A stretch of 64,000 nt of DNA, taken from the NCBI RefSeq assembly GCF_940670765.1, contig NZ_CALNVW010000020.1:372001-436000 (forward strand). The letters run 5' to 3'. The position numbers and the translations under genes are program-made. This document shows positions 1-64,000 of the stretch, piece after piece. This stretch comes from Streptomyces sp. A 4/2 (lineage in GTDB: Bacteria > Actinomycetota > Actinomycetes > Streptomycetales > Streptomycetaceae). Below the pieces are notes generated by a model. That model searched no databases, had not been told where the DNA came from, and was given only the letters and a program-made list of their open reading frames with translations. Position 1 is the first letter of the stretch; each line of letters starts with the position of its first letter.

Positions 1-1
1 C

Positions 2-1732
2 ATGGCGGCCGAGTGCGACGACCTTCCCCTCACCGTGCACGCCCTGCTCGGCGCCCGCATCGACGCGCTGCCGCCCGAGGAGCGGACCCTGCTGCAGCTG
101 GCCGCCGTCCTGGGGCGCGAGTTCCGCCGCGCCGACCTGGCCGAGCTGGCCACCGGCGACGAGCCCGCCGGCCCCGCGGAGTCCCCCACCGGTCTGCTGC
201 GAGGCCTCGTGCGCCGCCGGCTCATCGAGGCCGGTGGCCGCACCCTGTCCACGAGCTCCGTGCTCCGGTTCGGCAGCGCCCTGGTGCAGGAGACCGCGTA
301 CCGCGGGATGGCCAAGAAGGTGCGTGCCCGGCGTCACGAGCACGCCGCCCGGATCCTCGCCGGGCAGGAGGCGGGTGATGCGGCCGTCGGCGCCCATCTG
401 GCCCGCGCCCACCGGCTGCTCACCGAACTGGGGATGCGCGACGACGAGACCGACGCCCTGCGTGCTCGCGCCGCCGGCCTGCTCACCCGGGCTGGCGCGG
501 CTGCCCTGGCACGCTCCGATCTGCCATGGGCCGACGACCTCCTCACCCAGGGCCTGGCCCTGGCCGCTCCCGGCGAGGCGGCCGCCGGCGAGGCCGCCCG
601 CCGCCTCGGTGAGACGAAGGTAGCCCGCGGCGAACCGGTGCGCGGCCGGGAGCTGCTGGCGGGTGCGCTCGACACGGCGGAGCGGGCCGGTGACCGGCTG
701 GGCGCCGCCCATGCCCGGCTCGCGCTGACCGCCCTCGACCCCCGGCACGGCTCGGCGGCCGACGTGGCCGAGGCCGCACTCGCGCTGTTCACGGTGGCGG
801 GCGACGACCAGGGCATCGCCCGTGCCTGCGTCCGCATCGCCCAGGACCGTCAGCGGCGCGGACGGCACGCCGACGCCGAGTCGCTGCTGTGCCAGGCCCT
901 GGACCACGCCGGCCGAGCCGACGCCGAGCCCGAACGGGCCTTGGCGCTCGGCGCGGTCGGCATCTCCCTGTGGCGGGGCCCGACCCCGGTCGCGCGTGCC
1001 GTCGAGCGCTGCGAGGAACTGCTGACCACCCACGGCGCCGGCCGGCCAACCGTCCGGGCCACCCTGGGCTGCCCGCTGGCCGTACTCCTGGCCCTGCAGG
1101 GACGGCACGACGAAGCGCGCGAGCGGCTGGCCGAGGCGGCGCGCCTCGCCGACGGCCTCGGCTACGCCGAGAGCGCGCTGTTCGTCCCCCTGTTCGCCGC
1201 GGAGGTCGAGGCCCTGACGGGCACACCGGGCCGCAGGCTCGCCCTGCTGGAGGAGGCCGCGCGCGCCGGACGCGAACTCGGCGCCACGGGTGCGCTTCCC
1301 GGCATCGCCCGCGAGCGGGCGCGGATCCTGCTGGACCGCGGGGAGCAGGCGGAGGCGCTGGCCCTGCCGGATCCCCAGGAGGCCGGCCTGCCCCCGGCGG
1401 AGTCCGCCGACGCGTACGGACTGCGGGCCCGTGCGCTCGCCCTCGCCGGGGAGCCGGCAGCCGCGCGCGCCTGCGCGGGCCGGGCGACCGCCGCGGCGGG
1501 TGACACGGACTCACCGGTCGTCCGGGGCACCGCGGCCCTCGACCTGGCTCACACGCTGCGCACGCTCGCTCTGCCCGCGGACGCGGCGCGGGAGGCGCGC
1601 ACGGCGCTGCGGCACTTCGCCGCCAAGGGGCACCGGCTCGGCGTGGACCGCGCGTCCGTGTTCGCCGACGACAGCTCGGCCGCGGCCCGGAGCGCGGATC
1701 GTCCGGCCGGGCGGGAAGGCAGGACCGTATGA
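2..1732 (+). CDS. AAA/TPR-type ATP-binding regulatory protein, C-terminal part (5' cut by window edge)
   Basis: Only the last 576 or so residues are visible; the true start probably lies upstream of the window, so any ATPase or cyclase domain is out of view. The visible part is Ala/Leu/Arg-rich and helical throughout, with the spacing of tetratricopeptide-like repeats typical of the C-terminal arm of large actinobacterial AAA/STAND regulators and adenylate-cyclase-like ATPases. No DNA-binding motif is visible at the C-terminus, so it is not a LAL regulator of the usual layout. It overlaps the following subtilase by four bases (ATGA), so the two are probably translationally coupled. A scaffold or regulatory role for the protease is inference. 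Confidence 0.55.
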   Translation: MAAECDDLPLTVHALLGARIDALPPEERTLLQLAAVLGREFRRADLAELATGDEPAGPAESPTGLLRGLVRRRLIEAGGRTLSTSSVLRFGSALVQETAYRGMAKKVRARRHEHAARILAGQEAGDAAVGAHLARAHRLLTELGMRDDETDALRARAAGLLTRAGAAALARSDLPWADDLLTQGLALAAPGEAAAGEAARRLGETKVARGEPVRGRELLAGALDTAERAGDRLGAAHARLALTALDPRHGSAADVAEAALALFTVAGDDQGIARACVRIAQDRQRRGRHADAESLLCQALDHAGRADAEPERALALGAVGISLWRGPTPVARAVERCEELLTTHGAGRPTVRATLGCPLAVLLALQGRHDEARERLAEAARLADGLGYAESALFVPLFAAEVEALTGTPGRRLALLEEAARAGRELGATGALPGIARERARILLDRGEQAEALALPDPQEAGLPPAESADAYGLRARALALAGEPAAARACAGRATAAAGDTDSPVVRGTAALDLAHTLRTLALPADAAREARTALRHFAAKGHRLGVDRASVFADDSSAAARSADRPAGREGRTV

Positions 1733-2589
1733 CCGACGCAACGGCGGGGGGGCTCACCTGGAGCCTGCGCGACCGCACTCCCGAGGACCTCACGATGCTC
1801 GCCGACACGGTGCCGGCCCTGCCCGCCGACCCCTCGGCGTGGTCGGACGGCGGCGGGGTCCGGGTGTGCGTGGTCGACACCGGGGTGGAGTGCGGCCACC
1901 CCTCGGTCGGCACGGTCCAGGGCTCCTACGAGGTGGCACCCGCACCCGACGGAACCCTGCGCGTCGTCGACAGCGGTCCACTGCCCGACGGCGCCGGTGA
2001 CGGTTGCGGGCACGGAACGGCGTGCGCCGGGATCGTCCGGCGCGTGGCTCCGGACTGCGACCTGTACAGCGTGCGGGTGCTGGGCGAGGGCTTCACCGGC
2101 AGCGGCGAGGCCCTGCTCACCGGGTTGCGCTGGGCCATCGACCAGGGCTTCGACGTGGTCAACCTCAGTCTGTCCACCACCCGCCCGAAATTCCTCGAGA
2201 CCCTGCGGTCCCTGGCCGACCAGGCGTTCTTCAGCGGGACCACCCTGGTGGCCTCGGCCCACAACACACCGGTGGAGAGCTTTCCCTGGCGGTTCTCGTC
2301 GGTCATCTCGGTCGGTACGCACCGCGAGGACGACTCGGGGCTCTTCCTCTACAACCCCGCACCACCTGTGGAGTTCTTCGCACCCGGCCAGAACGTACAG
2401 GTGGCCTGGACGGGCGGCAGGACCATCCGCACCACCGGCAACAGCTTCGCCACCCCCTTCATCAGCGGGATGTGCGCACGGCTGCTCGGCACCCACCCGA
2501 AGCTGACGCCGTTTCAGATCAAGCACGCGCTCTACCTCTCCGCCGCGAACGTACGCATCGGCGAACCAAGAACCCGAGGTGAATCATGA
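1729..2589 (+). CDS. Cytoplasmic S8 family (subtilisin-like) serine protease
   Basis: The 286-residue protein carries the complete subtilase set: Asp50 in VCVVDTGVECGHPS, His95 in GDGCGHGTACAG, the oxyanion Asn179 in ASAHN and the nucleophile Ser239 in TTGNSFATPFISG. There is no signal peptide and little N-terminal propeptide, so it should act inside the cell. It lies in an ATGA-coupled set between the AAA/TPR protein and a GAF protein, converging on the operon that makes a repeat-containing precursor peptide. A part in removing that precursor's leader is plausible but only inferred from neighbourhood; a regulatory protease unrelated to the peptide is the alternative. Confidence 0.85.
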   Translation: MTDATAGGLTWSLRDRTPEDLTMLADTVPALPADPSAWSDGGGVRVCVVDTGVECGHPSVGTVQGSYEVAPAPDGTLRVVDSGPLPDGAGDGCGHGTACAGIVRRVAPDCDLYSVRVLGEGFTGSGEALLTGLRWAIDQGFDVVNLSLSTTRPKFLETLRSLADQAFFSGTTLVASAHNTPVESFPWRFSSVISVGTHREDDSGLFLYNPAPPVEFFAPGQNVQVAWTGGRTIRTTGNSFATPFISGMCARLLGTHPKLTPFQIKHALYLSAANVRIGEPRTRGES

Positions 2590-3197
2590 GCCAGTCCCAC
2601 GGCCTCGTCCCCGCCGCAGGCGTCGGCCCCGCGGCGCTCGCCGACAGCGCGGAGCACGACCTGCTGCAGTCCGTCGTCGAGACCGCCCGGGCCATCTTCG
2701 GCGCGGCGGCCAGCTCGGTCCTGCTGCACGACCAGGACACCGATGAGCTGGTCTTCCAGGCGGTGGCCGGGGAGGGCGAGGAGTCCCTCGTCGGTTCCCG
2801 GTTCCCCGCCGACCGGGGACTGGCGGGCTGGGTACTCGTCTCGGGCGAGCCCATGATCGCGGATGACCTCGGGGAGCAGGGCATGTTCGCCCGGGACGTC
2901 GCGAAATCGACGGGGTACGTGCCGGACGCGCTGATGGCGGCGCCCCTCGCCCACCGCGACCGGGTGCTCGGCGTGCTCGAAGTACTCGACCCCGTCGAGC
3001 AGTCCCGTTCCAGCCTCTCCGAACTCGACCTGCTCGCGCTGTTCGCCCGCCAGGCCGCGGCGGCTCTCGCGGTCATCGCCGACCGGCGCCGCGAGGAGAC
3101 ACCACCGGCGGTCCGCACCCGGGGGCTGGAGCTGCTGGCCGCACTGCGGGACGTACTGCTCGACGGGATGCAGCCCCCGGCCCCGCACGAGGGGTAG
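2586..3197 (+). CDS. GAF domain protein
   Basis: The 203-residue soluble protein has one GAF fold over about residues 20-165: a 'SSVLLHDQDTDELVFQAV' strand pair, then GLAGWVLVSGEPMIADD and a PLAHRDRVLGVLEVLD strand. This is the layout of GAF modules that bind small ligands or act as redox or light sensors. No kinase, phosphatase or cyclase output domain follows, so it probably acts by protein contact. Its ATG overlaps the subtilase stop (ATGA), giving a three-gene set with the AAA/TPR and protease genes. Only 21 bases separate it from the convergent glycosyltransferase. The ligand cannot be told from sequence. Confidence 0.75.
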   Translation: MSQSHGLVPAAGVGPAALADSAEHDLLQSVVETARAIFGAAASSVLLHDQDTDELVFQAVAGEGEESLVGSRFPADRGLAGWVLVSGEPMIADDLGEQGMFARDVAKSTGYVPDALMAAPLAHRDRVLGVLEVLDPVEQSRSSLSELDLLALFARQAAAALAVIADRRREETPPAVRTRGLELLAALRDVLLDGMQPPAPHEG

Positions 3198-3218
3198 GGG
3201 TCCGCGAGGGGGACCTGG

Positions 3219-4337
3219 TCAGCGTGCCGCCGACTCCACGGCGTCGGCGGCGCGCGTCTCGCTCTTGCCGTCGGCAAGCAAACCGCCCAACTCCTCCGCA
3301 CACGCCCGTAGTTCGGCATCGCGTGCGGTTTCCTCCACCGCGGCTCGGAGGTCCGCGGCAGAAGCACCAGGCTCCGGGAGCATGCGGGCGACACCGGCGC
3401 GCAGACAACCGGCGGCGAGGACTTGCTGCTCCGAACCGTTGGGGGCGACGAGCAACGGCTTTCCGTGCAGGAGCGCGGCGAGCACCGGGGCTGACGTCGC
3501 GTTGGTCAGGACGAGGTCGGCCCGTTCCACGAGCGGCCCCATCCAGGGGCGGCGGCCGACGACCAGGTCGGCGTCCCTGTCTGCATCGGGGGCTCCCGAC
3601 CGTCCCAGCTCCACGACGGCTCGGTGCGTTCCCGAGGTGAAGGCCGCGTTGAGGCGCGGCCAGAGACTGGTGCCGCCGAAGGTACGGCCGAGATGGACGT
3701 ATGCCAGAGGTCTGGAATCCGGCAGGGGTTCCACCGCCGGGGGTTCCGGCTCCCACCAGCAGGGGCCGACATGCCGTACCGCCGGGGGCAGTTCGGCGTC
3801 GGCCGCTTCCAGGAGAGGGTGGCCGCGCAGCAGGAAGGCGGTGCCGAGCAGCGCGGTATCCGGGAACCGGTCGTGCCGTGGAGCGAGGCCGGCCGCCTCT
3901 CGCACCTCCCCGTAGTGCTTCAGGGTCTCCGCCAGCCGCCATGCGCGCCCGTGGGCGTCCACCGGACCGGCGCCACCGCGGTAGGGCCACAGGTGTGCGG
4001 TCAGCCCCAGGACCACCACCGGCAGGCCGGCGGCCTCGGCGGCCACCAGTGCGCCGTGGCAGAGCACGGAGGTGACCAGGACATCGGGCCGCAGCAGCCG
4101 GACCGCCCGTGCCACCACTGCGTGCTGCTCGGGGCCCCGCACCGTCCAGTGGGCCACCGACAGGGCCGTGCCGTCCCCGGCTGCCGACACGGCCAGACCG
4201 GCCGCAGCGACCACGGGCGCGGCCTGCGGTGCGGCGAGGACGTGCACCGCGTGGGCGCGACGGCGCAGTTCCCGGCCCACCGCGAGGGCCGGGTACAGGT
4301 AGCCCGGATCGTTCAGCGGGCACAGGAGTACCTTCAT
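3219..4337 (-). CDS. GT1-type glycosyltransferase (UGT/GtfB-like)
   Basis: The 372-residue protein has the GT-B layout of antibiotic glycosyltransferases: an N-terminal 'KVLLCPLNDPGYLYPALAVG' Rossmann start, and a C-terminal donor site in which 'ADLVLTNATSAPVLAALLHGKPLLVAP' type sequence leads to a Gln-Gln pair (NGSEQQ). The classical HCGxGT motif is degenerate (TNATSAP), so the sugar donor is uncertain. It is the last gene of the precursor operon and its start overlaps the stop of the oligopeptidase gene (ATGA), so it is very likely co-expressed. I infer that it glycosylates the modified peptide, perhaps on Cys, Ser or His; this is not shown by sequence alone. Confidence 0.75.
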   Translation of the reverse strand: MKVLLCPLNDPGYLYPALAVGRELRRRAHAVHVLAAPQAAPVVAAAGLAVSAAGDGTALSVAHWTVRGPEQHAVVARAVRLLRPDVLVTSVLCHGALVAAEAAGLPVVVLGLTAHLWPYRGGAGPVDAHGRAWRLAETLKHYGEVREAAGLAPRHDRFPDTALLGTAFLLRGHPLLEAADAELPPAVRHVGPCWWEPEPPAVEPLPDSRPLAYVHLGRTFGGTSLWPRLNAAFTSGTHRAVVELGRSGAPDADRDADLVVGRRPWMGPLVERADLVLTNATSAPVLAALLHGKPLLVAPNGSEQQVLAAGCLRAGVARMLPEPGASAADLRAAVEETARDAELRACAEELGGLLADGKSETRAADAVESAAR

Positions 4338-6481
4338 GCCGGGCCGCCCCTCGGCAGGTGGGGGCCCGGATGCAGGCCCAGGTGGTGGGCGAAGAAGGCC
4401 ATGACGTCGGCGTAGAGGCGGGCGCTGCGCGAGGCGCCGCGCGCACCGTGGCCGACGCCGCTCTCGGTGCGCAGCACGACCGGCCCGTCACCTGTGCCGG
4501 CCCACTGGAGGGCGGCGCACATCTTCCGGGCGTGCGCGGGATCGACACGCGTGTCGCCGTCGAAGACGGCCAGCAGCACGGCCGGGTAGCGCGCGCCCTC
4601 GCGCACCCGGTGGTACGGCGAGTACGCGAGCAGTCGCGCGAACTCGGCGGGGTCCGCCGCACTGCCGTACTCGTCGCGCCAGCTCATCCCCATCCCCGAC
4701 AACTCGTAGCGCACCATGTCGAGCAGGGGCGCCGCGCACACGACGGCGGCGTAGGTCTCCGGCCTGCGGGTCAGCGCGGCAGCGACCAGCAGGCCGCCGT
4801 TGGAGCTGCCGAGGACGCCGAGCCGGCCGGGGGCGGCCCATCGGGTGCGGAGCAGATGGTCGGCAGCTGCGTCGAAGTCGTCGAAGGTGTTCTGTTTGTG
4901 CTCGCGGCGCCCGGCCCGATGCCACTCCTCCCCCTCTTCTCCCCCACCGCGCACGCAGGCCACCGCGTACACGCCGCCCGCGCGCACCCAGGGCACGGCC
5001 TGCGGGGTGAAGCCGGGGGTCATCGAGGCGCCGAAGCCGCCGTAACCGGTGAGGACGGCCGGGCGGGGCCGGTCGGCACAGCCGGTGGGGGACATCACGA
5101 ACATCCGCACCTCGGTGCCGTCACGGGAGCGCGCGACCTCCTGGGTGACGCACACGCCCTCGGCGGGCGGCAGCGAAGGCGGGCCGCCCGGCCAGGGGCT
5201 CAGGCATCCGGTGACGGCGTCGTAGTGCAGGACGACGGTGGGAGTGATGTGGTCGGTGTACGCGAACCACGCTTCATGGCCTGGTTCCTGACGTGTGGTC
5301 AGGCGGGTGACGGTCCCCTGTCCGGGCAGGGTCACGGTCCCTGCCCGGTCGCCGGTCCTGGCGTCGTGCAGGGTCATCTCGCCGACCGCGTGCCGGGTCC
5401 GTACGACCACCAGGAGCGGCCGGTCCAGTGCCGGGCCGTCCAGGACCGCGAAGTCCTGGAGCACGGTGCCGGGTTGCTCGCCGACCAGTGTGTGCCAGTG
5501 GCCGGGGTCCGTGGCGTCGCGGCGGGCTGCGGCGATCCGGCCGCGCGGGGCACCGGCCGTCGTCCTGAGCAGCAGCGGTCCGCCGCCCGGCCGGATGCGG
5601 ACGGCGGTACGGGCGTCCGTGCCGTGCTGGAACGCACGCAGGACGGGCCGGTCAGGACCGGTCCTGGCCAGGTCGGCGATCCACAGGTCGGTGCGCGGCG
5701 AGGTGCCCTCACTGGCGCCGACGACCAGGAGTCGGCCGTCGGGTGCGGTGGCCACGGTGTAGTACTGGGTCTCCGACCGCCCGGCGCCGAAGACCTCCGT
5801 GTCCCGTTCGGCCGGGGTGCCGACCTCGTGCAGACAGACGCGGCGCCGACGACCGGGCCCGCCGGGAGCACGCTCCGGCTTCAGCAGGCGCACGTAGTAG
5901 AAGGCCCGGCCGCCCGGCAGCCACGCCACCGGAGAACGGCGGACCCGGTCCACGGGGCCGTCGACCGTCTCGCCGGTCGCCGTGTCGAGCACACGCAGCA
6001 CCGAGTTCTCCGTACCGCCGGAGGACAGCTGGACGGCTACCAGGTCGCCCTCCCACGACGGCTCCCAGGCGTCGAGCACCGTCGTACCGGACGGGTCGGT
6101 GTCCAGCGGGTCGAGCAGTACCCGTGCCCGGCCGTCCTCGCGGACGGCGAGCGCGGCGAGTTCACGCCCCGGTTCCCTGCGCAGGTGGAACTCCCGCCCG
6201 CCACGCGCCACCGGCGGGGAGGCACCACCGCCGGCGAGCAGGGTCGTCATCCGCACGCGCAGCGCCTCCCGGCCCGGCCAGCGTGCCTCTTCCTCGGCGT
6301 AGAGGAAGTCCTGAGCGGCGCCCCAGGCGGCGGTGGCGGGGTCCTGCGGATCCTCCAGCCAGCGGTAGGGGTCGGCCACCGGCAGTCCGTGGATGACCTC
6401 CACAGGTCCGCTACGGGGCGCGGGCGGGTAGGCGTACCGGGCCGGCGCCGGCCTGGCGTCGCGGGGCGGGGACTCGGTCAT
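4334..6481 (-). CDS. Prolyl oligopeptidase (S9A family), probable precursor-processing peptidase
   Basis: The 715 residues match the usual S9A length. A PYRWLED segment near residue 38 and a beta-propeller-like middle precede the alpha/beta-hydrolase domain. Catalytic residues read as Ser560 (GVLGSSNGG), Asp643 (FDGDTRVDP) and His678 (ESGVGHG). There is no signal peptide, so it is cytoplasmic. Members cut after proline in short peptides, and some act as RiPP peptidases or macrocyclases (GmPOPB, PCY1). Here it lies in the operon of a precursor whose five prolines sit at positions 7, 20, 43, 66 and 79, the last four at unit borders. This strongly suggests it cuts out the units, although a general peptidase role is not excluded. 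Confidence 0.88.
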   Translation of the reverse strand: MTESPPRDARPAPARYAYPPAPRSGPVEVIHGLPVADPYRWLEDPQDPATAAWGAAQDFLYAEEEARWPGREALRVRMTTLLAGGGASPPVARGGREFHLRREPGRELAALAVREDGRARVLLDPLDTDPSGTTVLDAWEPSWEGDLVAVQLSSGGTENSVLRVLDTATGETVDGPVDRVRRSPVAWLPGGRAFYYVRLLKPERAPGGPGRRRRVCLHEVGTPAERDTEVFGAGRSETQYYTVATAPDGRLLVVGASEGTSPRTDLWIADLARTGPDRPVLRAFQHGTDARTAVRIRPGGGPLLLRTTAGAPRGRIAAARRDATDPGHWHTLVGEQPGTVLQDFAVLDGPALDRPLLVVVRTRHAVGEMTLHDARTGDRAGTVTLPGQGTVTRLTTRQEPGHEAWFAYTDHITPTVVLHYDAVTGCLSPWPGGPPSLPPAEGVCVTQEVARSRDGTEVRMFVMSPTGCADRPRPAVLTGYGGFGASMTPGFTPQAVPWVRAGGVYAVACVRGGGEEGEEWHRAGRREHKQNTFDDFDAAADHLLRTRWAAPGRLGVLGSSNGGLLVAAALTRRPETYAAVVCAAPLLDMVRYELSGMGMSWRDEYGSAADPAEFARLLAYSPYHRVREGARYPAVLLAVFDGDTRVDPAHARKMCAALQWAGTGDGPVVLRTESGVGHGARGASRSARLYADVMAFFAHHLGLHPGPHLPRGGPA

Positions 6482-6523
6482 CGCGGCGCTCCAGGGAGAA
6501 CGGTCACGGGAGGTGGAGGAGGG

Positions 6524-8011
6524 TCAGGCGCCGCCGATGTCCGTGCGCCGTACGGGAGGTGCCGGAACCAGGTCCCCCGAATCGGCGCCGCCCGCGACGG
6601 CCGGCTCGGCAGCCGACTTGTCCGCCGGCCGGCCGGTGCGGCCCGCGCCCGCGGGCGGGTCCGGGAGGCCGGATGAGGCCTCGGTCTCCGCGGGACCGGG
6701 AAGGTCCGGAAGGTCTGCGGGAGGAACGGTGTTCGCCGGACCGGGCGGGTCCGGGAGGCCGGGGGACGGCACGGTGTCCGCGGGACCGGCGTTCTTCGCG
6801 CCGTCCCCGTCGGCGTCCAGGCTGGTCTCGCGCAGCAGCGGGACGGACGACACCACAGTGATCACCGCCGCCGTGCCGGCCAGGGCCAGCCAGGTGCGGC
6901 TCGCCCCCAGGGAATCCACGAAGGAGCCCGCCAGGACCGGTCCGAGAGAGGCGAGACCGGCCATCAGCAGCCCGGTCGCGGTGCTGACCCGGCCCAGCAG
7001 GTCGCGGGGTGCGAGTACCAGCATCGCCCGGCCGACGACGATGCCCGCAGGCGGGCTGAAGAAGACGACCACGACCAGCACCGGACCGATCGTCCAGGGG
7101 TGGGTGGTACCGGAGAAGACGGCGAGGCCGAGTGCCCAGACCGCGCCGATGAGCAGGAACAGCCGGGCGGCGGGGATCCTCTTGATCAGCCACGGTGCCG
7201 CAGCCGCGCCCAGCAGCGCCCCGACACCCGCGCAGCCCATCACCGCTCCGATCGCCGTGCCGCCGGCGCCGCTCTGCCGCAGGGAGACGACCATGGCCGT
7301 CTGTGCCGCAGCCGAGACGATGTTGATGCCCGCGGCGAAGAGCAGCGCGGCCAGCAGCGCCCGCTGGCGCGTGAGCCACCGCAGCCCGGCCGTGAGCCGG
7401 TCGTCGCGCTCGGCTCCCGCGGTCTCCGGGGAGGGCCGACCGGCGATCCGCAGCAGCAGTACGGCGGAGACCCCGTAGGACGCGGCGTCGGCCGCGAACG
7501 GCAGGATCGAATCCAGGGTGAACAGCCAGCCGCCGAGGAAGGGGCCGATCAGCGAACTCGACGCCATGGCGGCCTGACTGCGGCTCAGCGCATCGGTGAG
7601 GTCCTTCTCCGGTACCACGTCGCGCACGGCGATCGTGGCCGCGGGCGCGAAGAGCGCGGTGGCGGCGCCCTCCACCACGGCCACGCCGAGCAGATGTGCC
7701 TGGCCGAGCTCCCCCAGTGCCGACATCAGCGGAATACTGGCCAGCGCCACGAGCCGCACCAGATCGGTACCGACCATGATCATTCGTCTGTCGAGCCGGT
7801 CGGCGAGATGACCCGCCGGCAAACGCAGCAGCGTCCTGGTCACCAGCGAGCACGTCGCGATCGTGCCGGCCTCTGCGGCGCTGCCGCCGATGGACAGCAC
7901 CAGCAGCGGGAAGGCGAGCAACGACAGCTGGGATCCGAGGGTGGACAGCGTCGAACTGAGCCAGAAGCGGCGGAAGTCGGGGTTGGTGCGCAGGATGCCG
8001 GCGCCCTTCAT
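6524..8011 (-). CDS. MFS transporter, probable peptide exporter, with Pro-rich tail
   Basis: The 495-residue protein has about twelve membrane segments and the MFS motif region GHLADRLDRRMIMVG near residue 70, resembling macrolide-efflux (MefA/MdtG) type proteins. It starts with ATG overlapping the radical SAM stop codon (ATGA), so translation is coupled. The last 90 or so residues are a hydrophilic Pro/Gly/Asp tail made of degenerate repeats of about 15 residues (GPADTVPSPGLPDPP, GPANTVPPADLPDLP, GPAETEASSGLPDPP). Such a tail is not part of the usual family. Export of the finished peptide is inferred from the operon; no ABC exporter with a peptidase domain is present. Confidence 0.82.
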   Translation of the reverse strand: MKGAGILRTNPDFRRFWLSSTLSTLGSQLSLLAFPLLVLSIGGSAAEAGTIATCSLVTRTLLRLPAGHLADRLDRRMIMVGTDLVRLVALASIPLMSALGELGQAHLLGVAVVEGAATALFAPAATIAVRDVVPEKDLTDALSRSQAAMASSSLIGPFLGGWLFTLDSILPFAADAASYGVSAVLLLRIAGRPSPETAGAERDDRLTAGLRWLTRQRALLAALLFAAGINIVSAAAQTAMVVSLRQSGAGGTAIGAVMGCAGVGALLGAAAAPWLIKRIPAARLFLLIGAVWALGLAVFSGTTHPWTIGPVLVVVVFFSPPAGIVVGRAMLVLAPRDLLGRVSTATGLLMAGLASLGPVLAGSFVDSLGASRTWLALAGTAAVITVVSSVPLLRETSLDADGDGAKNAGPADTVPSPGLPDPPGPANTVPPADLPDLPGPAETEASSGLPDPPAGAGRTGRPADKSAAEPAVAGGADSGDLVPAPPVRRTDIGGA

Positions 8012-9204
8012 CACAGCCGTCCGACAGCGTTGAGACCGTCCAGCACGCCGGCGTCGACCCGGTCCTGGAAGACAGCACGGACGGCAGCCTCCTCGTCGTA
8101 CTGGTAGTGGTCGTGGCAGCTGACCCAGCGGCCTTCTGTCTGCTGGGCGTCCAGATAGCCGTCGGCGACAGTGCCGACCTCCATGCCGGGCTTGCCGGCG
8201 GTCTCCCAGCAACTGGCGAGGACACCATCGGCGTTGACGACCGCGCCGTAGCGGCCGTCGGTGAAGGAGCAGGCCTGGCAGGGGACATGGGCGCGCGGAC
8301 GGGACACCGTGAAGCCGAGTTCCAGTGCGCGGGCGTGCCAGCGGACGAAGTCCGCGACGAGGCCGTCCTCGTGCATCAAGTTGTTCGCGTAGCCGACGCC
8401 GACGTCGCCGACGCGTGCGAAGTGGATACCGCAACGTGCCGGATCGAGACGCGAACCGAGCCGTTCGACCAGTTCGTCCACGCCGTTCCGGTTCAGGTGC
8501 GAGACGTTGACCCGCAGCATCCAGCGCAGGGACGTCTTCTCGATGGCGCGCGCGATGTTGGAGACGATGACGTCGAAGGTGCCGCCTCCGGAGCGCCTCA
8601 CCCGGATGGAGTCGTGGTCGGTCCGGTCGCCGTCGAAGGTCACCTGGACCGAGCCGAGACCCGCCGCGTTGAGCTCCTTGGCGATCAGCGGTGTGAGCAG
8701 CGTGCCGTTGGACGTCATCGACGCGGTGAGGGCACCCAGCTTCCCCGCCCGTGTGAGCAGGTCGCGACAGCCCCGTGGGTTGAGCAGCGGCTCGCCGCCG
8801 AACAGCAGCAGAGACAGCCGGTCCAGACCTGCCGCGTTCATGCGCTCGCGGGTGAAGTCCATGACCTGTCCGACGGCTTCGGGGGTCAGGCGGGCGTGGC
8901 GTATCCGCGGCGGACGGCTTCCCCCCTTGGGGTCCTGCGCGGTGTTCTGGAAGCAGTAACCGCAGCCGAGGTTGCAGTCCGTGCTGGTCAGCACGGTGAG
9001 CGAGTAGGACGTGTAGGGCCGTACGTCGTAGAGACCCGCGTCGCGCAGATAACGCTCGGCCGAGGGCCGCAGCGTGCCGTCCGGTCCGACCTGGCCGGGC
9101 CGCATCAGTGCGTATCCGCCGGCCCCCAGGAACCACCACCCCCTGTCGGCGCGGATCAGACGGGCCCCGGCGGCGGGGACGGCGACGGACTGCGTACCGG
9201 ACAC
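8011..9204 (-). CDS. Radical SAM/SPASM peptide maturase
   Basis: This 397-residue enzyme has the radical SAM cluster motif CxxxCxxC at Cys77, Cys81 and Cys84 (DCNLGCGYC), the GGEPL strand near residue 137 and a C-terminal SPASM-type set including Cys309, Cys312, Cys332 and Cys363 for auxiliary Fe-S clusters. SPASM enzymes install carbon-carbon, thioether or related crosslinks in ribosomal peptides. The GTG start is supported by a GGAGG box six bases upstream. It follows the repeat-containing precursor gene by 111 bases on the same strand. Likely targets are the Trp, Cys or His of the WCGVHQ cores; which bond is made cannot be told from sequence. Confidence 0.92.
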   Translation of the reverse strand: MSGTQSVAVPAAGARLIRADRGWWFLGAGGYALMRPGQVGPDGTLRPSAERYLRDAGLYDVRPYTSYSLTVLTSTDCNLGCGYCFQNTAQDPKGGSRPPRIRHARLTPEAVGQVMDFTRERMNAAGLDRLSLLLFGGEPLLNPRGCRDLLTRAGKLGALTASMTSNGTLLTPLIAKELNAAGLGSVQVTFDGDRTDHDSIRVRRSGGGTFDVIVSNIARAIEKTSLRWMLRVNVSHLNRNGVDELVERLGSRLDPARCGIHFARVGDVGVGYANNLMHEDGLVADFVRWHARALELGFTVSRPRAHVPCQACSFTDGRYGAVVNADGVLASCWETAGKPGMEVGTVADGYLDAQQTEGRWVSCHDHYQYDEEAAVRAVFQDRVDAGVLDGLNAVGRL

Positions 9205-9256
9205 GGCAACCTCCGGGGCGGGGCGGAAGGAAAGGAGAGAAACGGTCTGCTCGGAC

Positions 9257-9293
9257 CCCGGCCGCGGTGGCGTCGTGCGCCGCCGCGGCCGGG
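9257..9293 (-). terminator. Strong hairpin between precursor and radical SAM genes
   Basis: A 16-bp stem (one G-U pair) with a 5-base loop lies between the precursor stop and the radical SAM start, without a long T run. Such hairpins commonly let most transcription stop after the precursor, so that the peptide is made in excess over its enzymes, or they protect the precursor mRNA end. Function inferred. Confidence 0.65.
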
Positions 9294-9315
9294 ATGGACT
9301 ACCAGGTGGAACTGA

Positions 9316-9585
9316 TCAGGCGTTCTGCTCCTGGTGGACGCCGCACCACGGGGTGTCCTCGCCCTCCTCGGAGTGCGCGACCACCTCGGGCTCGTCCACC
9401 GACTCCTGGTGCACCCCGCACCAGGCAACGTTGGACGCGGAGTGCGCAACCACCTCGGGCTCGTCGACCGACTCCTGGTGCACCCCGCACCAGGCGACAT
9501 TCGACGCGGAGTGCGCAACGACCTCGGGAGTCTCCTCCGCAGAGGTCTCGGTGGTCTCCTCGTGGGGCTCGACGTTCTCGGCCAT
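9316..9585 (-). CDS. Multi-core RiPP precursor peptide with three WCGVHQ cores
   Basis: This 89-residue acidic peptide begins with a Glu/Thr-rich leader (about residues 1-20). It then has two identical 23-residue units (21-43 and 44-66), each running EVVAHSASNVA, then WCGVHQ, then ESVDEP. A third unit (67-89) keeps EVVAHS and WCGVHQE but has a changed middle (EEGEDTP). The Trp-Cys pairs are at 32/33, 55/56 and 80/81. Prolines at 20, 43 and 66 immediately precede each EVVAH, and Pro79 immediately precedes the last core. A GGAGG box lies eight bases before the ATG. The next gene encodes a radical SAM maturase. I do not recognise this precursor family. Repetition, acidity and the enzyme neighbours make the precursor call strong; the final product is unknown. 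Confidence 0.9.
   Translation of the reverse strand: MAENVEPHEETTETSAEETPEVVAHSASNVAWCGVHQESVDEPEVVAHSASNVAWCGVHQESVDEPEVVAHSEEGEDTPWCGVHQEQNA
9319..9525 (-). repeat. Three tandem 69-bp in-frame repeats encoding the precursor units
   Basis: Three consecutive 69-base units (9457-9525, 9388-9456, 9319-9387) lie inside the precursor gene. The first two encode the same 23 residues; the third has diverged in its central third. Perfect in-frame periodicity indicates gene-internal duplication under selection rather than an unrelated satellite. Confidence 0.92.
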
Positions 9586-9741
9586 GATGGGTCCTCCATA
9601 CGACGGGCGATCGGGACGACGGGCGGCAGTGCTGCGCCGACCGCCAGGAAGCTAGGAGCACGGGGTTCGGCACCGGTTCGCCGTCGGTTGTCCCGCGGTG
9701 AATCCTGCTGCTGGTGGGCGCGCCGATGCGCCGGAGCAGCG

Positions 9742-9829
9742 GCGTACCGGAAGCGCGGCGGAGCCGGGCCACCGGCCTTCTCTCCAGGTGGTCGCTGCTG
9801 CCGCGGGGGCGGAGGCATACCGGAATCGC
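9742..9829. promoter_or_regulatory. Direct repeats in the divergent precursor/P450 promoter region
   Basis: The 324-base gap 9586-9909 separates the precursor and P450 starts and should hold both promoters. It has two direct repeats, GCGTACCGGAAGCGC (9742-9756) and GCATACCGGAATCGC (9815-9829), agreeing at 13 of 15 positions with starts 73 bases apart. They could be activator or sigma-factor sites. No small gene was seen in the gap. Confidence 0.35.
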
Positions 9830-9909
9830 ACCGGGCGTGAACCGGCGGGCAACCATCCGTTCCTACGGTGGCCGCCGCACGCTCCGCGAACGCGAGAGGA
9901 CGCCTCCGC

Positions 9910-11157
9910 ATGGACACCGAACCCGCCGTCACAGCCGACGTGCCCGCGGCGGCAGGACAGCAGCGGCTGCCGGAGCCGCTCGGGGCCGAGTTCCTGGCCC
10001 GGCCGGACGAGACGCTGGCCTCGATCCGGGAGACCTGTCCCGTGGTCCGGATCAGGACACCCGCGGGACGGCCGGCGTGGCTGGTCACCCGCGCCGACGA
10101 CGTGCGGGCCGGCTTCGTGGATCCCCGCCTCTCCCTGAGCGGCGGCCGTGTTCCCGACCGCGGAGTGCGCCGCCGCGCGCTTGACGTGACGCTGGTCAAC
10201 TACGACCCGCCCGACCACACGCGGATCCGCCGCCTCGCGACACCGGCCCTGACCCCGGGCCGGATGGCAGCCCACCGGGAACGCATCGAGCGAGCCGCCC
10301 GTGAACTCCTCGACGCGGCCGACGCGGCCCGTGGCGAGGGGCCGGTCGAGCTGATGAACGCCTTCGCGCGCCCGTTCGCCTTCCGGTCGCTGTGCGAGGT
10401 CTTCGAGGTACGGGAGGAGGAACGCGCCGCGCTGTACGAGCCCGTGGCGCGTCTCGCGGACAAGGCGAGCTGCACCGCCGCGGCCGTCGAGGAGAGCGTG
10501 GCCCGTATCGACGCCTTCGTCCGCGGAGAGATGGCCCGCCGCACCACCGCCCCGGGGGACGACGTCGTCACCCGCGTCCTTGCGGCATGGCGCGAGCAGG
10601 GCGGTGCGAGCGAGGACGAAGTCGCCTCTCTCCTGGCGATGCTGCTGCTGGCCGGCTTCGACAGCACGGTGCAGGCGATCGGCATGAGCATGGTGGCGCT
10701 GCTGGGGCACCCCGAGGTGCAGGCCTCCCTACGGGAGGAGCCGTCGCGGGTTCCGCGCGCGGTGGACGAGTTGCTGCGCTGGGACACCCCCGGTCCGTTC
10801 AGTACCAAGAGAGTGGCTCTGGAAGACATCCCGTTCGGGGACACGGTCATTCCTGCGGGCAGCGGTGTTCTGCTGTCCGTGGCGGCGGCCAATCACGACC
10901 CGCGCTGCCACGCGGACCCCGGAACGCTCGACCCGGACCGCAGTACCGCCGGCCGCCACCTGTCCTTCGGCCTGGGGCCGCACTACTGTCCCGGATCTGC
11001 GCTGGCCCGCCTGGAACTCACGGTGGCCCTGACCAGCATCCTCGGCCGCTGGCGTGGGCTGACATCGGTGGTACCACTGCACGACCTGGCCTGGGGCGGC
11101 GGCTACCTGCACCGACGTCTGGCCTCACTGCCCGTTCTGCCCTGCGGGCCGGGATGA
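9910..11157 (+). CDS. Cytochrome P450
   Basis: The 415-residue soluble P450 has the I-helix AGFDST, the ExxR pair in VDELLRW and the heme loop FGLGPHYCPG with the thiolate at Cys360. The start at 9910 is preferred over an in-frame ATG at 9868 because a GAGAGGA box lies about ten bases before it. Bacterial P450s of this type hydroxylate or couple small molecules, and some crosslink Trp, Tyr or His in ribosomal peptides. It diverges from the precursor gene across a shared 324-base promoter region, so it may belong to the peptide pathway; equally it could belong with the following aldo-keto reductase. The substrate is not predictable. Confidence 0.88.
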   Translation: MDTEPAVTADVPAAAGQQRLPEPLGAEFLARPDETLASIRETCPVVRIRTPAGRPAWLVTRADDVRAGFVDPRLSLSGGRVPDRGVRRRALDVTLVNYDPPDHTRIRRLATPALTPGRMAAHRERIERAARELLDAADAARGEGPVELMNAFARPFAFRSLCEVFEVREEERAALYEPVARLADKASCTAAAVEESVARIDAFVRGEMARRTTAPGDDVVTRVLAAWREQGGASEDEVASLLAMLLLAGFDSTVQAIGMSMVALLGHPEVQASLREEPSRVPRAVDELLRWDTPGPFSTKRVALEDIPFGDTVIPAGSGVLLSVAAANHDPRCHADPGTLDPDRSTAGRHLSFGLGPHYCPGSALARLELTVALTSILGRWRGLTSVVPLHDLAWGGGYLHRRLASLPVLPCGPG

Positions 11158-11470
11158 GCGGACCGCCGGCGGCGTGATCGGCGTCCGCCCTCAGCCCCCC
11201 AGCTCCCGGCCTACCCTCCCGTAACCGGCGCACCGGAACCCACCACGAAGCGGAAGTGGGAGTGACATCGGTGTCGTCCCGTTCGGGTTCGACGGGAGAT
11301 CCAGGGCCGGAGCGTCACCTACTCCAACTCGGTGCGCGCATCAGGGATTCCCGGTCACGCTGTGATATTCGCCCACCGCCCGGCACCTTCCCGCCACGCC
11401 TGTCACCTGCGCATACTCCAGGACCGCCCCGCCTCGACGCTTCCGGGGCGACAGCCGATCGGATGGAGTT
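11158..11470. other. Intergenic region, no gene seen
   Basis: 313 bases between the P450 and the aldo-keto reductase. Short reading frames here have no ribosome site or family resemblance. I see no convincing terminator or operator. Confidence 0.5.
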
Positions 11471-12379
11471 ATGGAACAGATGACGTCTCGCACGGTCTCC
11501 GCCGCAGCCGCAGGCACATGGATGCTCGGTGACCTCGCGGTCAACCGGATCGGTTTCGGCGCCATGCGCTTGACCGGCAGCGCCGCCTTCCACCAAGGCA
11601 CTCCCAGCAACCGCGGCCAGGCGATCGAGGTGCTCCGCCGCGCGGTCGAACTCGGTGTGAACCACATCGACACCGCGGCCTTCTACTTCTCCCGGCTGCG
11701 CTCCGCCAACGAACTGATCAACTCGGCGCTGGCACCGTATGCGGACACTCTCGTCATCGCGGCCAAAGTCGGCCCGACCAGGGATACCGACGGCGAGTGG
11801 AGCACCCCGGCCCGGCCCGAGCAGCTGCGCGGCCAGGTCGAGGAGAATCTGCGTCAACTCGGCCGCGAACAACTCGACTTGGTCTATCTGCGCGTCATGG
11901 GGCAGGACTGCGTGAGCGAGCATTTCGGGGCTCTCGCCGAATTGCGCGACGCCGGGCTCGTCCGTCACCTCGGTATCTCCGGCGCCCGCCCGGAGCACCT
12001 GGCCCAGGCTCAGGAGATCGCGCCGGTGGTGTGCGTCCAGAACCGCTACGGCATCGACGCACCCGACGGGGACGAGATGCTCCGGGCATGCGCGGCGCAA
12101 GGCATCGCGTTCGCCCCCTTCTTCTCCATCGCCGGGGAGGGCCGCGAGACCGGCGCGGTCCGGGCCGAGCACGACCAGGTCAGCACCGTGGCCCGCGCAC
12201 ACGGCGTCTCGCCCGCACAGGTCCGCCTGGCATGGACCCTTGAGCAGGGTGCCCATGTGCTCGCCATCCCCGGGACGGGCAACCCGGAACACCTCGTCGA
12301 CAACGTGGCGGCGGGCGCACTCCGGCTGACGGACGATGACCTCCAACTGCTCGATTCGCTCGGCCGCCCCGCAACGTAG
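11471..12379 (+). CDS. Aldo/keto reductase family oxidoreductase
   Basis: The 302-residue protein is a single TIM-barrel AKR. Visible family marks are GFGAMRLTG near the N-terminus, NHIDTAAFY with the catalytic Asp and Tyr, AAKVG with the catalytic Lys, and late GTGNPEHLVDN forming the NADPH phosphate-binding loop. This subfamily has LVYLRVMG where classical members have a His, so the fourth catalytic residue differs. A GGAG box precedes the ATG. It reduces aldehydes or ketones with NADPH; the substrate is unknown. It lies downstream of the P450 on the same strand but 313 bases away, so an operon is uncertain. Confidence 0.85.
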   Translation: MEQMTSRTVSAAAAGTWMLGDLAVNRIGFGAMRLTGSAAFHQGTPSNRGQAIEVLRRAVELGVNHIDTAAFYFSRLRSANELINSALAPYADTLVIAAKVGPTRDTDGEWSTPARPEQLRGQVEENLRQLGREQLDLVYLRVMGQDCVSEHFGALAELRDAGLVRHLGISGARPEHLAQAQEIAPVVCVQNRYGIDAPDGDEMLRACAAQGIAFAPFFSIAGEGRETGAVRAEHDQVSTVARAHGVSPAQVRLAWTLEQGAHVLAIPGTGNPEHLVDNVAAGALRLTDDDLQLLDSLGRPAT

Positions 12380-12641
12380 GTACCGGCCGAATCCGCCACG
12401 CGACCACCATGGACGGGTCGGTGGCAGGTGGGGCAGTTGCCTGTCCGGGTTCGTGTCAGGCCGCGAGCGAAAGGATCTTGCGGGCGATGGCCCCCATCTG
12501 AATACCAGAGCCCTGCGGGTACTCGACCCGGACAAAAATGTTTCGTACCTATCCTTGCGGGCTTCTTGCCGACCGTGGCAAAGTGCAGGCCTTGAACCAC
12601 GTTCCGGTCACAGGAGACACGTACGCGAGGACGGGTGGGAA

Positions 12642-15014
12642 ATGCTCAACAGGAGAAACTATCTTTCCCTACTGGCAGCAGCCGGAGTCGGCGCGAAGAT
12701 CGCTCTCGATCCGACACCCTCACAAGCCCAGCCACTCCCCCCGGAGATCGAGGGTGCGGATGCCCAGACGGCCGGATTGTTCCGATCTATGCGAGAACTC
12801 CACGGCTCTCTGCAGGTTTTTACTCGGAAGTATGAGGGCACCACGCTGCGCCAGACCAAGGAGTTTGACGGCGACACGCTGATCGACGGGCAACAGCGGT
12901 GGCAGCTGGCGTGGGACACGCGGCGCCCACCCGGTCGCCAGGGGTGGGACGTCACCTTGACGTGCACCCTGGAGCAGGGAGAGGCCGAGGAAACCGCGAT
13001 CTCGGTTGATTTCCCATTCGAGAACTGGGAGACCGCGAACTACGTGATGATTCCCGGATCGGTCTACAACGGCAATCGTTACCGCGCCATCGGAAATGGA
13101 TACAACCCAGACTATCCGGCCGACATGTACTACAACCCGCGGGTATCGGTGGCGATATCGAATAATCCGCGACTCGCCTTGGACACCTCGGAGTCCTCAC
13201 GGATCGAGCTGGAAACCTGCGCAACCGCTGCTCCGTCGATGAGCTTTTTCTCGCCCAGGCTCAAGAAAGGGTGGATCGTCCTCACCGAGCAAGGCACACG
13301 ACTTGGCAATAGTGGACTCTCCGTCGAGGAGAGCGCGAACAGGGAAAGCTGCGACTTTCGCATTTCGGCACCTGTCATGCGCCAGTTGGCAGCCGGTTTC
13401 GGCGACTTCCGACCGAGCGGGGACAGCGCGCCGAACTGGTCTGCCGGCGACGCGGTGTCGATTCGCTTCCAGGTTTTCACTTTCAATGCCGACGGAATTC
13501 CGGCACTCCTGCAGGAATTCATGGACGTACGGAAGTCGCTGACGGGCGCTACGACACCCCGCAACCTGCTTCCCATGAGCAAGCTGACGGAGGTGGGTAC
13601 CGACATCTGCCGCGGAAACTTCACCGAGACCAAGGCCGGCAAGTACTACCTCCCAGAAAACTCGAATGATTTCCAACTGGGCTGGGTCAGCGGCATGATC
13701 AACACCTACCCCATGTTGGCCCTGAACGACGAGACGGAACGCGGTAGAGTCGCCGAGGAACTCGACTTCATCTGTTCTCGCATGCAAGGGCGAAGTGGAT
13801 TCTTCTTCGGCTACATCAGCTCGGACGGCGAAATCCGGTCGGAGAAGTCCCACCCCGATTTTCCGGCAGTGCAGGCCATGGTGCGCAAGAACGGGGACAT
13901 CCTCTTCTGGCTCATCAAACACTTTATGATCTTGAAGGCGCAAGGACACGGCGCAGCCGTCAAGGAGCTCTGGGAATTGGCCGCTCACGATCTGGCCGCG
14001 GCTTTCACCCGCACCTGGCGGGAGTACGGTGAATTCGGTCAGTACATCGTTCCCGAAACGGGCGAGATTGCCGTCTACAACTCGTCCGCCGGAGCCATCG
14101 CCCCGGCCGGACTCGCCCTGGCGGCTGAATACTTCCGCCGTCCGGACTGGTTGACCGTGGCCGAGGAGAGCGCCGAATTTTATTACGAGCGGGACGTCAC
14201 GTCCCGCGGATTCACCGGCGGCGCATGCGCAGATATCTCACAGGATGCAGACTCCGAAACGGCGTTCGGTCTCCTGGAGACATTCATGGCGCTCTATCAG
14301 TACACAGGCAAGAGCTCCTGGCTGGACCGCGCGAAGGTTCAAGCCGCACTGTGCTCGTCCTGGACGCTCGCCTACGATCCGCAGTTCCCGGCAAGCAGCG
14401 ATATTGCACGACTGGGCGGAAAGATGGCCGGCGCGGTCTGGGCAAGCAGTCAGAACAAGCACGCTGCGCCAGGTGTCTGCACCTCCTCAGCCGACCACCT
14501 GTTCAAGCTGTACCGGGCAACCGGGCAGAAGAAGTACGCAGAGCTCATCAGTGATATCCAGCATGCCCATGCCGAGGCCGTCAATATGCCGGGGCACATC
14601 ACAACCGACAACTTGATCGGTTCGAGTATGGAACGAATCCAGCCCAGCGACGCCGAGGGCAAGGGCAGTATCGGCAATTTCATCAGGACGAGAAACTCCT
14701 GGACCGAGACCGACGGCATCCTGATGGCACTCGAACTTCCCGGAATCTACGTCCGGCCTGGAGAAGATGTCCTCTTCACCTTTGACCATGTCGAGGTCGA
14801 ACGTATCCGCGGGGACAGCCGATCCACCGTGCTCCGCCTGTCGAACGAAACACCCTATGCGGCAGAGGTGTCGGTGCTGGCAGAAACATCCCGCCAATCG
14901 GCCCGCCCCCTGGGATACACGGCGTTCCTCGGCTGGCCACGAGTCGAAGTTCCAGCCGGCGGAGAGGTCACGGTGAGCGTCACGAGCGATGGCAAGGTCA
15001 CACGGCAGGCCTGA
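12642..15014 (+). CDS. Tat-exported six-hairpin-like protein, possible glycosidase
   Basis: This 790-residue protein starts with a twin-arginine-like signal, NRRNYLSLLAAAGVG followed by SQAQP, so it is probably exported folded. The middle (about 370-700) is helical with repeated Trp/Tyr-rich hairpins resembling alpha/alpha six-hairpin glycoside hydrolase or lyase folds, and the C-terminus is beta-rich. The start is chosen for the signal sequence and the GGTGGGA just before it. The DNA is visibly richer in A/T than both sides (around 40% in sampled lines against about 30%), and codon choice is relaxed, which suggests recent acquisition. I do not recognise the exact family, and no catalytic acid can be assigned with confidence. 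Confidence 0.6.
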   Translation: MLNRRNYLSLLAAAGVGAKIALDPTPSQAQPLPPEIEGADAQTAGLFRSMRELHGSLQVFTRKYEGTTLRQTKEFDGDTLIDGQQRWQLAWDTRRPPGRQGWDVTLTCTLEQGEAEETAISVDFPFENWETANYVMIPGSVYNGNRYRAIGNGYNPDYPADMYYNPRVSVAISNNPRLALDTSESSRIELETCATAAPSMSFFSPRLKKGWIVLTEQGTRLGNSGLSVEESANRESCDFRISAPVMRQLAAGFGDFRPSGDSAPNWSAGDAVSIRFQVFTFNADGIPALLQEFMDVRKSLTGATTPRNLLPMSKLTEVGTDICRGNFTETKAGKYYLPENSNDFQLGWVSGMINTYPMLALNDETERGRVAEELDFICSRMQGRSGFFFGYISSDGEIRSEKSHPDFPAVQAMVRKNGDILFWLIKHFMILKAQGHGAAVKELWELAAHDLAAAFTRTWREYGEFGQYIVPETGEIAVYNSSAGAIAPAGLALAAEYFRRPDWLTVAEESAEFYYERDVTSRGFTGGACADISQDADSETAFGLLETFMALYQYTGKSSWLDRAKVQAALCSSWTLAYDPQFPASSDIARLGGKMAGAVWASSQNKHAAPGVCTSSADHLFKLYRATGQKKYAELISDIQHAHAEAVNMPGHITTDNLIGSSMERIQPSDAEGKGSIGNFIRTRNSWTETDGILMALELPGIYVRPGEDVLFTFDHVEVERIRGDSRSTVLRLSNETPYAAEVSVLAETSRQSARPLGYTAFLGWPRVEVPAGGEVTVSVTSDGKVTRQA

Positions 15015-15067
15015 TCCGGAGTGGAGCACGTGTCGACCTGAACGCCAGGACCCGACAACGGAAACCC

Positions 15068-15562
15068 TTACTTCTTTCCCTCTAGTGAATTGAGTGTGGA
15101 AACGAAGGAGTTGAGGTCCTCGAGCACGCGGGCAAGGCTCTCCCGTCCGAGAGGTTCGGTGAGTTCCCGTTCCACCTCGCGCGCGACGATATTCCCCTCC
15201 CGCAACTGGCGACGCCCGCTTTCGGTGAGGAAGGTACCCACTATGCGCCCCCGAGGCTGAGAGCGCCGCTCGGCCAGCCCCGCTGCCTGAAGTCGGCCGA
15301 GCATGGTCGTCACAGCGGCGGGGCTCACGTCGGACCGGCGGGCGATTTCGGCGCCCGCTATGCCCGGCTGTTCATCGATGAGGCACAGGACGGCCCATTG
15401 TGAGGCGCTGAGACCGATCGGCGCGAAGGCCGCGTTGACTGCGGCATCCACGGCACGACCCGCCTGGTAGAGCGCGGTCATCAGTGGTGGTTTGGCGGGC
15501 GGCGGTGACACCCCCTCAGCAGAAACGTTGCGCTCTGTGGGGTCTGCGGGGTCTTGCGTCAT
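15068..15562 (-). CDS. MarR family transcriptional regulator
   Basis: The 164-residue protein shows the MarR winged helix: LSASQWAVLCLIDEQPG, then 'GAEIARRSDVSPAAVTTMLG' as recognition helix, then RRSQPRGRIVGTFLTESG as the wing. MarR proteins are usually repressors released by phenolic or drug-like ligands. It diverges from an amidohydrolase-exporter pair across a 591-base gap that contains a perfect 26-bp palindrome at 15974-15999, so local control of those genes and perhaps itself is likely. The ligand is unknown. Confidence 0.88.
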   Translation of the reverse strand: MTQDPADPTERNVSAEGVSPPPAKPPLMTALYQAGRAVDAAVNAAFAPIGLSASQWAVLCLIDEQPGIAGAEIARRSDVSPAAVTTMLGRLQAAGLAERRSQPRGRIVGTFLTESGRRQLREGNIVAREVERELTEPLGRESLARVLEDLNSFVSTLNSLEGKK

Positions 15563-15973
15563 GGCTGGTCGCCGCCTTCTCTGCCACCGGTCCGGCCCAC
15601 GATGCCGCCGAGGCTACGGACCCGTCCGACTACGCATCACATGGGCGCTGTTTCGAAACGCTCCCCGGCTGCAGCCAGGGAGCGAACAGCGCCCTTGGTG
15701 CCCGGCCCACGCCCGCACTGCGGGTCGGAATCATCCAACGCACCTCACGTGCACGGATGTTCCGTCACCTCGCGTCGCACGTACCAGTTGCCGTGAGGCC
15801 CACCGCGAGGCGGTCGGCGTCGTCCTCGAAACACCGGCCAGCACAATTACTCGCCCGCAGTCTCCACCAGCGACCCACTCGGCGCCAGTGACTGTGGCTC
15901 AGATCACAGGAAGGCGGGGCCACATGGGGCCCGCAGGCACAGCACGCAGCCGACAGAAGCGCATCTTGACGTG

Positions 15974-15999
15974 CTCGATGTTAACACATTAACATCGAG
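15974..15999. promoter_or_regulatory. Perfect palindrome, probable MarR operator
   Basis: Two 11-base arms, CTCGATGTTAA and TTAACATCGAG, flank CACA with no mismatch. It is A/T-rich in a GC-rich background and lies 154 bases before the amidohydrolase start and 411 bases from the MarR start. Such a palindrome in a divergent MarR promoter is a typical operator. The rest of 15563-16153 shows no gene or other clear signal. Confidence 0.7.
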
Positions 16000-16153
16000 A
16001 CGATCGATTGCAGCGTCTGCACCCAACGCGTCCCCCTTGTCCGGCGATTGACATTTCCCTAGAACCGCCTGCCCATATCCGTGTCGCGACATACGCGAAT
16101 TCCGCGTCGAACCGCGCGCCCGGCATATGCACTTCATCGACGGGAGCCTCTTG

Positions 16154-17494
16154 ATGAGTCACGAAGCGGAATCGCGTGCGGAATCCTTCGGGGGATCCGC
16201 CGCGAATCCGGAATCCCCACATGTACACGGAAAAGGCCCCGGTGCTCTCGCCCTCGTAGGCGGCAGTGTCATCGACGGCAGCGGCACGCAACCGATTCAC
16301 AGCGGCGTGGTCGTCATCGAGAACGGCCGCATCACGGCCGTCGGGCCGGCCTCTCAGGTACGCATCCCGGACGCGGCACTGGTCCTGCGGTGCGACGGGC
16401 AGACCGTCCTGCCGGGGATCATCGACTCGCACACACACATCGAGCAGGATCTCCCGGCCACCCTGGGCGCCTTCCTCAAGGACGGCGTGACGAGCCTGGG
16501 AAACACCGGCTGCGGACCGGACCTCGTTTCACAACTCCACACCGCTGGAGGGGACTTACATGCGGCCCGTGTCTTCGCGGCCGGGCCCGCGCTCACCGCA
16601 GCGGGCGGCTATCCGTCCATGCGCGGTGACGGTTCCGTCGCGCGCGCAGCCGACTCGGCCACGGAGGCCGAGGCCGCGGTCGACGAACTGGCCGCCCTCG
16701 GCGCCGATTTCATCAAACTGACCCAGGAGTCTTTCGACTTCAACTACCGCACCCCGGGCCGACTCCCCGTGCTCGGGCCAGGCCCGATCGCCGCGGTCGT
16801 CCGCCGCGCGGATACACACGGCTTGCTCGTCCGCTCCCATGTCCACCACGTCACGCAACTGGACATCGCGCTCGACGCGGGTGTCACCAGCGTCGAGCAC
16901 ATGCTCTTCCCCCTGCCGCCCGACATGGGCTACGTCGAACTGCACCGCGAGGGTGCCCTCAGCACGGATGCCCTCCCCGGGCTGCGCAGGCGGATCGCAC
17001 GCATGGTGGAGCAAGGCGTCTACCTGGTCCCCACTCTCGGCGGTGAACTCATCAACATCCGCCTGCATCTGCCGGACTTCCCCGCCGACGGCCTCCGGGC
17101 TGTCGAGGAACTGCTCGTCTCCGTCCTCGCCCTCTACGTCGAAGCGGGCGGCAAGGTCGCCCTGGGCAGCGACTGGGTCGGGCTGCCCGGTATTCCGGCG
17201 GGCATGCCGCGGCAGGAGATGGAGTACATGCTGGCCGCCGGTCTGACTCCGCTCCAGGTCATCGAGGCAAGCACCCGGCACGCCGCTACGCTGTGCGGTC
17301 AGGGCCAGACACTGGGCGTCCTGGCACCGGGGCGGCACGCCGACCTGACAGTCGTGGGCGGCGACCCCTTGCGTGACCCAGCCGCTCTGGACGACATCCG
17401 GGCCGTCGTCAAGGACGGACACCTCGCCGTACTCGCCGACAGCCAGAGCCCGCCGGCCCCGCACCGCCTCGCAGACACCGCCGACCCCCGATGA
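16154..17494 (+). CDS. Metal-dependent amidohydrolase
   Basis: The 446-residue protein is an amidohydrolase-superfamily TIM barrel of the imidazolonepropionase/Xaa-Pro dipeptidase type. Metal ligands can be read in order: HxH in DSHTHIE (near residue 90), a Lys in FIKLTQ (near 187), His in RSHVHHV (228), His in SVEHML (248) and Asp in LGSDWVG (339). It should hydrolyse an amide, lactam or ester. The start at 16154 is preferred over the ATG at 16127 because GGGAG lies seven bases before it. The stop overlaps the exporter start (ATGA), so the two are one operon, probably under the divergent MarR. Codon 135 (16556-16558) is TTA, the rare bldA-dependent codon. Confidence 0.85.
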   Translation: MSHEAESRAESFGGSAANPESPHVHGKGPGALALVGGSVIDGSGTQPIHSGVVVIENGRITAVGPASQVRIPDAALVLRCDGQTVLPGIIDSHTHIEQDLPATLGAFLKDGVTSLGNTGCGPDLVSQLHTAGGDLHAARVFAAGPALTAAGGYPSMRGDGSVARAADSATEAEAAVDELAALGADFIKLTQESFDFNYRTPGRLPVLGPGPIAAVVRRADTHGLLVRSHVHHVTQLDIALDAGVTSVEHMLFPLPPDMGYVELHREGALSTDALPGLRRRIARMVEQGVYLVPTLGGELINIRLHLPDFPADGLRAVEELLVSVLALYVEAGGKVALGSDWVGLPGIPAGMPRQEMEYMLAAGLTPLQVIEASTRHAATLCGQGQTLGVLAPGRHADLTVVGGDPLRDPAALDDIRAVVKDGHLAVLADSQSPPAPHRLADTADPR

Positions 17495-19011
17495 ACCGCG
17501 ACGCCCGCCCCGGGACCGAGGGCCCGCGGCCCGAGCCGTTCGGCACGGCTTCGCCGTGGAAGACACTGATCGCCGTGTCCGTGGGCTCCTTCATGACGAT
17601 CCTCGACGTCACGGTGGTCAATGTCGCCATCCACAGCATCCAGCAGGAGTTCGGAGCGTCCACCGCCGATGTGCAGTGGGTGGTCAGCGGTTACGCGCTC
17701 GCACTCGGCGTCGCCACCCCGTTGGCCGGGGCGCTCGGCGAACGACTGGGCACGAAGAAGGTCTATCTGATCTCCCTCGGCTGCTTCGCCGGAGCCTCCC
17801 TCCTGTGCGGTCTCGCGCCCTCCCTGCCGCTGCTCATCGTGGCGCGGGTCGTCCAGGGTCTCGCCGGGGGCTTCGCGCTGCCGCTGGGCTCGGCCAAGCT
17901 GTTCACCGCGTTTCCCGCGGCGAAGCGCGGCCTCGCGTTCGGTGTCTTCGGGATCGTCCTCGTCTTCGCCCCGACCGTCGGGCCACTGCTGGGCGGCGCC
18001 TTCGTGGACGCCGGGATGCTGCGCTGGATCTTCTTCATCAATGTGCCGATCGGCGCGCTCGGCGTACTCCTGGGGAGCCGCTTCCTCACCCCCGACGGGC
18101 CCCGGGCGGAATCCGCCCCCCGGATCCACCTGCCGAGCGTCGTCCTCGTCTGTGTGGGGTTCAGCGGGCTGCTGCTCGGCGCGACCCTGCTCGGCTCCCC
18201 GAGCGGCTCCCACAGCAGTTCGCGCGGCACCACACTGGCCGCGTTCGCCGTGGGCGCCCTGGCCCTGGTCGTGCTGGTACGCGTCCAGCTCCGCTCGGCC
18301 TCTCCCCTGCTCAACCTGCGGCTCTACCGCGTCCGTACCTACTGGATCGGCAGCGCCATCAACGCGCTCGGTCAAGTCCCCTTCTTCGGAACGCAGTTCC
18401 TGCTGCCGCTGTCCATGCAGGTGGTGCGCGGTGTCAGCGCACTGGATGCGGGGCTGGCCCTGCTGCCACTGGCGCTCTCCTCCGGTGCAGCCGGTGTCCT
18501 GGCGGGCCGGGTCAGGGACCGGTGGGGGCCGCGGCTCCCGCTCGCCGTGGGCTTTCTGCTGTTGGCCGCAGGCATCGCGATGCTGCGCGCACGCGCCGCG
18601 GATCCCGACCCGCGAGGCCTGGTGTGGCCCTTGCTGCTGGCGGGTGCAGGCGCGGGTGCGATCCCGCCGACGACACAGGTCACGGCTCTCAGCGACGTTC
18701 CCCGGGAGAGCGTCGGCAGTGGTACAGCACTGCTTCAGGCAACCCAGCGGGTCTGCCAGGCACTCGGCGTCGCGGCACTGGCCGCCATCGTCGCGCGAGG
18801 CGTCACCGCACCGGCGAACAGCCACGTCTTCATCGCACAGTACGCGGCAGGACTTTCGGCCGCCTACACGGTCGCCTTGTACGTGTCACTCGGCTGTGCC
18901 GTGCTCGCCACGCTCCTCCCCGGGTGGCCGATTCGCAGCACGGAAGCCATACCGGAGACAGGCCCCGGCACCGGAGCGGTGTCCGGGCAGAAGACGCCAC
19001 CGGATTCGTAG
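17491..19011 (+). CDS. DHA2-family MFS drug exporter (EmrB/QacA type)
   Basis: The 506-residue, roughly 14-segment protein has the family motifs 'MTILDVTVVNVAIHSIQQEF' in TM1, GERLGTKKVYLIS after TM2, RVVQGLAGGFALPLG and 'GPLLGGAFVDAGMLRWIFFI'. These proton-driven pumps export antibiotics and dyes. It is ATGA-coupled to the amidohydrolase and followed 121 bases later by the LAL activator, then the bisindole genes. In indolocarbazole clusters an MFS pump and a LAL regulator are usual members (RebT and RebR in rebeccamycin), so this may be the bisindole exporter. The MarR-amidohydrolase coupling could also mean an independent detoxification unit. Confidence 0.88.
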   Translation: MNRDARPGTEGPRPEPFGTASPWKTLIAVSVGSFMTILDVTVVNVAIHSIQQEFGASTADVQWVVSGYALALGVATPLAGALGERLGTKKVYLISLGCFAGASLLCGLAPSLPLLIVARVVQGLAGGFALPLGSAKLFTAFPAAKRGLAFGVFGIVLVFAPTVGPLLGGAFVDAGMLRWIFFINVPIGALGVLLGSRFLTPDGPRAESAPRIHLPSVVLVCVGFSGLLLGATLLGSPSGSHSSSRGTTLAAFAVGALALVVLVRVQLRSASPLLNLRLYRVRTYWIGSAINALGQVPFFGTQFLLPLSMQVVRGVSALDAGLALLPLALSSGAAGVLAGRVRDRWGPRLPLAVGFLLLAAGIAMLRARAADPDPRGLVWPLLLAGAGAGAIPPTTQVTALSDVPRESVGSGTALLQATQRVCQALGVAALAAIVARGVTAPANSHVFIAQYAAGLSAAYTVALYVSLGCAVLATLLPGWPIRSTEAIPETGPGTGAVSGQKTPPDS

Positions 19012-19132
19012 AAAGAGCGGAGACCGGTGCGCCAGAGGCACGCGGCCCGCGGCCGTGGGCCCACGATCCGCAGTCCGCCCGCTGCGCAGGTGCTTCTCCT
19101 GTCTCCCGTCCGTGAAAGGTACGCCCCCCGCC

Positions 19133-22111
19133 ATGGCAAAGGTGCCCGCACTCCACGACGGCGAGCGAACTTCGTCGGGTGGTGCCGAGGAACCGGTCGG
19201 CCGGTCCGGCGTGAGCGTACGGCCGCTGCGCGGACGCACGGAGCAGACCGAGCTGATCGGCCGCGCCTTCGAGCGGGCACAGAATTCACGGCGCTGCGTC
19301 CAGGGATGGATCAGCGGACCGGCCGGGATCGGGAAGTCCCGCTTGCTGGCCGAGGCCCGGAGGGCGGCGTCCGCGCGGGGCTTCACGGTCATCCACCTGG
19401 AGGGCGACGAGTTCTCCCCGGCCCTGCCGATGACATCGCTGTTCCATGCCCTGGCCCGGTCGCTGGACGCCGACCGTCGCCCGAGCCCGCGCCGGGGAGC
19501 TCGGGAAGTGCGGGACGAGCAGCGGGACGACCGGCATTTCCATGCGGCCTCGCTGTCACTTCTGGAAGCCCAGCTCAAGAAGGCCCCGCTGCTGCTCACC
19601 TGCGACGAGGGCCGGAGCCCCGTCCCACTGCTCGCTGCGACGCTGCACCCGCTGATGTCACGTCTGCGGAATTCCCCGGTGGTGTGGCTGACCGCCCGAC
19701 GCACCGTTCAGGAGGATGAACCGGCCCTTCCGGGTGGACCGGACGTCTGGCCGCAGAGCCCCACGGAGGCCCTGCGTCTGCCCCTCGGGCCGCTCTGCGA
19801 CTCGGCCGTTTCGCAGTTGTTCGCCGACTGCGCCGACGGGCGGCCCGACGCCGAACTGAGCACCCTGCTGGGTCTGGCCCAGGGCAATCCCCGGCTGCTC
19901 GTTGCCGTCATCGGACAACTCCTGGAACAGGGCGACGTCTGTGTGCAGGGAGGCACCGCCCGCCTGTCCGGCGCACCGGCCGGCACCGGGCCCCGGGCGG
20001 GCACCTCGGCCTCCGGGCGGGCACCTCGGTGGTTCAGCGCGTTGATGGAGGACCGGCTGGCGACGGTGTCACCGCAGGCACGACTGCTCATGGAGGTGGC
20101 AGCGGTACTGGGTCCGGCCTGTCTGCCCGAGGACATCGCGGAGATGCTCGGTGAACCGGTGGGCGCACTGGTCCCCCGGTTTCGCGAAGCGGTCGTCGCC
20201 GGGATGGTCAAGTGCGGCACCGAAACAGTCACCTTCCGCCATGAACTGATGCGACAGGTACTCATGGAAGACATGCCGGGTGTGGTCCGTGGAGCCCTGC
20301 ACCGGCAGGCCCTGGGCATCCTGCTCGCGCGCGGTCATTCCCCCACGTCGGTGGCCCCACATCTCATCCACGGGGCCCACCGCGGGGACCCGGCCATGGC
20401 CGGGCTGTTGCGCCAGGCAGCCGAGGAGTCGGTGACGAACGCCCCGCAGACCGCCGCGGACCTGGCGCTGCGCGGTCTCGAACTGGTGCGGCCGGTCGTC
20501 GACGCGGCACATGAACCGCTCACGGTGATCGCGGTGGAGGCATGCGTACGCTCCGGGACGCTCCCGACGGCCGTCACCCTGGCCCGGGACGCGCTCACCC
20601 GCCCGGCCGGTCCGGAGATCACCGCCCGGCTGCGCTACTGGCTGTCCACGGCACTGCTGCTCCTCGGCCGGACAACGGACTGCCTCGAAGTCGCCGGGGA
20701 GCTTCTCGCACAGCCCGGCGTACCGGCCCACCTGCGCCAGAAGGCCGTACTCAACCAGTTGTCGGCCTGGTCGGCCCACGACGGGCATCAGGTCGCGCGC
20801 CACGCCGAACAGGCGCTTGCCGCTGACGGTGGCCGTGGCGATGGCAGCGGTGACGGTGACGGTGATGGTGACGAAGGGCTGGACATCCAGGCAGGTGTCA
20901 CCACCGCACTCGCCGTACTGCGCTGGCGTGAGGGGAAGCTCAACGAAGCACTGGCCCTGTGCCAGGACGCCGTAGCACTCGCGGACCGGGGCTCGGCCTT
21001 CGAATGGCACACCCATCCCCGGCTGGTGTCCGCGATGATGCTCGCCCATACCGGCAGATTCAGCGAGGCGGAGGCCGCACTCGGAACAACCCCGGACCCG
21101 GTCGAGTTCGTCTCGGCCGACGTCCCCAGACTCGTACACGCGCGGCTCCGGCTCGCCGACGGCAGGCTGGACGAGGCGGAACGGGAGGCGACAGCGGGAC
21201 TCGCCGTTGCCGAGGAGTCCGGGGTCTGCGTGTTCATGCCGCTGGCCTGGCAGTTGCTGGCGACGGTGGCCTCGCACCGGGGCGAGCTGGCACGGGCCGG
21301 TGACTACGCTCGCCGCCTCAGGAAAGCGCTGCCGGACGACCGTGGGCAGGTGTGCGCGGCGGCCGGTGCCTGGATCGAGGCCCAGATCGCCCTGGCAAGC
21401 GGCAGTGAACCCGATCTCAAGAACGCTCTCGAAGAGCTGTGGTCGAACGAACCCGGTCGCGGCGCCCTGTTGATCGAGGAGCCCGGGTTCGCCCCGTGGC
21501 TGGTTCGTGTACTGCTGGCCACGCGGCACCCGAGCCAGGCGGCCGAGGTGTCCGCGGCGGCTGAGAGGCTGGCGCGTGCCAACCCCGGTATCACTGTGGT
21601 GTTCGCGGCAGCCGAGCACGCCCGGGGTCTGATCGAGGGGGATGCCGACGCGCTGGAGGAAGCCGTCGCAGGTCACCGTGATGCCTGGGCCCGCGCGTCA
21701 GCAGCCGAGGACCTGGGTGCGCTGTTGCTCGAAACGTCCCGGGCACGCGCCGTCCGGAGTCTGGAGAGCGCGCTCACGCTGTACGGGCAACTGGGCGCGG
21801 AAGGCGACACCGCCCGGGTCCGCCGCAGACTGCGGGCCGTGGGGATCCGCCGCCGGCACTGGTCCCATTCCCCTGAGCCGCAGACCGGCTTGCGGAGCCT
21901 GACCAGGACCGAACTCACCGTGGCCGAACACGTGGTGCAAGGATTGACGAATCGTCAGGTCGCTGACCGCATGTTCCTCTCACCTCATACGATCGCCTTC
22001 CACATGAGGCAGATCTTCCGCAAACTACAGGTCCATTCCCGTCTGGAACTCGCGCGCTGCATACAGGGCATCGGGCCCGAGGGAATGTCTCCACCGGGTA
22101 CGGGAGGGTGA
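19133..22111 (+). CDS. LAL-type LuxR transcriptional activator
   Basis: The 992-residue protein has a Walker A motif at about residues 62-69 (GPAGIGKS), a long helical TPR-like middle and a C-terminal LuxR helix-turn-helix at about 920-985 (LTRTELTVAEHVVQGLTNRQ, then SPHTIAFHMRQIFRKLQVHS). The Walker B region is weak (LLLTCDEG). LAL proteins are pathway activators of antibiotic clusters; StaR and RebR of indolocarbazole clusters belong here. It converges on the P450 of the bisindole operon and is the obvious regulator candidate. The linker has a Gly/Asp microsatellite (about 20825-20875) and a duplicated GGGCGGGCACCTCGG around 19995-20030, marks of slippage. The start at 19133 follows GAAAGG by about 14 bases and is moderately sure. 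Confidence 0.88.
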   Translation: MAKVPALHDGERTSSGGAEEPVGRSGVSVRPLRGRTEQTELIGRAFERAQNSRRCVQGWISGPAGIGKSRLLAEARRAASARGFTVIHLEGDEFSPALPMTSLFHALARSLDADRRPSPRRGAREVRDEQRDDRHFHAASLSLLEAQLKKAPLLLTCDEGRSPVPLLAATLHPLMSRLRNSPVVWLTARRTVQEDEPALPGGPDVWPQSPTEALRLPLGPLCDSAVSQLFADCADGRPDAELSTLLGLAQGNPRLLVAVIGQLLEQGDVCVQGGTARLSGAPAGTGPRAGTSASGRAPRWFSALMEDRLATVSPQARLLMEVAAVLGPACLPEDIAEMLGEPVGALVPRFREAVVAGMVKCGTETVTFRHELMRQVLMEDMPGVVRGALHRQALGILLARGHSPTSVAPHLIHGAHRGDPAMAGLLRQAAEESVTNAPQTAADLALRGLELVRPVVDAAHEPLTVIAVEACVRSGTLPTAVTLARDALTRPAGPEITARLRYWLSTALLLLGRTTDCLEVAGELLAQPGVPAHLRQKAVLNQLSAWSAHDGHQVARHAEQALAADGGRGDGSGDGDGDGDEGLDIQAGVTTALAVLRWREGKLNEALALCQDAVALADRGSAFEWHTHPRLVSAMMLAHTGRFSEAEAALGTTPDPVEFVSADVPRLVHARLRLADGRLDEAEREATAGLAVAEESGVCVFMPLAWQLLATVASHRGELARAGDYARRLRKALPDDRGQVCAAAGAWIEAQIALASGSEPDLKNALEELWSNEPGRGALLIEEPGFAPWLVRVLLATRHPSQAAEVSAAAERLARANPGITVVFAAAEHARGLIEGDADALEEAVAGHRDAWARASAAEDLGALLLETSRARAVRSLESALTLYGQLGAEGDTARVRRRLRAVGIRRRHWSHSPEPQTGLRSLTRTELTVAEHVVQGLTNRQVADRMFLSPHTIAFHMRQIFRKLQVHSRLELARCIQGIGPEGMSPPGTGG

Positions 22112-22126
22112 CGGCGGAGCGGGTCG

Positions 22127-22152
22127 CGCCGGTCTGATCTGCCCGACCGGCG
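22127..22152. terminator. Possible bidirectional terminator between LAL gene and P450
   Basis: An 8-bp perfect stem (CGCCGGTC with GACCGGCG) and a 10-base loop lie in the 52-base convergent gap. There is no T run, so this is a weak call. Confidence 0.4.
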
Positions 22153-22163
22153 TCCGTCCCGGC

Positions 22164-23519
22164 TCAGCCGCTCGGCCGCGCCCCTCCGGTAACGTCCGGC
22201 CGCACCGAGTTGCTCCGTACTCCGAGCGGTACACCGGCCCGGTTTCCGGGCCGTGCTCCGGTGTCCAGCCACAACTCCGCCGGTCCGTGAAAGACCAGAT
22301 CGTCCGTGTACCGGACTCCTGGGCCGGTCGGACTCGCCCCCGGCAGGAACTCCAGCAGCGCAGCGAGCCCGGTCTCGACTTCCGTCCGGGCCAGTGCCGC
22401 GCCCAGGCAGAAGTGGATTCCCAGGCCGAATCCGAGGTGTCGGTCAGGGGGCCGGTGCACGTCGAGCACATCGGGGTGGGGGAAATGGCAGGCATCCCGA
22501 TTGGCCGAGCCCAGCATGAGGACGATTTTCGCTCCCCGCCGGATCCGGTGTCCGCCGAGCGCTTCTTCCTGGTACGCCCATCGGCTCACGGCCTGGACCG
22601 GCGGGTCGAATCTGACGAGTTCCTGGACGGCCCCCGGCAGCAGCTGCTCCGCCGTGCACAGTTCCGCGAGGGTGTCGGGTCGGTCCAGCAGGGCCAGGGC
22701 CGACTTGGCCAGCGCATGGGTGGTGGTCTCGTGTCCGGCGGTGAGCAGGTGGACACAGGTCGCGGCGATCTCGTCGTCCGTCAGGGGCTCGCCCTGTTCG
22801 CCGGCTCTGACCAGCAGAGAGACCAGATCTTCCGCGTCCCCGCCGTGGCGGCGCCGGGCGTGGTCGCGGAAGAATTCGACGAGTTGCCGGGCCGCTGCGT
22901 CGGCGCGCACGAGCCCGTCCGTGCCGCTGCCCGCCCGCGACGTGCTCGCCTCCTGCAACTGGACGGAGAGTTCACGCAGCCAGTCGCAGTGCCGGCGCTC
23001 CACCCCGAGCAGTTCGCAGATCACCATGACGGGGAAAGGCGCGGTGAACTCCGCCACCAGGTCCACGACTTCCTTGCGCCGCATCTCCGCGAGCAGTTCG
23101 CGAGCGATCTCCTGCATGCGCTCGCGCAGACCGAGGACAATCCTCGGGGTGAACTCCTTACTGAGCAGCGCGCGCAGGGTGGTGTGCCGGGGCGGGTCGA
23201 GGAACACCAGCCAGTTCCGGAGCATGGTGCGCAGGGTTTCGTGGCGGTCCGCCGGCCGTGGCGCCGTGGGGCACGCGGAGCTCGCGACCGGGGGTTCGGT
23301 GTTCGCGGCGTCCGCGCTGCGTCCGAACCGTGGGCTGGTGAGCACCTGCACGACTTCGTCGTAACCGAAGACGTAGTAGGTGTCCGGCTCGCCCGGCAGG
23401 CCCGGCACATGGTGTACGGGGGACCTCGCCCGGTAGCGCAGGTAGACGGGGTAGGGATCGGCGATGGCCTCGGCCGGCCAGCCGCGCAGGTCGAAAGGTG
23501 GCAGTTCTTCGAACAGCAT
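22164..23519 (-). CDS. rebP: Cytochrome P450, RebP/StaP-like (bisindole oxidative coupling)
   Basis: The 451-residue P450 has the I-helix TAGHETTTH, the ExxR in VQELVRF and the heme loop FGLGIHFCLG near residue 370. It has a longer-than-usual tail of about 50 residues. The start at 23519 follows GGGAGAGG at good spacing. It is the last of four collinear genes whose products match the RebO-RebD-RebC-RebP order. In those pathways this P450 couples the indoles of chromopyrrolic acid to give the indolocarbazole core together with the flavoprotein. The assignment as RebP/StaP rests mainly on this context; as a P450 it is certain. Confidence 0.82.
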   Translation of the reverse strand: MLFEELPPFDLRGWPAEAIADPYPVYLRYRARSPVHHVPGLPGEPDTYYVFGYDEVVQVLTSPRFGRSADAANTEPPVASSACPTAPRPADRHETLRTMLRNWLVFLDPPRHTTLRALLSKEFTPRIVLGLRERMQEIARELLAEMRRKEVVDLVAEFTAPFPVMVICELLGVERRHCDWLRELSVQLQEASTSRAGSGTDGLVRADAAARQLVEFFRDHARRRHGGDAEDLVSLLVRAGEQGEPLTDDEIAATCVHLLTAGHETTTHALAKSALALLDRPDTLAELCTAEQLLPGAVQELVRFDPPVQAVSRWAYQEEALGGHRIRRGAKIVLMLGSANRDACHFPHPDVLDVHRPPDRHLGFGLGIHFCLGAALARTEVETGLAALLEFLPGASPTGPGVRYTDDLVFHGPAELWLDTGARPGNRAGVPLGVRSNSVRPDVTGGARPSG

Positions 23520-23568
23520 GGTGCCTCTCCCTGAGAGTAATGGCATCCGTCCGCGCACCGGGGGTGCG

Positions 23569-25191
23569 TCACCGGGCGCCGCGTACCGTGTCCGCGAGCG
23601 CGCCGGGGTCGGTGGGGAGCTCCGAGCCCCGCCAGGCCACGTGTCCGTCGGGCCGCACCAGGACGAACGGGCGCTGGTAGAGGGCGGCCACTTCGGAGTC
23701 GTGGCACACGGTGACGCCCAGCGGCATGTGCCGGTCGGCGAAGGCCCTTTCGAACCCTTCGTGCTGCGGGCACGGGTGGTACCGAGGAGGTTCCGCGAAG
23801 TTCAGCAGCCGGAAGCCGTCACCGAACAGGTCGAGTGTGGAGAGTCCCGGCTTCAGCCAGGCGTGCGGGGCACGTGATCCCGGCTTGCTGTTGGGACGCT
23901 GCTCGTTCTCGTCGGCCGGTGGCGTTCCGAGGTCGGGGACGATGACCGGGGACTCGTACCGGTATCCCATATGGATCATGGGGGCGTCGAACTCGCGGCG
24001 GATTCCGCTGCGTTCCAGTTGTTCGGCCATCGCGGCACGAGCCCGCTCGCCCGCGGGTGTGTCCTCGTGAAGGTCCTCGGACAGGGTGCGGCTCATCGTA
24101 CGGACGAGATTGCGGTTCGCCTCCTCCACCGCCTGCTCCGCGACGGGCTGCCGCTCGATTCGGTACGTGTCCAGGAGCGTGGGCCCCGACCAGCCCGCCA
24201 GTTCGGCTGCGAGTTTCCAGCCCAGGTCGGCCGCGCCCGCGATGCCGGTGTTCATACCGAACCCACCGGAGGGCGACAGGGTGTGTGCGGCGTCTCCGGC
24301 GAAGAAGACCCGGCCGCTGCGGAATTCCTCCGCCACCCGGTGTGTCAGATGCCATGCGTGGTCGGACAGCACCTCGACCGGCGTGTCGACGGCCAGCGCC
24401 TGCCGGATCAGCGCCAGGGCGGGCTGGGCTGCCTCGGGGCTGCCGTCGACGCGGACCGACAGCCGGAACAGCCCGCGGCCGTCCATCGCCCGCATGGGAA
24501 AGCGCAGCGACGTCGACAGCAGGAGGAAGTAGAAGAGCGCTTTGCGTGTTCCCAGCTGTTCACCGAGCTCAGGGGCGCGGAAGAGGATGTTGCGGAACGT
24601 CTGGGTGGGATGGCGGGCCGGGGCGGCGACGCCGCATGCCTTGCGGATCGGTGAGGAGGCACCGTCGCAGGCCACGAGGTACTGGGCATGGATGGTGCCG
24701 ACCGTCCCGTCCCTCTGGTCGGTGACGGTGGCGACGACCCCGTCGTCGCCCTGCTGGAAGGTGTCCATGCGGCAGTTCAGCCGCAGCGGTCCGTCCGGGT
24801 GTCTGCCCACCTCGTCGGCGAGCAGGGGCGCGAGCCAGTGCTGGGGGCAGATCTCGTCGGGCTCCGGGGTGTGCGCGAAGGGCCGCCGGGTCTCGCTGGT
24901 ACCGATGGGCAGCCGCAGTACCTCGTGTCCCCCGATCCGGGTGACCCAGACGCTGTCGAGTGTGTGGTCCCTCGGCCAGCCGGCGGCGCGGATCTTGTCC
25001 GCGACGCCCCACCGGCGGAAGAACTCCATGGACCTCGGGCCGATGTTGCTGACCTTGGGGTGGGAGACCGATCCGTCGCTCGCTTCGACGACGGTGTGGG
25101 CCACCCCTCGCGATCTGAGGTCCAGGGCCAGGGCCATGCCGACCGGGCCGCCGCCGACGACGAGGACGTCGGTGTCGTACGCAGGGGTCAT
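23569..25191 (-). CDS. rebC: FAD-dependent monooxygenase, RebC/StaC-like
   Basis: The 540-residue class A flavoprotein has the FAD dinucleotide fold GGGPVGMALALDLRSRG near residue 13, the middle DG segment and 'FFAGDAAHTLSPSGGFGMNT' near residue 290, plus a thioredoxin-like C-terminal part. The length fits RebC and StaC (about 530). The ATG at 25191 is chosen because it puts the dinucleotide fold at the N-terminus; AGGAAAGG precedes it. Together with the P450 it should set the oxidation state of the pyrrole ring of the indolocarbazole (arcyriaflavin-like or K252c-like). Sequence alone does not let me say which. Aromatic-polyketide hydroxylases share this fold, so context decides. Confidence 0.82.
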   Translation of the reverse strand: MTPAYDTDVLVVGGGPVGMALALDLRSRGVAHTVVEASDGSVSHPKVSNIGPRSMEFFRRWGVADKIRAAGWPRDHTLDSVWVTRIGGHEVLRLPIGTSETRRPFAHTPEPDEICPQHWLAPLLADEVGRHPDGPLRLNCRMDTFQQGDDGVVATVTDQRDGTVGTIHAQYLVACDGASSPIRKACGVAAPARHPTQTFRNILFRAPELGEQLGTRKALFYFLLLSTSLRFPMRAMDGRGLFRLSVRVDGSPEAAQPALALIRQALAVDTPVEVLSDHAWHLTHRVAEEFRSGRVFFAGDAAHTLSPSGGFGMNTGIAGAADLGWKLAAELAGWSGPTLLDTYRIERQPVAEQAVEEANRNLVRTMSRTLSEDLHEDTPAGERARAAMAEQLERSGIRREFDAPMIHMGYRYESPVIVPDLGTPPADENEQRPNSKPGSRAPHAWLKPGLSTLDLFGDGFRLLNFAEPPRYHPCPQHEGFERAFADRHMPLGVTVCHDSEVAALYQRPFVLVRPDGHVAWRGSELPTDPGALADTVRGAR

Positions 25192-25228
25192 ATCTTTCGC
25201 CTTTCCTGCTGTTGAGGAGCGGGGGGAG

Positions 25229-28200
25229 TCAGTACGCGCCGAAGCGGTCGGCCAGGAAGCTGAGCGTGTCCGCCACCCGGGCCGGGACGACCGGGTGTTC
25301 CCGGGCCGTCCGTGCGAGCTCCGTGCAGCGCCGTGCGAAGACGCGTCGTGCCACGTCCGGGCGGGTGAGGGGCTCCGGCGCCCTCTCCAGCGCGAACGGT
25401 GCTCCTGCCGTCCGGCCCGGTACACCCGACGGCAGGACTGCCAACAGTTCGGCCAGGGGTTGCAGCACACCGTTCATGAGGTCGATCGAGTAGTTCATGA
25501 GCTCCGATCGCCGCAGGCTCGCGTCGGGCTGTTCGCCGAAGTGCTGGACCATGAGCTGGGCCATCATGAAGTAGGAGCCGTTGCAGAGCCGGGCGACCTC
25601 ACGGGCCGTCGGTTCGACGATGACCTGCCGGATTCCGGTGCCTTCGGTCAGGGTCGGGTTACGCAGGACCGGATAGGCGAAGTCCGGGGCCGGGCGGTGA
25701 CCGGGCGGCCGGTTCAGCCGCAGGTTCATCAGGAGATCCGAGATCCGCAGGAAGGCGTCGAAGTGGCATTCCTCGCTCGGGGGGTCCGCCTCCTGAGAGA
25801 GGATCTGTCCTTCGCCCTGCTCGGTGATGAAGTCGACCGCGAACAGGGCGCTGGAGAGGTCGTCGACCTCCAGTTGGTAGTCCGGGTGCGCGGTGTTCAC
25901 CGACTTCCGCAGAAATACGTGGTGTTCGCCGCCGCCTCTTCCCCGGTCCACCATGAAGAGCCCGGGGATGCGCTGGAGCGCCTCTCGTACGGCGGCGTAG
26001 AGATCGCTCAACGAGGCGTAGCCGGGAGGCCCCGGCCGCGGGCCGTGGACAGGGCCGCCGAGGGCGCCGTACCGGACGTCGTGGCTGATGCGGTGGGGTG
26101 ACTCGATGGCGATGAACCGCTGGACACTGCCGATGTCGAGGCCTTCCAGCGAGAAGTCCAGCGGTACGAGCAGTTCGCCGTTGAGGGTGCCGAAGTCGAT
26201 GGCGGGAAAGTGGAAGGGTTCACCGAGCGCCATGACGATGTTGTTGACGACGAGGAAGTGGATCATTTCCTCGCGGGCCACGCGGAGCAGGGTGTTGCGG
26301 ATCCCGTCGTCGAGTGTCTTTCCGCCGTCGCCGCTGACGATCCTCAACTGCTCTTCTGTCCACTGCCCTTGCCGGACGTATTCCAGTCCGGCCCCGTGCA
26401 GTGGGAGGGAGTAGGCCGCGTAGAGGTACTGGAGGGTGACTGCCAGTTCGATCATCGCGGCGTGCCGCAGTGTCGACACCAGCTCCCGCCGAGTGGTGAT
26501 GCCGCCGCCCGTGCGCGTGGTGGCCGGGCTGGTGGTGAGGACCTGGTCCGGGGTGTTGCGCACGCGGAGGTAGGCCAGCAGCAGACGGGCCTTGGGTTCC
26601 GACAGGTCGCGGGTCGGTGGCATGTAGTACGTCTTCGGCTTGTTCTCCGGGTCGGACATCTGCCAGATCAGCCGGGCGTACGTGTCCACGCGGAACTGGT
26701 CCGCCAGGCTGAAGACCTTGTCCTTCATGAAGGCGAACATGTGCTCGTAGAAGGCGAAGACCTCCGCGTGGACCAGGTCGAAGGTCACCTGGTCCTGCGG
26801 TACGTCCGCCAGCCACCAGTCGTCGGGGAGAACCCGCACCGAGAGATGTCCGGCGCCGGCCCAGTAGCCGAGCCGATCGTCGTTGTCGTAGGCGACGGCG
26901 GCGGACCCGGGGAGCGAGGGATCGGCGGGAGGGTCCTCACCGGCCGCGGTCAGCAGAATTCTGGCGCAGCCTGGCCGCGCACCCCGCAGGACGAACGCCC
27001 CGCGCCCCCGGACGTCGGTACTGATCGTGCACTCGGCCGCCCAGTCGGTGCTCTTCACAGGGCTGTCGGGGAGGTCGGGGCGCAGCCGCACGATATCGAT
27101 GTCCGTGCAGCGTGCCCGGGGTGAGCGGGCCGCCTCGTCCCGGGGCAGGGCACGGGGGTTGGCGTACTGCCGGACATGGAGGACGTTCAGGGGGCCGGGC
27201 CTGCCCCGGATCAGGGAGAGGACGGATACACGGACGTCGTAGGTGTCGTCGTGTTCGCCGTCGGGGTGGTCGACGATGATGCACGCGTCGTCCGCCTGGA
27301 TGTTGACCTCACGCTCGCTCAGCAGCGGGGTCGTTGTGCCGTCGCTGTTCCGCCTCACCAGACACAGCGCTTCGTGTTCGGCGGCATCCGCCCGCGGTTG
27401 ACGAGGCACGGTCAGCACCCCGCTGGTCAGGTCCTCGGCGGCTGTCCGGGCACCCGTGGGAAGTTCGGCGACGAGATGGTCGCCGTGTGCCGTGCGCAGT
27501 TCCCAGGTCTCCCCCTCGCCGGCCCGGACGGCGAGTGTCCCCGGCGGTCCGGCGACCAGGTTGAAGGTGACATGTGCCGCTCCCACGTCGACGGTGACCT
27601 GGCGGGGTACCGGGGACGGGTGCGGGCGGGGCGGGTCCTGCGCGGTGAGCAGACGTCCTGCGGGGTACGAGCGGGGTTCGTCCGCTCGCCAGGGCGCGAC
27701 GGTGCCGCGGAGCTGCCAGGTGACGGGCTGCTCGGGAACGGCCGCTGCCGGAGTGCCGTGGAGTGCGAACTGCACGACGATCCCGTCGGCCCCTGCGGTC
27801 TCCACCGCGTCTCGCAGCCGGGTCACGACAGCTGAGCGGGACGGCTGCTCCAGCCAGTGCAGCGCGCCGTCACCGGTGACCACGAACTGGTGCACCGAAG
27901 AGGAGGGCAACCGGGACGCCGACGGCCGGACGTCGGCGTTGATGTGCGGGTCGAAGACCTGCCATCTGGGCGGCTGGAACCCTTCGACGTCGCCGGTGAA
28001 GAGGTATCCGACGTCGTGCGAACGGCCTTGGCGGCCGAAGCAGAACTGACCGACCATCAGCGTGGTGGTCCAGTGGGAGGACGGGTCGATGTCGAACACC
28101 CTGGCGCGGTTGGCCGTGGTGGCGAAGTACTCGTTGTAGTGGCCCCACATATCGACGTGGCCGCCGATCACGGGGTCGTCGGTGATCAGCGTTCCGGCGG

Positions 28201-28465
28201 AGAGTTCCGCGCCGACCATGCGTGCGTCCACGGCGAAGTGGCCGCTGCCACCGAAGTTCTGGCCCTTGGCCGGTCCGGGCCCCGGATCTGTCCTGTCCAG
28301 GATGTCGTGGTACTCACCGGCCGGGCGGTCCGCCGGGAACGGCCGGCCGTTGGGGGTGAGGGCGGTGTTCGTCGCGAGATCGACCAGTCCGCCGCGCGGT
28401 CCGGTGGGCAGTTGGGTCGTGGCGGTTCCGGCGAAGTGCAGCCGCGGGAGATCGAAGAGGCTCAT
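25229..28465 (-). CDS. rebD: Chromopyrrolic-acid-synthase family protein (RebD/StaD/VioB-like)
   Basis: The 1078-residue protein is the signature enzyme of bisindole pathways. The first 600 or so residues are the VioB-type beta-rich region starting SLFDLPRLHFAGTATTQLP. A ferritin-like domain follows with carboxylate/His ligands readable as Glu in MIELAVTLQYLYAAYS (about 672), ExxH in EEMIHF (about 730) and ExxH in EECHFDAF (about 898). These enzymes dimerise the imine of indole-3-pyruvate; RebD and StaD then yield chromopyrrolic acid. It overlaps the upstream oxidase gene by four bases. A violacein-type outcome would need VioE, which is not seen here. Confidence 0.92.
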   Translation of the reverse strand: MSLFDLPRLHFAGTATTQLPTGPRGGLVDLATNTALTPNGRPFPADRPAGEYHDILDRTDPGPGPAKGQNFGGSGHFAVDARMVGAELSAGTLITDDPVIGGHVDMWGHYNEYFATTANRARVFDIDPSSHWTTTLMVGQFCFGRQGRSHDVGYLFTGDVEGFQPPRWQVFDPHINADVRPSASRLPSSSVHQFVVTGDGALHWLEQPSRSAVVTRLRDAVETAGADGIVVQFALHGTPAAAVPEQPVTWQLRGTVAPWRADEPRSYPAGRLLTAQDPPRPHPSPVPRQVTVDVGAAHVTFNLVAGPPGTLAVRAGEGETWELRTAHGDHLVAELPTGARTAAEDLTSGVLTVPRQPRADAAEHEALCLVRRNSDGTTTPLLSEREVNIQADDACIIVDHPDGEHDDTYDVRVSVLSLIRGRPGPLNVLHVRQYANPRALPRDEAARSPRARCTDIDIVRLRPDLPDSPVKSTDWAAECTISTDVRGRGAFVLRGARPGCARILLTAAGEDPPADPSLPGSAAVAYDNDDRLGYWAGAGHLSVRVLPDDWWLADVPQDQVTFDLVHAEVFAFYEHMFAFMKDKVFSLADQFRVDTYARLIWQMSDPENKPKTYYMPPTRDLSEPKARLLLAYLRVRNTPDQVLTTSPATTRTGGGITTRRELVSTLRHAAMIELAVTLQYLYAAYSLPLHGAGLEYVRQGQWTEEQLRIVSGDGGKTLDDGIRNTLLRVAREEMIHFLVVNNIVMALGEPFHFPAIDFGTLNGELLVPLDFSLEGLDIGSVQRFIAIESPHRISHDVRYGALGGPVHGPRPGPPGYASLSDLYAAVREALQRIPGLFMVDRGRGGGEHHVFLRKSVNTAHPDYQLEVDDLSSALFAVDFITEQGEGQILSQEADPPSEECHFDAFLRISDLLMNLRLNRPPGHRPAPDFAYPVLRNPTLTEGTGIRQVIVEPTAREVARLCNGSYFMMAQLMVQHFGEQPDASLRRSELMNYSIDLMNGVLQPLAELLAVLPSGVPGRTAGAPFALERAPEPLTRPDVARRVFARRCTELARTAREHPVVPARVADTLSFLADRFGAY

Positions 28466-29979
28466 GCCTCCGCCCCCGACGCGCTGCGGCGGCCGGCGAC
28501 GGCTCTCTCGCTCGCGCCGGGCTGGTAGAGATCGATCTCCCGCACGACGTTGTCGGCCGACTCGATCGCGCCCTCGATCCAGGCGGGAAATGTGGAGCAG
28601 TGTTCACCGGCGAAGAACAGCCGTCCTTGCCGGCGAGCCGCAGAGGCCCGTTCCGCCTCACACGTGGCGATGTCCTTCCCCCAGCGGACGGCAGCCGCCC
28701 CCATGCTCGACGGAGCACTGCCCCACACCTGATCCACTACGCCGAGGATCATGCCGTCCTGCCGCAACTGCGGGTGTACTGCGGCCAGTTCGTCCAGCAC
28801 GGTGGCGAGGCGGGCGCGGCGCCCGAGAGCACCGAGCACGTCGGCGTCGTCACCGATGGTGTAACTGGCCAGCAGGGCCGCGCCGAGCGCGGGGTCGCTC
28901 TCGGTCGGAGGGTAGTAGGTCTGGCGGATCAGGCCCCCGGTGAAGGATCCACCGCCGGTGATGCCGTCCGCCTCCCAGAACGGCTCCCTGCAGTGGAAGG
29001 CGACTTTGGTGGCGGACCAGTAGCTCATGTCGTGGACGATCGCCCGTTTGTCGTCGTCGAATCCGACCAGGTCCATGGTCCGCAGTACGGAGAAGGGAAT
29101 GGTGCACAGCACGTAGTCGCACGTCTTGGTGACCGTGCCGAATCCACGCCGCATCCGGAGGACGACGTCGTCGTCCCGTAGTTCGATCCCCACCACTTCC
29201 TGGCCGCAGCCGATCGGCCCTTGGATCCGGTCACGGAGCTCGTGAACCATCTGGTCCATTCCGCCCTGCAGCCGCACGAGGCTGGAACTGGTCTCGTTGA
29301 CGATGTCCTCGACGAAGCGGTACAGCCTGCCCGTGCACCCCGCCTGGATCTGCGGGTGGTCCGCGAACAGGGAATGCAGGTCGATCCGGTCCTTGCCCGG
29401 TCCGTACACATAGGGCGCGAGGTCGATTCCTTCGACCAGTCCGAGGACTTCGCGGTCCAGTCCGTTCTGGATACTGTCCCGGAAGCTCTTGGGTGCGATG
29501 GCGTTCACCCGTACGGACAGCCAAGCGGCGAAGAGCACCGTCGCATCGCTGTACTCGCGCTCCGGCAGGCGCAGTCTCAGCTCCTGTACGAGAGCCGGTG
29601 AGGCGTCATGTATCCGCTGGTGCCCCGAGTGTGTCTCCAGGTACCCGGTGTCGTCCTGGAACAGCGTCTTGAACTCCCTTACCCGGTCGGCCAGTCCGAG
29701 TTCGCGCACATAATGCATGGTGCGGTGGTGGGTGGCCGGCACCCGCATGGCGCCGAGTTCCACCGAGGGCCCCGGGCGGTCGGGCAGGAATCGGTGAGTG
29801 CGTACCCTGCCGCCGAGTTGCAGTCTCCCCTCCAGCATTTCGACGGTGTGGCCACGCCGTTCGAGTTCGTACGCCGCCACCAAGCCGGATATGCCGGCAC
29901 CGATGATGGTGATCCGTTTCTTCGTCCCGGCCCGTGAGGAGCGGGACTGCCCAGAGCTCTGTGACGGCATGCTAAGCAT
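28462..29979 (-). CDS. rebO: FAD L-tryptophan oxidase, RebO/StaO/VioA-like
   Basis: The 505-residue flavin amine oxidase has the FAD motif IIGAGISGLVAAYELERRG near residue 25, an RVRTHRF turn, the middle segment SYWSATKVAFHCREPFW and the C-terminal FAD loop LFFAGEHCSTFPAWIEGAIE. As first gene of the operon before the RebD homologue it should oxidise L-tryptophan to the imine of indole-3-pyruvate. The ATG at 29979 follows GAGGAAG by nine bases; TTG and GTG codons just upstream are possible but badly spaced. No halogenase is present, so unchlorinated tryptophan is the likely substrate. Confidence 0.88.
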   Translation of the reverse strand: MLSMPSQSSGQSRSSRAGTKKRITIIGAGISGLVAAYELERRGHTVEMLEGRLQLGGRVRTHRFLPDRPGPSVELGAMRVPATHHRTMHYVRELGLADRVREFKTLFQDDTGYLETHSGHQRIHDASPALVQELRLRLPEREYSDATVLFAAWLSVRVNAIAPKSFRDSIQNGLDREVLGLVEGIDLAPYVYGPGKDRIDLHSLFADHPQIQAGCTGRLYRFVEDIVNETSSSLVRLQGGMDQMVHELRDRIQGPIGCGQEVVGIELRDDDVVLRMRRGFGTVTKTCDYVLCTIPFSVLRTMDLVGFDDDKRAIVHDMSYWSATKVAFHCREPFWEADGITGGGSFTGGLIRQTYYPPTESDPALGAALLASYTIGDDADVLGALGRRARLATVLDELAAVHPQLRQDGMILGVVDQVWGSAPSSMGAAAVRWGKDIATCEAERASAARRQGRLFFAGEHCSTFPAWIEGAIESADNVVREIDLYQPGASERAVAGRRSASGAEA

Positions 29980-30343
29980 TCGCACCAACTTCCTCGATCA
30001 CGTTCGCCGCCCATTGTTGAGGCCGGTCAGTCTCTGCCACATCCCCAGTTCGGGTGGGGACACGGGTAGTTGATGCATGGTCCGTCGCGGCCGATCCTCC
30101 AACAGCACGGGCGGCACCCCGCACGACCGGACGGTTTATCGGTCGCCGCCCCGGAAGGACTCCGGATTCGGGCCATGCTGAGGCCCACACGCTCGTGGTG
30201 GATTCCGATGGCCTGGCGAAAGCCGGCGAGAGGGGGCAGCAGTGGGGCACGCTGCACAAGACGGCCTCGGCAACCTGGACTCATGTCGCACCGCACCACA
30301 ATTCCCGGTGGGCGGCGCACTGCCGGAGCGGACCGAAAGCGGG
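29980..30343. promoter_or_regulatory. Divergent promoter region of the bisindole cluster
   Basis: 364 bases separate the oxidase and methyltransferase starts and must carry both promoters. At 30042-30060 there is TCCCCA, seven bases, TGGGGA, a perfect 6-bp inverted repeat that could bind the LAL activator. I see no gene here. Confidence 0.4.
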
Positions 30344-31354
30344 ATGCCCGAGACGCTGGAACGGGCGGTATTCGGCATGCACGCCACCCATGCCGTTCAC
30401 TTGGCCGACCGGCATGGCGTATTCGCGTTTCTGATCGAGCACGGAGCGAGCAGTACCGAGAAGGTCGCCGCCGGCACCGGGGCCGCCGAGGAGACTCTCG
30501 GCCGGCTACTCATCGCGCTCCGTGCGTTCGGGGTCCTGGACGAGGACAGCCACCGCCGGTACCTGGTGCCCACGGAATCCGCTCCGTATCTGGACCCGGC
30601 CCATTCCCGCTATGCCGGCGCGTTCGTCGGGCATCTCGTCACCAGCACCGCCGGTCGGATGCCGCAACTGGACGCCTATCTGTCACAAGGCAAGGCGTCG
30701 GTGGACGCAGCGCTCCCCGCCCCCTTCGAGGCGATGTACGCGGACGCCGGGTCGGTGGCCGACTTTCTCCGTGCCATGTGGCAGTTGAGCTTCGACGTCT
30801 CGGGTGAACTGGTGGAGCTCGCCGGGCTGCGTGGGGTCCGCCGGCTGGTGGATGTCGGCGGGGCGAACGGTCCGTTCTCGGTCTCCGCGCTGCTCCGTAC
30901 GCCGGCGCTCCACGCCACCGTCTTCGACCTGCCGCATGTGGCACCTCACCTCGCGCGGACCCGGGAGGACTACGGCCTCGGCGACCGGCTCTCCTTCGCA
31001 CCCGGGGACTTCTTCCGCGACCAGCTGCCCGGGGGTGACTGCCTCGCCTTCGGTTACATCCTCTCCGACTGGGACGACGCCACCTGTCTGGAGCTGCTGC
31101 GCAAGGCGCATCGGGCCTGCGAACCCGGCGGTCGGGTGCTGGTGATGGATCGGCTCTTCGACGACGACGGTCACCGACCGCTGGCCACGGCGGTGATGAA
31201 CCTCTCCATGCACGTCGAAACCCGGGGCCGGCACCGAACCGCTGGTGAATTCCTGGATCTGCTGCACGCATCGGGCTTCGTCGACTGCGAGGTGCGCCGC
31301 TCCAGCCGCGAGAAGCACCTTGTCGTCGGCCGTTCAGCAGAGGACGGGGGCTGA
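30344..31354 (+). CDS. SAM-dependent O-methyltransferase (plant-type dimerisation domain)
   Basis: The 336-residue protein has an N-terminal winged-helix dimerisation domain (HAVHLADRHGVFAFLIEHG) and a C-terminal Rossmann domain: SAM motif LVDVGGANGPFS near residue 168, FDLPHV, the LSFAPGDFF loop and YILSDWDD carrying the region of the catalytic His-Asp. In place of the usual HxWxD the sequence is SDWDD, so the catalytic base may differ. It probably methylates an oxygen or nitrogen of the bisindole. It starts the divergent set and is followed three bases later by the TDO-like gene. The start at 30344 has a weak ribosome site; a GTG at 30308 is possible. Confidence 0.82.
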   Translation: MPETLERAVFGMHATHAVHLADRHGVFAFLIEHGASSTEKVAAGTGAAEETLGRLLIALRAFGVLDEDSHRRYLVPTESAPYLDPAHSRYAGAFVGHLVTSTAGRMPQLDAYLSQGKASVDAALPAPFEAMYADAGSVADFLRAMWQLSFDVSGELVELAGLRGVRRLVDVGGANGPFSVSALLRTPALHATVFDLPHVAPHLARTREDYGLGDRLSFAPGDFFRDQLPGGDCLAFGYILSDWDDATCLELLRKAHRACEPGGRVLVMDRLFDDDGHRPLATAVMNLSMHVETRGRHRTAGEFLDLLHASGFVDCEVRRSSREKHLVVGRSAEDGG

Positions 31355-31357
31355 CCC

Positions 31358-32533
31358 ATGCACGGCACGCCGACCGAGCCGACCGGACCGAGCCTGCCCG
31401 GCGACGCCGAGAACATAGCCAGACTCCAGAGCACCCGCGGCCGGGCCGCGCTGACCGAATCCGAGCGCGATCGACTGGCGGGATCGTACGAGGCCGTGGC
31501 GGTGGACGGCCACGCAACGGAAGCGGAAACGATCCGGTTGCTGACCCGGCCGTTCAGCCGGAGTGAGCGGATTCCCGAGTACTACCGCTACACCAGTCTC
31601 CATGTCTACGACTGGTTCCTCGCACCGTACGGGGAGGATCCGGTCGCGGCCGTGACGCTTGCCATGCGCGCGACCCTCGCCGATCTGGCCGCCTGGGAAC
31701 AGGCGCGGGAAGATGTCCGGCCCGGCGCTCTTCCCTACCTGCCGGAGCGACTTGCCCGGCTGCACGCGGTGATCGGGCAGGTGGACGACGTGGTCATCAA
31801 CCCGGTGGGGCCGGTGCACGGGGCCGATGTCGCCCACGGTGCCGGGACCGACGCGGCTTTGCGGTGGCGGCTGTACGTACTCACCCGGTGCACGGCGTTC
31901 ACGCAATCCGATGACGACAACGAGCACATCTTTCTGCGCTCCGTTCATGCGTGCGAACTCGCTTTCTATCTTTCCCGGTGGACCGCCTGTCGGGCGATCG
32001 TCGCCATGAACTCCGGCGACCGGGAGGAAGCCCAGTTCCGTATCGGTCAGGTGGCTGCGTGCTCCGAGCTGATCAAGGGGATTTTCCATGCCCTCAGGAC
32101 GCTCTCGCCCGAGCAGTTCATGAACTTCCGAGAGGCCACCGGGGCTGCCAGCGCGGTGCAGTCATTGAATTTTCACCTGATGGAGTTGGCGCTGTTCGGA
32201 TACGACCCCCGGAAATCCGAGGTGTTCGAACGAATCGATCATCTGCGCATGTTGAACGATCCACCCTATCGGGCCCATTGGTCACTCCGGGGAGCTGTTC
32301 TGGCCTCTGATTCCCCGGAGTTGAGCGCCGCATTCGCTACGGTGGAGCGTTCACTGATGACCTGGCGGGGACGGCACTACGGCTTCGGCCGACTGTATCT
32401 TCCCCGTCAACTCAAGGGATCCGGTGGGACCGAAGGAGCGGGGTACCTGAAAAGGTTCGTGGACAAAGACAGTTGCCTCCCCGGAACGCCGGGACCGCTC
32501 AATGAGGCCATGTTCCGCTTCGCCCTCCGGTAA
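31358..32533 (+). CDS. Tryptophan 2,3-dioxygenase-superfamily protein, atypical
   Basis: The C-terminal two thirds of this 391-residue protein align by eye with tryptophan 2,3-dioxygenase. 'FMNFREATGAASAVQSLNFH' matches the TDO stretch holding the substrate-carboxylate Arg (here Arg258), and WRGRHYGFGRL supplies the proximal heme ligand (His340). GSGGTEGAGYL matches the TDO GTGGSSG loop, with Ser355 for Thr. Phe192 matches the active-site Phe. At the distal His position I read Val196 with His197 next to it, and Phe254 replaces the Tyr. So it is probably a heme enzyme acting on an indole with altered chemistry, as for the TDO homologue MarE. The N-terminal 170 residues are extra. It is tightly coupled to the methyltransferase. 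It could cleave or oxygenate tryptophan or the bisindole. Confidence 0.7.
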   Translation: MHGTPTEPTGPSLPGDAENIARLQSTRGRAALTESERDRLAGSYEAVAVDGHATEAETIRLLTRPFSRSERIPEYYRYTSLHVYDWFLAPYGEDPVAAVTLAMRATLADLAAWEQAREDVRPGALPYLPERLARLHAVIGQVDDVVINPVGPVHGADVAHGAGTDAALRWRLYVLTRCTAFTQSDDDNEHIFLRSVHACELAFYLSRWTACRAIVAMNSGDREEAQFRIGQVAACSELIKGIFHALRTLSPEQFMNFREATGAASAVQSLNFHLMELALFGYDPRKSEVFERIDHLRMLNDPPYRAHWSLRGAVLASDSPELSAAFATVERSLMTWRGRHYGFGRLYLPRQLKGSGGTEGAGYLKRFVDKDSCLPGTPGPLNEAMFRFALR

Positions 32534-32593
32534 AACTCGATCCCCCTACTCCCCCGTCCCGAGAAACGACACCACAACAACAGGAGCCATTCC

Positions 32594-33007
32594 GTGACCA
32601 CTTCTCCGGTACTGTCCGCCGAGGTCGCCCGTCGAGTCCTGGACGCCGCACTGGCACAGGCAGCGAACCTGAAGGTCGCCGTCACCGTCGCTGTCGTGGA
32701 CAGCGGCGGCAATCTCCAGACTCTCGCCCGTATGGACACCGCCACGTTCTGGTCCACGAACGTCGCCACCCACAAGGCGATCACGGCAGCCGGGCTCGGC
32801 TTGCCCACGGTGGCCTTCGCCAAGTTCGCCGCGCAGGACCCCATCCTGCTCGCCACCATGGCCACACAGCCGGGTTCCGCGCTGCTCCCCGGCGGCATCC
32901 CGATCTTCGTCGACGGAGCGATCGCGGGAGCCATCGGTGTGGCCGGCGGGACCAAGGGCGAGGACGAGCCCATCGCTGAGGCGGGTGCGGCTGCCGCGGC
33001 GGGCTGA
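32594..33007 (+). CDS. HbpS/GlcG-family heme-binding-like protein
   Basis: The 137-residue protein is a single GlcG/HbpS domain: LDAALAQAANLKVAVTVAVVDSGGNLQTLARMDTA-type start, then 'THKAITAAGLGLPTVAFAKF' and a C-terminal GGIPIFVDGAIAGAIGVAGG. Family members bind heme or cobalamin; HbpS of Streptomyces reticuli is a secreted heme sensor. No signal peptide is seen here, so it is likely cytoplasmic. The GTG start has AGGAG eight bases upstream. It follows the TDO-like gene by 60 bases and is closed by a strong terminator, so it belongs to that operon. A role in heme supply or protection for the neighbouring heme enzymes is inference. Confidence 0.8.
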   Translation: MTTSPVLSAEVARRVLDAALAQAANLKVAVTVAVVDSGGNLQTLARMDTATFWSTNVATHKAITAAGLGLPTVAFAKFAAQDPILLATMATQPGSALLPGGIPIFVDGAIAGAIGVAGGTKGEDEPIAEAGAAAAAG

Positions 33008-33021
33008 CCCGAGTACGTACA

Positions 33022-33056
33022 GCGTCTCCCTCCCGCGAACCACGGGAGGGAGACGC
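33022..33056 (+). terminator. Terminator of the methyltransferase operon
   Basis: A perfect 14-bp stem (GCGTCTCCCTCCCG with its complement) and a 7-base loop start 15 bases after the HbpS-like stop. It marks the right edge of the bisindole cluster. Confidence 0.8.
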
Positions 33057-33180
33057 CGCTCTGCACCACGTGCCCGTCCGCGTCGGCTGCGGCGGTGCCC
33101 GGACGGAAAGCAGCCGGACAGACCGCACTGATCAGCGCCATGACGGCGATGGCGGTCGCGACGGGTATCCATGAGTTCCG

Positions 33181-33513
33181 GAAGCCGGAACCGGGGCGTG
33201 GCCGTGCGGCAGCACGCCGAGCAAGCCGCCGAAGTGGTCGCCGTGCGAGTGCGTGTAGATCAGCCCGGTCATGGGGCGGTCACCGCGGTGTTCGCGGTAC
33301 AGCGCGAGCGCCGCCGACGCGGTCTCGGCGGAGATCTGGGGGTCGATGACGACGACACCTGTGTCGCCCTCGACCAGTGTCAGGTTCGACAGGTCCAGGT
33401 TCCGGACCTGGTAGAGACCTGGTAGATGCCGTCGATCACCTCGAACAGGCTCTGTTTAAGCCCCGCTCCGCGTCGTCGAAGTCTGACTTGTCGGCATGGT
33501 CGAATTCGCCCAT
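33181..33513 (-). pseudogene. Remnant of an alkyl/aryl-sulfatase (SdsA-type metallo-beta-lactamase fold)
   Basis: Read on the minus strand, MGEFDHADKSDFDDAERG (from 33513) resembles the start of SdsA-type alkylsulfatases. It is then joined out of frame to LFEVIDGIYQV and, after another shift, to 'NLDLSNLTLVEGDTGVVVID' and the zinc motif YTHSHGDHFGG. A tandem duplication of the 11 bases GACCTGGTAGA at 33405-33426 causes the second shift. The segment between the first two blocks and everything after the first zinc motif are missing. So at least one deletion, one duplication and a truncation have destroyed the gene. The region 33057-33180 shows nothing else recognisable. Confidence 0.72.
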
Positions 33514-33705
33514 ATGCCATAAATGGGCCGACTTTCCCGATTTACACATCTCCTCGAGGGGAGGAAGGCGGCTTCGGATCGCGTACGGATCCCCGTATCC
33601 GGAGCCACCCGGCTCGCCCGCGCGTTCCGGTCGGCTATCCTCGGGCCGCTGTTGATGTCCGGGGGCTCCGAGCCTGTCCAGAGGCCCCACGACGAAAGGA
33701 CCGTC

Positions 33706-34107
33706 ATGGAGCTGGCCGCAGAGGACCGCGACGCGATCACCGATCTGATCTCCATGCACGGCCATCTGATCGACGCGGGAGAACTGGACCGTCTGGAAGA
33801 ACTGTTCACCGCCGATGTGGTGTACGACGTCACGGACTTCGGCCAGGCCCCACTGCGGGGAGTAGCAGCCATCAAGCAGGCGGCGCTCGCGCTCGGCGAG
33901 GCGAACCCGGTAGCTCACCATGTGACGAACATCGTCCTCACACCGGCGACCGGGGACCTGGTGCACGCCCGGTCGAAGGGGATCGGCGTGAACGCGGACG
34001 GAACATGCGGAAGCGCTATGTACGAGGACACGATCGTCCGCGGTCCGCAGGGCTGGCGCATCACTCACCGCACGGTCCTCGCCCGGCGCAAGCCTCTGGG
34101 GGCATGA
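33706..34107 (+). CDS. SnoaL-like (NTF2 fold) protein
   Basis: The 133-residue protein is a cone-shaped NTF2/SnoaL fold: ITDLISMHGHLIDAGELDRL, then FTADVVYDVTDFG, PLRGVAAIKQAA, HHVTNIVL and the final strand GWRITHRTVLARR. Such domains act as polyketide cyclases, dehydratases or ketosteroid-isomerase-like enzymes, or have no known activity. The Asp/His pattern (HHVTNI) is that of the common actinobacterial 'nuclear transport factor 2 family' proteins. The ATG has GAAAGGA five bases upstream. It lies just beyond the bisindole terminator and the sulfatase remnant, so it is not clearly linked to either. Confidence 0.8.
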   Translation: MELAAEDRDAITDLISMHGHLIDAGELDRLEELFTADVVYDVTDFGQAPLRGVAAIKQAALALGEANPVAHHVTNIVLTPATGDLVHARSKGIGVNADGTCGSAMYEDTIVRGPQGWRITHRTVLARRKPLGA

Positions 34108-34204
34108 CGCGGCGGTCAGTGGTCGTTCGGTCCGGCGCGGGCCCGGCCCGGCCTGTCGCTCTCTGCCAAGGGAGTTGTCGTACCCCGCTGGCATGATGCA
34201 GATC

Positions 34205-34729
34205 ATGACTGCAAGCGAGCGCACCATGCCCCCGTTGAACGGCGATGAGCGGACCACGCTGGAGAGTTGGCTCGACTTCTACCGCGACACGCTCGCGATG
34301 AAATGCCAGGACCTCGACGAAGAACAGCTGCGACAGGCTTCCGTGGCGCCGTCGCCCCTCACCCTGCTCGGCCTCGTCCAGCACATGGCGGAGGTGGAGC
34401 GGAACTGGTTCCGCCGCGTGCTGGTCGGGGAAGAAGCCCCGCCGATCTATCCGTCCGAATCCGACTCCGGCCGGTCCGACGGCAGGTTCGACGGCGGGTT
34501 CGACCTCACCGACGACGGCTCCTTCGGGACAGCCCTCGCCACCTGGCACACCGAGGTCTCACTGGCTCGCGGCAACTGCGCCTCACGCGCACTGGACGGC
34601 ACCAGCCCCTACATGGGAGGCGAGGTGACGCTGCGCTGGATCTACGTTCATATGATTGCCGAATACGCCCGGCACAACGGCCACGCCGATCTCGTCCGCG
34701 AACGCATCGACGGCCGCACCGGCGTCTGA
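34205..34729 (+). CDS. DinB/DUF664-family protein
   Basis: The 174-residue four-helix protein fits the DinB (YfiT/DUF664) superfamily: LESWLDFYRDTLAMKC, LLGLVQHMAEVERNWFRRVL with the first metal His, and 'WIYVHMIAEYARHNGHADLV' with the other two. Members are metal-dependent thiol or mycothiol transferases or detoxification proteins. The start is uncertain: a TTG at 34175 sits directly against AAGGGAG and an ATG at 34193 is in frame, but the conserved part begins at 34205. No operon partner is evident. Confidence 0.78.
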   Translation: MTASERTMPPLNGDERTTLESWLDFYRDTLAMKCQDLDEEQLRQASVAPSPLTLLGLVQHMAEVERNWFRRVLVGEEAPPIYPSESDSGRSDGRFDGGFDLTDDGSFGTALATWHTEVSLARGNCASRALDGTSPYMGGEVTLRWIYVHMIAEYARHNGHADLVRERIDGRTGV

Positions 34730-34766
34730 CAGCGGGTGTCCGACCACCACTTGCACTGGAGTACGT

Positions 34767-35648
34767 GTGCCCGAGTTCGCCCGACCCCCGCTCTTCCGCC
34801 GCAGGGGCGCAGTCGTCGGCATGGCGGTGGTCTCCGTAGCCGCTCTCGGAGCGGGTCTGTTGCTGTGCCACACCCTGGCCGACAGCTCTCCCGACGGTGC
34901 GGCCCCCGCCGCGGAGAAACCGGCCCGGTCCGTGGTCGCACCCACGGCCGGTATGGCCTTCGACTACCAGATCGGAGGCGCCTACCCGCCGCCGGCCGGG
35001 ACGGAGGCCGTCGCCCGGGACCGTGGTGACAAGCCTGCCGAAGGCCTGTACAACGTCTGCTACGTCAACGCCTTCCAGGCTCAACCCGACGCGCTGGACT
35101 GGTGGGAACACCACCATCCGGACCTGCTGCTGCGCGACGACGACGGCAGACCGGTCACGGACGAGGACTGGGACGAGGCGCTGCTGGACACCTCGACGGC
35201 CGCCCACCGCGCCCAGCTCGCGGAGATCGTGGGTGGTTGGATCGACGGCTGCGCGGCGCACGGCTTCCAAGCCGTCGAGCCGGACAATCTCGACTCGTAC
35301 GAGCGCGCGGAGGGCGGGCTGTCCCGGGCGGACAACGCTGCCTTCGCCAGGCTGCTGGCCCGGCGTGCGCACAGCGCCGGGCTCGCGATCGGCCAGAAGA
35401 ACACCGCCGATCTCACCTCCGAGCACGCCGGGATCGGATTCGACTTCGCCGTGGCGGAGGAATGCGGTCACTACGACGAATGCGGCACGTACGCCAAGGC
35501 CTACGCCGATCGCGTGTTCGTCATCGAGTACAGCAGGAGCGACTTCGACAAGAGCTGTTCCGCGTGGGGGTCGAAGCTGTCCGTCGTGAACCGTGACATC
35601 GATGTGCGCCGTGCCGGTCGGAAGGGTTACGTCTTCCGGTCCTGCTGA
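34767..35648 (+). CDS. Secreted or membrane-anchored GH114-like protein (endo-alpha-1,4-polygalactosaminidase family)
   Basis: A GTG start with GGAG five bases upstream leads to an N-terminal Arg patch and a hydrophobic signal/anchor (AVVGMAVVSVAALGAGLLLC). The mature part (about residues 60-293) is a TIM-barrel of the GH114/TM1410 type: FDYQIGG, 'YNVCYVNAFQAQPDALDWWE', GCAAHGFQAVEPDNLDSY with the catalytic-type acidic residues, IGQKNTADL and FVIEYSRSDF. The family hydrolyses galactosaminogalactan-like polymers, so it should act outside the membrane. Neighbours give no hint on substrate. The total is 293 residues, which is normal for the family. Confidence 0.8.
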   Translation: MPEFARPPLFRRRGAVVGMAVVSVAALGAGLLLCHTLADSSPDGAAPAAEKPARSVVAPTAGMAFDYQIGGAYPPPAGTEAVARDRGDKPAEGLYNVCYVNAFQAQPDALDWWEHHHPDLLLRDDDGRPVTDEDWDEALLDTSTAAHRAQLAEIVGGWIDGCAAHGFQAVEPDNLDSYERAEGGLSRADNAAFARLLARRAHSAGLAIGQKNTADLTSEHAGIGFDFAVAEECGHYDECGTYAKAYADRVFVIEYSRSDFDKSCSAWGSKLSVVNRDIDVRRAGRKGYVFRSC

Positions 35649-35759
35649 CGGGGCCGAGGTTCTGTTTCGCGCGGGGCCGCTCAGCGCCGTCCGGTGGTGC
35701 GGCGGCCGGTTCCCGGTGGGCGCGGAGAAATGCGGATGTCCGTGTCGGGGACGCCCTGT

Positions 35760-36281
35760 ATGGTCCCGCTCGTGGAACCGCTCAGTGAGAATCAGATCCG
35801 CTCGTCGTTCGTCAACTGCACGAAGGGCGAGGCAAGCCGGCTTCGGCTCCCTCTCGACTTCGGCGAGTTGCCGTGGCCGGACCTGGACTTCCTCGGCTGG
35901 GTCGATCCTGGAGCCCCGTTGCGGGCCCATGTCGTCGTACCTCGGGAATCCGGCCCGATCGGCGTGACCTTCCGGGTCCCCGGAGCCAAGTCGGCCAGCG
36001 CCGTGAAGTCCAGCATCTGCCAGGTCTGCCTGACCAGCCACGCCTCGTCCGGTGTGAACCTTCTCGTGGCACCCCTGGCGGGTAAACGGGGGCGGGAGGG
36101 CAACTCCGTGGGCATCTACCTCTGCGAGGACCTCGCGTGCTCGCTGTACATCCGCGGCAAGCGGCAGCCCAAACTCCGGGCGGGCCGTTACGAGGAGACA
36201 CTCACTCTGGAAGAGAGGGTGACCCGCACCATGGACAACCTCAACGGCTTCGTCGCGAAGGTCGCCGGACCCTCGGTCTGA
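35760..36281 (+). CDS. FBP C-terminal treble-clef zinc-finger protein
   Basis: The 173-residue protein matches the actinobacterial FBP-domain proteins: an N-terminal PLSENQIRSSFVNCTKGEA segment, LPWPDLDFLGWVDPGAP, then a treble-clef zinc site with SICQVC and LCEDLACSLYIRGK supplying the cysteines. In related FusB/FusC-type proteins this domain binds elongation factor G, but the actinobacterial members are uncharacterised. The start could also be the GTG at 35772; a weak GGGG precedes 35760. It stands alone between the GH114 gene and popR. Confidence 0.75.
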   Translation: MVPLVEPLSENQIRSSFVNCTKGEASRLRLPLDFGELPWPDLDFLGWVDPGAPLRAHVVVPRESGPIGVTFRVPGAKSASAVKSSICQVCLTSHASSGVNLLVAPLAGKRGREGNSVGIYLCEDLACSLYIRGKRQPKLRAGRYEETLTLEERVTRTMDNLNGFVAKVAGPSV

Positions 36282-36309
36282 GGCCGGGGCGGGGCGGGGC
36301 TCGGGGCGA

Positions 36310-36328
36310 ATTCGCCGAGGGCAGAACG
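36310..36328 (+). promoter_or_regulatory. PopR/ClgR-type operator upstream of popR
   Basis: ATTCGCCGAGGGCAGAACG lies 42 bases before popR. A copy agreeing at 17 of 19 positions lies upstream of clpP3 (38288-38306). The right half GGCAGA fits the reported PopR site (TCTGCC-N3-GGCAGA). Autoregulation is inferred. Confidence 0.65.
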
Positions 36329-36370
36329 CTGCTGTCGCCCTGCCGGGCACATCGCTCCTAGTCTGGAGGA

Positions 36371-36895
36371 GTGAGCAGCCACGCGTCGAACCAAGCCCGC
36401 GTCCTTCCTCTGCGCCCGGTTGTCGCCGCCGCGCCGGTGCCGCCCTCCGAGGCCAAGGAGCCGCTGTGGCGTGACGTCGTGGGTGACGTCCTGCGTCGCG
36501 AGCGTCTCGCCCAGGAACGCACGCTGAAGGATGTGGCCGACGCGGCCCGGATCTCGATGCCGTACCTCTCCGAGTTGGAGCGCGGGCGCAAGGAGGCCTC
36601 GTCCGAAGTCCTCGCGGCTGCGGCCCGCGCCCTCGGGCTGGGACTCGGTGACCTCCTCGCCCTGGGCCAGCGCGAGCTGGCCCGCCTCACCGGTCCCGCC
36701 CGGCCGGGACACGCCGGGCCCCGCACCGCCCCGGCCCCTGTTACCTCGGCGCCCGGCCGCAGTTCCGGACGCGCTCTCGCTTCGGGCGGCCGGGACGGCG
36801 CCGTGACCTCCGTGACCTCCGTGACGCGGCTGAGCAGCCGTTACGCCGGACCGTCCGCCGTGTCCCGGCAGGGGAACGTGCGCCTGGCCGCCTGA
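36371..36895 (+). CDS. popR: PopR, activator of the clpP3-clpP4 operon
   Basis: The 174-residue protein has one XRE/ClgR-type helix-turn-helix at about residues 38-100: WRDVVGDVLRRERLAQERTL, KDVADAARISMPYLSELERG, then KEASSEVLAAAARALGL. The remainder is Pro/Ala/Ser-rich linker ending RLAA. In Streptomyces lividans PopR activates clpP3-clpP4 and is itself degraded by ClpP1P2 through C-terminal Ala-Ala, which is exactly what is present here. It converges on clpP4 with a 36-base gap and shares an operator-like box with clpP3. The GTG start has GGAGGA directly against it, so the exact start is a little uncertain. Confidence 0.85.
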   Translation: MSSHASNQARVLPLRPVVAAAPVPPSEAKEPLWRDVVGDVLRRERLAQERTLKDVADAARISMPYLSELERGRKEASSEVLAAAARALGLGLGDLLALGQRELARLTGPARPGHAGPRTAPAPVTSAPGRSSGRALASGGRDGAVTSVTSVTRLSSRYAGPSAVSRQGNVRLAA

Positions 36896-36931
36896 CCGCG
36901 CCCCTCCCGGAGCCCCGGCCGGCGCCGCGTC

Positions 36932-37537
36932 TCAGAATCGCCCTCCGGCGCGCCGGCTGAGGACCTGGTCGGCGAGGCCGTACGCCACGGCATCGTGCGC
37001 GGTGAAGACCTTGTCCCGGTCCATGTCCGCGCGGAGTGTCGCGATGTCGTGGTGGGTGTGCCGGGCCAGGACGTCCTCGATCTCGGAGCGGATCCGGAGC
37101 ATCTCCTTGGCCCGCAGGCTGAGGTCCGAGACCGTCCCCTGCTGACCGCCGCTCGCCGGCTGTCCCAGCAGCACCCTGGCGTGGTCCAGGACGAAGCGCC
37201 GTCCCGGGTCTCCCCCGGCCAGGAGTACCGCAGCGGTCGAGGCCGCCTGCCCGACACAGAACGTCGAGACGGGTGAGGTGATGAAGGTCATCGTGTCGTA
37301 GATCGCCATGAGCGAAGTGACGGATCCGCCGGGCGAGTTGATGTAGATCGCGATCTCCGTGTCGGGGCTCGACGACTCCAGGTGGAGGAGTTGCGCGATC
37401 ACCACGTTCGCGACGCCGTCGTCGATCTCGGTGCCGAGGAAGATGATCCGCTCGGAGAGCAGCCGGCTGTAGATGTCGTACGCCCGCTCGCCCTGCGCGG
37501 TCCGTTCGACGACCGTGGGAATCGTGTACTGGCTCAT
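36932..37537 (-). CDS. clpP4: ClpP4, ClpP-family subunit lacking the catalytic His
   Basis: The 201-residue ClpP fold keeps [10 protein letters not shown], the nucleophile Ser100 ([11 protein letters not shown]) and Asp171 ([10 protein letters not shown]). At the catalytic-His position, however, the sequence is [11 protein letters not shown], so Gly125 replaces the His found in RIMMHQP of ClpP3. It is therefore expected to be inactive as a protease by itself and to work as a structural or regulatory ring partner of ClpP3. It begins one base after the clpP3 stop and is surely cotranscribed. Hetero-oligomeric ClpP3P4 is known for Streptomyces; whether this residue is generally missing in ClpP4 should be checked. 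Confidence 0.88.
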
Positions 37538-37538
37538 G

Positions 37539-38192
37539 TCAGAGTCCGATCCGTCGCTGCGTACCGGCCGGCCGGACGTCGTCCAGCGACTCGACGACAT
37601 GGTCGACCATTCCGTACTCCTTGGCCTGCTCGGCCGTGAACCACCGGTCGCGGTCACCGTCCCGGGAGATCGTCTCCTCGTTCTGGCCGGTGTGCTCGGC
37701 CGTGATCCGTTCGATGGCCTTCTTGGTGAATTCGAGGTTCTCCGCCTGGATCGCGATGTCGGCGGCCGTCCCGCCGATCCCGGCCGACGGCTGGTGCATC
37801 ATGATCCGCGCGTTCGGCAGCGCGAAGCGCTTCCCGGGCTCCCCGACCGTGAGCAGGAACTGGCCCATGCTCGCGGCGAATCCCATCGCGAGGGTGGAGA
37901 CGTCGTTCGGGATCAGCCGCATCGTGTCGTAGATCGCCAGCCCGGCTGTCACCGAGCCGCCGGGGCTGTTGATGTACAGGCTGATGTCGCTCCGCGGGTC
38001 CTCCGCCGAGAGGAGCAGGAGCTGGGCGCAGACCCGGTTCGCGGAGACCTCGTCGACCTGGGTGCCGAGGAAGACGATCCGCTGCATGAGAAGTTGCGCG
38101 GCCAGATGGTCGTCGAACCGTGTCGCGGGGGTGTCTTCCTCGCTCGCCCGCGGGGCGGGTGCGGGGTCCGCGCCGGTGATGAGAGTGCGCAT
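37539..38192 (-). CDS. clpP3: ClpP3, ATP-dependent Clp protease proteolytic subunit
   Basis: The 217-residue ClpP has a full catalytic triad: Ser108 in [12 protein letters not shown], His133 in [10 protein letters not shown] and Asp178 in [10 protein letters not shown]. The [14 protein letters not shown] substrate loop is intact. An ideal AAGGAGGA box precedes the ATG. It is the first gene of the clpP3-clpP4 operon, which in Streptomyces is switched on through PopR when ClpP1P2 activity falls. The popR gene lies just beyond clpP4, and a PopR-like box is 95 bases upstream. It works with Clp ATPases in the cytoplasm. Confidence 0.92.
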
Positions 38193-38287
38193 CGGTCCTC
38201 CTTGTGGTGGTGCGGCTGCCGTTGCCGCGCTCCTCACCACTCTCGGTCCGATCGGGCGTCCACCTCGGCTTTCTCGGCCCGCAGCAG

Positions 38288-38306
38288 ATTCGCTGAGGGC
38301 AGAGCG
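38288..38306. promoter_or_regulatory. PopR/ClgR-type operator upstream of clpP3
   Basis: ATTCGCTGAGGGCAGAGCG, 95 bases upstream of clpP3, matches the box before popR at 17 of 19 positions. It is the expected PopR activation site and abuts the fucosidase terminator. Confidence 0.65.
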
Positions 38307-38307
38307 A

Positions 38308-38337
38308 CGGCCCACGCCGGACGGACGGCGTGGGCCG
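38308..38337 (-). terminator. Terminator downstream of the fucosidase gene
   Basis: A perfect 11-bp stem (CGGCCCACGCC and complement) with an 8-base loop lies 43 bases after the fucosidase stop. It would keep that transcript from running into the clpP3 promoter. Confidence 0.7.
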
Positions 38338-38380
38338 TGGCACTGCTCAGGGCCCCTCTGGAGGTGCGGCGTCCGGCTGT

Positions 38381-40015
38381 TCAGACCTGCGAGCGGTAGA
38401 GGCCGAACTCAGCGATGTGCGCGGGCAGTCGGGAGCCCGTCACGCGCAGCCGCCACTGCTGGGCGGTGACCGGGGCGGGCAGCAGGACGATGCGGTTCGC
38501 GCCGATGGTCCCGACTTCGGCGATCTGCGTCCACCCCTGTGCCGTACGGGCCTCGACGACGACCTGTTCGACCTGCTGACCGTGGTGGATGTCCTCGGCG
38601 AGGCGGATCCGGTCGACCTCGCGGGAACGGCCGAGGTCCACGTACAGGGTGCCCTTCGACGCGGCGGGCGCGGTCCATGCGGTGTCCGGGTCCCCGTCGA
38701 CCGCGCGGGCCGGGGAGCGCCCGTCGCCCCAGGCCCGCGTCCGGTGCGCGAGGTCCTCGGGCAGTTCGCTGCCGATGCGCTCGTGGAAGGCCCGCAGCAC
38801 GGCGACGTCCGCTGCGGGGAGTTGGCCCTGCTGGTCCGGTGGGATGTTCAGCAGCAGGACGGAGTTGCGGCCGACCGATCTCATGTAGATGTCGGTGAGC
38901 TGCTCGACCGTCTTGGGCTGCTGGTCCGCGTGGTAGAACCAGCCGGGCCTGATGGAGACATCGCACTCGGCCGGCCACCACTGAAGGTACTGCGCCACGG
39001 ACCGCGACGCGGCGAGCGCGTCACGGCTGCCCTGGTCGGGGGCGTCGTAGGCGAGGGCGTAGTCGGTGCGGCCGTAGTCCGTCTCCGCCACCGGGATGGT
39101 GCTCCACTCGTTCTCGCGTGCCAGCCCGCCCTCGTTGCCGACCCAGCGCACGTCGGGGCCGGACACCGCGATGGAGGCGCCGGGGGCGAGGGCGCGGACG
39201 ACCTCGTACCAGCTGTCCCAGTCGTAGCGCTCGACCTTCTCCGGGGGGATCCGGCCCTGTGCTCCGTCGAACCAGACCTCGTCGACCGGCCCGTACTCGG
39301 TGAGTACTTCGTAGAGCTGGTTGAGCATGTGGGCGCCGTAGTCGGTGGCCTGGAGCTCGAAGGTCCGCAGCTTCTTTCCTGCCCGGTCGTCCCCGTCGAC
39401 GAGGGCGGGGACCGTGCGGGTGGTGCGGGCGCTGCCGTTGGCGTAGACGCCGTGCAGGTACTGGTTCTCGTCGGCCGGGGAGATGTAGACGCCGACCTTG
39501 ATCCCGTGGGCCCGCATGGAGTCGGCGAAGGAGCGCAGTACGTCACCCCCGCCGCTGCGCCAGCTGCTGGAGGCGACGCTGTGTTCCGTGTAGCGGGAGG
39601 GGTAGAGGACGAAGCCGTCGTGGTGCTTGACGGTGAGGATGGCCAGCTCGAAGCCGCCGTCCCGCAGCGCCCGTGCCCACTGGTCGGTGTCGAGTCCGAC
39701 CGGCTGGAACACATCGGGGTCCTCGTCGCCGGTGCCCCATTCGAGGCCGGTGAAGGTGTTCACCCCGAAGTGCAGGAAGGCCGTCTTCTCCAGGCGCTGC
39801 CAAGCTATCTGACGCTCCGTCGGGCGGAGTCGGGCCGCCTTGGCGACGAGTTGGTCCGGTGTGTCGTCCGGGCCGACCGGGATCCGGTAGCCCGGTTCGA
39901 CAGGTACGGAGCGGACCCGGGCCGCAGCCCAGGCGTCCGGGCCGAGCAGGGACGTACCGGCCGTGGTGGAGACTGCGGCGAGTGCGGTGACGAAGAGGCG
40001 GCGGCTGAGAGCCAT
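38381..40015 (-). CDS. Exported alpha-L-fucosidase (GH29) with F5/8-type carbohydrate-binding module
   Basis: The 544-residue protein starts with a Tat signal (SRRLFVTALAAVSTTAG, cleavage near AWAAA). The GH29 barrel follows: FLHFGVNTFTGLEWG, 'AILTVKHHDGFVLYPSRYTE', 'GIKVGVYISPADENQYLHGV' and VDEVWFDGAQG, whose Asp is the predicted nucleophile (about residue 240). From about residue 410 a galactose-binding-like F5/8 domain (TAWTAPAASKGTLYVDLGRS) would bind glycans. It should release fucose outside the cell. It is transcribed away from the lectin-like gene with 218 bases between, and a strong terminator follows. Confidence 0.88.
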   Translation of the reverse strand: MALSRRLFVTALAAVSTTAGTSLLGPDAWAAARVRSVPVEPGYRIPVGPDDTPDQLVAKAARLRPTERQIAWQRLEKTAFLHFGVNTFTGLEWGTGDEDPDVFQPVGLDTDQWARALRDGGFELAILTVKHHDGFVLYPSRYTEHSVASSSWRSGGGDVLRSFADSMRAHGIKVGVYISPADENQYLHGVYANGSARTTRTVPALVDGDDRAGKKLRTFELQATDYGAHMLNQLYEVLTEYGPVDEVWFDGAQGRIPPEKVERYDWDSWYEVVRALAPGASIAVSGPDVRWVGNEGGLARENEWSTIPVAETDYGRTDYALAYDAPDQGSRDALAASRSVAQYLQWWPAECDVSIRPGWFYHADQQPKTVEQLTDIYMRSVGRNSVLLLNIPPDQQGQLPAADVAVLRAFHERIGSELPEDLAHRTRAWGDGRSPARAVDGDPDTAWTAPAASKGTLYVDLGRSREVDRIRLAEDIHHGQQVEQVVVEARTAQGWTQIAEVGTIGANRIVLLPAPVTAQQWRLRVTGSRLPAHIAEFGLYRSQV

Positions 40016-40233
40016 GGGCGGGTCCTCCGGTGTCAGTGAGCGTGAGACGCGGGTTCCTGTTCCGTATTCATCGGATGTTCTACGGAATGCAGCCTCTCAA
40101 CTCCCGCCCACCGTCGGGGTGTCGAATGAGAAGAGTCCATCTGCCCGTTCGGAAAGTCCATCCCGCGACGGCTCCCCGAGAGACCACTCTCGACGTGAAC
40201 ATGCCATCATCCACGTTCGACGGAGGAGACACC

Positions 40234-41358
40234 GTGCTCCGTGTCAAAGCACTCTGCACCATCGCCGTACTCGCGCTCGCCGCCTGTCTGGGCTTGGCCG
40301 GGCCCGCTCAGGCAGGCGGTTCGACCCCCGGCACCTACACCAACTACGGCTTCCCGTCCGGGACCACTTCCCTCACGGATGTCACCTTCGCCACGACCGT
40401 GCAGTCCGACCCCGGGCGTGGCAATGTCTTCTGGTCGCACCAGTTCGGCTTCACCAATGGAGTCGGCGGATACATCGGACAACAGCGCTGGCGCACCGGG
40501 AACGGAATGTTCCTGTTCTCGCTCTGGGGCTCCACCGCCGCCAAGGCCGGCTCGGCAGGTACGTACTGCCAGACCTTCGACGAGAGCGGCACCGGATACA
40601 CCTGCCGCTCCGAGCAGAAGTTCACGGCCGGGCACCGTTACGCGTACCACATCGAGCCCGCCGCAACCGACGGCTGGTACCAGGCGACGATCTCCGACAC
40701 CACGGCCGGGACCTCGTTCATCCTCGGCAGCCTTCAGATCGGTTCGGGCGCGCAGGTGGCCGCGGGCGGGATGACCGACTGGGTGGAGTACTTCGACTGG
40801 AACAACAACGCCGCGACCTGCCAGGACGAGCCCTTCTCCCAGGCCCGTTTCGATCTGCCCACCGGAACGTCGACCAGCGGTGGCGGCGTCACGGCCTCCG
40901 TCAGCGGCACGTCGAAGAGCGGCACCTGCGACCCGTACGCCGCGGTGACCACACCCAGTGGCGGCAGTGTTCACCAGGACGGCATCGGCAACTCGTCGTC
41001 GGGGTCCATCACCGGCACGGGCGGCAAGTGCGTCGACATCACGGGCGGCAACAGCGCCGACGGCACCCCGCTGGAGCTGTGGACGTGCAGCGGCGGCGAC
41101 ATGCAGAACTGGGTACTCGCCGGTGACGGCACGGTGCACGCGTTCTTCAAGTGCATGGCCGTCAGCGGCACGGACGTCCAGCTCAAGTCCTGTGACGGTT
41201 CCACCGCCCAGCAGTGGAAGCGCACGGGGAACACCCTGGTCAACACGGGATCGGGGAAGTGTCTCGACGCCTCGGGCGGCGGCAGCGCCGACGGCACCGA
41301 GCTGATCGTGTACACCTGCCAGGGCAGCGCCAACCAGCAGTGGAACACCCCTGCCTGA
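40234..41358 (+). CDS. Secreted DUF3472-like protein with ricin-B lectin repeats
   Basis: A GTG start with GGAGGAG upstream gives a Sec signal ending near GPAQA, then about 210 residues resembling DUF3472 (YTNYGFPSGTTSLTDVTFAT, a Cys pair, WVEYFDWNNNAATCQDEPF). The C-terminal third has ricin-type beta-trefoil QxW repeats (GKCVDITGGNSADGTPLELW with MQNW; QQWKRTGN; GKCLDASGGGSADGTEL with NQQWN). About two repeats are clear and the middle one is shorter. It should bind polysaccharide outside the cell; catalysis is not evident. A longer in-frame start upstream is rejected because it lacks a signal peptide and ribosome site. Confidence 0.82.
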   Translation: MLRVKALCTIAVLALAACLGLAGPAQAGGSTPGTYTNYGFPSGTTSLTDVTFATTVQSDPGRGNVFWSHQFGFTNGVGGYIGQQRWRTGNGMFLFSLWGSTAAKAGSAGTYCQTFDESGTGYTCRSEQKFTAGHRYAYHIEPAATDGWYQATISDTTAGTSFILGSLQIGSGAQVAAGGMTDWVEYFDWNNNAATCQDEPFSQARFDLPTGTSTSGGGVTASVSGTSKSGTCDPYAAVTTPSGGSVHQDGIGNSSSGSITGTGGKCVDITGGNSADGTPLELWTCSGGDMQNWVLAGDGTVHAFFKCMAVSGTDVQLKSCDGSTAQQWKRTGNTLVNTGSGKCLDASGGGSADGTELIVYTCQGSANQQWNTPA

Positions 41359-41375
41359 GGGCCCTCACACCCTTC

Positions 41376-41442
41376 GTGACGAGCACCCGGCCGTGGTGCA
41401 CCGCGCGCTGCGCGGCGGGCACCGTGGCCGGGTGCTCGTCAC
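41376..41442. terminator. Bidirectional terminator between lectin-like gene and glpF
   Basis: A perfect 17-bp inverted repeat (GTGACGAGCACCCGGCC and complement), extended imperfectly inward, fills the convergent gap and should serve both genes. Confidence 0.8.
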
Positions 41443-41452
41443 TGCCGGGAGG

Positions 41453-42268
41453 TCAGTTGTCAGCAGTCGGGATCCTGCCGGCCTCCTGCCCCTTGAGCCC
41501 GGGGAGATAGCGCCCGATCAGGAACTTGTACACCGCGGCCCCGAGCACACCACCGATCAGCGGGCCGACGATGGGGACCCAGAAGTAGAGATTGCCGTAC
41601 TGGTCCCGCCAGGCGCCCCGGTACCCGGTGATGAAGCTCGCGAACCGGGGTCCGAGGTCACGTGCGGGGTTGATGGCGTATCCGGCGTCGGCGCCGAACG
41701 CCATGCCGATCGCCACGATGAGCAGCCCGATGAGCAGCGGTCCCAGGTTGGCGAGGGGCGGGTCGTTCAGTGCGTCGGTCAGTGCGAAGAGCACGAAGAG
41801 CAGGATCGCGGTACCGATGATCTGGTCGCGCAGGGCGCCCCATTCACTCACCGGCAGGGTTCCGTTCCCCGGCAGCGTGGAGAAGACGAACTGTGTCTTC
41901 AGAGTGTGCCCGGGGTCGAACTTCGCCAGCACCTCCGTGTAGTTCCAGCGGACCAGCAGAGCGGCGGCGAACGCACCGGCGGTCTGCGCTGTCACAAAGG
42001 GAACGACCTTGCGCCAGGAGAATCCCCTGAAGACGGCGAAGGCGAGCGTGACCGCGGGGTTGATGTGGGCGCCGCTGATCCGGCCCGCGACATAGACGCC
42101 GAAGGTGACACCCAGGCCCCAGGCCCAGGCGATGCTGTCGTGGTCTCCGAGACCCGCCGCGACCACCTGGGCGACGACTCCCGCCCCGAAAAGGATGAGG
42201 ATGAACGTGCCCGCGAATTCCGCGGACAGCTCTTTGACCAGACCCGTTCTCTTCAGGCCTTTTGCCAT
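41453..42268 (-). CDS. MIP-family aquaglyceroporin (GlpF-like)
   Basis: The 271-residue, six-segment channel has both NPA boxes: GAHINPAVT after TM2 and GYAINPARD after TM5, the latter with Asp after Arg as in glycerol facilitators. The pore should pass glycerol or other small neutral solutes across the cytoplasmic membrane. No glycerol kinase or dehydrogenase gene is adjacent. Of two ATGs six bases apart, 42268 has the better distance (nine bases) from GGAGG. The 184 bases upstream, to the next gene, show no clear operator. Confidence 0.88.
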   Translation of the reverse strand: MAKGLKRTGLVKELSAEFAGTFILILFGAGVVAQVVAAGLGDHDSIAWAWGLGVTFGVYVAGRISGAHINPAVTLAFAVFRGFSWRKVVPFVTAQTAGAFAAALLVRWNYTEVLAKFDPGHTLKTQFVFSTLPGNGTLPVSEWGALRDQIIGTAILLFVLFALTDALNDPPLANLGPLLIGLLIVAIGMAFGADAGYAINPARDLGPRFASFITGYRGAWRDQYGNLYFWVPIVGPLIGGVLGAAVYKFLIGRYLPGLKGQEAGRIPTADN

Positions 42269-42452
42269 GAACATCTGCCTCCAGACGGTCCGGGCCGAGC
42301 AGTGCGGCCGAAAGCAAGGGGACGGGCCGCGGACTGATACCGAATCACCGAAGCTCTCGCCGGTGTGCCCATTCGACTTCGGCGGTGGCTCCTCCGCAAG
42401 CCATGACGGGCAGCCGGGTGCGGCCGGACGCCGGATCAGCGGCCGATATCGC

Positions 42453-43652
42453 TCACGGGGCGGTGGTGGAGAACAACAGCAGGTACTCGCCGTACGTCAG
42501 CGAAAGTACCGTCAGGCTGCCCGTCAGAACAGCGACCGTACGCGGCCTGGCTTTCGCCATGGCCCGTGCGGCGGGAAACAGCAAAGGAAAGGCGGGGAGC
42601 AGGAATCGCGGTCTGGAGGAGTAGTAGTGCGAGCCGCCGACCGCGAGCACGAAGAGCACGAGCGTGTAGATGAGCAGGGGAAGCGGCGGGCGGTCGAGAA
42701 TGAGCAGGACGAGCGCCGGTACCGCGACGAGGACTCCGGCCACGCCCATGTAGTAGGCCAGATGGGGAGTCCCGCCCTCGTCGGTGACGAGCCGCCGGAT
42801 GAAGTCCAGTTCGCTCCGGCCGAAATCGAAGCGGGAGCCCCACTCGCGCTGGATCCGGAAATAGCCGAGCGGTCCGCCGGAGCGGGTGCCCACCCAGGCG
42901 ACGTAGCCGAGCCAGCCGAGCGGCGCGAGGAGGGCGCCGGTCCAGATCCGCCAGTCGCGCCGGGCACCCTCCCGTTGCCACAGCACGATCAGCGCCGCGC
43001 TGAGCACGGCAGCGGCAACGGCGATGCCGCTGGGCCGGGCGAGCCCGGCGAGCAGGGCGAGGGAGCCCGCCCACAGCCAGCGGCGGGTGAGCAGGGCGTA
43101 GAGCGACCACGCGGCCAGCGCGGTCATCAGCGGCTCGCTGTAGGCCATGGTCATGACGACGGCGTGCGGAAGCACCGCGTAGAGCAGGACGAGCATGGTG
43201 GCTGCCCGGCGGCCGTAGAGCCGCTCACCGACGGCGTGGATGCCCCAGGCCGCGAACACGGCCGAGACCCAGGCCACCGTCAGTCCGGCGACGACCAGGC
43301 TGACCGGGACGAGCGCCGTGACAGCCCGTTCGAGGCCGGGGAAGAGCGGGAAGAAGGCGAGGTCGCTGCGGACGATGCCGGGGATCCGCGAGGGGCGCGT
43401 GGTGCCGTAACCGTGCTGGGCGATGCCCGCGTACCACCGGCTGTCCCAGGAATTGCCGAGCGCCGACCACATCGACCGGCCCGTGTGGTGGGCGACGATC
43501 GCCACCACGACAATGCCTGCGAGCCGCACCACCACGTAGAGCAGGAGCGCCGGAGCCGCCCTGCGCAGCGCCCCGGCCAGCCGGTGGAACGGAGGGGGCG
43601 CGTGTCCCCGGGGCGGGGACAGCGGCGGATGCGTCGCGGGATCAGCGGGCAC
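42453..43652 (-). CDS. Polytopic membrane glycosyltransferase (PIG-V mannosyltransferase-like)
   Basis: The 399-residue protein has about ten membrane segments. A WDSRWYAGIAQHGYG loop after the first segment carries the acidic residue expected of GT-C mannosyltransferases, and later segments include LLAGLARPSGIAVAAAVL and LLIYTLVLFVLAVGGSHYYSS. GT-C enzymes use polyprenyl-phosphate sugars on the outer face of the membrane. The GTG start has GAGGTGAG upstream. It overlaps the end of the GtrA reading frame by 11 bases, but that overlap exists only because a repeat element extends the GtrA frame. A role in surface glycan or lipid modification is likely. Confidence 0.8.
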   Translation of the reverse strand: MPADPATHPPLSPPRGHAPPPFHRLAGALRRAAPALLLYVVVRLAGIVVVAIVAHHTGRSMWSALGNSWDSRWYAGIAQHGYGTTRPSRIPGIVRSDLAFFPLFPGLERAVTALVPVSLVVAGLTVAWVSAVFAAWGIHAVGERLYGRRAATMLVLLYAVLPHAVVMTMAYSEPLMTALAAWSLYALLTRRWLWAGSLALLAGLARPSGIAVAAAVLSAALIVLWQREGARRDWRIWTGALLAPLGWLGYVAWVGTRSGGPLGYFRIQREWGSRFDFGRSELDFIRRLVTDEGGTPHLAYYMGVAGVLVAVPALVLLILDRPPLPLLIYTLVLFVLAVGGSHYYSSRPRFLLPAFPLLFPAARAMAKARPRTVAVLTGSLTVLSLTYGEYLLLFSTTAP

Positions 43653-44391
43653 AGCTCACCTCTGCCGTAGGTCCGACGAGTTGCCCACGCATTCGGCTCG
43701 CTCCGGGCCGGGCAGGTCCCAGGACCTGCCCGGCCGGTCTTGTCGGGTCAGCCCGGGGCGTCTGGTGCGGTGCATCGCAAGGCGCCGAAGTGTCCGCAGG
43801 GTGGTTTCCTGTGGGCACTTCGGCAACGCGGCGAGGTGCCGTATCAGACGCCCCGGGCCCGGCGAAGATCGGCCGGACAGGTCCTAATCGCCTTCGGGCG
43901 TCCCCGCCACGGGCATCGGCCGGAACCGAATCCGCGCCCTCGCTCTTCGGCAGCGCCTTGAACACCCAGGTCCGGTAGGACCAGAAGCGGAAGAGCGTGG
44001 CGACACCGATACCGAGGAACTTGAAGATATTGCTCTGCAACGTACTGTCCCAGCCGAAGCCGTACGTCGCCATGTAGAGAATGCCGTTCTCGATGACCAG
44101 CCCGATCAGGCTGAAGAAGACGAAGAGGGCGATCTCCCGCGTACGCTGCTGCCTTCCTCTGTGCCGGTAGGTGAAGTATTTGAATCCCACGTAGTTGAAG
44201 GCGATCGCGACCACGGTCGCGACGACTCCGGCCCGGATCACCTGCAGATGGGCGAAATGGCGGGCCAGATTGAACACCACGAGATTGACGGCAACTCCCG
44301 CGGCCCCGACCGTCACGAATTTGGCGACTTCCCGGTGAAGCCCGTCCGTACACTCATCTGTACGAGAATGCGCAGCGACCCGTTGGCTCAT
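43642..44391 (-). CDS. GtrA-family membrane protein with repeat-derived C-terminal tail
   Basis: The first 150 or so residues are a normal GtrA domain: four membrane segments (KFVTVGAAGVAVNLVVFNLA, VVATVVAIAFNYVGFKYFTY, IALFVFFSLIGLVIENGILY, NIFKFLGIGVATLFRFWSYR). GtrA proteins are thought to flip polyprenyl-phosphate sugars, fitting the GT-C enzyme downstream. The frame continues to 249 residues only because a palindromic element (43721-43885) has entered the 3' end; residues about 169-223 are translated from it and look nothing like the family. The functional part is probably intact. Confidence 0.8.
   Translation of the reverse strand: MSQRVAAHSRTDECTDGLHREVAKFVTVGAAGVAVNLVVFNLARHFAHLQVIRAGVVATVVAIAFNYVGFKYFTYRHRGRQQRTREIALFVFFSLIGLVIENGILYMATYGFGWDSTLQSNIFKFLGIGVATLFRFWSYRTWVFKALPKSEGADSVPADARGGDARRRLGPVRPIFAGPGASDTAPRRVAEVPTGNHPADTSAPCDAPHQTPRADPTRPAGQVLGPARPGASRMRGQLVGPTAEVSCAR
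43721..43885. repeat. 165-bp nested palindromic element (MITE-like)
   Basis: Two long imperfect arms each begin AGGACCTG(C/T)CCGGCCG read inward from their ends. They pair almost throughout, including GGGGCGTCTG with CAGACGCCCC and CCGAAGTG with CACTTCGG around a central loop near 43800. No coding capacity or clear target duplication is seen. It lies in the 3' end of the gtrA frame. A decayed half-like copy lies at 46371-46412. It may be a mobile repeat or a large bidirectional terminator. Confidence 0.72.
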
Positions 44392-44448
44392 AGTTCGTCA
44401 ACCTTCAGCGTGAAGATGCTCGCCCTGAGTTGTCGCCCCCCGTACGGT

Positions 44449-45882
44449 TCATCCGCGGTAGGTCTCCAGCAGCCGCAGCCATACCTCGCTGATCGTCGGA
44501 TACGCGGGCACCGCGTGCCACAGCCGGTCGACCCGTACCTCGCCCGCGATCGCCACCGTCGCCGAGTGGAGCAGTTCGCCGACTCCCGGGCCCACGAAGG
44601 TCGCGCCGACGATCACCTCCCGGTCCAGGTCGACGACCATCCGGGCGTGTCCTCGGTAGCCGTCCGCGTACAGCCCCGCTCCGGCCACCCCCGACATGTC
44701 GTAGTCGACGCCCCGGACGCGCAGGCCCGCGCTCTCCGCCTCGGCCAGGGTCAGCCCGGCCGAGGCCGCCTCCGGGTCGGTGAAGACCACCTGGGACACC
44801 GCGGCGTGGTCGGCGGTGGCGGAGTGGGCTCCCCAGCGGTCCGTCTCCAGGAGGGGGACGCCCTGGGCCCGCGCGGTGATCGCCGCACCGGCGATGCGGG
44901 CCTGGTACTTGCCCTGATGGGTGAGGAGCGCCCGGTGGTTGACGTCTCCGACGGCGTAGAGCCAGTCACTGCCCTCCACCCGGCAGCTGTCGTCCACGGC
45001 CAGCCAGGAACCCGCTTCCAGGCCCACCGTGTCCAGGCCGATGTCCTCGGAGCGTGGGGCCCGGCCGGTGGCGATCAGGATTTCATCGGCCTCGATCCGT
45101 TCGCCGCTCTCCAGCACCACGGTCACCGGCCCGTTGTCCCGTTGGACGGACGCGGCGGACGTACCGGTACGGATGTCCACGCCCGCTTCGGTGAGCGCCG
45201 CGCCGACCAGTTCACCGGCGAAGGGCTCCATCCGCGGCAGCAGTCCGCCGCCGCGCACCAGCATGGTCACCCGGGAGCCGAGAGCCTGCCAGGCGGCGGC
45301 CATCTCGACGCCCACCACTCCCCCTCCGACGACCACCAGCCGTCCGGGCACGGCCTGGGCGCTGGTCGCCTCGCGGCTGGTCCACGGCCGGGCGTCCGCG
45401 AGTCCGGGAAGGTCCGGCACGACTGCCCGGGAGCCGGTGCACACGGCCACCGCGTGCCGTGCGGTCAGTACCTGTTCTCCGCCGTCGGGGGCGGTCACGG
45501 CGACCGTCTTCTTGCCCTGCAGACGCCCGTGTCCGCGGTAGAGGTCGGCTCCGATGGCGTCCAGCCAGGCGACCTGGCCGGCGTCCTTCCAGTGCGAGGC
45601 GTACGCGTCACGATGGGCGAGCACGGCCGGTACGTCGAGCGGGCCCTGGACGGCCTCGCGCAGTCCGGGAACCTTCCGTGCGTCGGCGCGCGCGGTCATC
45701 GGGCGCAGCAGCGCCTTGCTGGGCATGCAGGCCCAGTAGGAACACTCACCACCGACAAGTTCGCTCTCGACCACCGCCGCGCTGAGCCCCGCGGCTCTGG
45801 CCCGGTCCGCCACGTTCTCGCCGACCGGGCCCGCGCCGAGGACCACCACGTCGTACGCCCTGTCTTCCATGCGATCCGTCAT
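44449..45882 (-). CDS. FAD-dependent pyridine nucleotide-disulfide oxidoreductase
   Basis: The 477-residue protein is of the lipoamide dehydrogenase/mercuric reductase class: FAD fold VVLGAGPVGENVADRARAAG, the redox-active pair in GGECSYWACMPSKALL (Cys-x4-Cys), NAD(P) fold LVVVGGGVVGVEMAAAW, FAD site YAVGDVNHRALLTHQGKYQA and the C-terminal dimer domain with HAVPAYPTISE, where the His-Pro-Glu of true lipoamide dehydrogenases is seen as HAVPAYP-type. No 2-oxoacid dehydrogenase genes are adjacent, so another disulfide substrate is possible. It diverges from trxA by 117 bases. The start could also be 45870. Confidence 0.82.
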   Translation of the reverse strand: MTDRMEDRAYDVVVLGAGPVGENVADRARAAGLSAAVVESELVGGECSYWACMPSKALLRPMTARADARKVPGLREAVQGPLDVPAVLAHRDAYASHWKDAGQVAWLDAIGADLYRGHGRLQGKKTVAVTAPDGGEQVLTARHAVAVCTGSRAVVPDLPGLADARPWTSREATSAQAVPGRLVVVGGGVVGVEMAAAWQALGSRVTMLVRGGGLLPRMEPFAGELVGAALTEAGVDIRTGTSAASVQRDNGPVTVVLESGERIEADEILIATGRAPRSEDIGLDTVGLEAGSWLAVDDSCRVEGSDWLYAVGDVNHRALLTHQGKYQARIAGAAITARAQGVPLLETDRWGAHSATADHAAVSQVVFTDPEAASAGLTLAEAESAGLRVRGVDYDMSGVAGAGLYADGYRGHARMVVDLDREVIVGATFVGPGVGELLHSATVAIAGEVRVDRLWHAVPAYPTISEVWLRLLETYRG

Positions 45883-45999
45883 GCAAGCCAGTTTGATACG
45901 GGGTGTGCGGGGCGGCCACATGGGCAGTCGGAATACGACAGCGGACGCGACGGTTGACGCGGGCGAATACACCGGTCAGTCAGAGAAAGCGGGCACAGT

Positions 46000-46365
46000 A
46001 TGAGCACGGTGGAACTCACCAAGGAAAACTTCGACGACGTCGTCAGCGACAACGATTTCGTCCTCATCGATTTCTGGGCTTCCTGGTGCGGACCGTGCCG
46101 TCAGTTCGCCCCTGTCTACGAGGGTGCTTCGGAGCGGCATGCCGATCTGGTCTTCGCCAAGGTCGACACGGAGGCGCAGCAGGAACTGGCCGCGGCCTTC
46201 GAGATCCGGTCCATCCCCACGCTGATGATCGTGCGTGACAATGTCGCGGTCTTCTCCCAGCCCGGCGCGCTGCCGGAAGCCGCTCTGGAGGATGTGATCG
46301 GCCAGGCGCGCGCGCTGGACATGGACGAGGTCCGCAAGTCGGTGGAGGACGCGAAGAACGCGTGA
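46000..46365 (+). CDS. trxA: Thioredoxin
   Basis: The 121-residue protein has the thioredoxin active site WASWCGPCRQFAP (Cys pair near residues 31 and 34), the cis-Pro in IRSIPTLMIV near residue 75 and the standard length plus a short acidic tail. It reduces protein disulfides in the cytoplasm using thioredoxin reductase. No reductase gene of the TrxB type is adjacent; the divergent flavoprotein is a different class. This is one of several thioredoxins expected in a Streptomyces genome. Confidence 0.92.
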   Translation: MSTVELTKENFDDVVSDNDFVLIDFWASWCGPCRQFAPVYEGASERHADLVFAKVDTEAQQELAAAFEIRSIPTLMIVRDNVAVFSQPGALPEAALEDVIGQARALDMDEVRKSVEDAKNA

Positions 46366-46370
46366 CGTCA

Positions 46371-46412
46371 GGTCTCCGTCGGGGGCCCGGCGGAGACCGG
46401 CCGGCAGGTCCT
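46371..46412. terminator. Bidirectional terminator, relic of the 43721 repeat family
   Basis: An 8-bp stem GGTCTCCG/CGGAGACC lies between convergent trxA and the aldehyde dehydrogenase. Read on the minus strand, AGGACCTGCCGGCCGGTCT then CCGCCGGGCCC follows the terminus of the 43721-43885 element closely, with one base missing. It also supplies the TAG stop of the dehydrogenase. Confidence 0.55.
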
Positions 46413-47847
46413 AGAAGGGATGGCCGGGCGGCTCCCGGCGGACGGTGGTCCAGCGCAGTTCGGTGAAGGCGTCCAGATTGGCCTCACCTCCGAATCGCGC
46501 TCCCGTCCCCGAGGCCGCCACTCCGCCGAAGGGTGCGACCGCCTCGTCGTTGACCGTCTGGTCGTTGATGTGGGCGATCCCGGTGGGGATGCGTTCCGCC
46601 AGTTCCAGACCGAGTGCGGTGTCCCTGGTGATGACGGACAGGGAGAGACCGTACGGGCCTGCGGCGGCCAGGGACGCGGCCTCGTCGAGGGTGGCGAAGG
46701 AGCGCACGGGTGCCACGGGCCCGAACACCTCCTCCGTGTATGCGGGCGTGTGGTCGTCGGCGCCCGCGAGCACGGTGGGCCGGTAGAAGAGGTCCTGGTG
46801 GGTGCCTCCGGCGGCGAGTTCGGCGCCACGGGCCGTGCTCGCCCGTACCAGTTCGTGGATCTTCCCGAGCTGGGCCCTGTCGATGACCGGGCCCAGGTGC
46901 ACCTGCTCGCGGTAGGGGTCGCCGACGGCGAGCGATTCGGCCCTGGCCGCCAGCCGCTCCACGTACTCCTCGTACAGCGACGCGTGGACGAGGTGGCGTC
47001 CGGTGGTCATGCAGATCTGGCCCTGGTGGAAGAAGGAACCCCAGGACGCCTGGGCGACGGCCGCCTCGATGTCTGCGTCCTCCAGTACGACGAGGGCCGA
47101 GTTGCCGCCCAGTTCCAGGTGCACCCGCTTGAGCAGCCGGCCCGCAGCGGCGCCCACCGCCCGGCCCGCCGCGGTGGAGCCGGTGAAGGAGATGACCGGG
47201 ACACGGGGGTCGGCGATCAGCGCCTGGCCTGCTTCGGCGCCGCCGGGCAGGATCTGCAGCAGCCCTTCGGGCACACCGGCCTCGGCGAAGACCGCACCGA
47301 GGGAGATTCCCCCGCAGACGGCGGTGCGCGGGTCGGGCTTGAGCAGTACGGCGTTGCCGGTGGCCAGGGCGGGGGCGACGGACCGGATGGAGAGGATCAG
47401 CGGTGCGTTGAACGGTGCGATGACACCGACGACCCCGACCGGGACCCGCCGCGTGTAGGAGAGACGCGGTTCCTCGCTGGGCAGCACCTGGCCGGTGGGC
47501 CGGGAGGCGAGAGCCGCGGCCTCGTAGCACTCCTGCGCCGCGACGTGCAGCTCGAAGGCGGCTTTGCCGGGGATCGAGCCGGATTCGCGGACCAGCCACT
47601 CGCTCAGTTCCTCGGCGTGTGCGGTGAAGAGGTCACCGGCCTTGCGCAGGACAGCGGCGCGCAGGAAGTGCGGGGTTCGCGCCCAGGCACCCTGCGCGAG
47701 GTGCGCGGCCTCGGCGGCCGGGGCGACGTCCTCGGCGGTGGCGAGGACGACCGTGGCGAGGGTCTCCCCGGTGGCGGGCTCGATGACGGGGGATTCATCG
47801 CCGCTGAGCTTCCGGGGCTGCCAGGTCTTGGGGTCGAGCAGGGGCAT
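46411..47847 (-). CDS. Aldehyde dehydrogenase (benzaldehyde/vanillin dehydrogenase-like)
   Basis: The 478-residue NAD(P)-dependent enzyme has the cofactor segment VGVIAPFNAPLILSIRSVAP, the ALDH hinge ISFTGSTAAGRAVG, the catalytic Glu in LELGGNSALVV (about 250) and catalytic Cys in HQGQICMTTGR (about 284), with EEVFGPVAPV near the end. The short spacing and QICMTTGR loop resemble aromatic aldehyde dehydrogenases. GGAG seven bases before 47847 supports the ATG there. It lies head to tail with a thiolase 248 bases away, which could suggest a catabolic role. The stop codon lies inside a repeat-derived sequence. Confidence 0.86.
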   Translation of the reverse strand: MPLLDPKTWQPRKLSGDESPVIEPATGETLATVVLATAEDVAPAAEAAHLAQGAWARTPHFLRAAVLRKAGDLFTAHAEELSEWLVRESGSIPGKAAFELHVAAQECYEAAALASRPTGQVLPSEEPRLSYTRRVPVGVVGVIAPFNAPLILSIRSVAPALATGNAVLLKPDPRTAVCGGISLGAVFAEAGVPEGLLQILPGGAEAGQALIADPRVPVISFTGSTAAGRAVGAAAGRLLKRVHLELGGNSALVVLEDADIEAAVAQASWGSFFHQGQICMTTGRHLVHASLYEEYVERLAARAESLAVGDPYREQVHLGPVIDRAQLGKIHELVRASTARGAELAAGGTHQDLFYRPTVLAGADDHTPAYTEEVFGPVAPVRSFATLDEAASLAAAGPYGLSLSVITRDTALGLELAERIPTGIAHINDQTVNDEAVAPFGGVAASGTGARFGGEANLDAFTELRWTTVRREPPGHPF

Positions 47848-48095
47848 CGCACATCTCCAGCGGCTCAATGACAGCTCGGTAGCGGATCATTCGTGGCTCG
47901 GACGGCGGGTCATCAGCGCTGCGCAGGCGCGCAGAACCCGCCCGGATCGAACACGCTGCCGATGCGCCCGCGTGCAGCATCGTAACCAGTCCGTCCGGGG
48001 AAGGTCGGCCCGGGGAAGGAACGCCCTCACGCACCTGCGCCCGACCCCAAGTCCGGCCGCTTCGACGCGAGTTCGGTGCGGTCCGACCCCGGCCG

Positions 48096-49280
48096 TCAGC
48101 GTTCGAGTACGAGCGCGAGGCCCTGGCCGACGCCGATGCACAGCGCGGCGAGTCCCGTTCCGGAACCGGCGGCGGCCAGTTGGTGCGCCACGGATCCGGC
48201 GAGCCGCGCACCCGAGGCGCCGAGCGGATGGCCGATGGCGATGGCGCCGCCGCGCGGGTTGACGAGGGCCGGGTCGAGTTCCGGCCACTCCGCGAGGCAG
48301 CCGAGCGCCTGCGCGGCGAACGCCTCGTTCAGTTCGAAGGTGGCGAGGTCACCGAAACCCTTGCCCGCCTTCGCCAGGGCCCGCCGGACCGCTTCCACCG
48401 GGCCGAGCCCGAAGAGCTGCGGCTCGATTCCGGTGACTGCCGACGCCCGGATGCGGGCGAGGGGTTCACGGCCGGTGGCCCGCAGCCCTTCGTCGTCGAC
48501 GAGCAGCAGCGCCGCCGCGCCGTCGTTGAGCGGGGAGGCGTTGCCCGCGGTGACCGTGCCTCCCGCGCGGAAGACGGGCTTCAGCCCGGCGAGGGCGTCC
48601 ATGCTCGACCCCGCGCGGATGCACTCGTCGCGCGACAGAGTGGCGCCGTCGTACGGGACGACCTCACCGTCGTAGAGGCCCGCGTCCCAGGCGGCGGCTG
48701 CCTTGCCGTGGCTGGCCAGCGCGAAGGCGTCCTGCTGGGCGCGGGTGATGCCGTGTCTGTCGGCGACGAGTTCGGCGCCCTCCCCGAGGGCGACGGTCCA
48801 CTCCTGCGGCATCCGCGGGTTGGTCATCCGCCAGCCCAGCGTCGTGGAGTGCATCTGCTGGTGTCCGGCCGGGAAGGCGCGTTCGGGTTTCTGGACCACC
48901 CAGGGCGCCCGGGACATGGATTCGACCCCGCCCGCGACGGCCACGGACGCGTCGCCGAGCGCGATGGCGCGGGCCGCCTGGATGACGGCTTCGAGCCCGG
49001 AGCCGCACAGCCGGTTGACGGTGACACCGGGCACGGAGACCGGAAGTCCGGCCAGGAGTACGGCCATTCTGGCCACGTCGCGGTTGTCCTCGCCCGCGCC
49101 GTTGGCATCGCCGAAGTACACGTCGTCGATGCGCGACGGGTCGAGGTCCGGGGTTCGGTCCACGAGCGCCTTGACGACATGGGCCGCGAGGTCGTCGGGA
49201 CGTACCGCGGAGAGCGCCCCTCCGAACTTCCCGACCGGCGTACGGACTGCGTCGACGATGTAGACGTCGCGGATACTCAT
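48096..49280 (-). CDS. Acetyl-CoA C-acyltransferase (thiolase, PcaF-like)
   Basis: The 394-residue thiolase has the nucleophilic Cys in TVNRLCGSGLEAV (about residue 91), AGGVESMSRAP, then 'NPRGGAIAIGHPLGASGARL' with the active His, and the second Cys in LCIGVGQGLAL. The stretch GDANGAGEDNRDVARMAVLLAG is close to beta-ketoadipyl-CoA thiolases (PcaF), but fatty-acid thiolases share much of this. GGGAGAG seven bases upstream supports the start. No pca genes for protocatechuate degradation are nearby, so a role in general acyl-CoA breakdown is equally possible. Confidence 0.86.
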   Translation of the reverse strand: MSIRDVYIVDAVRTPVGKFGGALSAVRPDDLAAHVVKALVDRTPDLDPSRIDDVYFGDANGAGEDNRDVARMAVLLAGLPVSVPGVTVNRLCGSGLEAVIQAARAIALGDASVAVAGGVESMSRAPWVVQKPERAFPAGHQQMHSTTLGWRMTNPRMPQEWTVALGEGAELVADRHGITRAQQDAFALASHGKAAAAWDAGLYDGEVVPYDGATLSRDECIRAGSSMDALAGLKPVFRAGGTVTAGNASPLNDGAAALLLVDDEGLRATGREPLARIRASAVTGIEPQLFGLGPVEAVRRALAKAGKGFGDLATFELNEAFAAQALGCLAEWPELDPALVNPRGGAIAIGHPLGASGARLAGSVAHQLAAAGSGTGLAALCIGVGQGLALVLER

Positions 49281-49420
49281 CGAATCTCTCCCACGCGCAC
49301 TGTTCGCCCAGTGAACTATTGTTCATGAATGGCTGCTGCCCGAGTGTCTGTCCAACTCCGGCCCCTGTCAACGGGGCACCGGACGGGAACCCGCGGGGAA
49401 GCGGAACCCCGTCCGCCCGG

Positions 49421-50503
49421 TCAGCCCCGTGCGAGCACCTTCCACAGGCCGGGGTCCTCGAACCCGAGGGCCCAGAGCGAAGTGTTGCGCACCCCGTACT
49501 TCCGGAGCGGGGCCAGCTGCACACCGATCCCGCGGGCGTCCTCGTACCAGACCGTCCTGGACACCGGCCCTTCGTCGTACGTGAAGTGCGGAGTGCCGGA
49601 GGCCGGGTCCAGCGCGTAGGGCGCGCCCACCTTGCGGCGCAGCGCCTCCGCCTCCTTCCACGTCACGTGGCGCGCCGGGCGGGTGCCGTCGGCGCGCCAG
49701 TCCCATCCGTACGCGGGCAACGCCATCTCGATCTTCGCGGGTGCCACCAGCGCCGTGGCCCGCCGCAGGATCCGGTCGTACCAGCCGGTGCCGGACACGG
49801 GTCCGGGTTCCCCGCCCGACCAGTGGAGGTCGTACGCCATGATCCGCATCCGGTCGGCGGCGCGGCCGATCGCGGCGTAGTCCCAGATGCGGCCGGTGGT
49901 GGCGGTCTGCGGCGAGACCGTGACGACGCACTGCTTGTGCCTCGCGTGGAGGGCGGCGCAGAGCTCGGTCACGAACTCCGCAAAGGCGGCACGCACCTTC
50001 CGGTACGCGGCATCGGGCGTCGGGGCGATGGTCTCGTAGTCGAGGTCGACGCCGTCGTATCCGTGGCTGTTCGCGAGCCGCACCAGCGTGCTGATCTGTG
50101 CCGAGCGCAGGCCGGGCGTGGTGAGGATCGCCGCCAGCTCGCCCGGCTTCATCGTGTCCATGTCCATGACGGTGGGCACCACGTCGATCCCGGCCCGGTG
50201 CAGCCCCGCGACGATCCGGGCGTCACCGGCGCCCGGGTGGCCCTCGATGCGGTCGGCCGCCGCGGTCCTGTACCAGAAGGGGCTCACGGTGTGCAGTTGG
50301 CCGGCGTGGCGCAGCGCGTCCCGGTAGGCGTTCTCCCGGTCCCAGTACGGGAGCCAGGCCGACGCCGTACGGGGTACCGGTCCGGCGGCCGGGGCGTCCG
50401 GCGGGGGCGAGAGCGCCGTGGTCGCGGGCAGGGCGGCAAGCAGCAGGGACACCAGGGCGGACACCGGGCGGAGCGCCCGACGGGAGGTACGCGGCAGGGG
50501 CAT
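49421..50503 (-). CDS. Secreted GH18-family glycosidase
   Basis: The 360-residue protein has a Sec signal of about 40 residues (RRALRPVSALVSLLLAALPA) and one GH18 barrel. The diagnostic DxxDxDxE motif is HGYDGVDLDYETI near residue 155, with Glu the acid. Later MRIMAYDLHWSGGEPGP and ALPAYGWDW match the family's barrel strands. It resembles spore-cortex or chitinase-like glycosidases (YaaH/YdhD type) rather than large chitinases, as no binding domain follows. It should hydrolyse a GlcNAc polymer outside the membrane. Confidence 0.85.
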   Translation of the reverse strand: MPLPRTSRRALRPVSALVSLLLAALPATTALSPPPDAPAAGPVPRTASAWLPYWDRENAYRDALRHAGQLHTVSPFWYRTAAADRIEGHPGAGDARIVAGLHRAGIDVVPTVMDMDTMKPGELAAILTTPGLRSAQISTLVRLANSHGYDGVDLDYETIAPTPDAAYRKVRAAFAEFVTELCAALHARHKQCVVTVSPQTATTGRIWDYAAIGRAADRMRIMAYDLHWSGGEPGPVSGTGWYDRILRRATALVAPAKIEMALPAYGWDWRADGTRPARHVTWKEAEALRRKVGAPYALDPASGTPHFTYDEGPVSRTVWYEDARGIGVQLAPLRKYGVRNTSLWALGFEDPGLWKVLARG

Positions 50504-50574
50504 GGCCCGAGCCTGGAGCCCGGTCGGAGGTCCCGCCCCGCGGAGTGGTCCGTCCAGGCTCTCACGTGACCCGG

Positions 50575-51027
50575 ATGACTACGTATCAGGGTGACCGCAC
50601 CGATCTGCCGGGCAGCTCCGGCCCGACCGCCACGACCGAGGCCGAGCCCCGCGACATCGGCCCCGTCCGGACCTCCTACGCCCCCGACCGTGACGGCGCT
50701 CCCGACCCCGGCGAGATCGTCTGGGCCTTCGTGCCGTACGAGGAGAACGACGGCCGCGGCAAGGACCGTCCGGTCCTGGTGGTGGCCAGGGAGGAGGCCG
50801 GCACCCTGCTCGCGGTACGCCTCTCCAGCAAGCCGCACGACCGCGACCGGGAGTGGCTGGCGATCGGGGCCGGGCCCTGGGACCGCGAGGGCCGGGAGTC
50901 CTGGGTCGACCTGGACCGGGTCCTGCGGGTGTACGAGGACGGAATGCGGCGTGAGGCGTGCGCGCTCGACCGGCCGCGGTTCGACGCCGTCGTGGAACGA
51001 CTCAGGGAGCGCTACGGCTGGCGCTGA
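50575..51027 (+). CDS. PemK/MazF-family protein, orphan
   Basis: The 150-residue protein has an extended acidic N-terminus of about 45 residues, then the PemK/MazF barrel: PGEIVWAFVPYEENDGRGKDRP, VLVVAREEAGTLLAVRLSS and SWVDLDRVLRV. MazF toxins cut mRNA at short motifs. No antitoxin gene precedes it, and the usual antitoxin-toxin overlap is absent, so it may be a domesticated relative rather than a toxin. The start at 50575 is the first ATG with conserved spacing, though its ribosome site is weak. It lies 192 bases before egtA; a functional link is not evident. Confidence 0.75.
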   Translation: MTTYQGDRTDLPGSSGPTATTEAEPRDIGPVRTSYAPDRDGAPDPGEIVWAFVPYEENDGRGKDRPVLVVAREEAGTLLAVRLSSKPHDRDREWLAIGAGPWDREGRESWVDLDRVLRVYEDGMRREACALDRPRFDAVVERLRERYGWR

Positions 51028-51219
51028 CCTGCGTGATCGCACCGAGGGCCGCACCCGGGTGGCCGGGTGGGGCCCTGTCGGGCACCGTGGACCCGTGAAC
51101 GATCCGGTCTCCCGGGGCGCACTTGTGCGGACGATCGACAGTGGCTTAGGTGGAACGGAGCGTTCTCCGAAAGGCGACCGGAGGACGCCGGAAGGTGTCT
51201 TCGGAACGAGGAGCCGATC

Positions 51220-52473
51220 ATGCCCCCACCCCTGCTCACCGAAGCGGACGCGGAGCATCTGCTTCGATGTATCTGCTTCAAGACGGGCCCGCCCCGGACC
51301 GTCGGTGTCGAGCTCGAATGGCTCGTCCACGACCGGTACCGGCCACACATCCCTCTGTCCGAGGCCCGGATCGAGCAGGCGTACACCGCGGTGCGGGCGC
51401 TGCCTCTCTCTTCGGCTCTCACGTTCGAACCCGGCGGCCAGCTGGAGCTCAGCTCGCTTCCCGCCGCTTCCCTGACACAGTGCATCGAGTCCGTCTCCGC
51501 GGATCTGGACGCCGTTCGCGCCTCGTTGCGCGGCTCGGACCTGGTGCTGACCGGTCTGGGCCAGGACCCCTGGCATCCTCCGCGCAGGTTGCTGCGTGAG
51601 CCGCGGTACGACGCGATGGAGATCTGCCTGGACCGCAACGGGACCGCGGGCCGCGCCATGATGTGCGGTTCGGCCTCCATCCAGGTCTGTCTGGACGCGG
51701 GGCACGCGGAGCCGGGGCCGCTCGGCTATGGCAGGCGCTGGCAGCTGGCCCATCTGCTGGGCGCGGTGCTGGTGGCCGCGTTCGCCAACTCCCCGCACCG
51801 CCAGCGCCGTCGCACCGGCTGGCTCTCCACCCGCCAGTCCCAGTGGGCGGATCTCGACCCGGTCCGCTCCCTGGCGCCGCCCGGCGACCGGGAGCCGCGG
51901 GAGGCCTGGGCGGCGCACGTCCTGGACGCCCCGGTGATGTGCATCCGCGCCGAACAGGGCCCCTGGCCGGTGCCGGAGGACCTGTCGTTCCGCGACTGGC
52001 TGCGCACGGGCCTGCCCCGGCCGCCGACCCGCGAGGACCTCGACTACCACCTGACCACGCTGTTCCCTCCGGTACGCCCCCGTGGCCATCTCGAACTGCG
52101 CATGATCGACGCCCAGTCCGGTGAGGACGGGTGGATCGTCCCGCTGGCGGTGACCACCGCGCTCTTCGACGACCCGGCGGCGGCCGAGACGGTGTACCGG
52201 GCCGTCAAACCCCTCGCGGAGACGGCAGGTCGGGCTCCCGCCCCCTGCAATCCGCTCTGGGTCACCGCCGCCAGGTCCGGACTCGCCGACCCGGAACTGC
52301 GGGCGGCAGCCGCGGCCTGCTTCGACGCCGCGCTGGAGGCACTCCCCCGGCTCGGCGCCGGCGTCGCGGTGCAGGACGCGGTCGCCTCGTTCGCCGACCG
52401 CTATGTCGTACGGGGCCGCTGCCCGGCCGACGACCTGCTCGATCCCGACCAGGGGAAGGAACACTGCCGATGA
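51220..52473 (+). CDS. egtA: EgtA, glutamate-cysteine ligase of ergothioneine synthesis
   Basis: The 417-residue protein is of the GCS2 ligase family: VGVELEWLVHDRYRPHIPL, LTFEPGGQLELSS, then MCGSASIQVCLDAG and HLELRMIDAQSGEDGW carry the ATP/Mg and substrate residues. It joins glutamate to cysteine with ATP, giving the gamma-Glu-Cys used by EgtB. GAGGAG seven bases before 51220 fixes the start. Its stop overlaps the egtB start (ATGA), beginning a chain of four coupled genes. The upstream 192-base gap should hold the operon promoter. Confidence 0.93.
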   Translation: MPPPLLTEADAEHLLRCICFKTGPPRTVGVELEWLVHDRYRPHIPLSEARIEQAYTAVRALPLSSALTFEPGGQLELSSLPAASLTQCIESVSADLDAVRASLRGSDLVLTGLGQDPWHPPRRLLREPRYDAMEICLDRNGTAGRAMMCGSASIQVCLDAGHAEPGPLGYGRRWQLAHLLGAVLVAAFANSPHRQRRRTGWLSTRQSQWADLDPVRSLAPPGDREPREAWAAHVLDAPVMCIRAEQGPWPVPEDLSFRDWLRTGLPRPPTREDLDYHLTTLFPPVRPRGHLELRMIDAQSGEDGWIVPLAVTTALFDDPAAAETVYRAVKPLAETAGRAPAPCNPLWVTAARSGLADPELRAAAAACFDAALEALPRLGAGVAVQDAVASFADRYVVRGRCPADDLLDPDQGKEHCR

Positions 52474-53771
52474 CCGCCGACCCGACGGCGCTGCGCCGGA
52501 CCGCGCTGGACGCGCTCACCACGGCGCGCAGCCGTACCAGCGCCCTGACGGACTGTGTCGACGACGATGAACTCACCGCCCAGCACTCGCCTTTGATGTC
52601 CCCGCTGGTCTGGGACCTGGCGCACATCTCCAACCAGGAGGAGCAGTGGCTCCTGCGGGCGGTCGCGGGCCGGGAGGCGATGCGCCCGGAGATCGACTCG
52701 GTCTACGACGCCTTCGAGCACCCGCGGGCGACCCGCCCCTCGCTGCCGCTGCTGCCCCCGGCCGAGGCGCGCCGCTACGCCTCGGACGTACGCGGCCGGG
52801 TCCTCGACGTACTGGAGAACACTCCGTTGCACGGCCGTCCCCTGGTCGACGCGGCCTTCGCGTTCGGCATGATCGCCCAGCACGAACAGCAGCACGACGA
52901 GACCATGCTGATCACCCATCAGCTGCGGCGGGGCCCGGTCGCGCTCACCGCTCCCCCGCCGCCGTCCACCGATGCCGCCGGGCTCCCCGGCGAAGTCCTG
53001 GTGCCCGGCGGCCCGTTCACCATGGGCACCTCGACGGAGCCGTGGGCGCTGGACAACGAGCGGCCCGCGCACCAGCGCCTGGTACCGGCCTTCCATATCG
53101 ACACCACCCCGGTGACCAACGGCGCGTTCCTGCACTTCATCGAGGACGGCGGGTACCGCGAGGAGCGCTGGTGGCAGGCGAAGGGCTGGGACCTGGTCCG
53201 CGGGCAGGAGCTCGGCGCGCCGCTCTTCTGGCACCGCGAGGGCGGCCAGTGGCTGCGCCGGCGGTTCGGCGCGGTGGAGCCCGTGCCGCTCGACGAGCCG
53301 GTGCTGCACGTGAGTTGGTACGAGGCGGACGCGTACGCCCGCTGGGCCGGGCGGCGGCTGCCGTCCGAGGAGGAGTGGGAGAAGGCCGCCCGGCACGACC
53401 CCGCGACCGGCACGTCGTACCGCTACCCCTGGGGCGACGCCGACCCGACCCCCGAGCGGGCCAATCTCGGCCAGCGGCACCTCGGCCCCGCCGTGGCAGG
53501 AAGCTATCCGGAGGGCCGAGCACCGTCCGGTGCACGCCAGTTGATCGGTGACGTGTGGGAGTGGACGTCCAGCGACTTCCTGCCCTATCCCGGCTTCGTC
53601 GCCTTCCCCTACCGGGAGTACTCGGAAGTCTTCTTCGGCCCGGACCACAAGGTGCTGCGCGGCGGCGCCTTCGCCGTGGGCGAGGTGGCCTGCCGGGCCA
53701 CCTTCCGCAACTGGGACCTGCCGGTGCGCCGTCAGATCTTCTCCGGTTTCCGTACCGCGAAGGATGCCTGA
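52470..53771 (+). CDS. egtB: EgtB, ergothioneine C-S bond-forming sulfoxide synthase
   Basis: The 433-residue protein has an N-terminal DinB-type helical domain with iron ligands in SPLVWDLAHISNQEEQW and QHEQQHDET. The C-terminal formylglycine-generating-enzyme fold (GGPFTMGTSTEPWALDNERP, PVTNGAFLHFIEDGGY, RLPSEEEWEKAARHDP, WEWTSSDFLPYPGF) matches EgtB. This non-heme iron enzyme couples gamma-Glu-Cys to hercynine using oxygen. It overlaps both egtA and egtC, so the chain is translationally coupled. Confidence 0.94.
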   Translation: MTADPTALRRTALDALTTARSRTSALTDCVDDDELTAQHSPLMSPLVWDLAHISNQEEQWLLRAVAGREAMRPEIDSVYDAFEHPRATRPSLPLLPPAEARRYASDVRGRVLDVLENTPLHGRPLVDAAFAFGMIAQHEQQHDETMLITHQLRRGPVALTAPPPPSTDAAGLPGEVLVPGGPFTMGTSTEPWALDNERPAHQRLVPAFHIDTTPVTNGAFLHFIEDGGYREERWWQAKGWDLVRGQELGAPLFWHREGGQWLRRRFGAVEPVPLDEPVLHVSWYEADAYARWAGRRLPSEEEWEKAARHDPATGTSYRYPWGDADPTPERANLGQRHLGPAVAGSYPEGRAPSGARQLIGDVWEWTSSDFLPYPGFVAFPYREYSEVFFGPDHKVLRGGAFAVGEVACRATFRNWDLPVRRQIFSGFRTAKDA

Positions 53772-54526
53772 TGTGCCGTCATATCGCCTGTCTGGGACCG
53801 GCGGAACCACTCGGCGAGGTCCTCGTGAAACCCGGACACGCGCTGCTGCGCCAGTCCTGGGAGCCACGCCGTCAGCGCCACGGCACGGTCAACGCGGACG
53901 GATTCGGCGTCGGGTGGTACGCGCAGGACGATCCGGTCCCCGCCCGCTACCGCCGCGCCGGGCCGATCTGGGGCGACCTCTCCTTCGCCGATCTGGCCCG
54001 GGTGGTGCGCAGCCGGGCGTTGCTCGCCGCGGTGCGCGACGCCACCGGGGCGGGCGCCGACGGGGAGGCCGCGGCGGCGCCGTTCGCCGCGGGCCGCTGG
54101 CTGTTCAGTCACAACGGCGCGGTCAGCGGCTGGCCCGCGAGCGCCGCTCCGCTCGCCGCTTCGCTCCCGGTCGCCGAACTGCTCGCCCTGGAGGCGCGTT
54201 GCGACTCCGCGCTGGTCTGGGCGCTCGTCCTGCACCGGCTGCGCGAGGGGGACCCGATGGGGCAGGCCCTCGCCGACACCGTGACGGAGCTCGCCGAGGC
54301 GGCGCCCGCTTCCCGGCTGAATCTGCTGCTGACCGACGGCGATGCGATCATCGCCACCGCCTGGGGCGACACCCTCTGGTACCGCGTGGAGCCCGGTCAC
54401 CGCACGGTGGTGGCGTCCGAGCCGTACGACGACGATCCCGCCTGGCGCGAGGCACCGGACCGCACCCTGCTGGTGGCCACCCGCACCGAAGTCCTGCTGA
54501 CCCCCCTCAAGGAGCCCACGGCGTGA
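53771..54526 (+). CDS. egtC: EgtC, gamma-glutamyl hercynylcysteine sulfoxide amidohydrolase
   Basis: The 251-residue class II glutamine amidotransferase-like hydrolase has the N-terminal nucleophile Cys2 (MCRHIACLG) exposed after Met removal, plus DGFGVGWYAQ and FSHNGAVSGWP for the oxyanion Asn-Gly pair. It removes glutamate from the EgtB product. Start and stop codons overlap those of egtB and egtD. The length matches the family (about 230-260). Confidence 0.93.
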   Translation: MCRHIACLGPAEPLGEVLVKPGHALLRQSWEPRRQRHGTVNADGFGVGWYAQDDPVPARYRRAGPIWGDLSFADLARVVRSRALLAAVRDATGAGADGEAAAAPFAAGRWLFSHNGAVSGWPASAAPLAASLPVAELLALEARCDSALVWALVLHRLREGDPMGQALADTVTELAEAAPASRLNLLLTDGDAIIATAWGDTLWYRVEPGHRTVVASEPYDDDPAWREAPDRTLLVATRTEVLLTPLKEPTA

Positions 54527-55494
54527 GTCCGTTCCTGCTGACCCGCACCCTGCCCGAGGACGCCACGGACGCCGCACTGCGCGCCGACGTCCTCGACGGC
54601 CTGACGCGCGCGCCCAAGACCCTGCCGCCCAAGTGGTTCTACGACGCCCGTGGCAGTGATCTCTTCGAGGAGATCACCGCGCTGCCCGAGTACTACCCGA
54701 CGCGTGCGGAGCGGGAGATCCTGCTCGCCCGCGCCGACGGGATCGCACGGGCCACCGGGGCACGCACCCTGATCGAGCTGGGTTCGGGGTCCTCGGAGAA
54801 GACCCGGCATCTGCTCGACGCGCTGCCGGAGCTGGAGAGCTACGTTCCGGTGGACGTCAGCGGGAGCGCGCTCACCGCCGCGGCCGACGCGCTGCTCGCC
54901 GAGCGTCCCACCCTCGCCGTGCACGCGCTGATCGCGGACTTCACCCGCGAACTGGCGCTGCCCGCGGCGCCCGGCCCGCGGCTCGTCGTCTTCCTCGGCG
55001 GCACCATCGGCAATCTGCTGCCCGCCGAACGGGCCGCCTTCCTGCGGTCCGTCCGGGATCTGCTGGAACCCGGCGACAGCCTGCTGCTCGGCACCGACCT
55101 GGTGAAGGACGAGCGGGTCCTCGTGACTGCCTACGACGACGCGGCCGGGGTGACCGCCGCGTTCAACAAGAACGTCCTGAGCGTCATCAACCGTGAACTG
55201 GGGGCCGACTTCGATCCGGCCGGCTTCGCCCATGTCGCGCTCTGGGACCGGGAGAACGAGTGGATCGAGATGCGGCTGCGGGCACGCCGGGCAGTCACCG
55301 TGAAGATTCCCGAACTGGATCTGGTGGTGCCGTTCGCGGCGGGCGAGGAGGTACGGACCGAGGTGTCCGCCAAGTTCCGGCAGGACGGGGTCCGTACGGA
55401 ACTCGCCGCTGCCGGGCTGGAGCTGCATCACTGGTGGACGGACACCGGGGGCAGGTTCGCCCTGTCGCTCAGCGGACCACCGGCCCGTCCGTGA
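54523..55494 (+). CDS. egtD: EgtD, histidine N-alpha-trimethyltransferase
   Basis: The 323-residue protein is the SAM-dependent enzyme making hercynine: PPKWFYDARGSDLFEEI, LIELGSGSSEKTRHLLDAL (SAM site), PVDVSGSAL, FLGGTIGNLLP and NEWIEMRLRA (His-binding Glu region). A GTG start overlaps the egtC stop. It acts first in the pathway although its gene is last. The final bases of the gene form part of a 36-bp tandem repeat array (55464-55608), so the C-terminal residues GPPARP may be repeat-derived. No egtE-like lyase follows. Confidence 0.93.
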   Translation: MSPFLLTRTLPEDATDAALRADVLDGLTRAPKTLPPKWFYDARGSDLFEEITALPEYYPTRAEREILLARADGIARATGARTLIELGSGSSEKTRHLLDALPELESYVPVDVSGSALTAAADALLAERPTLAVHALIADFTRELALPAAPGPRLVVFLGGTIGNLLPAERAAFLRSVRDLLEPGDSLLLGTDLVKDERVLVTAYDDAAGVTAAFNKNVLSVINRELGADFDPAGFAHVALWDRENEWIEMRLRARRAVTVKIPELDLVVPFAAGEEVRTEVSAKFRQDGVRTELAAAGLELHHWWTDTGGRFALSLSGPPARP

Positions 55495-55608
55495 GCCGCG
55501 TCGCTCACCATCCACCAGCCCGTCCGTGAGCCACGTCGCTCAGCGGTCCACCAACTCGTCCGTGAGCCACGTCGCTCAGCGGTCCACCAACTCGTCCGTG
55601 AGCCGCTT
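55464..55608. repeat. Tandem 35-36 bp repeats spanning two convergent gene ends
   Basis: Copies of CGTCCGTGAGCC(A/G)CGTCGCT followed by CA(C/G)..TCCACCA begin at 55486, 55521, 55557 and 55593, with a further half copy at 55464-55485. The array includes the end and stop of egtD on the plus strand, and the end and stop of the sugar-binding protein on the minus strand. The middle two copies are identical. Confidence 0.88.
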
Positions 55609-56829
55609 CGATGCCTTCTTCGCAGCCGCCTCGGGGTCCTGGCCGGTGAGGACCTCCGTCATGTAGGGCTTGATCGGGTTGTCCGCCTCGACCGCCGCCC
55701 AGCGCGGCGAGTTCGGGGTGGCCCTGCCGTGCGCGGCGCCCGCGGCCATCGCGGCGGTGCCCTCCTCGCCCTGCACCACACCGGCGAGGCCGGCCTTGTT
55801 GGGGACGTAGCTCATGGTCCGGGCGAGTTCGGTCTGCCACTTCTTTCCGGCCAGGGCTTCGACGACCTTGACCGCAGCGTCACCGTCATGGGCCTTGTCG
55901 GGGATGATCAGGTCCGATCCGCCGGTGAACACCGCCGCCGGTCTGGCGGCCGTCTTCCCCGGAATCGGGAAGAAGCCGAGCTTGCCCTTGAGTTCCGGAT
56001 TCTTCTTCAGGATGGTCTGGGCGGTGCCGGGCACCGCGACGATCTGGGCGACATCGCCACCCGCGAACACGTCGGCCTGCTGCGGGTGGGCCTCGTCCGC
56101 GTTCCTCGGCCCGTCGCCGAGGGACTGCAGTTCCTTGTAGAAGGACATCGCCCGGAGGGCGGCCGGGCTGTCGAGGACGCCGGTGTAGTTCCCGCCCGCT
56201 TCCTCGGCCAGTTCGCCGCCCTCGTCCCAGATGAAGCCGGAGAGGGTGTACCAGTCCTGCCCTGCCAGGTAGATGCCCTGCCGACCGCCCTGGTTGAGCA
56301 GCCCGGTGTCGTGGATCCACTCCGCGCGGGTCTTGGGCGGCTTGGTGATCCCGGCGTCCTTGAACAGGTCCTTGTTGTAGATGACGACGCGGTTGGCGGC
56401 GTACCAGGGGATGCCGAACTGCGCGCCGTTGATGCTTCCGGGATCGGCGAGACCCGGCAGCCAGTCCTTGCTTCCGAGGTCGCGGACGGCTTCGAGGGTG
56501 AGATCGCGCAGACCGCCGCTCTGCGCGTACATCGCGACCTGGGTGTTGCCGACCTCGATCAGGTCGGGGCCGTCACCGGACTGGAGCGCCGCGGTGACCT
56601 TGGCCCCGATGCCGCCCCACTCCTGGATCCGGACATCCAGCTTGATGTCCTTGTGCTCGCTCTCGAACTGCTGGGTGAAGTCATGGATGAAGCCGTCGGA
56701 CGCGCTGCCCTTCATCAGCCAGACAGTGACCGTGCTGGTGTCACCGCCGGTGCCCGGCAGATAGCCGCAGCCGCTGAGGGCGGTGGCGGTGAGCAGGACG
56801 GTGCAGCACAGACCGGGACGGTTCTTCAC
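55576..56829 (-). CDS. Extracellular sugar-binding lipoprotein of an ABC importer
   Basis: The 417-residue protein has a lipoprotein signal with lipobox ALSGCGY (lipid Cys near residue 20), then a type 1 solute-binding fold: VTVWLMKGSASDGFIHDFTQ, 'YNKDLFKDAGITKPPKTRAE', FTGGSDLIIPDKAHDGDAAV and RTMSYVPNKAGLA. This is the family of oligosaccharide-binding proteins. GTG 56829 is chosen because GAGG lies eight bases before it and it gives a proper signal length. No permease or ATPase genes follow, so it is an orphan that must use partners elsewhere. Its last codons lie in the tandem repeat array. A GntR-type palindrome lies upstream. Confidence 0.88.
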   Translation of the reverse strand: MKNRPGLCCTVLLTATALSGCGYLPGTGGDTSTVTVWLMKGSASDGFIHDFTQQFESEHKDIKLDVRIQEWGGIGAKVTAALQSGDGPDLIEVGNTQVAMYAQSGGLRDLTLEAVRDLGSKDWLPGLADPGSINGAQFGIPWYAANRVVIYNKDLFKDAGITKPPKTRAEWIHDTGLLNQGGRQGIYLAGQDWYTLSGFIWDEGGELAEEAGGNYTGVLDSPAALRAMSFYKELQSLGDGPRNADEAHPQQADVFAGGDVAQIVAVPGTAQTILKKNPELKGKLGFFPIPGKTAARPAAVFTGGSDLIIPDKAHDGDAAVKVVEALAGKKWQTELARTMSYVPNKAGLAGVVQGEEGTAAMAAGAAHGRATPNSPRWAAVEADNPIKPYMTEVLTGQDPEAAAKKASKRLTDELVDR

Positions 56830-56923
56830 GGAGGTCACCTCTGACGTAAGGACACGACAGTTCATGACCCGACGTGGGGGAAGCACTGACGGCTTGAACG
56901 GGTTGGCTGGATTTTGGTACATA

Positions 56924-56937
56924 CCAATAGTCGTGGT
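56924..56937. promoter_or_regulatory. GntR-type palindromic operator candidate
   Basis: TTGGTACATACCAA is a perfect 6-bp inverted repeat around CA, 95 bases upstream of the sugar-binding gene. It resembles GntR/HutC-type sites (TGGT...ACCA), to which sugar regulators such as DasR bind, but it is not the DasR consensus. It could also affect the divergent dodecin gene. Confidence 0.5.
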
Positions 56938-57055
56938 CAAGTCACTGAACGCACACTCTTGCGATTCCTGATGTTCATGAGGCTCCTGGGTCGCCTCGCG
57001 GAGCCGCGCCGGGTGGGGGACGGTGGAGTGGGGCGACCAAAGGAGTGTGACGCGC

Positions 57056-57271
57056 ATGTCGGGAAACACCTACCGGGTGACGGAGATCGTCGGCACCTCG
57101 CACGAAGGCATCGACCAGGCCATCCGCAACGGTCTGGGACGGGCGTCCCGAACGCTCAGGAGCCTCGACTGGTTCGAGGTCACCCAGGTGCGCGGCCAGA
57201 TCGTGGACGGCCAGGTCGAGCACTACCAAGTCGGCCTGAAGGTCGGCTTCCGGCTGGAGGACAGCGAGTGA
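57056..57271 (+). CDS. Dodecin
   Basis: The 71-residue protein has the full dodecin fold: VTEIVGTSHEGIDQAIRNGL, then 'RTLRSLDWFEVTQVRGQIVD' with the flavin-stacking Trp and Gln, then VEHYQVGLKVGFRLED. Dodecins form hollow dodecamers that store riboflavin, FMN or CoA-type ligands in the cytoplasm. AAGGAG lies about 11 bases before the ATG. It stands alone; the next gene downstream encodes a flavin-dependent oxidoreductase, an apt but probably chance neighbour. Confidence 0.92.
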   Translation: MSGNTYRVTEIVGTSHEGIDQAIRNGLGRASRTLRSLDWFEVTQVRGQIVDGQVEHYQVGLKVGFRLEDSE

Positions 57272-57370
57272 CCGGCCCTTGGCCCCCCGCGCCGCTCTGC
57301 CCCCCGCCCCGGCCGGGGTGCACCGGACCGGGCCGGGGAATGCCCGCGCTCTCCGCGCGTTGAACCCTGC

Positions 57371-58399
57371 GTGAGCTCTGTGATCTCCTCGACCCGGTTC
57401 TCCGTACTCGACCGGTCCCGCACCCGCGAGGGGCACGACGCCCCGCAGGCGCTGCGCGACACGGTGCGCTTCGCCCAGCAGGCGGAGTCGCTCGGCTACC
57501 ACCGGTTCTGGGTCTCGGAGCATCACAGCGTGCCGGGCGTCGCGGGCTCGGCACCCACTGTCCTGGCCGCCGCGGTCGCCGCCGCCACCTCGACGATCCG
57601 GGTCGGTACGGGCGGGGTGATGCTGCCCAACCACCAGCCCCTCGTCGTCGCCGAGCAGTTCGGGGTGCTGGAGTCGCTCTTCCCCGGCCGGATCGACATG
57701 GGCCTGGGGCGGTCGGTCGGATTCACCGACGGCATCCGCAAGGCTCTGGGCCACGACCGCGGCGACGCCGAGCACTTCGCCGCCCAAGTGGCCGAACTGC
57801 AGGGCTATTTCTCCGGCACGCAGGACGTGCACCCGCAGGTCCACGCCCACCCCGCAGAGGGGCTGCACCTGCCCGCATTCATTCTGGCGACGGGCGCGGG
57901 CGCCCAGGTGGCGGCTGCTGCCGGGTTGCCGCTGGTGATCGCCGCCGTGCGGGGCGAGGACGAAATGCTGCGCGCCGTCGACGGCTACCGGGACGCCTTC
58001 CGGCCCTCCGCGTGGAGCGAGCAGCCGTACGTCGTGCTCTCCGGCACCGTTGCCGTGGCCTCCTCCACGGAGGAGGCCCGGCGGATCCTGCTGCCCGAGG
58101 CGTGGTCGACCGCCTACTCCCGTACGCACGGCGCGTTTCCCCCGCTCGCCCCTGCCGAGCAGATCGCGGGCCGGCGGATGACCGAGCGGGAACGGGCGCT
58201 CTTCGAGAAGGCCCAGCGCGGTCAGCTGCACGGCACCGAGGACGAGGTGGCCGACGGGCTGGAAAAGGTCCTCGGGCGCAGCGGTGCCGACGAGTTCCTG
58301 GTGACGACCAGTACGTACGACCGGACGGCGATGCTGGACTCCTACCGGCGGCTGGCCCGGATCACCGGCCGCCGCACGGCCCCGCCCGCTACCGGGTGA
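57371..58399 (+). CDS. LLM-class flavin-dependent oxidoreductase
   Basis: The 342-residue protein is a luciferase-like barrel: FSVLDRSRTREGHDAPQALR, LGYHRFWVSEHHSVPGVAGS, 'STIRVGTGGVMLPNHQPLVV', AEQFGVLESLFPGRIDMGLG. These are the marks of the 'MsnO8-like' group of FMN- or F420-dependent monooxygenases. The substrate is unknown. The GTG start has only a weak ribosome site, but the conserved part begins within ten residues. It is followed by the regulatory region of the DAHP synthase gene. Confidence 0.86.
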   Translation: MSSVISSTRFSVLDRSRTREGHDAPQALRDTVRFAQQAESLGYHRFWVSEHHSVPGVAGSAPTVLAAAVAAATSTIRVGTGGVMLPNHQPLVVAEQFGVLESLFPGRIDMGLGRSVGFTDGIRKALGHDRGDAEHFAAQVAELQGYFSGTQDVHPQVHAHPAEGLHLPAFILATGAGAQVAAAAGLPLVIAAVRGEDEMLRAVDGYRDAFRPSAWSEQPYVVLSGTVAVASSTEEARRILLPEAWSTAYSRTHGAFPPLAPAEQIAGRRMTERERALFEKAQRGQLHGTEDEVADGLEKVLGRSGADEFLVTTSTYDRTAMLDSYRRLARITGRRTAPPATG

Positions 58400-58496
58400 C
58401 CGGCTCTTCCGTCGCCCATCAGGCGCAGGTGTCCTCCGGCACCGACCGCCCGGACGGGTTGCCGGGCTGTCCGCACGCTCTGCTACGGTCTCTCCC

Positions 58497-58568
58497 ATGT
58501 CCGCAGTGAACTGTTGGTATTGGCGCTATGAGCCGGCTCCGGGTGGAGCCGGAGGTCACGTGCGCTGA
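58497..58568 (+). CDS. Leader peptide with Trp-Tyr-Trp-Arg-Tyr run (attenuator)
   Basis: A 23-codon frame starts MSAVNCWYWRYEPAPGG and ends HVR. Two Trp and two Tyr codons within five residues (58515-58529), an ATG just upstream and a stop 23 bases before a terminator hairpin mark a transcription-attenuation leader. When charged tRNA-Trp or tRNA-Tyr is scarce the ribosome should stall here. A stem CCGGCTCC/GGAGCCGG (58533-58552) overlaps the coding part, and its left half could also pair with CGGAGCC at 58582-58588 as an alternative fold. Confidence 0.8.
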   Translation: MSAVNCWYWRYEPAPGGAGGHVR

Positions 58569-58591
58569 CCCACCGATCACCCGGAGCCAGC

Positions 58592-58620
58592 AAGGCAGAG
58601 ACGCATCCGTCTCTGCCTTT
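58592..58620 (+). terminator. Attenuator terminator upstream of DAHP synthase gene
   Basis: A perfect 12-bp stem (AAGGCAGAGACG and complement) with loop CATC ends in TTT, 81 bases before the gene. Its position after the Trp/Tyr leader makes it the regulated terminator. Confidence 0.82.
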
Positions 58621-58700
58621 CGTCGTACAGGCGGGCTGGTACCGGGTGACACACACGTCACTGCCGACGGCCTCCCGCCGCAGCAGAAACGGGAAGCACC

Positions 58701-59798
58701 ATGCACACCGCCACCACCGCCGCCTCGTCCACCGGCACGTCCGACACCGGCGACCTCCGGGTCACCGACTTCCAGCGGCTCGTCCCACCCTCCGCGCTGC
58801 GGGACGAACTCCCCCTCGGCGCCGAGCGCGTGGCGCTGGTCCGCGAGAGCAGGCGTGAGGTACGGGACGTGCTCACCGGAGCGGACGACCGGCTCCTGCT
58901 CGTCGTGGGGCCCTGCTCCGTCCACGACCCCGCCGCGGCCCTGGAGTACGCGCGGCTGCTGGCCGCGGCCACTGCTCCGCTCCGCGGTGAGCTCTGCGTC
59001 GTGATGCGCGTCTACTTCGAGAAGCCGCGGACGACGCTGGGCTGGAAGGGACTCATCAACGACCCCGGTCTGGACGGCACGCACGACGTGCAGCGGGGGC
59101 TGCGCCTCGCCCGTCAGGTGCTGCTGGACGTACTCGACACGGGGCTTCCGGTCGGCTGCGAATTCCTGGAGCCGACGAGTCCGCAGTACATCGCCGACGC
59201 GGTGACCTGGGGCGCCATCGGTGCGCGAACGCCGGAGAGCCAGGTGCACCGGCAGCTGGCCTCGGGGGTGTCGATGCCGGTCGGGTTCAAGAACGCCACG
59301 GACGGAGACGTGCAGTCCGCGGTCGACGGCTGTCGCACCGCCGCGGGCAGTCATGTGTTCTTCGGGATCGACGGCGACGGCCACGGCTCGGTCGTCTCGA
59401 CGTCCGGCAACCCCGACTGCCACGTGATTCTGCGCGGGGGCCGCGGCGGCCCCAACTACGGTCCGCAGGACGTCCGCGAGGCGCTCGCGCTGCTGGACGC
59501 CGCGGGCATGCCCGGCCGGCTGGTGGTGGATGCCAGCCACGCCAACAGCGGCAAGGACCATGTGCGTCAGGCCGAGGTCGTACGGGAGATCGCCGCCCGG
59601 GTGGCCGCGGGCGAGCAGGGGATCGCCGGGGTGATGCTGGAGAGCTTCCTGCTGGCGGGGCGCCAGGAGCCCGGCCCGCTGGACACGCTGGTCCACGGAC
59701 AGAGCGTGACGGACGCCTGCGTCGGCTGGGAGGAGACCGAACGGCTGCTGGGCGAGCTGGCGGCTGCCGTCGCCGAGCGGCGCGCGGCACGCGGCTGA
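58701..59798 (+). CDS. aroH: 3-deoxy-7-phosphoheptulonate (DAHP) synthase, type I (AroG/F/H)
   Basis: The 365-residue protein is a type I DAHP synthase: LLVVGPCSVHDPAAALEYA with the metal Cys, VVMRVYFEKPRTTLGWKGLI, GCEFLEPTSPQYIADAVTWG, 'GARTPESQVHRQLASGVSMP', LVVDASHANSGKDH and 'GVMLESFLLAGRQEPGP'. It condenses phosphoenolpyruvate with erythrose 4-phosphate at the entry to aromatic amino acid synthesis. Streptomyces mostly rely on type II enzymes, so this is a second, separately controlled copy. The upstream Trp/Tyr leader and terminator indicate attenuation by aromatic amino acid supply. Confidence 0.92.
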   Translation: MHTATTAASSTGTSDTGDLRVTDFQRLVPPSALRDELPLGAERVALVRESRREVRDVLTGADDRLLLVVGPCSVHDPAAALEYARLLAAATAPLRGELCVVMRVYFEKPRTTLGWKGLINDPGLDGTHDVQRGLRLARQVLLDVLDTGLPVGCEFLEPTSPQYIADAVTWGAIGARTPESQVHRQLASGVSMPVGFKNATDGDVQSAVDGCRTAAGSHVFFGIDGDGHGSVVSTSGNPDCHVILRGGRGGPNYGPQDVREALALLDAAGMPGRLVVDASHANSGKDHVRQAEVVREIAARVAAGEQGIAGVMLESFLLAGRQEPGPLDTLVHGQSVTDACVGWEETERLLGELAAAVAERRAARG

Positions 59799-59856
59799 CG
59801 CACCCGGGCCGGGCGCCGCGGCTCGCCGCGGACCTCCGCCGTGACGGCGCCCGGTA

Positions 59857-59880
59857 CCGGGCGGCGGTGCCGCCGCCCGG
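59857..59880 (+). terminator. Probable terminator of the DAHP synthase gene
   Basis: A perfect 9-bp GC stem (CCGGGCGGC and complement) lies 59 bases after the stop in the 199-base gap before the permease. It lacks a T run. Confidence 0.5.
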
Positions 59881-59997
59881 GGACACGCCGGGGAAGGGGC
59901 GGCGGCCGGGGCCCGGCGGCGCGCCGGGTGACGATGTGGGGAACGCTCACCGCCCGTTGCCCTTCCGTCGTCCGACCGTCCGCCAGGGGGACCCCGC

Positions 59998-61971
59998 ATG
60001 ACCGGCACCCAGGCCGAGCCCACCCCGGAAAAGGCTGCCGGGTCCTCCCGTTCCTGGCGCGCCTGGCTGCTGGAGGGGCTGAGCGAGCAGACGGCGCGGC
60101 ACCCCGGTCCGCACGGCACTCCCCCGGCCGAGCACAAGGGACATGCCTGGTGGCGGGTCATGTGTCTGACCGGTGTGGACTACTTCTCCACACTCGGTTA
60201 CCAGCCCGGTATCGCCGCGCTGGCCGCCGGGCTGCTCTCCCCTCTCGCCACCCTGGTGCTGCTGGCCCTGACGCTCGGCGGGGCGCTGCCCGTCTACCGG
60301 CGGGTGGCGCACGAGAGCCCGCACGGCGAGGGCTCGATCGCCATGCTGGAGAGACTGCTGCCCTGGTGGGCGGGGAAGCTCTTCGTCCTGGTGCTGCTCG
60401 GTTTCGCGGCCACCGACTTCATGATCACCATCACTCTGTCGGCCGCCGACGCCTCCGCCCATGTGGTGGAGAACCCGTTCGCCCCGCACTGGCTGCACGG
60501 TGCCAACCTCTGGATCACCCTCGGCCTGATCTCCGGACTCGGCGCGATCTTCCTGAAGGGCTTCAAGGAGGCGATCGGCATCGCGGTCGTCCTGGTGGCG
60601 ATCTACCTCGGGCTGAACCTGATCGTCCTCGCCGACGCCGTCTGGAACGTGGCGAACAAACCGGTGGACGTGAGCAATTGGTGGCAAGCGGCGAGGGCGG
60701 CGCACTCCTCGCCGCTCGCCATGATCGGCGTGGCGCTGCTGGTCTTCCCCAAGCTCGCGCTCGGTATGTCCGGCTTCGAGACCGGGGTCGCGGTGATGCC
60801 GCAGATCCGCGGTGCCGCCTCCGACACCTACGCGAACCCCGCCGGGCGGATCCGGGACACCCGCAGGCTGCTCACCACGGCGGCACTCATCATGAGCGGC
60901 TTTCTGCTGGTGTCCAGCCTGGCCACCACGATCCTCATCCCCGCCCCCGAGTTCAAGGCGGGCGGCCAGGCCAACGGCCGCGCGCTCGCCTATCTCGCCC
61001 ACACGTATCTCGGCGAGGCCTTCGGGACGGTCTACGACGTCTCCACGATCGCCATCCTGTGGTTCGCGGGCGCGTCGGCGCTGGCCGGGCTGCTCAATCT
61101 CGTACCGCGCTATCTGCCGCGCTACGGCATGGCCCCCGAGTGGACCCGCGCGGTCCGCCCCCTCGTGCTCATCTTCGTGGCCATCGCCTTCTTCATCACC
61201 TGGCAGTTCGACGCCAACGTCGACAAGCAGAGCGGCGCCTACGCCACCGGTGTGCTGGTCCTGATGCTCTCCGCGTCGTTCGCTTCCACGGTCGCCGTCC
61301 TCCACCGGCGCCGCCGCCGGGCCGCGCTGGGCTTCGGCGCCATCACCGCGGTCTTCGCCTACACCCTGGTCACCAATGTCATCGAGCGCCCCGACGGCCT
61401 GAAGATCGCCTCCCTCTTCATCGTCGGGATCCTGCTGACCTCGTTCGCCTCGCGGGTGCGGCGCGCCTTCGAACTGCGCGCCGCCGAGGTGACGCTCGAC
61501 GCCGCCGCGGTCCGGCTGGTCGACCTGGCCGCCCGTTCCGGACCGTTGCAGCTCATCGCCAACGAACCGCACGAGCACAGTGCGGCCGAGTACCGCGCCA
61601 AGGAGAACAGCCAGCGCGAGGCGACGTACATCCCGGGCGGACGGGCGGTGCTCTTCCTCGAAGTCACCGTCCAGGACTCGTCCGATTTCACCGTGGACGT
61701 GGCCGTACACGGCGAGGAGCGCTACGGGGTCCAGATCCTGCGGGTCGTCGGGCCGGGGGTGCCGAACACCATCGCGGCCGTGCTGCTCCAGCTCCGGGAA
61801 CACACCGGCGAGGTTCCGCACGCCTACTTCAACTGGACCGAGGGCAACCCGGTCGGGCATCTGCTGCGCTTCCTGGTGTTCGGTGACGGAGAGGTGGCCC
61901 CGGTGACCCGCGAGGTCCTGCGCCGCGCGGAACCCGACCCGGCGCTGCGGCCCCGCGTGCACGTCGGCTGA
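59998..61971 (+). CDS. APC-superfamily amino acid/cation permease
   Basis: The 657-residue membrane protein has about 12 segments (for example [18 protein letters not shown] in TM1, [33 protein letters not shown]) and a soluble C-terminal region of about 150 residues (from [12 protein letters not shown] to the end). The TM1 [13 protein letters not shown] sequence is that of the APC 'amino acid transporter' group seen next to metabolic genes in actinobacteria. The substrate is not clear. A GGGGG stretch precedes the ATG. The long cytoplasmic tail suggests regulation. Confidence 0.85.
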
Positions 61972-62151
61972 CGTCCGCACGCGCCTTTTCGCCCTCCGGC
62001 GTCAGCGTCGCGTCAGTACCGGGCAGCCGCGCGTCAAGCATCCGTCAGCGGGACGGGAGGTCCCCCGGGACAGGGGCATAGCGTCACCGATGTGTCCGCG
62101 GCCCGACCGGGCCGAGGGCGCCGACCCACCTCTTCGTCCAGGAGAACCGCC

Positions 62152-62574
62152 ATGCCCACGAGTGAGAACGCCGACACCACAGAACCTCCCGAACAACTCC
62201 CGGCCGGACCCCTCTTCGTGCCCGTCCGGCCGGGATGCACGAGCTGCTCGGTCCGGGTCTTCCGCACTCCGCCCGGTGTCCGTACGGCAGTCGGCTTCAC
62301 CTCGGAGGCACGGCTGCGGAACACGCTGGGCGGCGGCCAGCCGTGGATCAGGCTCTCCGAGGCCGCGCTGCGGGCGCTGGTCGGGCCGCTCGGGATCGCC
62401 GCGCTCACCGTCGACCCGCCGTTCTCCGCGCCCGCGGCCCAGTCGTACCCGTACCCGTACCCGGAGTCCGGCGGACGGGAGGCCGTCCGGCCCGACCGGG
62501 GCGAGCGGCCCGCCGCCACGCCGCGCGCCGCGAGTCCGTCGACGGGCTCCGCTCTCCGTCCGCTGATCGGCTGA
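62152..62574 (+). CDS. SAV_915-family protein
   Basis: The 140-residue protein matches the Streptomyces-specific SAV_915 group by its pattern FVPVRPG, CSVRVFRTPPGVRTAVGFTS, GGGQPWIRLSEAALRALVGP and LTVDPPFSAPAA. The C-terminal part is low-complexity (Tyr-Pro repeats, then Pro/Ala/Arg). The function of the family is unknown. AGGAG seven bases upstream fixes the start. It ends nine bases before the decarboxylase gene, so the two are very probably one operon. Confidence 0.75.
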   Translation: MPTSENADTTEPPEQLPAGPLFVPVRPGCTSCSVRVFRTPPGVRTAVGFTSEARLRNTLGGGQPWIRLSEAALRALVGPLGIAALTVDPPFSAPAAQSYPYPYPESGGREAVRPDRGERPAATPRAASPSTGSALRPLIG

Positions 62575-62583
62575 GGAGTACCC

Positions 62584-63945
62584 ATGACTGTCTCCGTCCC
62601 CTCTCCCCTCTGCGCGGCCTCCACCCCGTCCGGTCAACAGCCGGACACCGACGGGCTCTCCGTCTGGCCCGCCTCCGCCCGGTCCGTGCCCGACGGGGAC
62701 GTGACCGTGGGCGGGGTCTCGCTCGCCGAGGTCGCCGACCGGTTCGGCACCCCGGTGTACGTGCTCGACGAGGCCGAGGTCCGGGGGCGCTGCCGCGCCT
62801 ACCGCGCGGCCTTCCCGGAGGCCGATGTCGTCTACGCCGCGAAGGCGTTCCTGTGCCGGGCCGTCGCCCACTGGGCCGAGGAGGAGGGCCTGGGCCTCGA
62901 CGTCTGTTCCGCGGGCGAGCTGGAACTGGCGGTCACCACGGGCTTCCCGCCCGAGCGGATCGTGATGCACGGCAACGCCAAGAGCCCGGCCGACCTGCGT
63001 GCCGCTGTCCGGCTGGGCGTGGGACGGATCGTCGTCGACAGCGCGTCCGAGATCGCCCGGCTGGCCGCGATCGTCGCCCCGGGCGAGCGGCAGTCGGTGA
63101 TGGTCCGGGTGGTGCCGGGGATAGCCGCGGGCGGGCACGCCGCGGTCCGTACCGGTACGGAGGACCAGAAGTTCGGTCTGTCGATCACCGACGGCTCCGC
63201 GCAGCACGCCATCGCCAAGATCCTCGGCCAGCCGCACCTCGAACTCGTGGGCCTGCACTGCCACATCGGGTCCCAGATCTCCTCGGCCAGACCGTATGTC
63301 GCGGCGGTGCGGCGCATGGTCGGGCTGATGGCCCGGGTGCGGGAACAACACGGCGTGGTACTGGGGCAGTTGGACATCGGGGGTGGCCATGCCATCGCCT
63401 ACCGGCCCGGCGAGGAGAGCCTCGACGCCGCCGTCCTGGCTTCCCGGGTCCACGCGGAGCTGGCGGACGGCTGCGCGCGGAACGCACTGCCGGTGCCGCG
63501 GCTCACCCTGGAGCCGGGCCGCGCGGTCATCGGGCCCGCCGGGGTCGCCGTCTACCGGGTGCTCTCCGTCAAACGCACCGGTGGGTGTACGTTCGTGGCG
63601 GTCGACGGCGGGATGAGCGACAACCCCAGACCGGCCCTGTACGGCGTCCGGTACGCACCGCGGCTGATCGGCCGCCGTCCGACCGCGGGGCCCGCCGTGG
63701 TCACCGTGGTGGGGCGGCACTGCGAGGCGGGCGACGTGCTGGCGGACGCGGTGGCGCTGCCCGCGGACGTACGGCCCGGTGATCTGCTGGCGGTACCGGC
63801 AGCCGGCGCCTACCACCTCTCCATGGCCTCCGCCTACAACCTGATCGGCCGGCCGCCGGTGATCGCCGTACGGGACGGCTCGGCCCGGGTGCTGGTGCGG
63901 CGGGAGTCGCTGGACGACATGCGGCGCCGGGACGTGGGGATCTAG
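62584..63945 (+). CDS. lysA: Diaminopimelate decarboxylase-type PLP enzyme
   Basis: The 453-residue protein is a fold-III PLP decarboxylase: the PLP Lys in VVYAAKAFLCRAVAHW (about 82), HCHIGSQISSARPYVAAVRR, LDIGGGHAIAY, LEPGRAVIGPAGVAVYRV, the active Cys-Glu pair in GRHCEAGDVLADAV and AGAYHLSMASAYNLI. This is the LysA pattern, converting meso-diaminopimelate to lysine. The coupling to an SAV_915 gene and the extended N-terminus suggest it may be the Streptomyces paralogue rather than the housekeeping copy. No aspartate-pathway genes are near. Confidence 0.88.
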   Translation: MTVSVPSPLCAASTPSGQQPDTDGLSVWPASARSVPDGDVTVGGVSLAEVADRFGTPVYVLDEAEVRGRCRAYRAAFPEADVVYAAKAFLCRAVAHWAEEEGLGLDVCSAGELELAVTTGFPPERIVMHGNAKSPADLRAAVRLGVGRIVVDSASEIARLAAIVAPGERQSVMVRVVPGIAAGGHAAVRTGTEDQKFGLSITDGSAQHAIAKILGQPHLELVGLHCHIGSQISSARPYVAAVRRMVGLMARVREQHGVVLGQLDIGGGHAIAYRPGEESLDAAVLASRVHAELADGCARNALPVPRLTLEPGRAVIGPAGVAVYRVLSVKRTGGCTFVAVDGGMSDNPRPALYGVRYAPRLIGRRPTAGPAVVTVVGRHCEAGDVLADAVALPADVRPGDLLAVPAAGAYHLSMASAYNLIGRPPVIAVRDGSARVLVRRESLDDMRRRDVGI

Positions 63946-64000
63946 ACCGGGCGAGGTACGGGGTTCGGGCGGGGCCGGGGTGCCTCGCGGTGCGGGGGCC

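Follow-up and report, generated by a model that had tools for sequence, protein, structure and literature searches.

A predicted tryptophan-methoxylating gene pair, with one member of the tryptophan dioxygenase superfamily, adjoining an indolocarbazole-type core in Streptomyces sp. A 4/2

The window, that is, the whole stretch of 64,000 nucleotides that was analysed, carries at positions 31358-32533 of the forward strand an ATG-started open reading frame of 391 amino acids, and these coordinates proved exact. The encoded protein, termed TDO-like below for its homology to tryptophan dioxygenase (TDO), stands in the following neighbourhood:

17491-19011, + strand: MFS transporter (PF07690, 177.6 bits), cluster membership uncertain
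19133-22111, + strand: LuxR-family large ATP-binding regulator, probable cluster regulator (PF00196 and PF13191)
22164-23558 (likely start 23519), - strand: StaP/RebP-type cytochrome P450 (463.8 bits to 2z3t; next match 222.3)
23569-25470 (likely start 25191, 540 aa), - strand: RebC-type FAD enzyme (730.1 bits to RebC 2r0c)
25229-28465, - strand: RebD/VioB-type chromopyrrolic acid synthase (TIGR04492 VioB, 645.7 bits; PF12902, 112 bits)
28462-29988 (likely start 29880), - strand: RebO/StaO-type L-tryptophan oxidase (PF01593, 171.4 bits; adjoins RebD)
30308-31354 (longest open reading frame from 30242), + strand: O-methyltransferase (OMT) of the BifF/OhmJ kind, predicted to cap hydroxytryptophan (PF00891, 134.7 bits)
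31358-32533, + strand: member of the TDO superfamily, putative heme-dependent hydroxylase of tryptophan, BifE/OhmK kind (PF03301, hhalign, invariant residues, OMT linkage)
32594-33007, + strand: HbpS/GlcG-like small protein, downstream of the TDO-like gene (PF03928, 102.2 bits)

The placement of the gene inside a bisindole cluster, as stated in the initial annotation, was borne out by the matches of its divergent neighbours. The RebC-type enzyme scored almost as highly against 4eip (722.9 bits, named as a putative FAD-monooxygenase) as against RebC itself, with the next match at 211 bits, and the best match of the P450, 2z3t, is titled only Cytochrome P450 and is taken by us to be StaP. The RebD/VioB-type synthase stayed under the 1250-bit cut-off of the VioB model and gave no match at E 1 in a PDB search. 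The RebO-type oxidase matched L-amino acid oxidases in the PDB, no RebO structure among them, and is assigned tentatively by family and position. Homologues of RebO, RebD, StaP/RebP and RebC/StaC, the combination by which an indolocarbazole cluster is recognised, thus occur together in the window, and make up the complete core known for products of the arcyriaflavin/K252c type. Beyond the P450 lie the LuxR-type regulator, of which a related (cut) gene occupies the same place in S. celluloflavus (locus L001), the MFS transporter and an amidohydrolase; on the right side of the window, genes for ClpP, a mycothiol-S-transferase-like protein and a GH114 protein look unrelated to the cluster.

The TDO-like protein scored 45.5 bits (E 8.6e-12) with the Trp_dioxygenase family of Pfam (PF03301), for which the cut-off is 34.9, and its profile aligned to Streptomycetaceae TDO-type proteins with hhalign probabilities of 98.7% (local) and 99.2% (global), so that the TDO-family membership first proposed from the letters stands. 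Likewise, a PDB search with a profile of nine relatives returned TDO structures, plus one designed porphyrin-binding protein at E 0.51. An AlphaFold model, computed from a three-sequence alignment (window, L001 and L002, the latter from Streptomyces sp. SID3343), had a mean pLDDT of 44.6 and was unusable. His340, Arg258, Phe192, Val196, Phe254 and the loop Gly354-Ser355-Gly356-Gly357 were all found at the positions that the initial annotation gave. In the alignment, Phe192, Val196, Phe254, Arg258, Ser265, His340, Ser355 and Gly356 were the same in every one of the 22 distinct TDO-like family rows (Gly357 in 21 of them), and Phe192, Arg258, Ser265 and His340 were common to all 44 aligned rows, 22 of the family and 22 TDO-type; the residues for heme and for the amino-acid part of tryptophan are kept as in TDOs.

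The comparison set consisted of the 30 best-scoring TDO-type loci in the bacterial family (L003, L075-L103; full or partial matches), classed by sequence alone; 22 rows were aligned, with L094-L096 and L099-L103 left out, and the distal site was checked in all 30. Against this set the TDO-like family is set apart by its pairing with an OMT, by a constant spacing of 81 residues between Arg258 and His340 (22 of 22 rows, versus 118-136 in the 22 TDO-type rows) and by a long N-terminal part, with 165-214 residues before Phe192 versus 40-109, a rough comparison given that some rows may include spurious N-terminal residues. An ordinary TDO, recruited into the cluster to make N-formylkynurenine, is highly improbable, even though TDO homology, a TDO-like GSGG loop and, as in local TDO-type proteins, the presence of Phe at 254 and the lack of His at 196 would agree with it: the TIGR03036 TDO equivalog model gave 56.7 bits against a cut-off of 390.7, the spacing differs, the genome holds a separate full-length TDO-type gene elsewhere (246.9 bits), and no kynurenine-using gene was recognised among the cluster genes scanned.

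The distal pocket had been offered as a clue to function. Val196 and Phe254 are indeed present where His and Tyr would be expected, and the counterpart of Val196 in Xanthomonas TDO chains is residue 55, which is Ala or Ser in those chains, presumably mutants of His55. As unusual departures, conversely, these residues did not hold up. The site of Val196 was Thr in 18, Ser in 3 and Gly in 1 of the 22 aligned Streptomycetaceae TDO-type proteins, never His, and that of Phe254 was Phe in all 22; the 8 further TDO-type loci outside the alignment had Thr or Ser and Phe at the two sites. By alignment, then, Val196 and Phe254 are departures from the TDO of Xanthomonas or of humans rather than from local TDOs; particular to the family is the nonpolar side chain at 196 alone, with Val in all 22 rows. 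MarE, which had been named as an example of an altered pocket, is reported to retain His55 and Arg118 (PMC11904535), and in the text available an active-site loop is named as a key determinant of its reaction outcome (PMC12312684). The pocket argument is weak because the local TDO-type proteins also do without His and Tyr and because MarE keeps the distal His, and a function deduced from the pocket is not supported. The absence of a distal His says little in Streptomyces, whose TDO-type proteins miss it too, which corrects a tempting inference. A MarE-type mono-oxygenase that forms a 2-oxindole would fit a gap of about 40 residues by which the window protein, like MarE, seems to lack the alpha-F/alpha-G region of TDOs; such an enzyme is extremely improbable here, with a distal His and an SLGGR loop in MarE against Val196 and GSGGT in the window protein, and with no gene for beta-methyltryptophan turning up in the scan of the cluster genes. 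Other Streptomyces genomes hold a further TDO-like family, 447 amino acids in length, that has Ile in place of the distal His and an extended N-terminal part (L042:8941-10284, L043:9417-10760).

The stop codon of the OMT gene lies 3 bases from the ATG of the TDO-like gene. An OMT gene was found directly upstream and on the same strand in 21 of the 22 distinct family loci (all but L037; gaps between -4 and 69 bases), and the proposed coupling to a methyltransferase is supported. The OMT of the window was 79% identical to that of L001, 76% to that of L002 and 57-63% to the OMTs of the 18 remaining pair loci. Its closest solved structures include RedM (115.5 bits, the best PDB match) and the hydroxyindole O-methyltransferase 4a6d (106.9 bits). 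N-methylation of the RedM type was considered and set aside; O-methylation is preferred because of the distribution of the pair, and the hydroxyindole O-methyltransferase scores nearly as high. A Ser occupies the fourth position of the motif Y[IV]LS[DG]W in this OMT and its relatives (22 of 22 rows, L035 included), where plant-type O-methyltransferases have their catalytic His.

Close relatives of the TDO-like protein were rare: at E 1e-30 they occurred in 17 of 394 genomes of the bacterial family and in 1 of 396 of the phylum, the latter being the window's own genome. In the sample of the genus, some match at E 1e-3 was found in 105 of 392 genomes, with values below E 1e-80 in only 8. The producers of argyrin and zelkovamycin are reported to fall outside the bacterial family (PMC6920865, PMC8631618), so further members exist that these genome samples missed. 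In one genome (G832) the TDO-like gene was present twice, at C1:4611017 and C1:4876558, and both copies scored the same. Gene content was compared by clustering across 23 family loci of about 10-20 kb each, with Pfam searches on selected loci only (L036, L039, L040, L041 and L064 among those that are not bisindole clusters; the others were named by clustering). L035, from the window's species and 99% identical, was dropped from the trees and from the counts of 22, and L061 (genome G811), the reverse complement of L002, was counted once.

Bisindole clusters made up 9 of the 23 loci (window, L035, L001, L002, L069, L071, L072, L073, L074). All nine had the same order, OMT, TDO-like and HbpS-like genes divergent from RebO and RebD, and RebC followed RebD in 8, wherever the locus extends that far (L002 ends inside RebD). 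A StaP-like P450 then followed in 5; none clustered beside RebC in L071, L073 and L074 within the stretch read. Near the bisindole genes of these same three loci, a gene of the UDP-glucose dehydrogenase family and an epimerase gene were seen; L071 and L073 also have a gene for a DegT aminotransferase (assigned by Pfam in L071 and by clustering in the others). All 9 bisindole pair loci, and none of the 14 others, have the HbpS-like protein (PF03928), at the clustering threshold used and in the stretches read. With the VioB model, a RebD/VioB-like gene was found in 14 of 200 genomes of the bacterial family, 6 of which (G000, G811, G900, G908, G932, G949) have the pair and 8 of which gave no match to the TDO-like family profile at E 1e-10; under half of the sampled bisindole-type genomes thus carry the pair.

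The 14 remaining loci, 13 of them with the OMT directly upstream, are of another kind. A non-ribosomal peptide synthetase (NRPS) gene (cluster c3) and an ABC-permease gene (c5) were common to 10 of them by clustering; the rest include L041 with ketosynthase genes plus a P450, L040 with a P450 plus transporters, and L070 with an NRPS-like gene. Biffamycin-like and related NRPS clusters with the pair were seen in further Streptomycetaceae (L036, L038-L039, L062-L068). In the bif-like locus L066, the gene models break the halogenase, regulators and synthetase (clusters c12, c11, c17, c3) into two or three pieces, perhaps through assembly frameshifts or decay of the cluster. By Pfam, L064 encodes MbtH, a tryptophan halogenase, a flavin reductase, a TauD-type oxygenase and an A-PCP-C-A-PCP synthetase, which matches much of the gene content reported for the bif cluster (GenBank PV425438) in the accessible text (PMC13285481); no glycosylation genes were seen in the stretch of L064 that was read.

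For such pairs, published function is available. BifE is reported to hydroxylate free tryptophan, not 5-chlorotryptophan, at C4 in vitro, BifF then methylating; together they give 4-methoxytryptophan, and bifEF suffice for this in S. coelicolor M1152 (PMC13285481). Deletion of ohmK or ohmJ led to demethoxy-ohmyungsamycin, OhmK and OhmJ being needed for 4-methoxytryptophan (PMC6920865), and like pairs of a TDO homologue and an OMT have been proposed for argyrin (Arg5/Arg4), ecumicin and zelkovamycin (ZelE/ZelD) (PMC6920865, PMC8631618). One source keeps heme tryptophan hydroxylases apart from the TDO/IDO superfamily (PMC12921851), and another calls BifE a TDO sub-family member (PMC13285481). 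At 48-51% for the TDO-like protein and 58-61% for the OMT, the identities of the window pair to the bif-like loci L036 and L064-L067 resemble the values given for BifEF versus OhmKJ, 49% and 60% (PMC13285481); the link to BifE, OhmK and Arg5 is one of gene content and of identity level to bif-like loci, not of direct alignment. An SfmD-type tyrosine route (methylation, then hydroxylation) was dropped, the published OMT-paired relatives acting on tryptophan.

In the tree of the TDO-like proteins, the 8 distinct bisindole rows fell on one side of a branch against the 14 others with a support of 99/99, and in the OMT tree against 13 others with 94/90. With a distant outgroup the split in the former was weaker, the non-bisindole rows grouping with 66/99 and the bisindole rows arising at two changes. 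A single transfer of the pair into RebO/D/C bisindole clusters is, from these trees, likely but not proven. At residue 197, L040 shares the His of the 8 bisindole rows, and the remaining 13 rows have Gln; this residue is a candidate site for a change of specificity, and the position of attack may differ. A family of heme tryptophan hydroxylases was reportedly defined by Shi et al. in 2023, and enzymes that hydroxylate the indole elsewhere are said to exist. It is unlikely, if worth bearing in mind, that a tryptophan hydroxylase of the same kind acts here at C5, C6 or C7, attack at C7 for example leading to a 1,11-dimethoxy rather than a 4,8-type indolocarbazole. The separate bisindole clade with its different residue 197 would suit such a change, as would BE-13793C, a 1,11-dihydroxy arcyriaflavin for which 7-hydroxytryptophan has been postulated, no gene being put forward in the text available (PMC7024260). 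On the other hand, the OMT-paired relatives (those of biffamycin and ohmyungsamycin, and by proposal those of argyrin, ecumicin and zelkovamycin) are tied to 4-methoxytryptophan.

The same clade and the HbpS-like gene, missing from the other stretches read, could also speak for a late tailoring role, in which the enzyme would oxygenate chromopyrrolic acid or arcyriaflavin once the bisindole is assembled and would open or rearrange an indole, as the initial annotation had imagined. Such a role is very improbable: NRPS clusters use the same pair, the residues that bind the amino-acid part are kept, and BifE is reported to act on free tryptophan (PMC13285481). That the bisindole clade, with His197 and its HbpS-like partner, has given up free tryptophan and would turn the assembled bisindole (chromopyrrolic acid or the indolocarbazole) into ring-opened or rearranged, O-methylated indole products is, likewise, quite improbable. 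Mono-oxygenation rather than cleavage, also suggested in the initial annotation, is supported as probable, and opening or rearrangement of an indole ring is less likely than benzene-side hydroxylation of free tryptophan, given the same pair in NRPS clusters and the 4-methoxytryptophan that BifEF make and for which OhmKJ are needed.

In the preferred reading, which we consider likely, the TDO-like enzyme hydroxylates tryptophan, with C4 as the likeliest position, and feeds the OMT and the bisindole core. That heme is bound, which substrate is used, that C4 is attacked, how the steps follow one another and what product results are all inferred. The protein would belong with BifE and OhmK to the bacterial subfamily of tryptophan hydroxylases, as a heme mono-oxygenase with a histidine ligand; it would hydroxylate the benzene side of free L-tryptophan, most likely at C4, and the adjacent OMT would cap the hydroxyl to give methoxytryptophan. 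RebO and RebD would then oxidise and couple two methoxytryptophan units to a methoxylated chromopyrrolic acid, from which the StaP- and RebC-type enzymes may form a methoxylated indolocarbazole of the arcyriaflavin/K252c type. Dimethoxy-arcyriaflavin A has the same formula as chromopyrrolic acid that carries no modification (C22H15N3O4, m/z 386.1135). That methoxytryptophan is made ahead of RebO is the simplest reading because the same pair stands in NRPS clusters, because of the published function of BifEF and OhmKJ, and because the identities are similar.

No published bisindole cluster with an OMT and TDO-like pair was found in the literature on tryptophan dioxygenase or hydroxylase with chromopyrrolic acid, indolocarbazole or bisindole, or on methoxylated or hydroxylated arcyriaflavins, as far as the accessible texts go, though Shi et al. 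2023 may mention some. The enzyme is probably a new member of a recently recognised family, and what is new would be the tryptophan-methoxylating module ahead of an indolocarbazole core. If so, indolocarbazoles would be built from methoxylated tryptophan through the addition, to the rebeccamycin/staurosporine core, of a portable pair of genes that elsewhere belongs to peptide clusters; undescribed methoxy-indolocarbazoles would be predicted in at least 9 genomes; a route would be provided to hydroxylated and methoxylated analogues of the indolocarbazole kinase-inhibitor scaffold; and the kind of gene to seek would be indicated for hydroxylated indolocarbazoles such as BE-13793C, whose hydroxylase went unfound.

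Among known systems, the core of rebeccamycin and staurosporine biosynthesis (RebO, RebD, RebC, StaP) has homologues of all four enzymes in the window, and a TDO-like/OMT pair is not known from those clusters. The BE-13793C cluster bec of Streptomyces sp. MA37 shares the core genes (becO-D-C-P) and, by prediction for the window, the oxygenated indoles; in contrast, its product bears hydroxyls, not methoxyls, and no tryptophan hydroxylase gene is recognised in bec in the text available (PMC7024260). MarE of maremycin biosynthesis belongs to the same superfamily, mono-oxygenates a tryptophan derivative and is without the alpha-F/alpha-G region, as the window protein seems to be; it differs in its length of 284 amino acids, its pyrrole-side attack to the 2-oxindole, and in having His55 and the SLGGR loop (PMC11904535). 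OhmK/OhmJ, Arg5/Arg4, ZelE/ZelD and the ecumicin pair combine, like the window, a TDO homologue with an OMT, but belong to NRPS pathways (PMC6920865, PMC8631618). BifE/BifF of biffamycin A from Streptomyces albidoflavus S4 are likewise a TDO-subfamily heme protein and an O-methyltransferase that work together; there, the 4-methoxytryptophan is reported to be chlorinated and used by an NRPS (PMC13285481), whereas the window pair adjoins homologues of RebO, RebD, RebC and StaP.
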